A program made the position numbers and the translations under genes. The notes beneath the pieces are model-generated. The model did no database searches. It worked only from the letters and a program-made list of their open reading frames with translations, and was not told the origin of the DNA. A stretch of DNA of 40,682 nt from Ignavibacteria bacterium RIFCSPLOWO2_12_FULL_56_21. Its GTDB lineage: Bacteria; Bacteroidota; Ignavibacteria; UBA10030. Shown piece after piece: positions 1 to 40,682 of this stretch. The stretch is taken from assembly GCA_001802945.1 (NCBI GenBank), contig MHAK01000132.1, positions 1-40,682 on the forward strand. Direction: 5' to 3'. How positions within the stretch are numbered: position 1 is the first letter of the stretch; each line of letters opens with the position of its first letter.

Positions 1-512
1 AGTCCGAGCGTGAGGAATATGGCCATCGGGTCGTTGCTCCCCGATTCCAGTTCCAGCAAAGGACGGAGGTTCCCTTTGAGGCTGACCTGGCGGGATTGGA
101 GGATGGAAAAGACCGCCGCAGCATCCGTTGAAGAAACAACAGCGCCGAGCAGCAAAGCCTGTGTAAAAGGGACATCCAGAAGCACAGTCGCGCCAGCCGC
201 CACGATCAGCGCGGTCAGCAGTACGCCGAGCGTTCCGAGACTGACCGCATTCCAGAGTGACGGCCGGACTGCGGACCATCTCGTACTGAGACCGCCGGAG
301 AACAAGATGAAGACCAGCGCAACGGTGCCGATCGATCGAGCGAGGCCGTAGTCATCGAACGCAATGCCACCGGGGCCGTCAGAACCCGCCAGCATGCCGA
401 CGCCGAGAAACAACAACAACGCGGGGACGCCGAGGTTGTCCGAGAGCTTCGCGATGGCGAGGCTCAGAAGGATCAACACGGAACCGAGCAGCAAAAGGGC
501 GTCGATGGACAT
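1..512 (-). CDS. cvrA: K+/H+ antiporter, CvrA/NhaP2 type (3' end outside window)
   Basis: This is the N-terminal part (about 170 residues) of a monovalent cation/proton antiporter of the CPA1 family, an inner-membrane protein exchanging K+ (or Na+) for H+. The minus strand translates without a stop from the ATG at 510-512 to the window edge. It gives hydrophobic helices with the family features: an early [16 protein letters not shown] stretch, a GxAFDDY turn, the SSTDAAAVF segment and an ESGSNDPMA motif, which carries the acidic residues of the transport site. The length fits the first five or six helices of a family of about 490 residues. No alternative start exists upstream in frame. The leader is short: a promoter at 539-567 places transcription about 20 nt before the ATG. 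The best AAGGA purine tract lies unusually far (about 19 nt) upstream. The family call is firm; the transported ion is not determined by sequence. Confidence 0.88.
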
Positions 513-538
513 GGGAAAGCCGCAGGATCGTTCCTTGC

Positions 539-567
539 ACTATACGTTCCTGCGGAGAGAGTGTCAA
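539..567 (-). promoter_or_regulatory. Promoter of the antiporter gene
   Basis: On the minus strand TTGACA (562-567) is followed after exactly 17 bp by TATAGT (539-544), a near-consensus housekeeping promoter. It sits 27 bp upstream of the antiporter ATG, in the gap after the amylase stop codon, so the antiporter can be transcribed independently. Confidence 0.7.
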
Positions 568-617
568 GAGGAAACGCTCCGTCGAACTCAGTCCGGTGGA
601 GTACCTACAGGTGGGAC

Positions 618-2384
618 TCAGTGCAGGGGAACCAGCGCTACGCCTGACTGAGCGTCGAGAGTGATGGAGAGAGGCGCGTCATCGCGTCCGACAACTTCGC
701 CCGTAAGAGCGTTACGAAATCGGCCGGACAACGAGGGTGAGATGGTGGAAGACATGCCGCTGTTATTGATGAGCACGACGACCGAGGAATCGCCGAGCGT
801 ACGGATAAATCCGTAGTGATTGCGTTCGTTGTCTGTTAACAGCGTCCCGATATCGCCCCGGCGCAATGGGGCAAGCGTATTGCGCATGCGGATCAGGGAA
901 CGATAATACCTGTGCATGGAGGCATCAAAGAGCACCGTGTCCGACGGCGACCAGATTTGACCTTCGGGGCCTGTCGCTTCCGGTTCGTATTTCAAGTCCT
1001 GCCAGACCATGGGCTTGCGGTCGTCCGGGTCGTCAGCCCCCCACATTCCGGCCTCGACTCCATAATAGATCATGGGCGCCCCGAGGTAGGTCATTTGAAA
1101 GAATGCCATCAGTCGCTGAATCCGCCACGTGTCGGCTGACGGCTTTCGCGTGTAGTACGTGGCATTGCTCCGCGGCCCATTCCGGTCGTCGTACCGTCTG
1201 CCCGGGTTCGCGATCATCGACGCAAGCCGGTCGGTATCGTGAGAGTCGAGAAGATTCTGAAGGATGAAATTCGTCTCGGGTGCGTAATCCTTGCGGATGT
1301 CCGCCAGTTCCTTGTCAACGTCGGTCGGCTTCGACGTCCCATCGATGAAATACTTGACGCACGCCCGCGCGAACCGGTAATTCATGACGGCGTCAAACTG
1401 GTCTCCCGACAGCCACTTTGACGCATCGTCCCAGATCTCCCCGACGATATACGCCTCAGGATTGAGCCCCTTTACCTGCTTTCGCCACGCCTTCCAAAAG
1501 ACGGGTGAAACGTCGTTCGCAACGTCCAGCCGCCACCCATCGATACCATCCGACGGATTGCCGTCGCCGTTCGGGTCCATCCACCGCTTGGTGATATTGG
1601 AGAAGTAGATTCGCACTGCCGGCACAAATCCGCTGTCTGTCTCCGCGAATTCCGGCAAACTCTTGTAGTCCCACCAACCTTTATACTCAAACTCTTTCAC
1701 AGGTGTCGATGGCATATCCCATTGCCGCACGTCGAACCACGAGCTGTATCGTGATGCCTGTTGATGCCTGACGACATCCTCAAAGGCCCAGAACCTCGTA
1801 CCGCAGTGATTGAATACTCCGTCAATAATCACGCGGATGCCGCGCGCATGCGCCTCGCGGATCAGCTTCAAAAACATCTTGTCCGCCGCCGTCCACGTCC
1901 AGGTGCCCGGGTCGTCTGTTTCATGCTCTATCGCATGCCGGTCGCCGTCGCGGTCCGGACCGAAATTGTTGTCAATGTGATGATATGTCGACGCATCATA
2001 TTTGTGCAACGAAAAGGCCTCGAAAACAGGGTTGAAATACAGGGCTGTAACTCCAAGGTCCTTGAGGTAGTCAAGCTTCTCGATCACTCCCTGCAAGTCG
2101 CCTCCGTAGCGGCGATCGAATACGTTCTCATAAAATCCCGACCGATGCGCCCCTTCCCATGGATGCAATTTGTACCAGTCCGAAGTCCAGGGCGAAATCT
2201 TCCATGCCCTGTCCGCCGGCAACTCCAGCTCTTCACGAGTCGGATCATTTTTCGTATTTCCGTTGCGGAATCGCTCGGGAAAGATCTGATACCAGACGGC
2301 ATCCTTGGCCCATTGAGGAACCGTGAGTTGGGCGTACAAGGAGGTTGTTAAGAGGATGAAAAGGGATAGGAGGCGAGTACGCAT
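618..2384 (-). CDS. Secreted glycoside hydrolase family 13 alpha-amylase/neopullulanase-like
   Basis: A 588-residue GH13 enzyme that should hydrolyse alpha-glucosidic bonds of starch or maltodextrins outside the cytoplasm. Residues 1-18 form a signal peptide ending YAQ. The (beta/alpha)8 catalytic domain carries the conserved regions: DGVFNHCG at 188-195, GWRLDVAND at 283-291 with nucleophile Asp287, VGEIW with acid/base Glu316, and LDSHDTDR with transition-state Asp383. A small C-terminal beta domain ends the protein. The WYQIFPERF start and the absence of a long N-terminal starch-binding domain place it near neopullulanase or cyclomaltodextrinase-like subfamilies. Substrate specificity within GH13 is not determined. 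It is followed on the same strand by the antiporter, which has its own promoter. No sugar transporter or regulator lies nearby, so it looks like a solitary polysaccharide-use gene. Confidence 0.9.
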   Translation of the reverse strand: MRTRLLSLFILLTTSLYAQLTVPQWAKDAVWYQIFPERFRNGNTKNDPTREELELPADRAWKISPWTSDWYKLHPWEGAHRSGFYENVFDRRYGGDLQGVIEKLDYLKDLGVTALYFNPVFEAFSLHKYDASTYHHIDNNFGPDRDGDRHAIEHETDDPGTWTWTAADKMFLKLIREAHARGIRVIIDGVFNHCGTRFWAFEDVVRHQQASRYSSWFDVRQWDMPSTPVKEFEYKGWWDYKSLPEFAETDSGFVPAVRIYFSNITKRWMDPNGDGNPSDGIDGWRLDVANDVSPVFWKAWRKQVKGLNPEAYIVGEIWDDASKWLSGDQFDAVMNYRFARACVKYFIDGTSKPTDVDKELADIRKDYAPETNFILQNLLDSHDTDRLASMIANPGRRYDDRNGPRSNATYYTRKPSADTWRIQRLMAFFQMTYLGAPMIYYGVEAGMWGADDPDDRKPMVWQDLKYEPEATGPEGQIWSPSDTVLFDASMHRYYRSLIRMRNTLAPLRRGDIGTLLTDNERNHYGFIRTLGDSSVVVLINNSGMSSTISPSLSGRFRNALTGEVVGRDDAPLSITLDAQSGVALVPLH

Positions 2385-2407
2385 GATTCAAGAGGTAGAG
2401 ACAATGT

Positions 2408-2941
2408 CCAACACGGAACAGGGAATGATCAATGAACAAGTGATTCTGTTCGTCGTTTCAAGAGCCTTTTTGTGCTGTGTCGATGCTTTTGAAGAAAATC
2501 GCGATGAGTTCATCAGTTTCCTGAATCGCCCCGCTCACTTTCGTCTTGCTTCCAGACAACCCAAGGCGATGAGAAATCTTCAGAGCCATGAACACTTCGC
2601 GCAGTTCCTTGAGGACAACTTTGAGTTTGTGGACGAAATCTCTGCGGGATTCAGCCGCTTGAGACTCAGCGTAATTAAAGGCGGATGATAATGCAGAACG
2701 TGTGAGGTGATCCGCCAGATGTTTCCCTATAGTCGTGTTGGGTAGTTCCGGGACTATTTCTGCACTGAGCACACAGAAATCAATCAGTCGTTCTTCGAGA
2801 TCAAACTTCTTGTTTGATGACATGTTCCCCCCACTTCTTGTAAATTGAAGTTGAACACAAACTGAGAAATCGAACTTATAGCAATACCGAAATTAGCTTT
2901 CCAACGTCCTTCCCACTTGGACGTTCCTTGTTCCGTGTTGG
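2408..2941. repeat. Inverted repeats enclosing the first four-helix-bundle gene
   Basis: CCAACACGGAACA occurs at 2408-2420 and, exactly inverted, at 2929-2941. Allowing one mismatch extends the pair to 18 bp (GGAA follows on both arms). The arms bracket the gene at 2458-2823, and their low-complexity GAACA-type flanks look like decayed tandem units. Transcripts crossing the region could fold the arms into a stem. Confidence 0.7.
2458..2823 (-). CDS. Four-helix-bundle protein (S23/IVS family), intact
   Basis: A 121-residue all-helical protein of the S23 ribosomal-protein-like / four-helix-bundle family, first known from intervening sequences in 23S rRNA genes of spirochaetes and Coxiella. Recognisable elements are the conserved helix pair around HLADHLTRSALSSAFNYAESQ and the KLKVVLKELREVFMALKI segment. 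This copy is a divergent subfamily member: the usual NIAEG is replaced by FNYAES. Cellular function is unknown; RNA or ribosome binding is suggested for the family. The start is set by an extremely G-rich leader (GTGGGGGGAAC) directly before the ATG. The gene lies between two minus-strand genes and is bracketed by inverted repeats, so it looks like an inserted cassette rather than part of either operon. Confidence 0.8.
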   Translation of the reverse strand: MSSNKKFDLEERLIDFCVLSAEIVPELPNTTIGKHLADHLTRSALSSAFNYAESQAAESRRDFVHKLKVVLKELREVFMALKISHRLGLSGSKTKVSGAIQETDELIAIFFKSIDTAQKGS

Positions 2942-2980
2942 TTATTCAATCTTAGGAGATCTACGTTTCTTGTTGGTTCT

Positions 2981-4288
2981 TCACTCTTTTTTCTTTTCCT
3001 GCGGCAGTTTCTTCACCCTCACACTCTCCACCACATTCTCTTCCACTTTTTCGACAATAAACTCCGTTCCGTTCGCCCGGAGCGTTTCTCCCTTCTTTGG
3101 AATGTGGCCGAGCTGTTCGATGATGAATCCTCCGATGGAAATGATGTCCTTCATCGAGAATTCTTGACCGAGCAGCCGCTCCACGTCGTTTGTTGTAATG
3201 CTGCCATCGACGAGGAATTCGTTCTCGTTGATCTTGACGATCTCAGGAGTCTCGCGGTCGAATTCATCCTGGATGTTGCCCACAAGTTCTTCGAGCACGT
3301 TCTCCAGCGTGACAAGTCCGGCGGTGCCGCCGTATTCGTCGGCGAGCATGACCATGTGCATCTTCTTTTGCAGCATCAGCTCCAATACTTTTTCCAGCGG
3401 GGCGGTCTCCGGGAGGAAGGTCACGTCCCGGTAGACCATCTCGAGCTTGAACGCAGGGTCGAGGTGGCGGTCGGTCTTGAAGATATCTTTTGTATGGACG
3501 ATTCCCAGGACATTGTCGATCGATCCCTTGTACACAGGAAACCGGGAATACTTGTGTTTTCGGATGTTGTCGAGGTTCTTCTTGGCTGAAGCTGTTGCCG
3601 AGAGGGCAACGATCTCCTTCCGAGGGATCATGACATGCCGCGCCTGCTTCCGGCGGAAATCCATCGCATTCAGGGCAATGTTTCGGCTGGTGACCGTCGT
3701 CCCCTTTTCCTGGCTCAGAATGAGACGTAGTTCCTCCTCCGAATGCATCAATTCTCCCCCGCTGGCAGGCTGAATGCCGATCGTGTGGAGGATCAGGTTG
3801 GCCATGGTATTCAGCGTCCAAATGATGGGCTTGAACACCACATAGAAGAGCTTCAACGGATAGGCGATGGCGAGCGTTGTCGCCTGAGGCTTTTGGATGG
3901 CCAGCGATTTCGGGGCCAGCTCACCGAGAATGATATGGAGGAAGGTAATAATGCCAAAAGCGAGACCGAACGCAATTCCGTCCACGACAGCGGGATTCTC
4001 AATGCCAAAGGGCTCCAGCCACGGCTGGATCATGTTCTTCACGAACGGCTCGCCGATCCATCCCAACGCAAGGCTGGTCATGGTGATGCCAAGCTGGGTA
4101 GCGGAAAGATAAGCGTCCAGGTGGGCAACGACATCCTGAGCAATGCGGGCACGGAGATTTCCCTTGCGTGCCATCGGTTCGATCTGGGTGGAACGGACCT
4201 TGACGATGGCAAATTCCGCCGCAACGAAGAATCCATTCAAAAGGACGAAGAGGAGAACGATGAACGTATTAAAAAGCAGTTCGCCCAT
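2981..4288 (-). CDS. CorC/HlyC (CNNM) family membrane protein with CBS domains
   Basis: A 435-residue inner-membrane protein of the hemolysin-C/CorC family, thought to take part in Mg2+/Co2+ or Na+/Mg2+ homeostasis. The DUF21/CNNM domain occupies about residues 1-200 with four hydrophobic helices and typical signatures (LLNGFFVAAEFAIVKVR near the start, LGITMTSLALGWIGEP, LGELAPKSLA). A CBS pair follows at about 215-340 (MIPRKEIVALS, RFPVYKGSIDNVLGIVHTKD, DEYGGTAGLVTLEN). The C-terminal CorC_HlyC domain runs from about 350 to 430 (DGSITTNDVERLL). The protein ends in a lysine-rich tail. It is divergent from the VTT-domain gene, and a promoter lies at 4329-4356. The family name hemolysin is historical; no toxin role is implied. 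Confidence 0.9.
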   Translation of the reverse strand: MGELLFNTFIVLLFVLLNGFFVAAEFAIVKVRSTQIEPMARKGNLRARIAQDVVAHLDAYLSATQLGITMTSLALGWIGEPFVKNMIQPWLEPFGIENPAVVDGIAFGLAFGIITFLHIILGELAPKSLAIQKPQATTLAIAYPLKLFYVVFKPIIWTLNTMANLILHTIGIQPASGGELMHSEEELRLILSQEKGTTVTSRNIALNAMDFRRKQARHVMIPRKEIVALSATASAKKNLDNIRKHKYSRFPVYKGSIDNVLGIVHTKDIFKTDRHLDPAFKLEMVYRDVTFLPETAPLEKVLELMLQKKMHMVMLADEYGGTAGLVTLENVLEELVGNIQDEFDRETPEIVKINENEFLVDGSITTNDVERLLGQEFSMKDIISIGGFIIEQLGHIPKKGETLRANGTEFIVEKVEENVVESVRVKKLPQEKKKE

Positions 4289-4328
4289 ATTTCAGAAAAG
4301 ATGAATATCCGTAGTCGTTAGTAGCCGT

Positions 4329-4356
4329 AATATAGACCTAATTGTTCGCTGTTCAA
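4329..4356 (-). promoter_or_regulatory. Promoter of the CorC-like gene
   Basis: Minus-strand TTGAAC (4351-4356), a 16-bp spacer and TATATT (4329-4334) lie about 40 bp upstream of the ATG at 4288 in the divergent intergenic region. Spacing and position suit a housekeeping promoter. Confidence 0.5.
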
Positions 4357-4419
4357 CAAAACCGACGTACCCGACGTCAAAGCGTTTGAATTCGAGGCGT
4401 TTTTGTAGGATTTTGACGT

Positions 4420-5133
4420 GTGCAAAAATTTCAACCTGAAAATCCACCAACACCCGGCGATTCAGTTGCGCCGAATTGGCAACGAACTGTTGTGGGCATC
4501 ATCATCGTCGTCGCCGGATACGTGCTGTACGAATTCAGCGGAATTCGCGGGATGGTCACAGTGGAGCAACTGCGCGAGCTCGGACAAAATCCAGCGGCGC
4601 CGATACTGATCATCTTCGCCATGGCGGGAGCGTGGACGTTCGCGCTGCCCGGGAGTGTCTTCTTTTTTGTCACTCCGCTCTTGTTCCCTCCGGCTGAAGC
4701 GACGGTCATCATCACGATCGGTTCTGCCGCAGGCACGACGGCTGGATATGCGGCTGCGCGATTCATTGGAGGCCCGTGGGTGGAGAGATCACGGACTTCA
4801 CGCTGGTCGCAATTCCTCGCACGGCATTCCACGTTCGCCATGATCTTCACGCTGCGGATCGTCCCCGGCTCACAGCATGGATTGCTCAATTACAGCGCCG
4901 GACTCCTGCGCGTAGGATTCACGAGGTTTCTCAGCGCGACGCTTCTCGCCATTTCTATCAAGTCGTTCCTGTATGCGACGGCCATTCAAAGCAGCATAGG
5001 TGCATCGAATATTCGAGAAGCTCTGAATCCCGGGACCGTTGGAGCGCTCTTCGGTCTTGCAACTCTGGGGATAGCGGGACATGTGATTCAGAAAAGGATG
5101 CAGAAGAGGGATGAGGATGTAAAGCGGGAATGA
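4420..5133 (+). CDS. VTT-domain (TVP38/TMEM64, DedA-like) membrane protein
   Basis: A 237-residue polytopic inner-membrane protein of the VTT/SNARE-associated family. Relatives act as lipid scramblases or flippases; the substrate here is unknown. The VTT core is visible as ALPGSVFFFVTPLLF (about 75-89), the glycine-rich IGSAAGTTAGYAAARFIGG re-entrant stretch (about 99-117), and FTLRIVPGSQHGLLNYSAGLLRV (about 143-165), the family's R-P-G-x-x-N-Y-x-G region. About six hydrophobic segments are present. Translation most likely begins at the GTG at 4420, which has a TAGGA ribosome-binding site 9 nt upstream; no ATG start fits better. It is transcribed divergently from the CorC-like gene. A palindromic repeat begins 9 bp after the stop. 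Confidence 0.8.
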   Translation: MQKFQPENPPTPGDSVAPNWQRTVVGIIIVVAGYVLYEFSGIRGMVTVEQLRELGQNPAAPILIIFAMAGAWTFALPGSVFFFVTPLLFPPAEATVIITIGSAAGTTAGYAAARFIGGPWVERSRTSRWSQFLARHSTFAMIFTLRIVPGSQHGLLNYSAGLLRVGFTRFLSATLLAISIKSFLYATAIQSSIGASNIREALNPGTVGALFGLATLGIAGHVIQKRMQKRDEDVKRE

Positions 5134-5141
5134 TGGAATTG

Positions 5142-5205
5142 CCCTTCGACTCGGCCCTTCGGGCCTCGCTCAGGGCACCCCGAGCGAGCGAAGCGAGTCG
5201 AGGGG
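5142..5205. repeat. REP-like palindrome of the CCCTTCGACTC family
   Basis: CCCTTCGACTCG (5142-5153) and CGAGTCGAGGGG (5194-5205) are inverted with one mismatch. They enclose a second hairpin, GGCCC-TTC-GGGCC (5153-5165). A related palindrome sharing GCCCTTCGACTC occurs at 29495-29544. The element is 9 bp downstream of the VTT gene stop and could double as a transcript-stabilising or terminating hairpin. The rest of 5206-5360 is low-complexity GGAATGGT-like and CTGAGCACTGGGC-like sequence with no gene. Confidence 0.75.
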
Positions 5206-5360
5206 TGGAATGGTGGAATTATGGAATGGTGATGCGGGATGCGAATTGGAAACATCTTTCTCCGAACTCAGGACTGAGCACTGGGCACTGTCTTCGTTCT
5301 TCCAACCGCTTTCTCTCGACTGTCTAGGGCATACTGCTTTTTAACTCTGCATTCTGCTGC

Positions 5361-8255
5361 TCATTTTCTGATTTGTTCCGACACCCACCCTAAATACTTT
5401 TCCAATCTTCCCAGGAATCCAACATACGCTGTATGCCACTCCGCCGGATTTCCAGGCTGAGGCTTCCCCAGAAGTTCCTGGAAGACTCGGTTCACTTCGG
5501 CTGCAATCTTGGATTTTCCCTCTTCGATCATTGCACCGATATCGGATGAGAAAAAGGCGCTCAGATGGCGGACCTCATACCGCGGCCGAGATTCCGGCCC
5601 CTTGTGGGTCAGGAGCGGGTGCTCCGATTTGTTCCCCCCCGACATTTCGTAGATCAGCAAGTTCCACCGTTCCATGACCGCCCGGAAATCCTTCTCACTC
5701 TGCACAGCGTCGCCCGGCAATCGGGCCGCCGCTTGCTCGGTAGCGAACGTGTTGCGAAACAGCATGTCGCCCCCCGTGTATTGAGAGAGCAGGTTGATGT
5801 CCGTCCGTAGCGCGAGGACGCGCTCGGCCTCTCGCCAGACCGCCTGCTCCTGTTGCTGCGCCTGTCCTCCGGCGGGTTTGACCGGCTCCTTCTTGGCCAT
5901 CATTTGCATTTGCATCTTGAATTCGACGTCCTGTTTCTCCGATGTCAACGGAGGAGCCTCTTTCGCGGTGGAAGCAGCGGCCGGTTCTCCGGTGACCGCG
6001 TGCTCCGCCGAAAACACGGCTGCTCGCGTCCGAGCGTCCCATAGGTCGAATGTACGAACCGCATTCGCGAAATTCGGCTGCTTCTGATCCGCCTCCGCCT
6101 GCAACAGCATCAGGAAGCGAGTGAACAACCGTTCCGGATACACAGTGCGAAAATGCCCCAAGTCCGCAATGATGTACAGGTCGTCCTCGACGCACGAAAA
6201 GACCGTATTGAAAAGGCGGACGATCTTATGTTCTCCCGCTTTGCGGTCGTCAATATGTCGTACGGTGTGGTCCACTCCGGCCATGGTCGTATCGAAAACG
6301 ATTGATTTCTTGCGCCGACCGCGGAACGTCTGAGGCGTTCCCACTTCCACGCTTCGCATCCCTTCCATCCGAAGTTGCAGCTTTGTGTACAGGGTAGGAC
6401 CGCTGAAGGGAAGAATAACGCCTATGTCGCCCGCATTGCGTTTTCCTTCGACAAAGGCGTGTTTCACGCACGCCACTGCCTTCTTCGTATGTTCCTCGTT
6501 GTATGGCAGGATTTTCTTCCTGCCGGCATACTGACGGCACCGCGTGTTGTCGCTCGAGGTGTCGATGAAAAAGATGCGGCCTCGGGACTTCGGTGACGCG
6601 AAGACTGTGATCTTGTCGTCGAACACAACCGACCCGACGAACAACGAAAGCTTTGGCGTTGTTGCGAAATGCGAGGAAAGCAAAATAGACCACTGCCTGT
6701 TCTTCTCTGCCCAGTCGAACAACCGGTTTAACTGGTCTGTGCCGGCGACGAACAGATAGATATCCCGCTGTAACCAGGTTCGTCCAGCTTCAGTGTTCAG
6801 CGGCGTGTCCGGCTCAAGCTGGAAGGGGTCTCCGGCGACGACCATTTTTTCCTTTGCCAGGCTGGCGAGTGCGACAAGCGTGGGAATATTGACGGCCTGC
6901 GCCTCGTCGACGATGACGAGGTCGTACTGCTGACTACGGAGAACGGGATCCATGAACGCGGTGGCAACGCTCGTCGCCACGAAGTGTTTTCCCTTCAGCA
7001 TGGCGGTTTCATCGATTGCTGTGAATTCTTCCACCGCCTTGGCCACCTGATCGGCGCCCCCCAGTTCCTCAATGCGTTTCGCCGCTTCGTTGAACGATTT
7101 CATCTCCGCCGCAGATATGGGAGCGTCCAGTTCGATGCGCGTGATCTCACTCGATAAAGCTTGTTGAAGCTGCTGAAGACGCTTCACGTGTTGCTGTTTA
7201 TCCGCATATGCCTTCTGGGCCGCCGCGAGGTCATCCTTCGAAAACCCCTTCTTCATCTTGTCGAACACGGAGGCATTCTGTATGGAGGAGAAATTCTGCT
7301 GAAGGTGCGTCAGCTCTTTGGAGGCCGCATCCGTTTGCTTGCGGAGTACAGCGACTTTTTCTCGCATCTCCTGTGTCCGCTTGTAGAAATCCTCGTGGAG
7401 GATCTGACGGGCTTTCGCATTCCAGAAGGTCTTCAGCAGTACGACCCGCTCCTGGAAGACTTTGCGCTTCTCTTCTTTGGCTGCTTCCACCTGTTGCTCG
7501 AATGAATACGGCGCTATAACGTCCGAGGCCTCCAGGGAGGGAAGGTCATACCTGGCCGACGTCGCCTGCATGTCGACGCCGAGTTGAGTGCCGACATCGA
7601 CGGCGCGCATGACGGTGCTGTCAACTTGATCGTTGGCGGGAGCGACGAACAGCACTTTCTTTCCGGCCTTGAGGTAGTTCGCGATGACGTGCGCGACTAC
7701 CCGGGTCTTTCCGGACAGGATCGGCCCCCACAACAAGCTCACCCTGTTCCGAAGGATCTTTTCAAGAGCCTGCACCTGGTCGGGAGGCGTGTTCGGGAGG
7801 ACGACAGGTTCAAACGGAACGACGTGCGTGTTCGACGCATCGGAAGGATGCAGGAGGATCTTCGGCACCGGCGCGGTCGCGGGTATGGCACGCAGGGCGT
7901 CGATGACCGGCGCGAACTGCGGCTCGTAGTCCCAGGAGGCTTGCACCTCGGGGAGCGACTGACCGAAATCATGCGGAAGCGCAACAATGAGAAACTGGTT
8001 CTCGATCGTGATAATGTTTCCCGCGACAGCGATAGGACGAACCCGGCCAAATGTGAACGTGGCCGACTCGATCGTTCGCAGCAGGATGTCCTCGGGGATC
8101 TCGAACCGATAATACGTGCGCCCCGCGAACGCTCCCACGCGTTCACCGTGAAACATCGTCATTGAACGGCGACCGCCGTTCAGAAGAGCGAGTTCCTGCT
8201 GAAGGACATCGACAAGCTGGCGAAGAACGGGAGCGGTACCGACAGAATCGGACAT
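5361..8255 (-). CDS. Superfamily 1 (UPF1/Dna2/NAM7-like) helicase-related ATPase
   Basis: A 964-residue cytoplasmic protein with an SF1 helicase core. Walker A is GPILSGKT at 177-184, the DEAQ box is at 450-453, motif III is AGDPFQLEP at about 474-482, and the motif V region is TPQTFRGRRKKSIVFD at 640-655. Between Walker A and the DEAQ box, residues 255-400 are charged and heptad-like, resembling the coiled-coil stalk inserted in UPF1-type helicases. An N-terminal domain of about 150 residues precedes the core. A glutamine/alanine-rich linker (about 750-810) and a helical C-terminal domain follow; neither is recognised. Two arginines expected in motifs IV and VI are not seen (see findings). 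The ATG follows a promoter at 8295-8323. Nucleic-acid role is likely; DNA versus RNA and the pathway are unknown. No nuclease or defence partner adjoins. Confidence 0.75.
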   Translation of the reverse strand: MSDSVGTAPVLRQLVDVLQQELALLNGGRRSMTMFHGERVGAFAGRTYYRFEIPEDILLRTIESATFTFGRVRPIAVAGNIITIENQFLIVALPHDFGQSLPEVQASWDYEPQFAPVIDALRAIPATAPVPKILLHPSDASNTHVVPFEPVVLPNTPPDQVQALEKILRNRVSLLWGPILSGKTRVVAHVIANYLKAGKKVLFVAPANDQVDSTVMRAVDVGTQLGVDMQATSARYDLPSLEASDVIAPYSFEQQVEAAKEEKRKVFQERVVLLKTFWNAKARQILHEDFYKRTQEMREKVAVLRKQTDAASKELTHLQQNFSSIQNASVFDKMKKGFSKDDLAAAQKAYADKQQHVKRLQQLQQALSSEITRIELDAPISAAEMKSFNEAAKRIEELGGADQVAKAVEEFTAIDETAMLKGKHFVATSVATAFMDPVLRSQQYDLVIVDEAQAVNIPTLVALASLAKEKMVVAGDPFQLEPDTPLNTEAGRTWLQRDIYLFVAGTDQLNRLFDWAEKNRQWSILLSSHFATTPKLSLFVGSVVFDDKITVFASPKSRGRIFFIDTSSDNTRCRQYAGRKKILPYNEEHTKKAVACVKHAFVEGKRNAGDIGVILPFSGPTLYTKLQLRMEGMRSVEVGTPQTFRGRRKKSIVFDTTMAGVDHTVRHIDDRKAGEHKIVRLFNTVFSCVEDDLYIIADLGHFRTVYPERLFTRFLMLLQAEADQKQPNFANAVRTFDLWDARTRAAVFSAEHAVTGEPAAASTAKEAPPLTSEKQDVEFKMQMQMMAKKEPVKPAGGQAQQQEQAVWREAERVLALRTDINLLSQYTGGDMLFRNTFATEQAAARLPGDAVQSEKDFRAVMERWNLLIYEMSGGNKSEHPLLTHKGPESRPRYEVRHLSAFFSSDIGAMIEEGKSKIAAEVNRVFQELLGKPQPGNPAEWHTAYVGFLGRLEKYLGWVSEQIRK

Positions 8256-8294
8256 GCGCGGGTGATGACGTTCGAAGGAGAAAAAATCATGATG

Positions 8295-8323
8295 AAAGTA
8301 GCGGATTTCTCGCGGCGAAGCAA
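8295..8323 (-). promoter_or_regulatory. Promoter of the helicase-like gene
   Basis: Minus-strand TTGCTT (8318-8323) and TACTTT (8295-8300) are separated by exactly 17 bp. This predicts a leader of about 33 nt before the ATG at 8255, which carries a TCTCC-rich rather than GGAGG-type sequence. Confidence 0.5.
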
Positions 8324-8360
8324 GGAGCCGCAGGAAGGTGGGGATGGGGAGCAGAACATC

Positions 8361-8385
8361 AAGGCCCCGCGTGATGCGAGGCCTC
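8361..8385 (-). terminator. Hairpin after the 57-aa membrane peptide gene
   Basis: AAGGCCCCGC and GCGAGGCCTC (8361-8370, 8376-8385) pair with two mismatches around a GTGAT loop, 5 bp after the minus-strand stop codon at 8390. There is no T-run, so a simple intrinsic terminator is doubtful. It may only stabilise the transcript end. Confidence 0.35.
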
Positions 8386-8389
8386 AGTG

Positions 8390-8563
8390 TCAGATCTTGT
8401 CCGGCAATTCCTGGAAGGCGTCGCCGAACAATTCATCAGCGATCGCCGATGAATCAAAAAACTCTTTGAACTCGGACCCTGCCAGCTTCTGATGGCGAAG
8501 ATACAGGATGATCGCCGACAGCGCCAGCCCCGAAAGCACTCCAAGCACAACAAACTTCTTCAT
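8390..8563 (-). CDS. Small single-pass membrane protein, 57 aa, unknown
   Basis: A 57-residue peptide with a lysine-rich start (MKK), one hydrophobic helix at about residues 4-22 (FVVLGVLSGLALSAIILYL), a short basic stretch and an acidic soluble tail (SEFKEFFDSSAIADELFGD). The topology suggests an inner-membrane anchor with the acidic tail on the opposite side. Support for translation is a GGGGGA ribosome-binding site 5 nt before the ATG, start-to-stop integrity and a hairpin just after the stop. It stands between the GH20 gene and the helicase gene on the same strand, with 104 bp and 134 bp gaps. No family is recognised. Confidence 0.6.
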   Translation of the reverse strand: MKKFVVLGVLSGLALSAIILYLRHQKLAGSEFKEFFDSSAIADELFGDAFQELPDKI

Positions 8564-8667
8564 GAAATCCCCCGCAGCAGAAAACATGATGGAAGAGTAA
8601 CGTGAGTGTCTCAATATAACACTTCGAAGTCTGAAAATAAATCTTGATGAACGTAAATTCATCTTCG

Positions 8668-11202
8668 TCAGCGTTCGATCCACGACGACCGTCCGCTCGC
8701 TGGATGAGGAGCCACTACGGCCCAGGGATGCTGCGTCACCCGGGCTTGAACCCAAACAGGTGGCTCAATCTGGGACTTTGAAACCTCCCATGTCGAGTCG
8801 CTGTGTGCGACGACAACGGCCCCTCCTGCCCCGGTGATCTGGCAAAAGACGTTGACTCCCGCCGAGCCGAAATTGTTGAAATTCTCCGCCTCGACGGTGA
8901 GCGTATTCATTCCTTTTCGGATATTCGCGGAGACATCCCAGCATTTCACCCGGGCCTGCTCGACGATCAGCGACAACGACCTTCGGGCGAACACCTCTCC
9001 GAGCGGGGTCCCGTTCAGGGTGAGCCGGGCCCGGGTATCGCCGATCAATTGCACAAAGGAGCCAGTGAGGGCAAAAGTGTCGGGGATCGTAAAATCCTTG
9101 CGAAACGAGACTTTTGGAACCTGCATGAAGGCGCTGTCGCGCTTCCCCGGATTTCCGTCCGGATGGTAGATCCACTGGCTCGAAATGGTAGGCTCGACCC
9201 AGATCTCCCCGCCACGCACCTGTTCGATCTTCTCGGTCCAATAGGCCGCCTGGCGGTCGTAGCGCTTCATCAGCCATTCCAGATTCGCTTCCTGGTTCGT
9301 CGTCAGCCACACGCGTCTGTATTCCTCTTTGAGTTTCATCAATTCCGGAACGATATCTTTTGAAACGTTGAGGACTGCAGTGCGGATCGAGTCAACGTCC
9401 GACCCCGGGGGTGGGGACTGCGTCAGCCGCCGCACTGTCTCGCTCGCTTCAAGCTTGCGGGCAAACCACAGATTGTTGTCGACGATGAATTCCAGGTATT
9501 GCAGATGGTCCTGATTGCGAACTGCCGAAGACCTCGCGGCCGCAATGAATCTTCGGATTTGTGGTGCCGTCAGTCGGATTCCCTGTATCCTCCACAGCGG
9601 GTTCAGATTTGACTGACGGGGAGGCAACATCGGGTGGCGCCAGAGCTCATGCCAGGAGATCAGATTGAGCGGATCGGACAACATTGTATATGCCGCGAGT
9701 ACGGAAGTGCCCGCGTCGGACGAGCCGAAAAAATCGGAAAAGAACGCCGTATTGAACTGGTCAAGATCTGAGCGATCCGGATTCCACGCGCATTCCGCCG
9801 TCCATGCGTAGCCGTAGTAGTTCAATTCCCGCAGCGCCTCGCCGCCGTAATCGTTCCAATTGGATGTCAACAATCCGAGCGAACCATTCCCGTAGCCCTC
9901 TGCGCAGAAGTTCCTGATGTTGATGAGCGTGTGCACGTAATTCGGGAACGGTCCGGCAAAATTGTAAACAGCGGGCGAGACCACAAACGGGAATCCTGCC
10001 GTTCGAAACACGGACGGGCTTGAATACCGGTCACCGGCCCAGTACTGCCAGTCCACGATGACAACGCTCTTCGGGATCTGGTCGAGGATGCCGGGATTGT
10101 TGAGTATGATGTCGCCGTACATCATCGGCTTCTTCCCGTGCTTTGCGATGATATCGAACAGCCGCTTGTAGTGCTCCGCATGCACGGTCGCCAGATCGCT
10201 CTTCTGCACGCGTTCCTTGTTCGCTCCCAGCCCGACGTCCCACGATTCATCCGCGGCCATGTTGAAATAGGGCGAAGAAAACGCGGCGGCAAGCTCTCCG
10301 ATCATTTCATCCAGAATTGCATAGATGCGCTCGTCGGAAATGTTGAGCGTATGCGCGCCTGGGAATTCTGCAAGCGGAAGATACTCCGGTTTGATGAGGA
10401 TGTTTTCCCAATGTCCGAGAGTTTCGAAGATCGGAATCATATCCACGAACCGGCGTTTTGCGTACGCGTCGAGATCGCGAACGTCTGCGGCCGTGAGCGC
10501 ACCGCGTCCTTTTCCGACAAGGGGATGATTCTTGAAGACGAACAGGTCTTCGAGATAAGGTGAGTACACGTTCATCTTGTAGCGCGCCATGAAGCGGATG
10601 ATCTTCTTAAAATTCTCGATCGTCGATACCTGGCCGCGGCTGATGTCGTCTGTTATGCCGCGGACCTTCTGCAGCGGCCAGTCGTGAATGACTGCCGCCG
10701 GCACGACGATGCTGCGCTTCTCCTTGCGGAGCATTTGTAGGAGTGACATAATGCCGTAGAAGCGTCCGCGAGCCGTTGGGGCAAGCACTGTTGCCGATCC
10801 ATTGTCGACGGCAAGAATGTATCCTTCTTCCCGCATGGCGTCGGAAAAGGCCGCGTTTTTACGCGCCAGAACGTCTTTTCCACGACGGGAATCGGGAAGG
10901 CCGATATATATGACGTTGTCTTTGAAGGAACGGAGGCTTTTCTCCTGAACATCCTTCAGGGCAGAAGCTCCGTGGAGGATAAGCTCTTCATTCAGAGCTT
11001 CAACGGCGGCCACATCTTCGCGCGACGTGCGGTCGCCGAGGATGATACGAGTGGAAGCTGAGATGCGAAATGTCCCGGGCGACGGGATGAGATGTCGCGG
11101 GGCCGGGATAATGGTGATCGCTGAGGCGGAGGACGATTTGTCCTGGGCCGAGGCCGGTATAAGAAGCAGGCCGACGGAAAGGCAAACGGCGAGACAACGC
11201 AT
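8668..11202 (-). CDS. Secreted GH20-like beta-N-acetylhexosaminidase
   Basis: An 844-residue exported glycosidase. The ATG at 11202 is chosen because GAGGG lies 8 nt upstream and the product then begins with a signal peptide (MRCLAVCLSVGLLLIPASAQ). A GH20b-type alpha/beta domain (about 30-165) leads into a TIM-barrel domain (about 170-500). This begins KVRGITDDISRGQ and contains the consecutive Asp-Glu pair in NMAADESWDVG (318-319), matching the substrate-assisted catalytic pair of family 20. The last about 170 residues look like a galactose-binding or jelly-roll domain (LTLNGTPLGEVF, MNTLTVEAENFNNFGSAG). The likely substrate is terminal beta-GlcNAc or GalNAc on glycans, chitin or peptidoglycan. 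The barrel is divergent, so exact specificity is open. It stands alone rather than in a polysaccharide-utilisation locus. Confidence 0.75.
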   Translation of the reverse strand: MRCLAVCLSVGLLLIPASAQDKSSSASAITIIPAPRHLIPSPGTFRISASTRIILGDRTSREDVAAVEALNEELILHGASALKDVQEKSLRSFKDNVIYIGLPDSRRGKDVLARKNAAFSDAMREEGYILAVDNGSATVLAPTARGRFYGIMSLLQMLRKEKRSIVVPAAVIHDWPLQKVRGITDDISRGQVSTIENFKKIIRFMARYKMNVYSPYLEDLFVFKNHPLVGKGRGALTAADVRDLDAYAKRRFVDMIPIFETLGHWENILIKPEYLPLAEFPGAHTLNISDERIYAILDEMIGELAAAFSSPYFNMAADESWDVGLGANKERVQKSDLATVHAEHYKRLFDIIAKHGKKPMMYGDIILNNPGILDQIPKSVVIVDWQYWAGDRYSSPSVFRTAGFPFVVSPAVYNFAGPFPNYVHTLINIRNFCAEGYGNGSLGLLTSNWNDYGGEALRELNYYGYAWTAECAWNPDRSDLDQFNTAFFSDFFGSSDAGTSVLAAYTMLSDPLNLISWHELWRHPMLPPRQSNLNPLWRIQGIRLTAPQIRRFIAAARSSAVRNQDHLQYLEFIVDNNLWFARKLEASETVRRLTQSPPPGSDVDSIRTAVLNVSKDIVPELMKLKEEYRRVWLTTNQEANLEWLMKRYDRQAAYWTEKIEQVRGGEIWVEPTISSQWIYHPDGNPGKRDSAFMQVPKVSFRKDFTIPDTFALTGSFVQLIGDTRARLTLNGTPLGEVFARRSLSLIVEQARVKCWDVSANIRKGMNTLTVEAENFNNFGSAGVNVFCQITGAGGAVVVAHSDSTWEVSKSQIEPPVWVQARVTQHPWAVVAPHPASGRSSWIER

Positions 11203-11327
11203 AGCGAATTCCCTCAACGGAAAAATGCTAGGAACAAGAATTCCCACGAATCTTCACGAAAAGTGAAGAAGGGATCAATCACCCCTCCTAAAGATGTTCC
11301 CTGGCAAGCAGGTTCGACGCCAAGGCA

Positions 11328-11360
11328 GGGATTGACACGACGCCACTCCGGGTCAATCCC
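11328..11360. repeat. Perfect 9-bp inverted repeat, hairpin between two minus-strand genes
   Basis: GGGATTGAC (11328-11336) and GTCAATCCC (11352-11360) are perfectly inverted around a 15-nt GC-rich loop. The pair lies 51 bp after the histone-like gene stop and 125 bp before the GH20 start. No T-run follows on either strand, so it could be a factor-dependent terminator, an operator or a repeat remnant. Confidence 0.6.
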
Positions 11361-11411
11361 CGCTTCAAAAACGTTTCCAATCTAAAATTTAGAATCTACA
11401 TTTTACAATGT

Positions 11412-11624
11412 TTACGCCGTCGGTGCGCCGGATTGCGGCGTTTCGTCTGCCATTTTGCCCTTGATCTCCTGGATCTCATTGCGCACTTCCTGCGCCTTCC
11501 GTTTCAGTGTCGCCATGTGCTTACGCACTCGCACGCCCGCGGATTTATTCCCCTTCACATAGAACTTCTCAAAGTCCTTTTGAAAGGACTGTACCAGGTC
11601 GATAAGCTCCTGATAACGATTCAT
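11412..11624 (-). CDS. Histone H1-like DNA-associated protein
   Basis: A 70-residue, lysine-rich helical protein matching the short histone H1-like (Hc1-type) proteins common in Bacteroidota. Its signature is an N-terminal helix MNRYQELIDLVQSFQKDFEKF, then the YxKGNKSAGxRVRKHMxxLK block (22-41), then a helix QEVRNEIQEIKGK and a short disordered tail. The family is presumed to bind DNA or compact the nucleoid; direct evidence for most members is sparse. AGAGGAG lies 7 nt upstream of the ATG. The gene is 31 bp downstream of the deoxyhypusine-synthase-like gene on the same strand and is probably cotranscribed with it. Confidence 0.85.
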   Translation of the reverse strand: MNRYQELIDLVQSFQKDFEKFYVKGNKSAGVRVRKHMATLKRKAQEVRNEIQEIKGKMADETPQSGAPTA

Positions 11625-11655
11625 GTGAGACTCCTCTTGAATGTGGGATTTGAGA

Positions 11656-12756
11656 CTAATATTTCTTATAGACCTTATCCGCCTCTTTCTTCAGTCTACT
11701 CATCATCTCGTCGAGTCTGTCATACAGCCGGCGCGGTTTGCGGGGTCTTCGCTTTGCCAACGCGTACGATGTCATCAACGGCATGGCGATAGTTGAATCG
11801 ATGTACGCGACGACAGTGTCGGGAAGCTTGTCGGGGTCGATCTTTCCCCACGATACCGCTTCGGACGGTGTGGCGCCGGACAATCCTCCGGTGTCCGGAC
11901 GAGCGTCCGTCACCTGGACGAAGAAATCGTGTCCCCGCTCGTCGATGTGCAGCACTTCCTGGATTTGCGGCTCCGTCTGGAGAATGAAATTCTTCGGGGA
12001 TCCACCGCCGAAGATCAACACACCGCTTCGTCCACCGGAACGCTTTGCCTGGAGCACTATGGCAGCTGTTTCATTGACGTCCGCAAGCGGGTCGAAGCGC
12101 AACATGTTGCCGTAGAGCGCCTGGGCAGCGACATTCATGCCAATGGAGCTGTCACCTGGGGATGAGGTGTAGACGGGAACAGCGTACGTGTAGGCGGTAC
12201 CGAGGACGCTGTTGAACGGAAGTTTGAAGTATCTCTCCCGTTCGTACACGTATTTTCCCACTTTATAATGGAACTCCGCCGTACTCATGTCCTTCTGAAA
12301 TTCCGGCGCTTCGATGATGCGGCGGAAAAAGGCATCGGTGTCGAGCAAGACGTCGTAGTCAAAAAGGATGTCATAGATCCGAATGACCCCTTCCTTGCGA
12401 AGATTCCGGTCGTCAATGAAAGGGGAACCACGATGCAGCGTTTTGCCGATTGCAAAGTGCGTGTCGTGGTAAAGATTGGCCCCAGTGCTGACAATCCAGT
12501 CGACAAACCCGGCTTTCATCAGAGGGACGATGCATGTGCCGCCAAGTCCCGCCGGCGTAAGTGCGCCCGTGAGACTCATGCCAATTGTCACATCCGACTG
12601 GAGCATTTTCGTCGCGAACAATTGAGCGGCTTCGCGCAAACGGGCGGCGTTGTATGCCTGGAAATGCTTGTCGATCAGGTCGACGACCCCGACATTCTTC
12701 TTGATCGGACGTGGATCGATCTTGGTGCCGGAGAGGTAGCGACTCTTGCGTTTCAT
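11656..12756 (-). CDS. Deoxyhypusine synthase family protein
   Basis: A 366-residue NAD-dependent enzyme of the deoxyhypusine/homospermidine synthase family, which transfers an aminobutyl group from spermidine or related polyamines. The motif [11 protein letters not shown] is present; its lysine (Lys305) aligns with the lysine that forms the covalent imine in human deoxyhypusine synthase. The NAD-binding features [15 protein letters not shown] and FGGGSPKNF are also seen. Bacteria lack eIF5A, so bacterial members use other acceptors and are thought to serve polyamine or agmatine metabolism; the reaction here is unknown. The start at 12756 ([10 protein letters not shown]) matches the usual N-terminus. 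A longer start at 12804 is possible. It probably shares a transcript with the histone-like gene downstream. Confidence 0.8.
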
Positions 12757-12854
12757 TCGAAAAATGGGCTTTGGATGACTGGCCGTCAAAATACGCCAAA
12801 ACATAAGGATTTCGCGGACAAAAGGAAAGGAAAATCGGCGAAAACAGACGAAAA

Positions 12855-15125
12855 TCAGCCGAGGCGGACGGAGCGCAAGCGGAGGGAATTAGAGATGACG
12901 CTGACCGAACTGAACGCCATGGCGGCGGCGGCCAACACTGGGTTCATCAATCCAAAAGCGGCGAGCGGAATTCCCACCACATTATAGATGAATGCCCAGA
13001 ACAGATTCTGACGGATCGTGTTGATGGTCCGGCGGGACAAGCGGAAAGCTGCGGCAATGCCGCGGAGATCGTTCTTCGTCAATGCGATATCTGCGGCCTC
13101 GAGTGCAACATCGGTGCCATTCCCCATGGCCATTCCGACATCGGCTTGTGCAAGGGCGGGAGCGTCGTTGATCCCGTCACCAACCATCGCCACAATCTTC
13201 CCCCCCTTCTGCAGGTCTTTCACGACTCTCGCCTTTTCACCGGGAAGGATGCCGGACAGCACAGTCCGGATGCCGGCCGTACGAGCGAGCGCTTCGGCGG
13301 TCTGTTGATTGTCGCCCGTGGCGAGGACAACATCGATATCCATCCCCCGAAGTTCTTCGATCGCTTCCGGTGATGTTGGCTTTATGGCGTCGGAAATTCC
13401 AATGACGCCAACCACTTCCGAGCCCTGAGCGACGACGATAGGAGTTTTTGCGGCGTCGCGAAGTTTGGACAGTGACTCGGCAACGGCAGAAACGTCGATG
13501 CCATGCTCCTCAAGGAATTTCGGACTTCCGGCAAGAATGCTTTCTCCCGCAATCATCGCGGACACACCTTTGCCCGGTGACGACTGAAAATCGACTCCCC
13601 GCTCTGACAGAAGGCCTTGCTCTGCCGCTGCGGTAACGATCGCCTGGGCCAGCGGATGCTCGCTGGAACTCTCGGCGGCCGCGGCGAGCGACAGCACTGC
13701 CTCGGAGGTCCACCCGGCGCACGACATGCCGTTGACGGCAAGTTTTGCCGAAGTGTCAGCGGGTATCACATCAGTAACGGTCGGCCGTCCTTGCGTGAGC
13801 GTTCCCGTTTTGTCAATCACTACGGTGCGTACTTGATGCGCTTTCTCAAGAGTTTCAGCATTCCGGAAAAGTATTCCATGCCGGGCTCCGACGCCGGTGC
13901 CAACCATGATCGCAGTTGGGGTTGCAAGTCCAAGCGCGCATGGGCAGGCAATGATAAGGACAGCAATGAAATTGATCATTGCTTCAACAAACGTGGATTG
14001 CGCTCCGAAGTACCAAGCGAAGAAGGTGACGAGCGCGATGCCAATGACGACCGGTACAAATACTCCGGCTATCGTGTCGGCGAGTCGTTGAACGGGGGCC
14101 TTTGATCCTTGCGCGTCTTCGACCATGCGCGCGATGTGAGCGAGGAATGTGTCGTTTCCAACGGCCGTGGCGCGGAATTCCACGCTGCCGTTCTTGTTGA
14201 TCGTTCCTCCGACAACGCGATCTCCGACAGTCTTTTCGACCGGCAGACTCTCGCCGGTCACCATAGATTCATCCAAGGTGGTGGCGCCGCGAAGGATCAC
14301 GCCGTCAACGGGAATGCGTTCGCCGGGACGCACGAGCACGACATCGTCAATGCGTACATCGTCGACGGTGACATCCTGTTCAGAGCCGTTTCTGATCACG
14401 CGTGCGGTCTTTGGCTGGAGAGAGAGGAGGGCTCGGATGGCATCCGAAGCGCGTCGTTTGGCCGAAGCTTCCAGGTATTTCCCCAGCACAATGAGGGTGA
14501 TGATCGTGGCCGACGTGTCGAAATAGACATGATTGGCGGCCTCAGAATGGCCCAGCCAATGCGGAAAGAGGACGGCAATAACGCTGTACACGTAGGCCGT
14601 CCCGGTCCCGACGGCGACGAGCGTATTCATGTCGGCGGAGAAACGCCGGGCTAGCTTCCACGCAACGACGAAGAATCTTCGTCCGGGAAGGAACATGACA
14701 CATGATGCCACTACGAGGAGGAGCTTGTTCGTGTCGTCATGCCCGACCGGGAACCAGTCGTGGAAAGACGGAAGCATCATGAGCATGCTGACCGCCATGA
14801 TCGGAACAGTCAGGATTATGCTGAGGAGCAGGTCGCCCCGGAGTACGTCCCGGGATTCTTCCGTGTGGTCGTGCGGAACATCCGAAACCGGTTTGGTTGC
14901 GGGCAAGATCAGCTTGTAACCCGCCTCGTCAACTGCCCGGGCAAGTGTTTCTAGCGAAGTCTGCGCGGGATCGTAGGAGATCGTCGCTTTTTCGGTCGCA
15001 AGGTTGACGTTGGCATTTTGGACGCCATCGAGCTTTGTGAGCGTCTTTTCGACGCGCACAACGCAGGAGGCGCAGGTCATGCCTTGGACAGGCAGAGAGA
15101 GCGTTTTAATGTCGGCAGTGGCCAT
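12855..15125 (-). CDS. copA: Copper-exporting P1B-type ATPase CopA
   Basis: A 756-residue Cu(I)-transporting P-type ATPase of the inner membrane. An N-terminal HMA domain carries GMTCASC (Cys18 and Cys21). Transmembrane hallmarks of the Cu(I) subgroup are CPC (394-396), Y-N in the seventh helix ([12 protein letters not shown]) and M-x-x-S-S in the eighth (MAFSSVSV). The cytoplasmic machinery shows TGES in the actuator, DKTGT with phosphorylated Asp438, SSEHP in the nucleotide-binding domain and GDGINDAP near 649. Eight helices are expected, and the length is typical for a one-HMA CopA. The ATG at 15125 is preferred over an upstream start because the HMA domain then starts normally. An extra GMSC-containing segment (about 463-474) sits in the nucleotide-binding domain. 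It is downstream of copZ in a copper block. Confidence 0.95.
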
Positions 15126-15226
15126 GTATGTCGGGGTGAAGGCGTTAGTTGGTAAATGGTCAATAGGACATCGGTTGTGAAAAGCCTGGCACTCCACAAC
15201 CGCTTTTCGAATGTCTATTCTCCAAT

Positions 15227-15430
15227 TCAGGCAATACTCTGAACCTCATATCCGGCTGTTTCGACAGCACGCTTCAGGTCGTCCATATTTATGCGCTCGT
15301 CGTCGATCTCAACGACCGCTTTGCCGATGAGGACTTCTTTGACAACGGCGACTTTGGACAGCGCGTTGCGAACGCTCATGACACAGTGGCCGCAGGACAT
15401 GCCCTGGATATTCAAAGTGTGGGTGGTCAT
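15227..15430 (-). CDS. copZ: Copper chaperone CopZ-like HMA protein
   Basis: A 67-residue cytoplasmic metallochaperone formed by a single HMA domain. GMSCGHC places the Cu(I)-binding cysteines at positions 13 and 16, and a beta-alpha-beta pattern ends in [10 protein letters not shown]. It would pass Cu(I) to the HMA domain of CopA, encoded about 100 bp downstream on the same strand. The start at 15430 is decided by AAGGAG 8 nt upstream; an in-frame start further upstream adds 22 unlike residues and is rejected. Confidence 0.92.
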
Positions 15431-15576
15431 GGAATGTCTCCTTGATGAAGCGCCAAAACCCGGTAAAGGGCAGTCAGACTGAATGATCAATGACACAAAG
15501 TACTAAACTTCCTAAAGAAGGGCGTTACAGGAAAGGGGGGAAGATGTACATTTTTATGAGGGGGGTAGGGGGGAGG

Positions 15577-16455
15577 TCAATTCACGGACTTCATGTATTC
15601 TCCCCACCGAGCGATACCTCTCGCAGTCGAGACCTGCGCGTTGGTCTGATGATTGGCGATCTTTGTGGTGTCGCCGACCCACTTGAAGCCATAAAGGGCG
15701 TGCTCCATAAAAACTCCTGACATTCGGACGAAACCGCTTTTCATGTTTTCGGTTTCCATCTCTCCCACACTCATATATACAAATGTATGTAAGCTGTCCT
15801 GAGTGCCGAGGAATTCTGAAGTCTTTGAGATCATGACGTGGTCCTGACGCCACATCGGCGTGCTGAAGCACAGGCGTGCCTGAAACATTCCGGGTTTGAA
15901 TACAAGCGAATACATCACCAACAGTCCTCCGCGGGAATGGCCGATGAACAGTCTGTTCGGAGCGGTCGGATAGTTCTTTTCAATAAAGGGGAAGAGTTCG
16001 GAATCCATGAACGACAGGAACTTGTCCCCTTCACCCATCGGGCTGTCAGGCTTGTCGTTGTCGACCCTCAGGTACGGGGGGACCAAATTGTACTGTCTGT
16101 TCCGTGCACTCATGTTGGGAATGCCGACGATGATGGCTTCCGGTACATATCCCGCTGTTGACAAGACGTCGAACGCATTTGCAACGGGATTGTCGAGTGA
16201 CGATCCGTCCAGCACATACGCTACCGGATAGTGTTTCGTAGAATCATAGTTTCGGGGAAGATGGATGATGAGTTCGCGGTCCTGACCCAGGATCGCGGAG
16301 GTCACAGTTATTTGGACGACTCCCTCCGGTGTCGAAGACTCCCCCATGAAAAAATCGTATGATGCTATGGAGAGTATGGCAGTGAGCAAGATAATCCCAA
16401 GAAGGGCAAATGCGCCTCGAAGGGAATACCTGGGGGTTGAAGCATGAGCTTTCAT
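15577..16455 (-). CDS. Exported alpha/beta-hydrolase of the esterase D family
   Basis: A 292-residue protein with an N-terminal membrane anchor or uncleaved signal (about residues 13-35, GAFALLGIILLTAILSIASY) and an alpha/beta-hydrolase domain of the putative esterase family (Esterase D/Fes type). The nucleophile elbow is GHSRGG with Ser174; YPVAYVLDGSSL and AIIVGIPNMSARNRQY are typical of the fold. Candidate Asp and His triad members lie in the C-terminal third but cannot be fixed by eye. The start at 16455 follows GAGGGG with good spacing. Relatives hydrolyse acyl esters or trilactone siderophores. Position between a metal-sensing regulator and copZ suggests a link with metal stress, but that is inference. 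Confidence 0.75.
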   Translation of the reverse strand: MKAHASTPRYSLRGAFALLGIILLTAILSIASYDFFMGESSTPEGVVQITVTSAILGQDRELIIHLPRNYDSTKHYPVAYVLDGSSLDNPVANAFDVLSTAGYVPEAIIVGIPNMSARNRQYNLVPPYLRVDNDKPDSPMGEGDKFLSFMDSELFPFIEKNYPTAPNRLFIGHSRGGLLVMYSLVFKPGMFQARLCFSTPMWRQDHVMISKTSEFLGTQDSLHTFVYMSVGEMETENMKSGFVRMSGVFMEHALYGFKWVGDTTKIANHQTNAQVSTARGIARWGEYMKSVN

Positions 16456-16546
16456 CTTTGATCCCCTCATTGTGGAATGGTGCCGCGCTCGTTCATTACA
16501 CCCTTAGACCTGTAATACGAGAGACAGGTTTCGTCTCAAGGAGAGT

Positions 16547-17134
16547 TTAAGCCCCCACTTTGTCCAAGCCGACCCGCTTCGCCTTTCCCATTTTCCGAAA
16601 TTCACTGGGTGTCATTCCCGTTACCTGACGGAATTGTCCCGACAAATGCTGCACGCTGCTGTAACCCATCTGCCACGCGATCTCGCTCAGCGTTAGTTCA
16701 CCGTATTTGAGGAGTTCCTTGGCTTTTTCGATGCGCTGAAGAATGTAGTATTGCTCGATTGTCACGCCTTCGGTCGAGGAAAAAAGGGCTGAGAGGCCGT
16801 GGTATTCCTGTCCGACCTCGCGGGTGATGTACGCAGAGAGCTTGAGTTTGAGCGGCTTTTCGTCGTGGCGGTGATGCACAAGCTTGACAATGGCGAGCTT
16901 GACTGCTTCGATGGACTTTCGCTTCCGGTCCTCGATAAGCTCGAATCCGTTCTCTTCGAGTGTTCGCCTGATGGCGTCGAGATTGATCGACATTTCGCTG
17001 TCGGCAATCTCTGCCTCACCAAGCTCCACCCGCCGCACATCCAGCCCGAGCTTCGTCAGCTCTTCCCGGACGACCCGCACGCAGCGGTCGCATACCATGT
17101 TGCGGATGAACAGTATGCTGGATGGAGCCTTCAT
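16547..17134 (-). CDS. AraC-family regulator with N-terminal HMA-like metal-binding domain
   Basis: A 195-residue one-component regulator. Residues 1-75 look like a heavy-metal-associated domain: IRNMVCDRCVRVV with Cys15 and Cys18 in CxxC spacing, followed by the beta-alpha-beta pattern ending GFELIEDR. The C-terminal about 100 residues are an AraC-type double helix-turn-helix (YYILQRIEKAKELLKYGE, LSEIAWQMGYSSVQHLSGQF, RQVTGMTPSEFRK). Such a fusion would sense Cu(I) or another thiophilic ion directly and control the genes downstream on the same strand (esterase-like, copZ, copA). The start at 17134 is preferred because upstream sequence belongs to a repeat (CGCATAGCG units). The metal specificity is inferred from neighbours. 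Confidence 0.85.
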   Translation of the reverse strand: MKAPSSILFIRNMVCDRCVRVVREELTKLGLDVRRVELGEAEIADSEMSINLDAIRRTLEENGFELIEDRKRKSIEAVKLAIVKLVHHRHDEKPLKLKLSAYITREVGQEYHGLSALFSSTEGVTIEQYYILQRIEKAKELLKYGELTLSEIAWQMGYSSVQHLSGQFRQVTGMTPSEFRKMGKAKRVGLDKVGA

Positions 17135-17155
17135 TGGTAATCCAAGGTTGCATAT

Positions 17156-17648
17156 CGCATAGCGCATGGCGCAAAGCGAGAAAGACCAACAGTGGAAAAG
17201 AGTTTCATGGAAATAGGGATCTCTGAAAGTTTGTGATCATGCGGCCCAAATGGTCCAAGTCTTCAAGCAGAACATCTCTGGTGACCTCGTCCAAGAGTTC
17301 CCTGCGATGAAGAATGATCGTCATATTTGCGGACTCGAACACGGACTCTCGTGATATGCCGAGATATCAAGAAAATGCGCGGTTGGATGTAGCACCTGAC
17401 CCTTCAGCAATGTTGTTTGTCATGCTCATGCCGGCACCACGCATTTGGTCTGCAAAGCGAAAGAGCTTTCTCTTCTCAAGCGTATCTGCTATATCAAAGA
17501 GACGATCTGCGATATCGGCTGCGAATTTCCATATCTCGAAGTCCTGAAACCTGAATCTCGCTGACATATCCCCCCGCAACTATTGTGTCTGATTTGAATC
17601 GCAATCTAAAGCAAATTGCTTCTTCTGTTTAGCTCTTTACGCTATGCG
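17156..17648. repeat. Inverted 7-bp-unit repeats enclosing the broken four-helix-bundle gene
   Basis: CGCATAGCG at 17156-17164 is matched by its exact inverse at 17640-17648. Both arms continue inward as degenerate 7-bp units (CGCATAG, CGCATGG, CGCAAAG on the left; CGCATAG, CGTAAAG on the right, read inverted). They bracket the pseudogene at 17205-17567. Confidence 0.65.
17205..17567 (-). pseudogene. Four-helix-bundle (S23/IVS) gene with an in-frame TGA
   Basis: The minus strand encodes a typical four-helix-bundle protein: FQDFEIWKFAADIAD, then FADQMRGAGMSMTNNIAEGSG. At 17367-17369 a TGA interrupts it after NRAFS. The same frame then continues with family-like sequence (YLGISRESVFESAN, DEVTRDVLLEDLDHLGRMI) to a stop at 17205. 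Total length with the TGA read through would be about 120 residues, normal for the family. One C-to-T change in a CGA codon explains the damage, so inactivation looks recent. A run of six G residues stands directly before the ATG; a TTG four codons upstream is an alternative start. A sequencing error is a possible explanation. Confidence 0.75.
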
Positions 17649-17658
17649 GTTTGCCCCT

Positions 17659-18414
17659 TCACCCCACCATCACTCCTCCGCCATTCACACTCAAGGTAGA
17701 TCCCACCAAATGTATTGAAAACTCGGAGGCCAGGAACAGTACTGCTCCAGCGATATCCTCCGCCGTTGCTGCGCGCCCGTTCGGGATCGTTTTCAGAATG
17801 GCGCGCGATCTTGAAGTGCGGAGTGAGCTCGCGGACATGTCCGTATCGACCCAGCCCGGCGCCACACAATTCGCGAGTATGCCGAACGGAGCAAGTTCAA
17901 CGCCGATTGATTTCGTGAATGCAAACATCGCACCTTTCGATGCGGCATAGTGCGAATGGAATGCTTCGCCCCGCTGTCCGGCCGTGCTGGCGATGTTGAT
18001 GATCCGACCCCATCTTTTCTTCTTCATGATCGGCACCACTTCGTTCGTGAAGAGGAACGTGCCCTTCAGGTTCACGTCGAGCGTCTCGTCCCACTGTTGC
18101 TCCGTCATTTTTCCGATTGCTCCGTACTTCCATATCCCGGCATTGTTTACCAAGATGTCGATCCGGCCGAAGCGCTTCAGTGTTTGCTTGACAGCACTTC
18201 GGACGTCGCTCATCTTTGCGGCATTGGCTTTGAGAGTGAGGCAGTCCGGCCCGAATGAACGGACCTCGCTCGCGACCCTTTCTGCCGCTCCTTTATTAGA
18301 TGCATAGGTCAGTGCAATGTCCGCTCCGACCCGCGCAAGGAGCTCCGCCGTTGCCGCTCCAATTCCCCTCGATCCACCTGTGATAAGCGCTACTTTTCCC
18401 GTCAAATCCATCAT
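17659..18414 (-). CDS. Short-chain dehydrogenase/reductase (FabG-like)
   Basis: A 251-residue cytoplasmic NAD(P)-dependent oxidoreductase of the classical SDR family. The Rossmann motif GGSRGIG is at 13-19, the NNAG motif at 90-93 and the catalytic residues at Ser143, Tyr156 and Lys160 (YAASK), with PGWVDTDM after the active site and the C-terminal SVNGGGVMVG. It resembles 3-oxoacyl-ACP reductases, but no fatty-acid genes are nearby, so the substrate is unknown. AAGGAG 8 nt upstream supports the ATG at 18414. It is transcribed divergently from feoA across a 242-bp spacer and is isolated from the neighbouring copper block by the repeat-flanked pseudogene. Confidence 0.88.
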   Translation of the reverse strand: MMDLTGKVALITGGSRGIGAATAELLARVGADIALTYASNKGAAERVASEVRSFGPDCLTLKANAAKMSDVRSAVKQTLKRFGRIDILVNNAGIWKYGAIGKMTEQQWDETLDVNLKGTFLFTNEVVPIMKKKRWGRIINIASTAGQRGEAFHSHYAASKGAMFAFTKSIGVELAPFGILANCVAPGWVDTDMSASSLRTSRSRAILKTIPNGRAATAEDIAGAVLFLASEFSIHLVGSTLSVNGGGVMVG

Positions 18415-18571
18415 TTTCCAATCTCCTTAAATTTAGAACCATGGCATTGAAGTTGAGCATTTGGTGTGCCGGTTGGAATTCCCGACAGATTTCAAGGACA
18501 TCTTGTCAAAATTAATAATGGTAATTGTTCCTGGAATTGCCGTTTTTTCGTTGTTTTCGCAATCATTTCTC

Positions 18572-18600
18572 TTGACACAGAATCTTAATACGACTAATTT
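18572..18600 (+). promoter_or_regulatory. Promoter of the feo genes
   Basis: TTGACA (18572-18577) and TAATTT (18595-18600) are separated by exactly 17 bp. Transcription would start near 18607, giving a leader of about 50 nt before feoA. Confidence 0.7.
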
Positions 18601-18607
18601 AGTCCTA
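18589..18607. promoter_or_regulatory. Palindromic operator overlapping the feo promoter
   Basis: TACGACTAATTTAGTCCTA is a 19-bp interrupted palindrome centred on 18598. Its core GACTAA-T-TTAGTC (18592-18604) is perfectly symmetric and covers the -10 element and the probable start point. Length, symmetry and TTAG half-site resemble DtxR/IdeR/MntR-type metalloregulator boxes, which repress iron uptake when metal is bound. The cognate repressor is not in the window. Confidence 0.6.
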
Positions 18608-18656
18608 CTTAATCTACGACTCAATTGGTCTTATTATTTGGAAACGATTCCCGATT

Positions 18657-18905
18657 ATGCAAAACGCTGAAGTAATACCGCTTCACAAGGTTCGCAAGGG
18701 CCGACGAGTTCTCGTCGTCCGAGTGCCCGAAGGCAAGACCAGAGCACAATTGATCCGACTTGGCATTCTGAAGGGAGAATTCCTCAAATGCCTCCAACGG
18801 CTCCCGGGCGGAACGATGCTCGTGGAAAAGAACCGCCAGGAAATCGCTATTGGCGCGAGCTTGGCCGGCGCCATCCTTGTCACAGATGCAACGGAAGTCC
18901 TTTGA
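18657..18905 (+). CDS. feoA: FeoA-like ferrous iron transport protein A
   Basis: An 82-residue cytoplasmic SH3-like protein of the FeoA family. It shows the expected pattern: PLHKVRKGRRVLVVRVPEGK, the RLGILKGEFLKCLQRLPGG core and a final beta strand with AIGASLAGAILV. FeoA is thought to support or regulate FeoB-mediated Fe2+ import. It begins the operon at an ATG preceded only by a weak purine tract (GGAAAC) and ends 2 bp before the feoB ATG, so translation is probably coupled. Confidence 0.88.
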   Translation: MQNAEVIPLHKVRKGRRVLVVRVPEGKTRAQLIRLGILKGEFLKCLQRLPGGTMLVEKNRQEIAIGASLAGAILVTDATEVL

Positions 18906-18907
18906 AT

Positions 18908-20809
18908 ATGAGTGAACGACCGCTGACCGGACAGTATCACAGCTCCCCCCACAACCACATTGAAAAGCACCGGCACATTGGTGTGGGAATCGGGGAGGAG
19001 GATGTCGACCGCATCAAGGTTGTCCTCGTCGGCAACCCTAATGTCGGAAAATCCATCTTCTTTAACCACATGTCCGGGCTGTATGTCGACGTGTCGAACT
19101 ATCCCGGCACGACCGTCGAAGTTTCCCGCGGCCGCTTCAACACATTCGACGTTTTCGACACACCCGGCGTTTATGGTATCTCCTCCTTCACCGATGAGGA
19201 GTCAGTCACGCGAGATTGCGTGCTTGAGGCCGACGTTGTGCTCAACATCGTCGATTCCGTCCATTTGGAACGCGACCTGTTTCTCACCCAGCAATTGATC
19301 GACATGGGAAAGAAGACCGCCGTCCTCCTCAACTTCTCCGATGAACTCGAAAAGCAGGGGATTGATGTCGATGCAAAGCTCCTTGCGTCGTATCTCGGTG
19401 TTCCCGTCTTCAACACAACGGCCGTAACCAAGAAAGGGTTCGAGCACATTGAGCAGGCGATTGCGGAGGCCCGGAAGGGGGAGCAGGACCTGACGATCCA
19501 CCGTCGGCTGCACACGATGCTTTCGCGGACCGGATCCGAAGCTGAAGCGTTGTTGATCCTTGAGGGGGACGAGGTCATAGCCCAGCGGCACGGAATTGCA
19601 CCCGGGGAAGACCGGGAGGTCATGTATATCGAGCGCCGCAATCGCGTCAACATTATTATCAATGCGGTCCTCTCCGAGAGGAATCGACGGAAACGTATCG
19701 GCTCGACGTTTGGACGCTGGGCGGTCAATCCGTGGACGGGCGTCCCGATTCTCGCTGTCGTCCTGTACTTCGTCTATCTCTTCGTGGGCGTGCTTATCGC
19801 TCAGGATCTCGTAGGGTTTACCGAAGAAACCCTCGGTCATGGAATTTGGGAGCCGTGGATACAGGGCGTCGTTTCGAACTTCCTCGCGCCGCAATCATGG
19901 TTGTGGACGATCCTGGTGGGCGAGTTCGGCGCGCTCAGCATGACCGTCACCTACCTGCTGTTCCTGCTCCTCCCACTGGTGGTCGCATTCTACCTCGCGT
20001 TGGCGCTGATGGAAGACAGCGGCTATTTACCCCGTCTCGCGACCATGGTCGACCGGAGTCTTAATGCCATTGGACTGAATGGCAGGGCCGTGATTCCACT
20101 TATCCTCGGCTTCGGATGTGTTACGATGGCAACCATCACGACGCGGCTTCTGGAATCGGAGCGGGAAAAGCGGATCGCCACCTCTATTCTGCAGTTCGCC
20201 ATTCCCTGTTCTGCACAGATCGCGGTTGTGGCGGCACTGCTCACCGGCGCCGGTTTTCAGGCCATGGTCATCTACACGGCCACGATCTTCACGGTTTTTG
20301 TCGTGATCGGTACGATCCTGCACAGGGCGCTCCCGGGAGAAACTCCCGCACTTCTCATTGACCTTCCTCCTATGCGGATACCCCGGATCGACAACATCGT
20401 CCGCAAGACCGCTTTCCGGGCGTATCACTTCATGAAGGAAGCGACTCCCTGGTTCTTCGTCGGAGCGCTCGTCGTCGGGATCATGCAGGTGACGGGACTC
20501 CTCACAGTCTGGCAGAACATTCTTGCCCCATTCACCACCGGTTGGCTTCAACTTCCGCGTGAGGCGGCAACCGCGTTCGTTATGGGACTCGTCCGCCGGG
20601 ATTTTGGTGCTGCAGGACTCTACGAGCTGCCGCTGACGCCTGATCAAATCGTGGTCGCGCTCGTCACGATCACGCTGTTCGTTCCCTGTATCGCTTCATT
20701 GATGGTCATGATGAAGGAACGCGGGTCGAAAGAGGCCATGCTCATTTGGTTCGGAACGTGGGTGGGGGCGTTTTTCGTCGGCGGACTTCTGTCGCAACTT
20801 CTTATCTGA
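18908..20809 (+). CDS. feoB: Ferrous iron transporter FeoB
   Basis: A 633-residue inner-membrane Fe2+ transporter with a cytoplasmic G domain. G1 is GNPNVGKS at 42-49, the G2 region is NYPGTTVEVSRG, G3 is DTPG at 84-87 and G4 is NFSD (NxxD). A helical GDI-like region follows. The membrane part contains two gate-type segments (LGFGCVTMAT and FVPCIASLMVMMKE), whose cysteines are the expected metal-pathway positions. It is shorter than the E. coli protein (773 residues) because it lacks the C-terminal extension. The first 24 residues contain five histidines (positions 11, 15, 17, 21, 23), an unusual leader. The ATG at 18908 is 2 bp after the feoA stop, and the next gene starts 2 bp after its stop. 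Confidence 0.95.
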   Translation: MSERPLTGQYHSSPHNHIEKHRHIGVGIGEEDVDRIKVVLVGNPNVGKSIFFNHMSGLYVDVSNYPGTTVEVSRGRFNTFDVFDTPGVYGISSFTDEESVTRDCVLEADVVLNIVDSVHLERDLFLTQQLIDMGKKTAVLLNFSDELEKQGIDVDAKLLASYLGVPVFNTTAVTKKGFEHIEQAIAEARKGEQDLTIHRRLHTMLSRTGSEAEALLILEGDEVIAQRHGIAPGEDREVMYIERRNRVNIIINAVLSERNRRKRIGSTFGRWAVNPWTGVPILAVVLYFVYLFVGVLIAQDLVGFTEETLGHGIWEPWIQGVVSNFLAPQSWLWTILVGEFGALSMTVTYLLFLLLPLVVAFYLALALMEDSGYLPRLATMVDRSLNAIGLNGRAVIPLILGFGCVTMATITTRLLESEREKRIATSILQFAIPCSAQIAVVAALLTGAGFQAMVIYTATIFTVFVVIGTILHRALPGETPALLIDLPPMRIPRIDNIVRKTAFRAYHFMKEATPWFFVGALVVGIMQVTGLLTVWQNILAPFTTGWLQLPREAATAFVMGLVRRDFGAAGLYELPLTPDQIVVALVTITLFVPCIASLMVMMKERGSKEAMLIWFGTWVGAFFVGGLLSQLLI

Positions 20810-20811
20810 CC

Positions 20812-21057
20812 ATGAGTTCAGGGGCTTCCGCAGGGGTCAAAGGAGTAGGTGTCACGCTGGAGGTGCAGCTCCGGTCGGAGTACCGCGTCTGTCCACAGTG
20901 CCATTATGAGCTTACGAATCCCTTCGCAGAACGCTGTCCCCGCTGTCTTACGATCGTGCCGGTGAACGACCCGGGATGCAGCAAATGCGTGCATAGTTCT
21001 GGGTGTCCCGCGTCGAGCGTGAAAAAGCAGGAGCAAGAAAAAAGATTTAAGAATTAA
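20812..21057 (+). CDS. Small cysteine-rich zinc-ribbon protein in the feo operon
   Basis: An 81-residue protein starting 2 bp after feoB, so almost certainly co-translated. Seven cysteines are arranged as CPQC, CPRC and CSKC plus one more five residues on. The first two pairs look like a zinc ribbon; the last group could bind a second metal or an Fe-S cluster. The C-terminus is lysine-rich. Its place is that of the variable third feo gene (feoC in enterobacteria), but no sequence likeness to the winged-helix FeoC is seen. A role as an iron-responsive accessory factor for FeoB is inference. Confidence 0.7.
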   Translation: MSSGASAGVKGVGVTLEVQLRSEYRVCPQCHYELTNPFAERCPRCLTIVPVNDPGCSKCVHSSGCPASSVKKQEQEKRFKN

Positions 21058-21142
21058 GGAGAGAGAGGCGGGCGAAGAAGCACTGCCGCTGTAAAGCTGC
21101 TGCGTTTACTCTAGAAGCCCAGTGCGCCAATACTCAAATAGC

Positions 21143-21190
21143 AAAAAAAGTGCACCATCCGTCCTTCGAGAAAAGTAGCGGATGATGCAC
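21143..21190 (-). terminator. Intrinsic terminator on the minus strand
   Basis: A 12-bp stem with one mismatch (21150-21161 against 21179-21190) and a 17-nt loop is followed on the minus strand immediately by seven T residues (21143-21149). On the plus strand no T-run follows, so the element is directional. Confidence 0.7.
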
Positions 21191-21225
21191 ATTCAAATCC
21201 GGGAACGTCCAGGGGACGCACCCGT
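21143..21225 (-). ncRNA. Candidate minus-strand small RNA between feo genes and porin
   Basis: A promoter (21231-21259) and an intrinsic terminator (21143-21190) on the minus strand define a transcript of about 82 nt with no open reading frame of note. The predicted RNA has a 5' hairpin, in which CGTCC-CCT-GGACG is flanked by GGAA and TTCC, and the 3' terminator hairpin. Flanking protein genes are all on the plus strand, so this would be antisense to the feo-porin read-through transcript. Existence is predicted only from signals. Confidence 0.45.
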
Positions 21226-21230
21226 TCCGC

Positions 21231-21259
21231 AAGATACGGATGCGGTGCGGGTATGTCAA
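21231..21259 (-). promoter_or_regulatory. Minus-strand promoter facing the feo operon
   Basis: TTGACA (21254-21259, minus strand), 17-bp spacer, TATCTT (21231-21236). The -35 box is perfect and the spacing matches the other promoters in this window. Confidence 0.55.
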
Positions 21260-21307
21260 GGTGCGGACGGCCGGGGGTTTCCCACATCACATCACAGGAG
21301 TTTTGCC

Positions 21308-22612
21308 GTGAAATCGTTCCACCGCTTTTTCCTCGTGCTTGCTCTGTCGTCGTTGTCCTCGGTATCGTTAATAGCCCAAACCAGTCCTGATTCCCTCGCG
21401 GAAATCCATCGTCAGATCGATATTCTCACCAAAGAAATAGAAGGCCTGAAGCTTGGCGCCGTCGATGCTCCCGTCTACGAATCGAAGACCGGACTCGGCA
21501 TAGCCGCATCAAAAGTCTATTCGCTGAAGAAGTCGGGAGTCTCTCTCGCCGGTTACGGCGAGATCGTCTACGAAAATTACGGAACGACCCGAGATAACGG
21601 CAGTGCTACGACGACACTGGACAAGATCGACGCGCTGCGGAACATCATCTATGTCGGCTACCGATTCAACGACTGGGTGCTTTTTAATTCCGAGGTAGAG
21701 TTCGAGCATGCCAACACGGCCAAGGGAGGCGAAGCGTCGGTCGAATTCGCCTACATCGACCTGCTCCTGTCTCGGTCGCTGAACATCCGGGCCGGCATGG
21801 TACTCGTTCCGGTCGGCATCATCAACGAGAAGCACGAGCCGCCGACGTTCTACGGAACCCTCCGCCCCAATGTAGAACGCTTGATCATTCCCAGCACATG
21901 GCGAACGAATGGCGCCGGCGTGCATGGCGAGGTTGTGCCGGGTCTGAACTACCGTGCCTACGTCATCGAAGGTCTGCGCATGGCATCCTACACTGCCGGC
22001 GACGGTATCCGTGGCGGAAGGCAGAGCGGCGCAAGTGCCGTGGCCGAGGATCTTGCGGTGACCGGACGCGTTGATTACGCAGGAGTGAACGGAGCGACGT
22101 TCGGCGCAAGTTTCTATGCCGGCAACTCCGGGCAGGGGGCCAAAGACTCAATCGGTAAGGGGATCAACGCCATGACGGCAGTAGCAGCGGTCCACGGTGA
22201 ATACGCCTGGAGGGGGCTGGAAGTGCGCGGCCTGTTTGCGCAGACGACGGTGGATGAAGCAGACCGAGTCGGCGGATACATTCAATGGACAACGAAGAGC
22301 GCGTCGGCGCCGGTAATCGGCTCGACGATGAACGGCTGGTATCTGTCAGCAGGATATGACGTGATGCCCTACCTCATGCCCGGATCATCCCATGTTGTGG
22401 CGCCATATGTCCTCTATGAAAAGTATAACACCCAGGCGGACGTCATAACGGGCAGGAATGCCAGCCCGGCAAATGATCGATCCACATTCGTGGTCGGTCT
22501 GACATGGAAACCACACGCGAATGTTGCTTTCAAGGCCGATTACCGGGACAACAAGAACGGGGCTGGGACGGGGACGGATCAGTGGAATGTGGCGGTGACA
22601 TATCTTTATTGA
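21308..22612 (+). CDS. Outer-membrane porin-like beta-barrel protein
   Basis: A 434-residue exported protein: signal peptide (residues 1 to about 22, ending SLIAQ), a short coiled-coil (SLAEIHRQIDILTKEIEGLKL), then a barrel rich in alternating hydrophobic strands and ending in aromatic-aliphatic residues (VAVTYLY), as outer-membrane proteins do. The segment LNIRAGMVLVPVGIINEKHE plus TFYGTLRPNVERLIIPSTWR is typical of OprO/OprP-like porins. The coiled coil plus barrel also recalls siderophore porins of the LbtU type. The GTG at 21308 has AGGAG 7 nt upstream. It follows the feo genes by 250 bp on the same strand, with no obvious promoter of its own. A role in passage of iron or an electron-shuttle compound is inference. 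Confidence 0.75.
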   Translation: MKSFHRFFLVLALSSLSSVSLIAQTSPDSLAEIHRQIDILTKEIEGLKLGAVDAPVYESKTGLGIAASKVYSLKKSGVSLAGYGEIVYENYGTTRDNGSATTTLDKIDALRNIIYVGYRFNDWVLFNSEVEFEHANTAKGGEASVEFAYIDLLLSRSLNIRAGMVLVPVGIINEKHEPPTFYGTLRPNVERLIIPSTWRTNGAGVHGEVVPGLNYRAYVIEGLRMASYTAGDGIRGGRQSGASAVAEDLAVTGRVDYAGVNGATFGASFYAGNSGQGAKDSIGKGINAMTAVAAVHGEYAWRGLEVRGLFAQTTVDEADRVGGYIQWTTKSASAPVIGSTMNGWYLSAGYDVMPYLMPGSSHVVAPYVLYEKYNTQADVITGRNASPANDRSTFVVGLTWKPHANVAFKADYRDNKNGAGTGTDQWNVAVTYLY

Positions 22613-22787
22613 TGAGGCCATAGTGATTTTGGATTGTGGATTGTCGACCTGCCCGCCGAACGAATGTCAGTGAGGCAGGCGGGTTGCGGATTGGGAAGGG
22701 CAAAGTTACAGAGGGAATGGCGGATTGGAGAGGGGGAGCTTAGGAGATTTCGGATTGTCAATTGTCAATTGCGGATTGGGTAGGGCT
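22613..22787. repeat. Low-complexity GGATTG-type repeat tract
   Basis: GGATTG or GCGGATTGG recurs at least seven times between the porin stop and the FMN-binding gene. An inverted CCTGCCCGCC / GGCAGGCGGG pair (about 22649-22682) lies within it. No gene is seen, and the tract resembles decayed tandem units found elsewhere in the window. Confidence 0.6.
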
Positions 22788-23336
22788 TTGCTAAAGAGCA
22801 CAAAGTTGGCGGCCGCGGCAACGGTGTTGTTCGCAGTCGCTGACACATGTACGGCTCAGGTGAAAATGACGAAAGAAGAAGCGCTCGAGACGTACTTTCC
22901 GGCTGCGCAGATTGAGCGGGCAACGGCATTCCTGACCGACGATCAGGTGCACGAGATCCAACAGAGGTCCAGATCAAGAGTGGAATCGCATGTGCTCACG
23001 TACTACATGGCGCGGAAAGACGGTCGCTTCGTAGGAACGGCCTTCTTTGAGACGCAGACGGTGAGGACAATGCCAGCAACGTACATGGTGATCGTTGATC
23101 CTGATACGACGATCCGAGCCGTAGAGGTCATGGCGTTCTTTGAGCCGGAGGATTATCTGCCGCAGTCGAAATGGCTTGGACAGTTTGCGGCCAAAGGACC
23201 TGCGGACGATCTGTGGCTGAAGCGGGGCATCCAGAACATCAGCGGGGCCTCGCTCACGGCGCAGGCGCTCACGGAAGGCGTACGTCGTTTGCTCGCTTCG
23301 TATCAGATTGTCGTGGCGCCGAAGGTGAGATCGTGA
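22788..23336 (+). CDS. Exported FMN-binding domain protein
   Basis: A 182-residue protein with a signal peptide (LAAAATVLFAVADTCTAQ) and an FMN_bind domain like those of RnfG, NqrC and NosR, which carry covalently bound FMN outside the cytoplasm. The flavinylation site is seen in ISGASLTAQALTEGV (151-165): Ser155 occupies the place usually held by the acceptor threonine of the S/T-G-A-T motif. The start is uncertain: TTG at 22788 with GGGTAGGG just before it gives a proper signal peptide, and no ATG fits. The stop overlaps the next gene's GTG by 3 bp. ApbE, which attaches FMN to such proteins, is encoded two genes downstream. Confidence 0.8.
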   Translation: MLKSTKLAAAATVLFAVADTCTAQVKMTKEEALETYFPAAQIERATAFLTDDQVHEIQQRSRSRVESHVLTYYMARKDGRFVGTAFFETQTVRTMPATYMVIVDPDTTIRAVEVMAFFEPEDYLPQSKWLGQFAAKGPADDLWLKRGIQNISGASLTAQALTEGVRRLLASYQIVVAPKVRS

Positions 23337-23890
23337 AATACATGACCAACGGCGGTTACGAGAATCAGCCCTTGATGCGGCTCACGCTCGGGTTGACGCT
23401 GCTCTTTCTTGTCCTGTTCACGGCAACGAATTTTGAGATGTATTTTTCCCGGATGTCGCTCGACCCGTCATCTGTTGTGACATACTACAACGGGTCTGAA
23501 GAAGAATTTCGTCCGGCCCGGTCGTATCAATCCATGCTCGAAGTCGCCCACAGTCACACGGCCATGATGGCGCTCGTGTTGTTGATGCTCACGCATCTGC
23601 TGATCTTCGCTCCGTTCTCGCGGCCTGCCAAGGTCGCGTTCATCACTTCCGCCTTTGTCTCCGGGATCGTGGATGAAGGGGCCGGATGGCTTGTCCGCTT
23701 TGTCGACCCCTCGTTTGCGTTCCTTAAAGTCGCCGGCTTCGTCGGACTTCAGGCGAGTCTGCTGTTCCTCCTGGGCAATCTGGCGATCTTCCTGCTCAAA
23801 GCACGTGCACGGGAAAAGCAGTTGAGCCGGTTCACGCTGGGGGAAGAGACGGTGGAGGACGTGGAAGAAGAAGAAGAGCAGATGCCGTAG
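23333..23890 (+). CDS. Four-helix inner-membrane protein coupled to the FMN-binding protein
   Basis: A 185-residue polytopic protein with hydrophobic segments at about residues 17-38, 76-95, 100-122 and 128-155, and a strongly acidic C-terminus (EEEEEQMP). His73, His75 and His88 lie in or beside the second helix (HSHTAMMALVLLMLTHLLIF), a spacing compatible with heme or quinone-site ligands, although no known cytochrome family is recognised. The GTG at 23333 overlaps the preceding stop (GTGA) and follows AAGGTGAG, showing translational coupling. An ATG three codons on is an alternative. Its partnership suggests a membrane electron-entry or anchoring subunit for the FMN-binding protein. Confidence 0.65.
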   Translation: MKYMTNGGYENQPLMRLTLGLTLLFLVLFTATNFEMYFSRMSLDPSSVVTYYNGSEEEFRPARSYQSMLEVAHSHTAMMALVLLMLTHLLIFAPFSRPAKVAFITSAFVSGIVDEGAGWLVRFVDPSFAFLKVAGFVGLQASLLFLLGNLAIFLLKARAREKQLSRFTLGEETVEDVEEEEEQMP

Positions 23891-23898
23891 TGAAAGAG

Positions 23899-23925
23899 TG
23901 AATCATGAATATCGAACACGGAACG
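23899..23925 (+). repeat. 27-bp downstream repeat, copy 1
   Basis: The 27 bp from TGAATCATG to GAACACGGAACG match 38046-38072 at 24 positions. Both copies lie at or just after a stop codon. The GAACACGGAAC core also resembles the arms around 2408-2941. Confidence 0.7.
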
Positions 23926-24031
23926 TCCAATGGTGAAGTGCGATCGAATGATCTCTACTCTATAATCTGCACGTATGGAACAGATGAAGTCAAGATTCCT
24001 GCTTCGTACCGTAGACTCATGTTGGCATCAA

Positions 24032-24100
24032 CGACCCCGTAGGGGTCGCACGTTTGTAGACTTTCGTACGACATGCTTTTCCAGAACTCCGTAGGAGTTC
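24032..24100 (+). repeat. Double-palindrome REP-like element before apbE
   Basis: Two perfect 7-bp hairpins with GTA loops, CGACCCC-GTA-GGGGTCG (24032-24048) and GAACTCC-GTA-GGAGTTC (24084-24100), are joined by a spacer containing CGTTTGTAGAC. Both share the CC-GTA-GG core, the layout of dispersed repeats seen in Bacteroidota-type genomes. The second hairpin contains the apbE ribosome-binding site. Confidence 0.85.
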
Positions 24101-24106
24101 AACTTC

Positions 24107-25135
24107 GTGCAAAGCCGAAGAGATTTTATCAAGTCCATATCGCGCGGATCGGCCGGAATTCTGGTCGGAGCAATTGCACCGGCAATGACCCGATCCGGGA
24201 TCCGCACGGAAGCGGCCTATCTCGAGCGCTGCGTCTTCGCAATGGGAACGACGGTGACGATCAGCGCACACGGCGAGAGCCGCGAGCATATTCTGCATGC
24301 GACGTCGTTGGCATTCGACGAGCTCTACAGAATGGACAAGCTACTCAGCGTTTTTCGTGCGGACAGCGACATCTCGCGGCTCAATGGTTCTGCGGGACGA
24401 TACGAGGTGACAATTGATAGCGCAACTGCGCAGGTATTGAGCGAGTCGTCTCGGTTTCACGACATGACGCGAGGTGCGTTCGACATTACAATAGAATCTC
24501 TGATGGAGGCGTGGGGGTTTCGGAACGAGGCCGAGTCCATGCAGGTGGTTTCAGCCGCAGAATTGAAAATGGCCAGGGCCGGAGTAGGCATGCGACATTT
24601 GCAGGTTTTGTCCGGCGGCAGGGCATTTCTCGAAAATGAACATGTAGGCGTGGACCTCGGGGGCATCGCGGTCGGCTTTACCGTCGACCGGATGGGAGCA
24701 ATTCTGCGCCGCGAGGGTGTTTCCTCCGCGCTCATCAATCACAGCGGTGACCTGCTGGCGATTGGGGCACCGCCGGATAGCGACGGATGGCCGGTAGTGG
24801 TGCCGCATCCTTGGAACGTGGCTGAGACTCTAGCCACGTTCATGCTGCGAGACCGCGCGGCCTCCACTTCGACGAACACTCGGACGATTCGAACAGTCGG
24901 CGGAATGCGCGTCGGACACATCCTTAATCCCACAACTGGAGAAAACCCGGAAGGCATCGAAAGTGTCACCGTGCTCGCTCCGAACAGCATCGACGCGGAT
25001 GCTCTCTCCACCGGATTGTTTGTCCGATTCAATAAAAGGGGTGAATGGAGAAATGACGCGCGGGAAGCGATCGTTCTGAGGACAGGCGGAGAAGTGGAGC
25101 GCATCGGCGGGAATCGACACAATGAAGGAATATGA
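24107..25135 (+). CDS. apbE: FAD:protein FMN transferase ApbE
   Basis: A 342-residue exported enzyme that transfers FMN from FAD onto a Ser/Thr of extracytoplasmic flavoproteins. The N-terminus has a twin-arginine signal (SRRDFIK, residues 3-9), suggesting Tat export. Conserved elements follow: AMGTTVTISAHG, FDITIESLMEAWGF, VDLGGIAVGFTVDRM, GDLLAIGAPP, HILNPTTGENP and ADALSTGLFV, the last two being the magnesium and FAD-binding region. Length is typical. Translation starts at a GTG, with GGAG 9 nt upstream lying inside a perfect hairpin. The likely substrate is the FMN-binding protein encoded at 22788-23336. Confidence 0.93.
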   Translation: MQSRRDFIKSISRGSAGILVGAIAPAMTRSGIRTEAAYLERCVFAMGTTVTISAHGESREHILHATSLAFDELYRMDKLLSVFRADSDISRLNGSAGRYEVTIDSATAQVLSESSRFHDMTRGAFDITIESLMEAWGFRNEAESMQVVSAAELKMARAGVGMRHLQVLSGGRAFLENEHVGVDLGGIAVGFTVDRMGAILRREGVSSALINHSGDLLAIGAPPDSDGWPVVVPHPWNVAETLATFMLRDRAASTSTNTRTIRTVGGMRVGHILNPTTGENPEGIESVTVLAPNSIDADALSTGLFVRFNKRGEWRNDAREAIVLRTGGEVERIGGNRHNEGI

Positions 25136-25185
25136 GACCGTACAATCAGAGCACCAAGAACTACTGGCAAATCAAAGGACAGACC

Positions 25186-25773
25186 ATGATACCCTGGAGA
25201 ACGCAGTTGTCCGTCGTTGCAGTCCTGACAATATTGGCACATGGGGCCCTGCCTTCTCAAACCCAAGAAACTCCTCCAGCCGGCCGAGAAAGCCGTGTGA
25301 CGCTGCTGCTCGTCGGTCATGGAGGCCCTGCGACGGATTTTCCAACGTTGACCGAATATTTCAGACTGCACGGCAGAAACAGCGATGAATCGCGAGCCAT
25401 CGAAAACGAAATGATGCACTGGCCCCGCAATGAACGCAACGACTCTTACTGGGCGGGGTTCATGAAGATCGTTCGTGAACTGGAACGCTCCGGCGGATTT
25501 CACTCCGTGCGATATGCGTTCAACGAAATGTGTGCTCCGACCGTCGAAGAGGCGCTCGAGGTGTCAAAGGGCGACCGTCCCGACACGATTGTCGTCACCA
25601 GCATCATGATGACTTCGGGAGGAGTGCATTCCGAAAAAGACATTCCGCTCTCCATCCAAAACTTTCGTGACCAAAATCCCGAAATACCGGTTATTTACGC
25701 ATGGCCCTATGCAGAAGCAGATATCGTGAAGTTCCTCAACGGACACATAGGGCGGTTCACCTCGACAAACTAA
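25186..25773 (+). CDS. Exported CbiX-like chelatase-fold protein
   Basis: A 195-residue protein with a signal peptide (about 1-25, PWRTQLSVVAVLTILAHGALPSQ) and one chelatase domain related to CbiX/SirB (sirohydrochlorin ferro- or cobaltochelatase). The two metal-site histidines have clear counterparts: His45 in LLLVGHGGPA and His148 in TSGGVHSEKDIP. Normal CbiX is cytoplasmic. A periplasmic chelatase (CbiK-P) is known in Desulfovibrio, where an iron or heme role is proposed. The ATG at 25186 is preferred because AAAGGA lies 7 nt upstream. The gene follows apbE by 50 bp. A periplasmic Fe2+ or tetrapyrrole-handling role is inference. Confidence 0.72.
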   Translation: MIPWRTQLSVVAVLTILAHGALPSQTQETPPAGRESRVTLLLVGHGGPATDFPTLTEYFRLHGRNSDESRAIENEMMHWPRNERNDSYWAGFMKIVRELERSGGFHSVRYAFNEMCAPTVEEALEVSKGDRPDTIVVTSIMMTSGGVHSEKDIPLSIQNFRDQNPEIPVIYAWPYAEADIVKFLNGHIGRFTSTN

Positions 25774-25780
25774 GGCGACC

Positions 25781-25809
25781 TTGCGCCTCCCCGGGGGGTC
25801 GTGTACATT
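25781..25809 (+). promoter_or_regulatory. Promoter of the SufT-like gene
   Basis: TTGCGC (25781-25786) and TACATT (25804-25809) are spaced by 17 bp, and the spacer holds a CCCCGGGG palindrome. Transcription would start about 35 nt before the ATG at 25851. Confidence 0.45.
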
Positions 25810-25850
25810 GAAGCAGGCCAGGAAAACACGTTCCACTCTCTTTCGCGTCC

Positions 25851-26180
25851 ATGGACATACAACAGATTCATCCGCAATTGACTGAACAGGTCGTGCTGAC
25901 CGCGCTCCGCGAAGTCTACGACCCCGAAATTCCCGTCAATGTCGTCGACCTGGGATTGATCTATCAGGTGAAGATCATCGACGACTGGGTGGGGATCAAA
26001 ATGACGCTTACGAGCCCGGGCTGCGGACTCGCCGATCAGATCGCGAACCAGGTAAGGGAGAAAGTGATGCAAGTGCCGGGAGTTGTGGATGGAGATGTGA
26101 GAATTGTTTGGCAACCGGCGTGGAATCAAAGCATGATGAGTGAGGAAGCGAAGAAGAAATTGATTTTCAATGGCCGGTAA
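25851..26180 (+). CDS. DUF59/MIP18-family Fe-S cluster assembly factor (SufT-like)
   Basis: A 109-residue cytoplasmic protein of the MIP18/SufT/PaaD family, involved in maturation of Fe-S proteins. Signatures are REVYDPEIPVNVVDLGLIY (about 20-38), LTSPGCG with the conserved cysteine (about 58-64), and the C-terminal QPAWNQSMMSEEAKKKL. It is shorter than full SufT and close to the stand-alone metal-sulfur cluster factor. It lies just after the iron/flavin genes with its own promoter, and a role in using imported iron fits its position. Confidence 0.88.
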   Translation: MDIQQIHPQLTEQVVLTALREVYDPEIPVNVVDLGLIYQVKIIDDWVGIKMTLTSPGCGLADQIANQVREKVMQVPGVVDGDVRIVWQPAWNQSMMSEEAKKKLIFNGR

Positions 26181-26194
26181 GTTTTAGAGAAATG

Positions 26195-26571
26195 GCAGGA
26201 TTGCAGAATAGCAGGATGGCAGAATCATTTACACTGAGGAGGGGGTATGAGATTCAAGAGGTTCGAGGACATGCCTGTATGGCGTGCAGCCCGAAAGCTC
26301 GCATCAAACATCGCTGAGGGGTATGAAAGAGAAACAACGTCAGATTTCTTGCGCTTCTTATCTTACGCCAAAGAATCGGCAGGCGAATTACGATCTCAAC
26401 TCTACGTCGCTTTCGACATCGGCTATATCAAAGAAGAAGACTTTCGGGACTTTTCGAGAAGTTGCATTTCCATCTCGATCCAATTGACCCGCTTCATGCA
26501 GTACTTGGAAGTGTCACAGCCCTGATCCAAGATTATGCAATTCTGCAATTCTGCAATTTTGTAATACTGCT
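26195..26571. repeat. Inverted 8-bp tandem arrays enclosing a four-helix-bundle gene
   Basis: Left array: four 8-bp units GCAGGATT, GCAGAATA, GCAGGATG, GCAGAATC (26195-26226). Right array: five 8-bp units ATTATGCA, ATTCTGCA, ATTCTGCA, ATTTTGTA, ATACTGCT (26532-26571). Right units are the reverse complement of the left unit (consensus GCAGAATN). The gene at 26247-26525 fills the space between. Confidence 0.8.
26247..26525 (+). CDS. Four-helix-bundle (S23/IVS) protein with internal deletion
   Basis: A 92-residue member of the four-helix-bundle family, recognisable from FEDMPVW at the start, SNIAEGYERETTSDFLRFLSYAKESAGELRSQL in the middle and a final helix ending FMQYLEV. Relatives are about 115-120 residues. 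Here WRAARKLA runs directly into SNIAEGY, so roughly 30 residues (end of helix 1, loop, start of helix 2) are missing in frame. The fold may therefore be compromised. The start is preceded by the strong GAGGAGGGGGT. The gene sits between inverted tandem arrays, as do its two paralogues. Confidence 0.78.
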   Translation: MRFKRFEDMPVWRAARKLASNIAEGYERETTSDFLRFLSYAKESAGELRSQLYVAFDIGYIKEEDFRDFSRSCISISIQLTRFMQYLEVSQP

Positions 26572-26586
26572 ATTTTTTCTCCGCTT

Positions 26587-27267
26587 TTAGCGCAATTGCG
26601 CCAGGATCGCATCTCTCAACCAATAGTTGACATACTTGTTCTGTATGGGTGTTGAACCCGTCACCGTTCCGTTCATGATTGTCTGTCGCACAACGGCAAA
26701 GCGAACTGATGTTGAATCGGCCTCCGGCGTCAACGTGCACGAAACGACGTAGTTCGCCGCGGAAACGGGGGGAGCCGGTTCCGGCGGCGGGGGCGGTTCA
26801 TATTGCGGCTCGCGCTCTCGTGTGCGGGTCCTTTCGGAGTCGGAGGAGGAATCGGTCGAGCATCCGTCGCTCAACCAGCCGAGCAATAAAATGAACAGGA
26901 TGACGCCGAAAATGGCGGCGAGAACGCTCCCGGCGGAGGGTTCCTCGGACTCTACCGGTTGTTGGTCATACTCCTCCTCCGGCAGGAGACCGTCCGAGTG
27001 CAAATTCGCCGTGACGAGTCCGCTTCGCGAATCACTCACGGAAATCACGGCTCCCCGTCGTTGGAGCGCCTCGACGACAGCTCTGTGCGTTCGCTCCGGG
27101 GATGCCGCAAACGAGAAAGTATCCGCATACGGTTCGTTGTCGTACTTGGAGAACTCTGGATGCGCTTTTCGCGCCGAGCCTGAGCCGCCGCAACCGGTCA
27201 TAATGAGCATGAGCGCGGCGACCGGAATGGCGAGTGCGCGGGTGGGGAAGGATCGTAGAGAGATCAT
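26587..27267 (-). CDS. Lipoprotein with a transmembrane segment, unknown function
   Basis: A 226-residue envelope protein. A lipobox MTGC places the lipidated cysteine at residue 26. An N-terminal domain (FAASPERTHRAVVEALQRRGAVISVSDSRSG) resembles the fold of BamC-like or DUF-type lipoproteins in which two helices pack on a sheet. It is followed by a hydrophobic helix (SVLAAIFGVILFILLLGWLS), an Arg/Glu and proline-rich linker, and a C-terminal beta-rich part (SCTLTPEADSTSVRFAVVRQTI). A lipid anchor plus an internal helix is an uncommon topology. It is downstream of the TIGR03067 lipoprotein gene by 39 bp and probably in the same transcript. Confidence 0.65.
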   Translation of the reverse strand: MISLRSFPTRALAIPVAALMLIMTGCGGSGSARKAHPEFSKYDNEPYADTFSFAASPERTHRAVVEALQRRGAVISVSDSRSGLVTANLHSDGLLPEEEYDQQPVESEEPSAGSVLAAIFGVILFILLLGWLSDGCSTDSSSDSERTRTREREPQYEPPPPPEPAPPVSAANYVVSCTLTPEADSTSVRFAVVRQTIMNGTVTGSTPIQNKYVNYWLRDAILAQLR

Positions 27268-27306
27268 GAAGGTCCTTTTGGTTCTCCCGGATTCTATCGG
27301 AAGATT

Positions 27307-27759
27307 CTAATAGCGATTGTAAGTCACAAGATAGAGCTTCGTGCCCGCCATGCTCTTGAATTCTGCGGGGCGATTCACACCGGAAAGATCGTAGCAGATA
27401 CGGAGTGTGTCCCCGTTGAGTTCGTAGATCGCGGGGAAAGTCTTGCCCACGTTCGGTCCCTCCGTGCCGGTAACGTTCATCGCTTTGAGCTCAGTTGCGG
27501 GGTCAAGCGTGTAGGTTCCCCTGTCTGGATTTCCTCCGACGAAAACCTCATATCTTCCATCGTCCATTTTGAGGCTGATAATCTTCAAGACAGCGTCAGC
27601 CATGGGTTCTCCAGACAACACGGCTTTCGCAGGCCTCCAATTTCCTTGTATTGCCTTGGCGTCGCTTGGTACTTCCCTGGACCCTGTAAACATCGTCGCA
27701 CATCCCGCACACAGAATCGCAACGATCAACGAATTGAATCCGGCACGTACCTTTTTCAT
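27307..27759 (-). CDS. TIGR03067-family lipoprotein
   Basis: A 150-residue exported protein with a lipobox (CAGC, lipidated Cys20) and the TIGR03067 domain: IQGNWRPAKAVLSGE, GGNPDRGTYTLDP, and GKTFPAIYELNGDTLRICYDLSG plus RPAEFKS. Function of the family is unknown; it is frequent in Planctomycetes and FCB bacteria. The ATG at 27759 has AAGGAC upstream and yields the signal peptide; a longer reading frame upstream is rejected. It follows the PhoD-like gene by 107 bp on the same strand. Confidence 0.82.
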   Translation of the reverse strand: MKKVRAGFNSLIVAILCAGCATMFTGSREVPSDAKAIQGNWRPAKAVLSGEPMADAVLKIISLKMDDGRYEVFVGGNPDRGTYTLDPATELKAMNVTGTEGPNVGKTFPAIYELNGDTLRICYDLSGVNRPAEFKSMAGTKLYLVTYNRY

Positions 27760-27866
27760 GCAAGAGTCCTTTCTGTATAAGGTGCCATGAAGTGTGCAAG
27801 GGTGTGCCATGCCGTTTCTGATCACCACGCCTCTTCGCTGGACTAAATTAAGTATCGGCACGATCA

Positions 27867-29243
27867 CTATCGTGCGAGCGCTGGCGGTCGAAGGTCCGAA
27901 GCCCGGATCTTGTGCGACCACCGGAGCGTACCGACGGTATCACGACACTCAATGGTCAAGACCCGATCCGTCCTCGGTCCGGTGAACTTCAGCAATCCGA
28001 AGTTATGCGCATCGGCGACGAGCGAGCCCGGAACCCTGTATGGATTGTTGACCTCCGCACCACGGGGCGGAGCGAGTCCTGCCGTCAGCGATGAGCTTGT
28101 GAAATCATACAACGGATAGAACGTGGAATCTTCAAGCTTGATAAGCTCGCTCATGTGCCGGTCGCCGGACACGAACACCACTCCGGTGATCCTGTTCGCA
28201 CGGATGAATCCAAGAAGGTCGTCGTATTCACTTCTAAATTGAATGAGTCCTTCGTACGGACAGATTGGATTCAACACCTGATTGCCGTTCAGGACGATCT
28301 TGAACGGCGACCGACTGTTGAGGAGCGCATCTTTGAGCCACTGCACCTGTTCTGTGCCCCACATTGTCTTGTCGGGACCTTCCGAAGTCCGGTTTGGTGA
28401 CCTGTGGAACCTGTCATCCAACAGGATGAACTCGGCATCCGCCCATTCGAACCGCGAAAAAATGCCGGGTGTTTCAAGCGTTCCATACGTTTGATTTGCC
28501 GTGAAGAGCTTGAACACGTCGAGCGCTTCGGTACGGAGCCTGTAGGACCGGTCCGAATCGTCCGGCCCAAAATCGTGATCGTCCCATATGTAATAATTGT
28601 GAACACTGCCAAGCAAAGGCTGGAGTTCGCGTTGCGACCGCGTATGCGTCCAGCGGCGCTTCAGGCCGCTGACAGAATTCCAGTCTACCTCCCTGTAATA
28701 CGTATTATCACCGAGCCAGATCATCAGGTCGGGTTCCTGCGCGGCGATGGTTCCAGCAATGCCGTAATCCGATCCATACGGTTTGCCGGGGCGGTCCCAC
28801 GCAGTTTCGTTGATGTAGAAGCATGAACCGACAGCGGCGGTGAATGCAGGAGGGTCGGTGCGCCACTGCCAGAGCGTTTGTGTTTGGAAACGGAGCGGAT
28901 ACGGACGCGTGATTAGCTTTCCGTCCACCATAACCTCATATCCGTATCGAGTTCCGGGAACAAGTTCTTCTATGCGCACTCTGGCGACGAACGCATTCTC
29001 TTTTCCTGTTATGACCGGATCGGTGGAGGACTTTTTCTTCGGGTCGGCCTCGGTCCAATAACGAAACTGGACCGATGCTTTTTTCGTTGTCTGCACCCAA
29101 AGCAGGACTTCGGTCATGTCGCTGTAGCCGACCATCGGTCCCGACTGGACGGATGAAATGTTCAATTGTGCGACACATGTGGAAGCGGCAAGGAGGAACA
29201 ACAACGCGGCGCAGTGTCGAAGTATCGGAAAGGAGCGTGGCAT
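27867..29243 (-). CDS. Secreted PhoD-like phosphatase/phosphodiesterase
   Basis: A 458-residue secreted metallophosphatase of the alkaline phosphatase D family. It has a signal peptide (1-26, ending CVAQ), an N-terminal fibronectin-like domain (about 30-120) and a calcineurin-like core. Metal-binding motifs are WLGDNTYY (Asp179), WDDHDFGPDDSD (220-231) and SGDRHMSEL (His363). It would hydrolyse phosphodiesters or monoesters outside the cytoplasm for phosphate scavenging or cell-wall teichoic-acid-like substrates. Substrate is not known. It is transcribed away from the TPR gene across a 435-bp spacer and heads a three-gene minus-strand run with the two lipoproteins. Confidence 0.88.
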   Translation of the reverse strand: MPRSFPILRHCAALLFLLAASTCVAQLNISSVQSGPMVGYSDMTEVLLWVQTTKKASVQFRYWTEADPKKKSSTDPVITGKENAFVARVRIEELVPGTRYGYEVMVDGKLITRPYPLRFQTQTLWQWRTDPPAFTAAVGSCFYINETAWDRPGKPYGSDYGIAGTIAAQEPDLMIWLGDNTYYREVDWNSVSGLKRRWTHTRSQRELQPLLGSVHNYYIWDDHDFGPDDSDRSYRLRTEALDVFKLFTANQTYGTLETPGIFSRFEWADAEFILLDDRFHRSPNRTSEGPDKTMWGTEQVQWLKDALLNSRSPFKIVLNGNQVLNPICPYEGLIQFRSEYDDLLGFIRANRITGVVFVSGDRHMSELIKLEDSTFYPLYDFTSSSLTAGLAPPRGAEVNNPYRVPGSLVADAHNFGLLKFTGPRTDRVLTIECRDTVGTLRWSHKIRASDLRPPALAR

Positions 29244-29325
29244 TCGAATTCAGGGGTGTGTGACGCGCGTGAAAGTAACTGTCAGTTGAACTCGAAGCAA
29301 GACAGGGCGTTTCTCGGGCCGCCGT

Positions 29326-29354
29326 TTGCTTCTCGAACTCGCGTTTTCTATATT
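29326..29354 (+). promoter_or_regulatory. Likely promoter upstream of the TPR gene
   Basis: TTGCTT (29326-29331), 17-bp spacer, TATATT (29349-29354), facing the TPR gene 325 bp downstream. The long leader in between contains REP-like hairpins. Confidence 0.4.
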
Positions 29355-29446
29355 TTTTGCGCATCTTCTCAAGAATCATGCGGCGATAAGAAGAGTACGC
29401 CACAAAAAGCACCCCGGCCTCGCCCGAGGTCCCTCGACGGAGTTTA

Positions 29447-29544
29447 CCCGCCCTAGGCGGGCTCGGGACGGTGAGCGAGCCGACAGGCAAGTCGCCCTTC
29501 GACTCCCTACGGTCGCTCAGAGCGACCCTGAGTTCACCGAAGGG
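29447..29544. repeat. Two palindromes in the PhoD-TPR spacer
   Basis: CCCGCC-CTA-GGCGGG (29447-29461) is followed by a nested palindrome: outer CCCTTCG (29495-29501) with CGAAGGG (29538-29544), inner GGTCGCT-CAG-AGCGACC (29511-29527). The latter belongs to the same family as 5142-5205. The rest of the 435-bp spacer 29244-29678 holds the promoter candidate and no gene. Confidence 0.75.
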
Positions 29545-29678
29545 TCGAACCGCCAGTCGAGGCCGAGGGCAGGCAAAGTCACAAAACTCATGTATGTGTA
29601 TTTTGTGCATTTTTGTGGCTTATGTTTTTGAGATATCTTCTCTCATTCCCACTTGAAATCCCTTTCTACGGGCACTCC

Positions 29679-31589
29679 ATGATTCGTGCGTCCCTTCAAG
29701 CCTGTCTTTTTGCCTCGATTTTCTCAGCATCAGCATTTGGCCAGGCACCTTCGGTACAGCTCACTATTAAAGAAAAGTCGGGATTCCTCGGCATGGGGGG
29801 GCCACGGGTGGTTTCGATCGATCTTTCGACACAAAATCGCGATGCCACCTTGACCAGCGAGAACGTCAACGGAGGCCCGTACTATTACTTTCTGGTCAAG
29901 CCGGCTGCAGATTGGGCGTTGGACGCGGATATCGTCAAGGAAGATCTTTCCAAACTGATCATCGTTCAGAATGAGCAGAAATTTGCCATCATGTGGAAAG
30001 GAGAGATCGTTGCCGGGACGCCCGCAACCATTCTTCTCGGCTATCCACGTAGTGTCAATCTCCATCAGCCATTTCAGTTCCAGATTGCAGTTGGGGACAA
30101 GGTTTATCAGGCGGATGTGACCATTCCACAGCAATACTGGCCGGGTTACACCTTTACAACGATGAATTTCCAGGCGGCGACGGAGGCAGTGAGCACGAAG
30201 CAGGCACGCGCTGCCATTGCAGCGACGGAGAAGATCGTCAGTAATTCGGCGCTCCAGATCTTTCCTCATTTTGAACGGGCCCGTTCATTACGCACTCAAG
30301 CGTTCGGCATGTTTCTGGGCGACGTGCAGATGTCGTTCCAGGCCACAGTCGTTGATACCGGCGAGCTGAAGGGAAAGATCGCCCGAGTCGAAGGATTCCG
30401 TCCATTGTACCAGTTCGTCGTCGATTCGCTTCCGCGCGCAGCGTGGAACATCGGCTCGCTCGACCCAGCCGTGGCGCCAATCGTCGAACAGGCAAGGGCG
30501 GGGGTTACGAACGTACATCTGGTGAGAGATTCGCTGCAGCGGGTGCTCGACGACAAGAACGTACGGTGGATCATCGAAGGGTCGGCGGTCGGGAAGAACG
30601 GGTTCTTGTATCAATATATGATTGAAACGCTTGCTTGGGCGTTCTCGTCGGCGAACTTCGAGGATACGACGGCGACCGATCTGAAGTTGACAATTCCGGA
30701 TGAATTCCGTACTCGGTTGGAGCGATATGCGCTGGTCGAATCGTATGAGACATTCCTTCGCCTCAGCATTGAGCGGATGCAGACAAATCTCCCGATGTTT
30801 CCGGTCGAATTCCTGCCCAATCTAAGAAAAGACACGTCCTCGTTCAGCCAACCCTTTTTCTCAATGCTCAAGGCGGTAAACGATTATTACTATGGCAACA
30901 TCACGGCGGCGCGAGACGAGGCTTTTCGAGTGCTCATGACGTGCACCGAACCAGACCTGAACGCCAGGTTCGACCTGGTGCGGGTGCTCATCGACATTCG
31001 GCGCGGACAAGCTCCTGGGGAGGTCCTCAGGATATTGGAAGATGCCCGCCAGCATGAACAGAAAGGGGACGCAGACGGCGCGCTTGAGCGATACCGGCAG
31101 GCAACCGTGATCGCTCCGAACTTTGCGTATGCGTTCTTTGCGATCGGTCAATTCTATGTACGCACGGGCGATCCGATCAGGGCGATCAATTTTTTCCAGC
31201 GAGCCTATCAAATCGATTCCCTCTACAACAGCGCATACCGCGAATCGTACAACATGTATCTGAAGCAGGGGAACTACAAGCCCATTGTCGATGTGTTGCT
31301 GTATGCCATCCAGCACGGCAACGACACGTGGGAGGTGAATTCAAACCTTGGCACGGCATTCCTGGGGGACAACGACCCGGCGCGGGCGATCCAGCATTTT
31401 GAACGGGCACTGGCGTTGAACGGCAAGAGTTACAAGACGAACATTCAGCTCGGACTTGCACATCAGGCCGTGAAGAACTACCAGAAGGCGCGTGAGTACT
31501 TCAACAATGCGATCGGGCTCGATCCGACGCGCCAGGACGCGGTGGATTACCTGACGAGACTGAATGAGATGCAGCGGAATGAAAAATAA
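29679..31589 (+). CDS. Exported TPR-repeat protein
   Basis: A 636-residue exported protein. The ATG at 29679 yields a signal peptide ending ASAFGQ. Residues about 25-150 form a beta-rich domain (VQLTIKEKSGFLGMGGPRVVSIDL) of unknown type, and a helical middle region follows. The last about 170 residues are tetratricopeptide repeats (GDADGALERYRQATVIAPNF, DPIRAINFFQRAYQIDSLY, DPARAIQHFERALALNG, NYQKAREYFNNAIGLDP). TPR proteins of this sort scaffold envelope complexes, but no partner can be named. An upstream in-frame start exists but gives a non-standard leader. Confidence 0.75.
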   Translation: MIRASLQACLFASIFSASAFGQAPSVQLTIKEKSGFLGMGGPRVVSIDLSTQNRDATLTSENVNGGPYYYFLVKPAADWALDADIVKEDLSKLIIVQNEQKFAIMWKGEIVAGTPATILLGYPRSVNLHQPFQFQIAVGDKVYQADVTIPQQYWPGYTFTTMNFQAATEAVSTKQARAAIAATEKIVSNSALQIFPHFERARSLRTQAFGMFLGDVQMSFQATVVDTGELKGKIARVEGFRPLYQFVVDSLPRAAWNIGSLDPAVAPIVEQARAGVTNVHLVRDSLQRVLDDKNVRWIIEGSAVGKNGFLYQYMIETLAWAFSSANFEDTTATDLKLTIPDEFRTRLERYALVESYETFLRLSIERMQTNLPMFPVEFLPNLRKDTSSFSQPFFSMLKAVNDYYYGNITAARDEAFRVLMTCTEPDLNARFDLVRVLIDIRRGQAPGEVLRILEDARQHEQKGDADGALERYRQATVIAPNFAYAFFAIGQFYVRTGDPIRAINFFQRAYQIDSLYNSAYRESYNMYLKQGNYKPIVDVLLYAIQHGNDTWEVNSNLGTAFLGDNDPARAIQHFERALALNGKSYKTNIQLGLAHQAVKNYQKAREYFNNAIGLDPTRQDAVDYLTRLNEMQRNEK

Positions 31590-31593
31590 AAAT

Positions 31594-32134
31594 GATGAAC
31601 ACAGATAACACCGAAAAAGGGATGGTCACGGATGAAGAATTCGTTGATCGTCGAACGGGTCATGAATTTAGATCCTTCTTTCGATCATTTGTATAGATCT
31701 TTCGCCGTATTTGTGGCTTCGGTCCGAAGTTGAGGACCAGTCCTACTTCGTATTCAGTCGCCCTAAGGTAGTTGATCAGCTGATACTCGTATTCCGCAGC
31801 AATCACCTCAGCCGCTTTTAGCTCAAGCACCACCACGTCATTTACCACAATGTCGGCGCTGTAATTTCCTACAATCTTACCCTTGTAGGATACTGCAATT
31901 GGAACTTGAGCTTTAGCCTGCATGCCTCCCAGTTCGAGCTCGATCATCAGAGATCTTCGCACACTTTTTCCAGAAACCCTGTTCCAAGTGTATTGTAGAC
32001 CTCGTAAAACGCAGCAATTATCCGCTCGGTGAGCTCGCGATGTAGATTTTCCATAACACCCCTCCTTATTGATGGCGAGAACCAATCAGGAGGAATTAAC
32101 AAAACCAACCCTTTTAAAACAATCTGTGTTCATC
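31594..32134. repeat. 13-bp inverted repeats enclosing the GxxExxY gene
   Basis: GATGAACACAGAT at 31594-31606 is exactly inverted at 32122-32134. Both arms are extended by AACACAGA-like units (about 31607-31640 and 32135-32165). They bracket the GxxExxY pseudogene. Confidence 0.78.
31660..32054 (-). pseudogene. GxxExxY family gene (PD-(D/E)XK nuclease-like), frameshifted
   Basis: The minus strand starts MENLHRELTERIIAAFYEVYNTLGTGFLEKVCEDL (with AAGGAGGGG 4 nt before the ATG at 32054) and then meets a TGA at 31947-31949. The family sequence continues one frame over: LMIELELGGMQAKAQVPIAVSYKG, YSADIVVNDVVVLELKAAE, INYLRATEYEVGLVLNFG. Aligned with the family, exactly one nucleotide is missing after the GAAGAT codons. 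The family belongs to the PDDEXK_3 clan, and the Asp plus ELK motif is present. Biological role is unknown. Either a recent frameshift or a sequencing error explains it. Confidence 0.82.
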
Positions 32135-32318
32135 TTGTGTTATTTCTGTGTTTTCTGTGTTCGCCTTTTATGCCTTTGCATTTCCCCTAAAACCGCCGTA
32201 GATTTTGTCCGCGTCTAGCGCGCTTTTTCGCCCTTTTTTGGTCGTTTGAGCAGTCTCACCCCGCCTTTTTTGCGCATTCTCCTCGTTCACACATTTTGAT
32301 CACCCGTCCAGGGGTTGA

Positions 32319-32348
32319 TTGAACGGTATTTTGGGACGAGATTATATC
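32319..32348 (+). promoter_or_regulatory. Promoter of the tRNA-Leu gene
   Basis: TTGAAC (32319-32324) precedes TTATAT (32342-32347, 17-bp spacer) or TATATC (32343-32348, 18-bp spacer). It lies 32 bp upstream of the tRNA. A small leader hairpin (GCGGGCA with TGCCTGC) follows. Confidence 0.5.
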
Positions 32349-32379
32349 TCTTAGCGGGCAGAGGTGCCTGCCGCGAAAA

Positions 32380-32461
32380 GGGCAGATGGCGAAATTGGCA
32401 GACGCGCTGGCCTTAGGAGCCAGTGAGGAAACTCATGAGGGTTCGAGTCCCTCTCTGCCCA
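32380..32461 (+). tRNA. tRNA-Leu, anticodon TAG
   Basis: The acceptor stem GGGCAGA/TCTGCCC, D arm with GCG/CGC, anticodon stem CTGGC/GCCAG with loop CTTAGGA (anticodon TAG, reading CUA), a long class II variable arm TGAGGAAACTCA and T arm GAGGG-TTCGAGT-CCCTC all fold as expected. The discriminator base is A (32461). CCA is not encoded (CA then A follow), so it must be added enzymatically. Confidence 0.95.
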
Positions 32462-32573
32462 CAAACGATTGCACATGGTAAAATGCAGATTGAGAATTGA
32501 GGTAGAAGATTGCTGCGTTTATGTAGCTGATTGATGCAAGTATAGACAGAGAGTTCATTCAACAAGAGTATTT

Positions 32574-33860
32574 GTGGAAATTCAGGTCAACAATCTTACG
32601 GATGTTTCACGCGAAGTGGAGATCACCGCCACCGCTGAAGAGCTGCGGCCGCACTTCGAGAAGAAGTATGCGGAGATGCGTCCCAAACTGGACGTCAAGG
32701 GCTTTCGCAAAGGGAAGGCACCCCTCGATATTGTCAAGAAGCTTTACGGGGAAATGATCGAACAAGACTCATTACAAGACGTGGCGACGGACCTCTACCG
32801 CCAGACGATCAAAGAGAAGAATCTGAAGCCGATCGGCGACCCGACGCTCGTCGACATGGACTACCGGCGCGGCGAACACTTGCGCGTCAAGATCCGCTAC
32901 GACATTCGTCCCTCGATAGTGCTCAAGAACTACAAAGGCATCAAGGTCCAGCGCCCGATCCATACCGTCACCGAACTCGAAGTGGAACGCGAACTCCTTC
33001 GGCTTCGTCGAATGAACGCCACCTTCGAGCCGGCGACCGTGGTGCAGGGAGAAGAGTACGTTGTGACAGCAGACCTTCAGGACCTGGATCCGTCGGGCAT
33101 GCCGATCATCGGCAAAAGGTCCCCGGGTGTTCGATTCTATTTGGCCGACGAGCAGCAGGAGCAGCCATTCAAGAACGCGCTGAAGTCGGCGGAGACGGGG
33201 GGAGAGTACCGCGTCACGTTCGAGCACGAACACGGCGACCATAAGCATGCCGTGAACACCAAGGTCATGGTCAAGAAGATCGAAAAGGTCGTCCTGCCGG
33301 CGTTCGACAATGTGTTCGTCACGAACATCACGAAGGAGAAAGTTGCGACGACCGAAGAGTTTCTGGCCAACCTGCGGAAGGATCTGGCGGAATACTGGAA
33401 GTCGCGGGCCGACCGGTATGTGCTGAACGCGCTGACGGGGGAACTGCTCAAGATGCACGATTTTCTGGTGCCCGATTCCCTGACACGCGCCGTTGTGGAG
33501 GGATTGTTGAAGGAGATGGCGGAAGAGTACCCCAAGAAGCAACTGCCGGACGATTTCGATTACGACAAGTTCTGGCAGGAAAACAGGTCCTACGCGGAAG
33601 CGCAGGCCAAATGGGCTTTGCTGCGCGAGGAGATCGTGAAAGCCGAGGCCATAACGGTCGAAGATGCCGATTTCGCGCTGCTGGCCGGGGCCGAAGCGGA
33701 GAAAATAAACATCGATAAGGACCGTCTGCTTCAGTACTACAAGTCCTCGGACCAGGTGCGGGAGCGGCTTGCGAGCGACAAGCTCATGACGCGGCTGCTC
33801 AGCCTCACCAAAGTCGAAGAGGTTGAAGAATCCACGTTGTCCACCGTCGCGAAAGGCTGA
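32574..33860 (+). CDS. tig: Trigger factor
   Basis: A 428-residue ribosome-associated chaperone that meets nascent chains. The ribosome-binding tail signature GFRKGKAP is at about 43-50 in the N-terminal domain. The central peptidyl-prolyl isomerase-like domain (about 150-240) is divergent, and the C-terminal helical chaperone domain fills the rest. Translation starts at a GTG (32574) with a modest AAGAG 5 nt upstream. It lies 7 bp before clpP on the same strand, the usual tig-clpP arrangement. The C-terminus is slightly shorter than in E. coli (432 residues) but complete. Confidence 0.95.
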
Positions 33861-33867
33861 CATTCCT

Positions 33868-34497
33868 ATGCACAATCCCCGGGAGATCTACAATCAACTC
33901 GTTCCCATGGTGGTCGAACAGACAGGCCGTGGAGAGCGCGCATTCGACATCTATTCCCGTCTTTTGAAGGACCGGATCGTATTCCTCGGGACGCCGATCG
34001 ACGATACGATCGCCAGTCTCACGATTGCCCAACTGCTGTTTCTCGAATCTGAAGACCCCGACAAGGACATCAATCTGTATATTAATTCACCAGGCGGAAG
34101 CGTTTCGGCCGGCCTTGCCATCTTTGATACGATGCAGTATATTCGGCCAGACGTTGCGACCATTTGTATCGGCATGGCCGCAAGCATGGGTGCGGTGCTG
34201 CTAACGGGTGGCGCAAAGGGTAAGCGCATGGCGCTGCCGAACTCGCGTATCATGATCCATCAGCCGTGGGGTGGCGTTCAGGGAACGGCTTCCGACATCA
34301 GCATCCAGGCGGAAGAGATTCTGAAGACAAAGAAGCGGATCAACGAGATCATTTCCAATGCAACCGGGCGACCGCTCTCCCAGATCGAACAAGACACGGA
34401 CCGGGACAAGTATCTCTCGGCCCAGGAATCAAGGGACTACGGGTTGATCGACAATGTATTGGCAAAGCGCATCACGGAGCCGAAGAAAGAGAAATAG
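33868..34497 (+). CDS. clpP: ATP-dependent Clp protease proteolytic subunit ClpP
   Basis: A 209-residue serine protease forming the tetradecameric chamber used with ClpX. The catalytic triad is visible: Ser106 in [11 protein letters not shown], His131 in IMIHQPWGG and Asp180 in QDTDRD. The glycine-rich loop [12 protein letters not shown] and the processing region near the N-terminus are normal. The ATG at 33868 ([15 protein letters not shown]) is chosen as it matches the family N-terminus and begins 7 bp after tig. A longer in-frame start overlaps tig and is rejected. Confidence 0.97.
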
Positions 34498-34520
34498 TAA
34501 GGCGTCGAACATAAAGTTCG

Positions 34521-34575
34521 TCCACGAATGGACACAAATGCCGTTGGAGCTCTCGGAACACGAATCACTGCGAAT
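34521..34575 (+). repeat. CACGAAT-type repeat before clpX
   Basis: This about 55-bp stretch in the clpP-clpX spacer (TCCACGAATGGACAC, then CGGAACACGAATCAC) is matched closely at 36082-36136, after clpX, in the same orientation. It holds no gene. Confidence 0.65.
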
Positions 34576-34632
34576 TTGTTCATATCCGTGGAAGACTCTT
34601 TTCCGAGCGCAACTCATGAGATGTAATCAGAC

Positions 34633-35892
<1,260 letters not shown>

Positions 35893-35905
35893 TTCCAAAA
35901 GATCG

Positions 35906-36040
35906 TCCACGAATGTACACGAATTCTTGGTAGAGCCAGAGAGTCGAATGTACACGAATGGTGCAGTAATAGTTTGAGCTTCATTCCTGTTCGTTATTCG
36001 TGTTCATTCGTGTAGTTTTCCCTTCGTGTAAATTCGTGGA
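35906..36040. repeat. Gene-less inverted repeat pair after clpX
   Basis: TCCACGAATGTACACGAA (35906-35923) is inverted at 36023-36040 with one mismatch in 18. Between them lie only more CGAATGTACACG-like units and about 60 bp of other sequence. It has the layout of the gene cassettes in this window but no gene. The clpX-glycosyltransferase spacer 35893-36194 holds this and the tract at 36082-36136, nothing else. Confidence 0.7.
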
Positions 36041-36081
36041 ATATCTTTCACATCGGCCATAAGGTGTGCTCTAGAAGATTT

Positions 36082-36136
36082 GCCCACGAATGGACACGAA
36101 TGCAAGGTAGTTCCCGGAACACGAATCACCACGAAG
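36082..36136 (+). repeat. CACGAAT-type repeat, second copy after clpX
   Basis: Close copy of 34521-34575: CCACGAATGGACACGAATGC, a diverged 10-bp core, then CCCGGAACACGAATCAC. The two copies flank clpX as direct repeats. Confidence 0.65.
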
Positions 36137-36194
36137 TGCCCAAAAGATAAAAGGGGTATATATTCCTACTCTTCGTGTACCTTCATCGTTCTTA

Positions 36195-38048
36195 GTGGCC
36201 CTTAGTGGAAGATCTTTTTTACGAAGCACCGACGGCGATCGCACTGCGCGGATCGCCGTTTTTGTTTTCGGCGTACTCATTGTCGCTGCCGGCTCGGTCG
36301 AGGCCTGGACCCGCCACTGGCTCGGCGACGACATCTTCATCACCTTCCGCTACATCGACCAGTGGTTCGTGGGGAACGGGCTCGTGTACAATGTCGGCGA
36401 ACGGGTGGAAGGATATACGCACCCGCTGTGGCTGCTCGTGCTGGCGGTATGGAAATGGCTCGGCGGTGAATTGACAACGGGTGCATGGCTGCTGGGAGTC
36501 GTCTCGTTCTCAGCGCTTCTTGTTTCGATCTGCTACGCATCCTTCCGCTTGTCCCGGCGTCCTTGGTTCGCATTCTCCAGCGCCGCTCTTGCGCTCGTCC
36601 TGCATCACGACATGCTCGTGTGGGCTACGGGGGGGCTTGAGACGTCGCTGTTCACGCTTCTTGTCACGCTCACTGTGCTTGTTCCGACGTTGTTGCACGT
36701 GTCCGCCGACAAGAAAGCCGTCGCAACAGGGGCGCTTCTTACGCTCGGCGTCCTCACACGTCCGGATGGCGTGGTCATAGCCCCGGTGGTTGCGGGCTAC
36801 ATGCTCTTCGAGGCACGGGCGGGGGGAAAGGCTGTTCACGAACTTCGCCGTCTTGCGATCCTGATCGCCGCGCCGGCGGTCATCGTGCTGGCGCCGTACG
36901 CTGTATGGAAACTGGCGTATTACGGCGACCTCCTCCCGAATACGTATTATGCGAAGTCCGGTGGCGGTTCGTATTTCCGTCAGGGATTCACGTACATCGG
37001 CTATTACCTTGACGCGTATCCTTCCACGTGGTTATTGTTGATCGGTCCGCTGGCAATGTGGAAACTTCTGCCTCGTGCGAAGGACGTCCGAAAGCGGATG
37101 CAGTCCCTGCTCGAGGATGAGAGAGCAAAGGTCCTGGTGCTTGGAGGGCTTGTGATCCTCGTCTATGGGATCATGTTTGTTGCCCGGGTCGGCGGAGATT
37201 TCATGTTTTCCCGGTTCCTCATTCCCCTCGTTCCGCTGGTTCTCCTTCTCATCGAAACATCATTTCGTGTTCTCTTGGAACACCGCTCGATGGCTCTTGC
37301 CGTGCCGTTGATCGGATTCCCCTTGCTTGTCGGCACAGTGGATCAGAACCGCAGAGCACAGCTTTTTTTGGATGAACAGGGGAAGCATGTGACGGCAGAG
37401 GAGCGTTCGGGGATCATGGACGAACATTGGTTCTGGACGCGTCCGTTCACGGAAGACAGCACCTCATTGATCGATGCAACGCTCGATGTGGGGAAAGAGC
37501 TGGAGACGTATTTTCGTGAAGTACACGTGCGGCTCCTGATCCGCGGACAGGCGGGAATGGCGTTCTACTCGCGTGCGGCAGAAGTGATCGAGAACTGGGG
37601 ATTGACGGACAGCTACATTGCACATCAGCCGATCGGGGAACGGCGGCGGATCGGTCACGAAAAATTCGCCCCGGTCGAATATCTCATCGGCCGCCGCGTC
37701 CATTTCTTCTTCTATCACGGCGCCTATCAACCGCATGACACGTCGTTCTATCGATTCGTGTCGTTCCGCCTTCCGCACGGCTGGGGGCCGGCGGAGATGT
37801 ATGTCTACGACCGGACGCTCATGCGGGAATTGAAGAGACGATTTCCTGGCCGCGTGAAATTTGTGGACTTCGAAGCATACCTGGAGTACTACCTTTCGAC
37901 GGCGAAATACCGTTCAAGGAGGGAGGTGGAGAGAGACTTTCAGGATTTCCGGGTTTTCTATTTCTATCACAATGCGGATGCCGACAGAGAGCAGAAATTC
38001 CTGGATGCACTTGCAGAGAAGGGAATCGGCGGAAGAGAGAAAGACTGA
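36195..38048 (+). CDS. GT-C-fold integral membrane glycosyltransferase
   Basis: A protein of up to 617 residues with about ten transmembrane helices, probably using polyprenyl-phosphate sugar donors on the periplasmic side. The N-terminal loop motif LGDDIFITFRYIDQWFVGNGLVYNVGERVEGYTHPLW corresponds to the Asp-Asp catalytic loop of AftB-like arabinofuranosyltransferases and related GT-C enzymes. A soluble C-terminal domain (about 410-617) follows the membrane part. The start is uncertain: the GTG at 36195 lies in repeat sequence with no clear ribosome-binding site, and a start up to about 20 codons later is possible. Acceptor and sugar are unknown; cell-surface glycan modification is likely. 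Confidence 0.72.
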   Translation: MALSGRSFLRSTDGDRTARIAVFVFGVLIVAAGSVEAWTRHWLGDDIFITFRYIDQWFVGNGLVYNVGERVEGYTHPLWLLVLAVWKWLGGELTTGAWLLGVVSFSALLVSICYASFRLSRRPWFAFSSAALALVLHHDMLVWATGGLETSLFTLLVTLTVLVPTLLHVSADKKAVATGALLTLGVLTRPDGVVIAPVVAGYMLFEARAGGKAVHELRRLAILIAAPAVIVLAPYAVWKLAYYGDLLPNTYYAKSGGGSYFRQGFTYIGYYLDAYPSTWLLLIGPLAMWKLLPRAKDVRKRMQSLLEDERAKVLVLGGLVILVYGIMFVARVGGDFMFSRFLIPLVPLVLLLIETSFRVLLEHRSMALAVPLIGFPLLVGTVDQNRRAQLFLDEQGKHVTAEERSGIMDEHWFWTRPFTEDSTSLIDATLDVGKELETYFREVHVRLLIRGQAGMAFYSRAAEVIENWGLTDSYIAHQPIGERRRIGHEKFAPVEYLIGRRVHFFFYHGAYQPHDTSFYRFVSFRLPHGWGPAEMYVYDRTLMRELKRRFPGRVKFVDFEAYLEYYLSTAKYRSRREVERDFQDFRVFYFYHNADADREQKFLDALAEKGIGGREKD

Positions 38049-38072
38049 ATCATGCATACAGAACACGGAACG
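38046..38072 (+). repeat. 27-bp downstream repeat, copy 2
   Basis: The 27 bp starting at the glycosyltransferase TGA match 23899-23925 at 24 positions. The remainder of the 113-bp spacer to 38161 has no recognised feature. Confidence 0.7.
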
Positions 38073-38161
38073 GCGAAGTAGAAAGTGCAGCGTGAGGGGC
38101 TCATGCAAACCCGTACGTCGCACTCTGCCGCACGTGACGCACTTCTGAAAACAGGGGCAAG

Positions 38162-39556
38162 ATGAATAACCGAATAGCCAATCTCACCCGGCACGCGTTC
38201 ATTCTCATCGTCGTCCATGCATGTACCGTTGTCGGTCAGGAGATTTCGATCCGGGACTTCCGGATCCCAACTTCTGTATCTCGCCGTTTGACAGCCGGCC
38301 TGAGTCTGACTTCCACGACGCAAGCGTACAGAGACGCGTTTGAACCCGGGGCATATCCGGTGACACATAATGATGTCGAGGATAGCGAACTAAGTTCGAG
38401 TGCAGCTTTGCTCTATGGTTTCCAGGAATTCGATGAATCTCAGACGACGATGCTCGATGTCGATCTGCGTGCTTCGAGGGACGCGAGGAACCGTGATCGC
38501 ATTCGAGACAGCGTGAATTCGAAGTACGAAACCATCTACGACAATGTGCAGGGCATCGTCATCGGGGGCAAGGAATGGTATGTCGAACCGGACGCCTGGT
38601 TTGTCCGGGGAGTGTTCACAGGCGACGGAAGATACAACTGGTACGGCGAAGAGAACTCAAGCTCGGAATGGGCACCCAGCTCGTCCAGCCGATTCACAAA
38701 GATCCGAGATTATCATACCTCAGTCGGTGTCGGGGCGGGTATGGGGAAAATCCGGGACGGCCTTCATGTATTTTCAGCCGTGCGGATCGTGCGACAATTG
38801 GAGGATGCCGGCGTGCTGGTCCGGACGCTTGAGGGGGAAGAGATATTGCGGATCTCGGACATCATGGCCAGGCGGACGGAATACTCCCGCCTCTTTGAGA
38901 GGTCCGACAAGTATGTCGTTCGTGACATCGTTGACGTGCTTTCGGACATCGGCGCGATACGAAATGGATCGGTGGATGCTTTTGAAGCAGTCCGGCTGGC
39001 CGAGATCGTCCACGAAGGAATTCTTCCCCGCCTCACGGGATGGAAAGCATGGTTGATGGTCTTTCATCGCTCGTATCAAGCGCGGCTTGAACAAGGCTCC
39101 TCTTCGAGTCCCGGGGTTACGAATTACAGACGCGGGAAAAGCGAGTATGTTGAGGCGCGCGGAGAATTCGGACTGCCGTTGTCGCTTTCATCGCATCTGT
39201 ATGCCCGGATTGGCGGCCGGATCCAAACGCACGACGGAGGCAAGAACTACGACTGGGAATTCCTCGGCCGCTATTCGTATGAGGATGGCAACTTTCTGGA
39301 GATCTTTGCGGAACTGTCGGTCAGACGCAATGATCAGCTCGAAGATCCCGAAAGGGTCTCATGGTACTTCTCGAGGTTCACAGAAGAACGATTGTCCACG
39401 GGCGGAACCATCTTTCTTGAAGACCGGCTGTTCCTCACGGTGAACGGGAGCGTTTGGTTGCAGCAACAGCGCCCGACCGTCAGTATGCCGTTTCTCGTCA
39501 AGAGTAACCGCACGTATGCTTCGCTCGACATCGGCCTGAACTTCCGCATCTTCTGA
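38162..39556 (+). CDS. Predicted outer-membrane beta-barrel protein, unknown
   Basis: A 464-residue exported protein with a signal peptide (about 1-25, ending VVGQ). The rest is rich in alternating polar/hydrophobic strands, mainly after residue 300 (SSHLYARIGGRIQTH, FLEIFAELSVRRND, RLFLTVNGSVWLQQQ). It ends with a terminal phenylalanine (LNFRIF), a typical Bam-recognised end. A helical, charged middle (about 215-290) may be a periplasmic or plug region. No family is recognised. It follows the glycosyltransferase gene by 113 bp and converges on lptD. Confidence 0.6.
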   Translation: MNNRIANLTRHAFILIVVHACTVVGQEISIRDFRIPTSVSRRLTAGLSLTSTTQAYRDAFEPGAYPVTHNDVEDSELSSSAALLYGFQEFDESQTTMLDVDLRASRDARNRDRIRDSVNSKYETIYDNVQGIVIGGKEWYVEPDAWFVRGVFTGDGRYNWYGEENSSSEWAPSSSSRFTKIRDYHTSVGVGAGMGKIRDGLHVFSAVRIVRQLEDAGVLVRTLEGEEILRISDIMARRTEYSRLFERSDKYVVRDIVDVLSDIGAIRNGSVDAFEAVRLAEIVHEGILPRLTGWKAWLMVFHRSYQARLEQGSSSSPGVTNYRRGKSEYVEARGEFGLPLSLSSHLYARIGGRIQTHDGGKNYDWEFLGRYSYEDGNFLEIFAELSVRRNDQLEDPERVSWYFSRFTEERLSTGGTIFLEDRLFLTVNGSVWLQQQRPTVSMPFLVKSNRTYASLDIGLNFRIF

Positions 39557-39559
39557 CAT

Positions 39560-39586
39560 CGATTCGCAGTTCGCCGCTGTGAATCG
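39560..39586. terminator. Hairpin between converging genes
   Basis: CGATTCGCAG (39560-39569) and CTGTGAATCG (39577-39586) form a 10-bp stem with one wobble pair and a 7-nt loop, 3 bp after the barrel-protein stop. There is no T-run, so it may act as a factor-dependent terminator for one or both strands. Confidence 0.45.
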
Positions 39587-39659
39587 AGGCTAATTCATGC
39601 GTCAATACTCCTTCTTCACCCTCCATCTTCTTGCTCCAACACTCCACCCGTAGTCTCTT

Positions 39660-40682
39660 TTAGTATATCCCTCTCTGCGCATTCTGCTTCGTTACCTTTA
39701 TGTCCTGCAGTTGCGGCGCTTTCACGCGCAGTTCCAATTTGTAGCCTTCCCGAATGCCCATCGGATACCACGTAAACCGCATCGTCCAGCAATGAAGGTC
39801 GCGCGTGACGTCGACGGACGGCACGAAGTGCTTCTTGTTGACGAAATCGTATGATGCGAACGTTCCGATCTGCCATAACTCCGTCAGATTGAACGAAAGA
39901 CTCGCATTCGCCGATGACGACCGGAATTTGAACCGGGGATCTGCTTGCGATTGGCTGAAGGTAAACGAAAGCGTGAGATTCCAGGGGATCGAGAAATCGG
40001 CCTCTTCCCGGTCGTAGATGGTCTGGTACGATTGCCGGACGGGAGGCGTCAAGCCGGTACTCGAAACACCGGCCTGCTCCGCCTGTACGTTCGCCGGCAC
40101 TCCCTGTGTGGCTGGTGCCTGCTTCTTTTCCCCGCGGAAGGACGTTGAAAGGCTCAACGAAACACTTGTCAGATCACCGAATTTCCCATGCTCCGAGAGC
40201 AGATATCTATTCACGCGCCGATTGACGGTCCGATCGAACTCGTACAAATTGTAGCTCGCACCCCCGCTGATGCCAAGATACTGCCCGATGTCCGTTCTAT
40301 AGCTGAGGCTTACTTCGCTGAAGTTCAGAGAGTCCTTTGCAAAGTCGTACGAAAATCCCATTCCCACATTCATAAGCTGGATCTTTTGCGCGTCCACGGT
40401 GTCCGATGACTGGACTTTCATTTCGAAATTATTAGACATGTTGAACGACCCGAGCATGCTGTATTTCCGCATGTTCTCGCCGTAAACTTGCTTTGAGTAG
40501 GTCAGGCCCAACGTCGGATTCACCGTGTGCCGGAAGGCCGTGATGCCGAATGCGCCCGGTTGAAAGATGCCGTAGAAGCGGGTTGATGCGCTGATGCCCG
40601 TGCTCAGATTGCCGGCAATGCTCTGCGGATTCGTCGTTTGCATGGTGATCGTGCTGTCCGTGCGGTCGCGCACCGGAAGCCG
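39660..40682 (-). CDS. lptD: LPS-assembly protein LptD, C-terminal part (5' end outside window)
   Basis: At least 340 residues of an outer-membrane barrel protein, open to the window edge. It matches the Bacteroidota-type LptD C-terminal domain: GITAFRHTVNPTLGLTYSKQ, repeated transmembrane strands (FSYDFAKDSLNFSEVSLSYR, WNLTLSFTFSQSQ), a barrel-closing stretch with LHCWTMRFTWYPMGIREGYK and the final LRVKAPQLQDIKVTKQ. LptD with LptE inserts lipopolysaccharide into the outer leaflet, so the host has a Gram-negative outer membrane. A proline/glutamine-rich loop (KKQAPATQGVPANVQAEQAG) sits between strands. Confidence 0.85.
   Translation of the reverse strand, partial: RLPVRDRTDSTITMQTTNPQSIAGNLSTGISASTRFYGIFQPGAFGITAFRHTVNPTLGLTYSKQVYGENMRKYSMLGSFNMSNNFEMKVQSSDTVDAQKIQLMNVGMGFSYDFAKDSLNFSEVSLSYRTDIGQYLGISGGASYNLYEFDRTVNRRVNRYLLSEHGKFGDLTSVSLSLSTSFRGEKKQAPATQGVPANVQAEQAGVSSTGLTPPVRQSYQTIYDREEADFSIPWNLTLSFTFSQSQADPRFKFRSSSANASLSFNLTELWQIGTFASYDFVNKKHFVPSVDVTRDLHCWTMRFTWYPMGIREGYKLELRVKAPQLQDIKVTKQNAQRGIY

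Follow-up and report, generated by a model that had tools for sequence, protein, structure and literature searches.

In the window analysed here, a 40,682-nucleotide stretch (contig MHAK01000132.1) of Ignavibacteria bacterium RIFCSPLOWO2_12_FULL_56_21, we find what we regard with fair confidence as an iron-controlled Feo operon that carries a modular envelope ferric reductase. As judged from sequence, the essential unit of this putative reductase is a trio of genes encoding an outer-membrane porin, an FMN-binding protein and a four-transmembrane (4-TM) protein matching no Pfam family, which probably constitutes an undescribed means of reducing iron for uptake, since elsewhere it stands next to various iron-uptake genes, or on its own downstream of an iron-type control site. 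The broader proposal, to which we lean only slightly, is a Bacteroidota-wide, iron-regulated envelope ferric reductase, comprising a new 4-TM HxH carrier class, an FMN protein with a single flavin and a dedicated porin, with interchangeable importers (FeoB, FTR1 or FbpA-linked). The sequence basis consists of gene content, the conserved trio, the importer swaps and the operators. The way in which bacteria generate extracytoplasmic Fe2+ for import by FeoB and FTR1 is poorly settled; if the proposal is true, the trio would be a candidate for the reductase and its membrane protein would define a new transmembrane electron-transfer family, with a simple knockout available as a test in culturable strains. 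The module is present in about one-tenth of the sampled Bacteroidota genomes and about one-third of Flavobacteriaceae-type genera, with an operator common to feoA and Fe-S genes.

Feo genes and envelope cassette in the window

Nine genes are confirmed at the locus; every one is read from the + strand, and their order is the one listed in the initial annotation. FeoA (18657..18905; PF04023, 1.1e-11) is followed by FeoB (~18908..20809; PF02421, 3e-49; TIGR00437, 364 bits), a single-chain 'type A' protein. The G-protein, Gate and FeoB_C domains of FeoB and the FeoA domain, by which a Feo transporter is recognized, are all present. FeoB requires Fe(II) as its substrate. In the window's family, most of the 32 genomes contain full or partial FeoB copies with more than 58% identity. 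The small Cys-rich, zinc-ribbon-like protein cysR (20812..21057; sub-threshold DZR match, 2.5e-5) stays adjacent to FeoB in several relatives. A simple scan of the + strand for terminator-like sites returned only two weak ones, not above shuffles.

The trio begins with the porin (~21308..22612), which has a signal peptide. The window porin itself has no Pfam match, including to Porin_O_P; its homologue in locus L025, 36% identical, matches Porin_O_P at 5e-8. The exported FMN-binding protein follows (22788..23336; PF04205, 23.8 bits with a cut-off of 22), its signal peptide called by eye, and the profile of its family matches RnfG structures (5e-11). The flavinylation motif is D-x-x-[S/T]-G-A-[S/T], and in one model protein replacing its Asp by Ala had only a minor effect (PMC12052999). 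Every one of the 76 family members examined retains GA[S/T], and 20 of them have the usual Asp, but at the candidate site of the window protein, QNISGAS, Gln occupies the Asp position and Ser the FMN attachment site, which leaves flavinylation likely rather than certain.

The GTG start of the 4-TM protein gene (23333..23890) overlaps the stop codon of the FMN gene by 4 nt, because of which the two genes are probably translationally coupled. AlphaFold2 models the protein with confidence (pLDDT 89) as a membrane bundle of four helices. Among 35 sequences, full invariance is limited to G51, H70, H72 and W116, with R119 nearly invariant (H70 and H72 counted from the Met at 23342). The HxH pair is predicted at the periplasmic end of TM2; if the positively charged loops are placed in the cytoplasm, both His and the Arg would face the periplasm, an arrangement that suits, and does not prove, a quinol site or a docking/metal site. 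The window protein matches nothing in Pfam at an E-value of 0.1 and nothing in NCBIfam, and its relatives match no Pfam model at an E-value of 5 apart from two chance-level matches to unrelated families. We found no homology to cytochromes and no recognizable heme or quinone site in the protein, and a profile search of the PDB gave nothing relevant. An identity based on fold was likewise abandoned, Foldseek and VIA-align returning generic four-helix bundles only.

Downstream of the trio lies ApbE, the FAD:protein FMN transferase (24107..25135; PF02424, 4e-64, 217 bits), with a TAT-like N-terminus (SRRDFIK); it is the only ApbE found in the window's genome. The next gene encodes an exported CbiX/chelatase-fold protein (~25186..25773; PF01903, 1e-12; signal peptide), which we had considered as a core member and to which a role in handling the ion had been ascribed. 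Its poor conservation and its occurrence in just one further locus of the window's family (L008) leave that role unsupported and suggest an accessory protein outside the core. The last gene, for a SufT/MIP18-like Fe-S assembly factor (FeS_assembly_P; 25851..26180; PF01883, 7e-22), adjoins the Feo/trio locus in many relatives, whether the trio is present or absent.

Conservation of the trio and exchange of its iron partners

A search with the 4-TM protein gave matches in 44 of the 395 Bacteroidota genomes sampled and, within the window's family, in 10 of 32, the weakest few matches being doubtful. Of the 44 loci fetched, 40 contain the FMN gene, 39 the porin (cluster 2 of our grouping), 24 ApbE and 9 FeoB; 39-40 preserve the order porin-FMN-membrane protein, and so does nearly every fetched relative whose flanking sequence is long enough. 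A scan of contigs from named genomes gave 40 further loci, several of them on the same contigs as the earlier ones, and nearly all show this order where the contig permits; they belong to Melioribacteraceae/Ignavibacteriales, Calditrichota, Neomarinimicrobiota, Fodinibius and Rhodothermales. The family to which the flavobacterial locus L065 belongs (labelled Flavobacteriaceae from its gene content) has the membrane protein in 43 of 120 genera. No viral contigs were found. The conserved gene order of the trio is more than chance. ApbE often comes next after the trio, and in all 24 trio genomes tested, selected for having no trio-adjacent copy, an ApbE gene lies elsewhere in the genome.

In trio genomes of the window's family, the trio sits between cysR and sufT, and in the trio-less family genomes L128, L134 and L135, feoA-feoB is followed by cysR and/or sufT. 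Because the family genomes differ by the presence of the trio at this position, its distribution marks it as a cassette that is gained or lost. In L140, also of this family, an FTR1-FtrD gene takes the place of FeoB next to the same SDR gene; the porin and FMN genes come after FTR1, at which point the contig ends, and the operator is retained. Farther afield, the trio lies downstream of fur-feoAB (L025, L107), of fur-FTR1 (L026) or of fur (L069), and an FbpA-type Fe3+-binding protein precedes it in L063, L068, L074/L119 and L120. The NCBIfam call on the FbpA-like protein was ambiguous and was settled by matches to PDB sequences: the L063 protein matches Thermus FbpA (3wae) at 5e-91 in a search against solved PDB proteins, the assignments in L068, L074 and L120 being made via clustering. 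The majority of trio loci have no iron importer close by.

It is these exchanges of unrelated iron partners (FeoAB, FTR1, FbpA and fur) beside the trio that argue most strongly for an iron function of the module, and we consider that function well supported by gene neighbourhoods and operators together. The proposal of a conserved, iron-tied unit made up of the porin, the FMN protein, the membrane protein and ApbE is borne out by the recurrent FeoAB/FTR1/FbpA/Fur linkage, together with the iron/Fe-S-type operators described below. The initial annotation had taken the Feo operon as the pathway unit, which does not hold: the unit is the trio, most relatives have the trio without feo, and many family members have feo without the trio. 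Its own refutation, which combined separation of the feo and FMN/ApbE halves in most relatives with absence of co-regulation by iron, is realized in the first part only, as the halves are separate in most relatives and iron-type operators persist.

Operators of the Feo and stand-alone loci

The feo promoter of the window has a TTGACA -35 box (18572..18577, + strand), at which the initial annotation sets the start of the locus, and a palindromic operator, GACTAATTTAGTC (18592..18604, no strand assigned), which fits GACTRWWWYAGTC, the core of the type-1 consensus for IscR given in PMC6599224. TTGAC, a TAATAG-like stretch and a GACTAAATTAGTC-like palindrome recur at identical spacing in all 15 aligned family promoters. 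The feo promoter holds the sole exact match to the operator in the window's genome, each of the seven family genomes with operator matches has one at its feo promoter, and a near-identical operator precedes FTR1 in L140. One Rrf2 gene was found in the window's genome, upstream of a suf cluster. A Fur box was also considered for the window promoter and rejected, a 17/19 match appearing in L140 only and other family promoters being at shuffle level. Ahead of stand-alone trios the IscR-type site is not enriched, and in other groups such trios lack it.

Stand-alone trios are often preceded by a different, 17-bp palindrome, TTTAGAhTnAdTCTAAA, found at a threshold of at least 15/17 in 21 of 22 Flavobacteriaceae-type promoters (~0.1 expected from dinucleotide shuffles) and in 26 of 45 other promoters (~0.4 expected), figures that shared ancestry inflates and for which the consensus had been refined on part of the same data. 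In five Flavobacteriaceae-type genomes, the pattern matches 42 times genome-wide, compared with 8 for a reversed-pattern control. Sites in Flavobacteriaceae-type genomes also lie ahead of feoA, sufS, a SUF-associated sufT-like gene, mrp/apbC, sdhC and nqrA, and several others that we opened are inside genes or ahead of unrelated genes. The position of the palindrome directly upstream of fur in L025, L026 and L107 points to a Fur-family operator. Operators common to the trio and to iron or Fe-S genes, as expected of members of a Fur/IscR iron regulon, are therefore present, with the regulators themselves putative. Because sdh and nqr belong to the regulon as well, membership in it is no proof of uptake.

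Proposed mechanism, alternatives and known systems

The likeliest mechanism is ferric reduction for ferrous import, a periplasmic ferric reductase being the simplest reading that fits FeoB, FTR1 and FbpA jointly. The 4-TM HxH protein would take electrons from the membrane quinone pool and pass them to the periplasmic FMN protein, flavinylated by ApbE; Fe(III), the presumed cargo of the dedicated, putatively OprO/P-like porin, would enter through it and be reduced by the FMN protein, with both acceptor and direction of transfer being proposals, and the resulting Fe(II) would be imported by FeoB. In relatives, the same reductase would feed FTR1, work beside FbpA or stand alone in an iron/Fe-S regulon.

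As the main rival, trio electrons might go to another envelope acceptor (thiols, or a respiratory or heme-maturation step), the module belonging to the iron/Fe-S regulon because a flavin carrier substitutes for heme or Fe-S carriers under iron shortage. The presence of sdhC and nqrA in the same regulon, the lack of linked importers at most trios and the protoporphyrinogen oxidase or heme-synthesis genes adjoining some trio loci are all consistent with such iron sparing; however, directly upstream of the trio there is repeated exchange of genuine iron importers and of proteins that bind Fe(III), and a dedicated porin is hard to account for, leaving us to rate it as unlikely, though deserving of serious consideration. 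FTR1 and FbpA act on Fe(III), which makes an oxidase direction conceivable, with electrons flowing from Fe(II) via the FMN protein to the quinone pool and yielding Fe(III) for these partners. We consider this reversal improbable, as the partner in the window, FeoB, needs Fe(II), and the NCBIfam label for EfeU/Ftr1 is that of a ferrous iron transporter subunit.

The nearly constant pairing of an electron carrier with a porin, together with an EB_dh-type protein and a small CxxC-containing protein adjoining the trio in L071/L082, could also be read as a conduit carrying electrons to outside acceptors for respiration. Yet the porin appears OprO/P-like, there is one small FMN protein with a single putative FMN, no multiheme or multi-flavin wire is present, and the operators are of the iron/Fe-S type, so that a conduit appears more improbable still than reverse flow. 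Least probable, and already disfavoured, is a housekeeping FMN unit lying beside Feo by chance: Feo and the trio are indeed separable within the window's family, but the iron partners are independent, the FeoB and FTR1 versions share an operator, and unlinked trio copies carry iron-regulon operators.

The proposed ferric reduction by the trio can be compared with several described systems. FeoA and FeoB of the window are ordinary members of FeoABC, to which the window operon adds an envelope redox cassette. RnfG/NqrC shares with the trio a homologous FMN protein with an SGAT-type motif, but the trio lacks the Rnf/Nqr core and electrons would enter by a separate route. DUF4405/FezC membrane cytochromes (Huang et al. 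2024, PMC11334425) are likewise small His-bearing membrane proteins tied to flavinylation or iron. Where DUF4405 has four His at its centre, the window 4-TM protein has only two that are invariant, both on one helix, and it has no Pfam or sequence match to these cytochromes. A 'Porin' gene of Riemerella is induced under iron limitation (PMC5429918), and no tie between it and the trio could be made.

The closest precedents are flavinylation clusters. FMN-bind/ApbE clusters with VIT1 and MsrQ-, PepSY-, DsbD- or Nqr/Rnf-like proteins have been proposed as assimilatory iron reductases (Meheust et al. 2021, PMC8238504), and, like the window, they unite an FMN-bind protein, ApbE, a membrane electron-transfer protein and a ferrous transporter, with Fe(III) reduction as the proposed function. 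Five membrane-partner classes were described (NapH, MsrQ, PepSY, DsbD and Nqr/Rnf-like; PMC8238504), and the window membrane protein matches none of their Pfam models; the window differs by this separate, Pfam-less membrane family, the dedicated porin and the FeoB/FTR1/FbpA partners. P19/FTR1 systems with an FMN-bind gene, mostly Gram-positive and containing P19 (PMC8238504), have FTR1 and an FMN-binding protein in common with trio loci, which differ in having the porin and the 4-TM protein; inspection of the fetched trio loci by eye recognized no P19 gene. The earlier claim that the combination is undescribed accordingly needs narrowing: flavinylation together with ferrous importers (VIT1, P19/FTR1) has been published (PMC8238504), but not with FeoB, this membrane family or the porin. 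FeoB and porins are absent from the main text of PMC8238504 and of PMC11334425, and our literature search found no paper treating FMN-binding proteins, FeoB and ApbE jointly. Compared with these systems, the membrane family, the dedicated porin, the FeoB/FbpA partners and the operator appear to be new here.

Flanks and internal gap of the operon

The operon (18572-26180, + strand) is bordered by a divergent gene for an SDR oxidoreductase (17659-18414), which in the majority of family members sits beside the Feo locus or its FTR1 counterpart and is also a neighbour in L025 and L026, where the trio of porin, FMN-binding protein and HxH membrane protein follows fur-feoAB and fur-FTR1, respectively. 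Small open reading frames lie on either side (17367-17579 and 26247-26525), both resembling, by eye, S23-type four-helix bundles. Between the membrane-protein gene and apbE, the gap (23891-24106) contains the short hairpin repeats CCCCGTAGGGG and CTCCGTAGGAG, which are not present in relatives in which these two genes overlap.

Neighbourhoods of the trio in other loci

Heme-biosynthesis genes or protoporphyrinogen oxidase adjoin the trio in L024, L108, L120 (which also carries an FbpA-type protein) and related loci. In many Flavobacteriaceae-type loci (e.g., L065, L070, L072, and L189), two palindromic boxes separated by ~70 bp lie upstream of the trio, ahead of the porin. In L071 and L082 the membrane protein belongs to a divergent subfamily; it occurs together with the FMN protein in a different gene order, and its neighbours include an EB_dh-type protein (L071) and a small CxxC-containing protein.

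A second Feo locus in the same genome

On contig C40 of the window's genome, locus L142 encodes a second FeoB, which is split. Its neighbours are a pair of DtxR/FeoA-type regulators, a di-haem DHOR protein, a TAT-exported Rieske protein and a porin with distant similarity (28%) to that of the window. L142 is a parallel set of Feo, porin and envelope redox proteins, with carriers different from those of the window.
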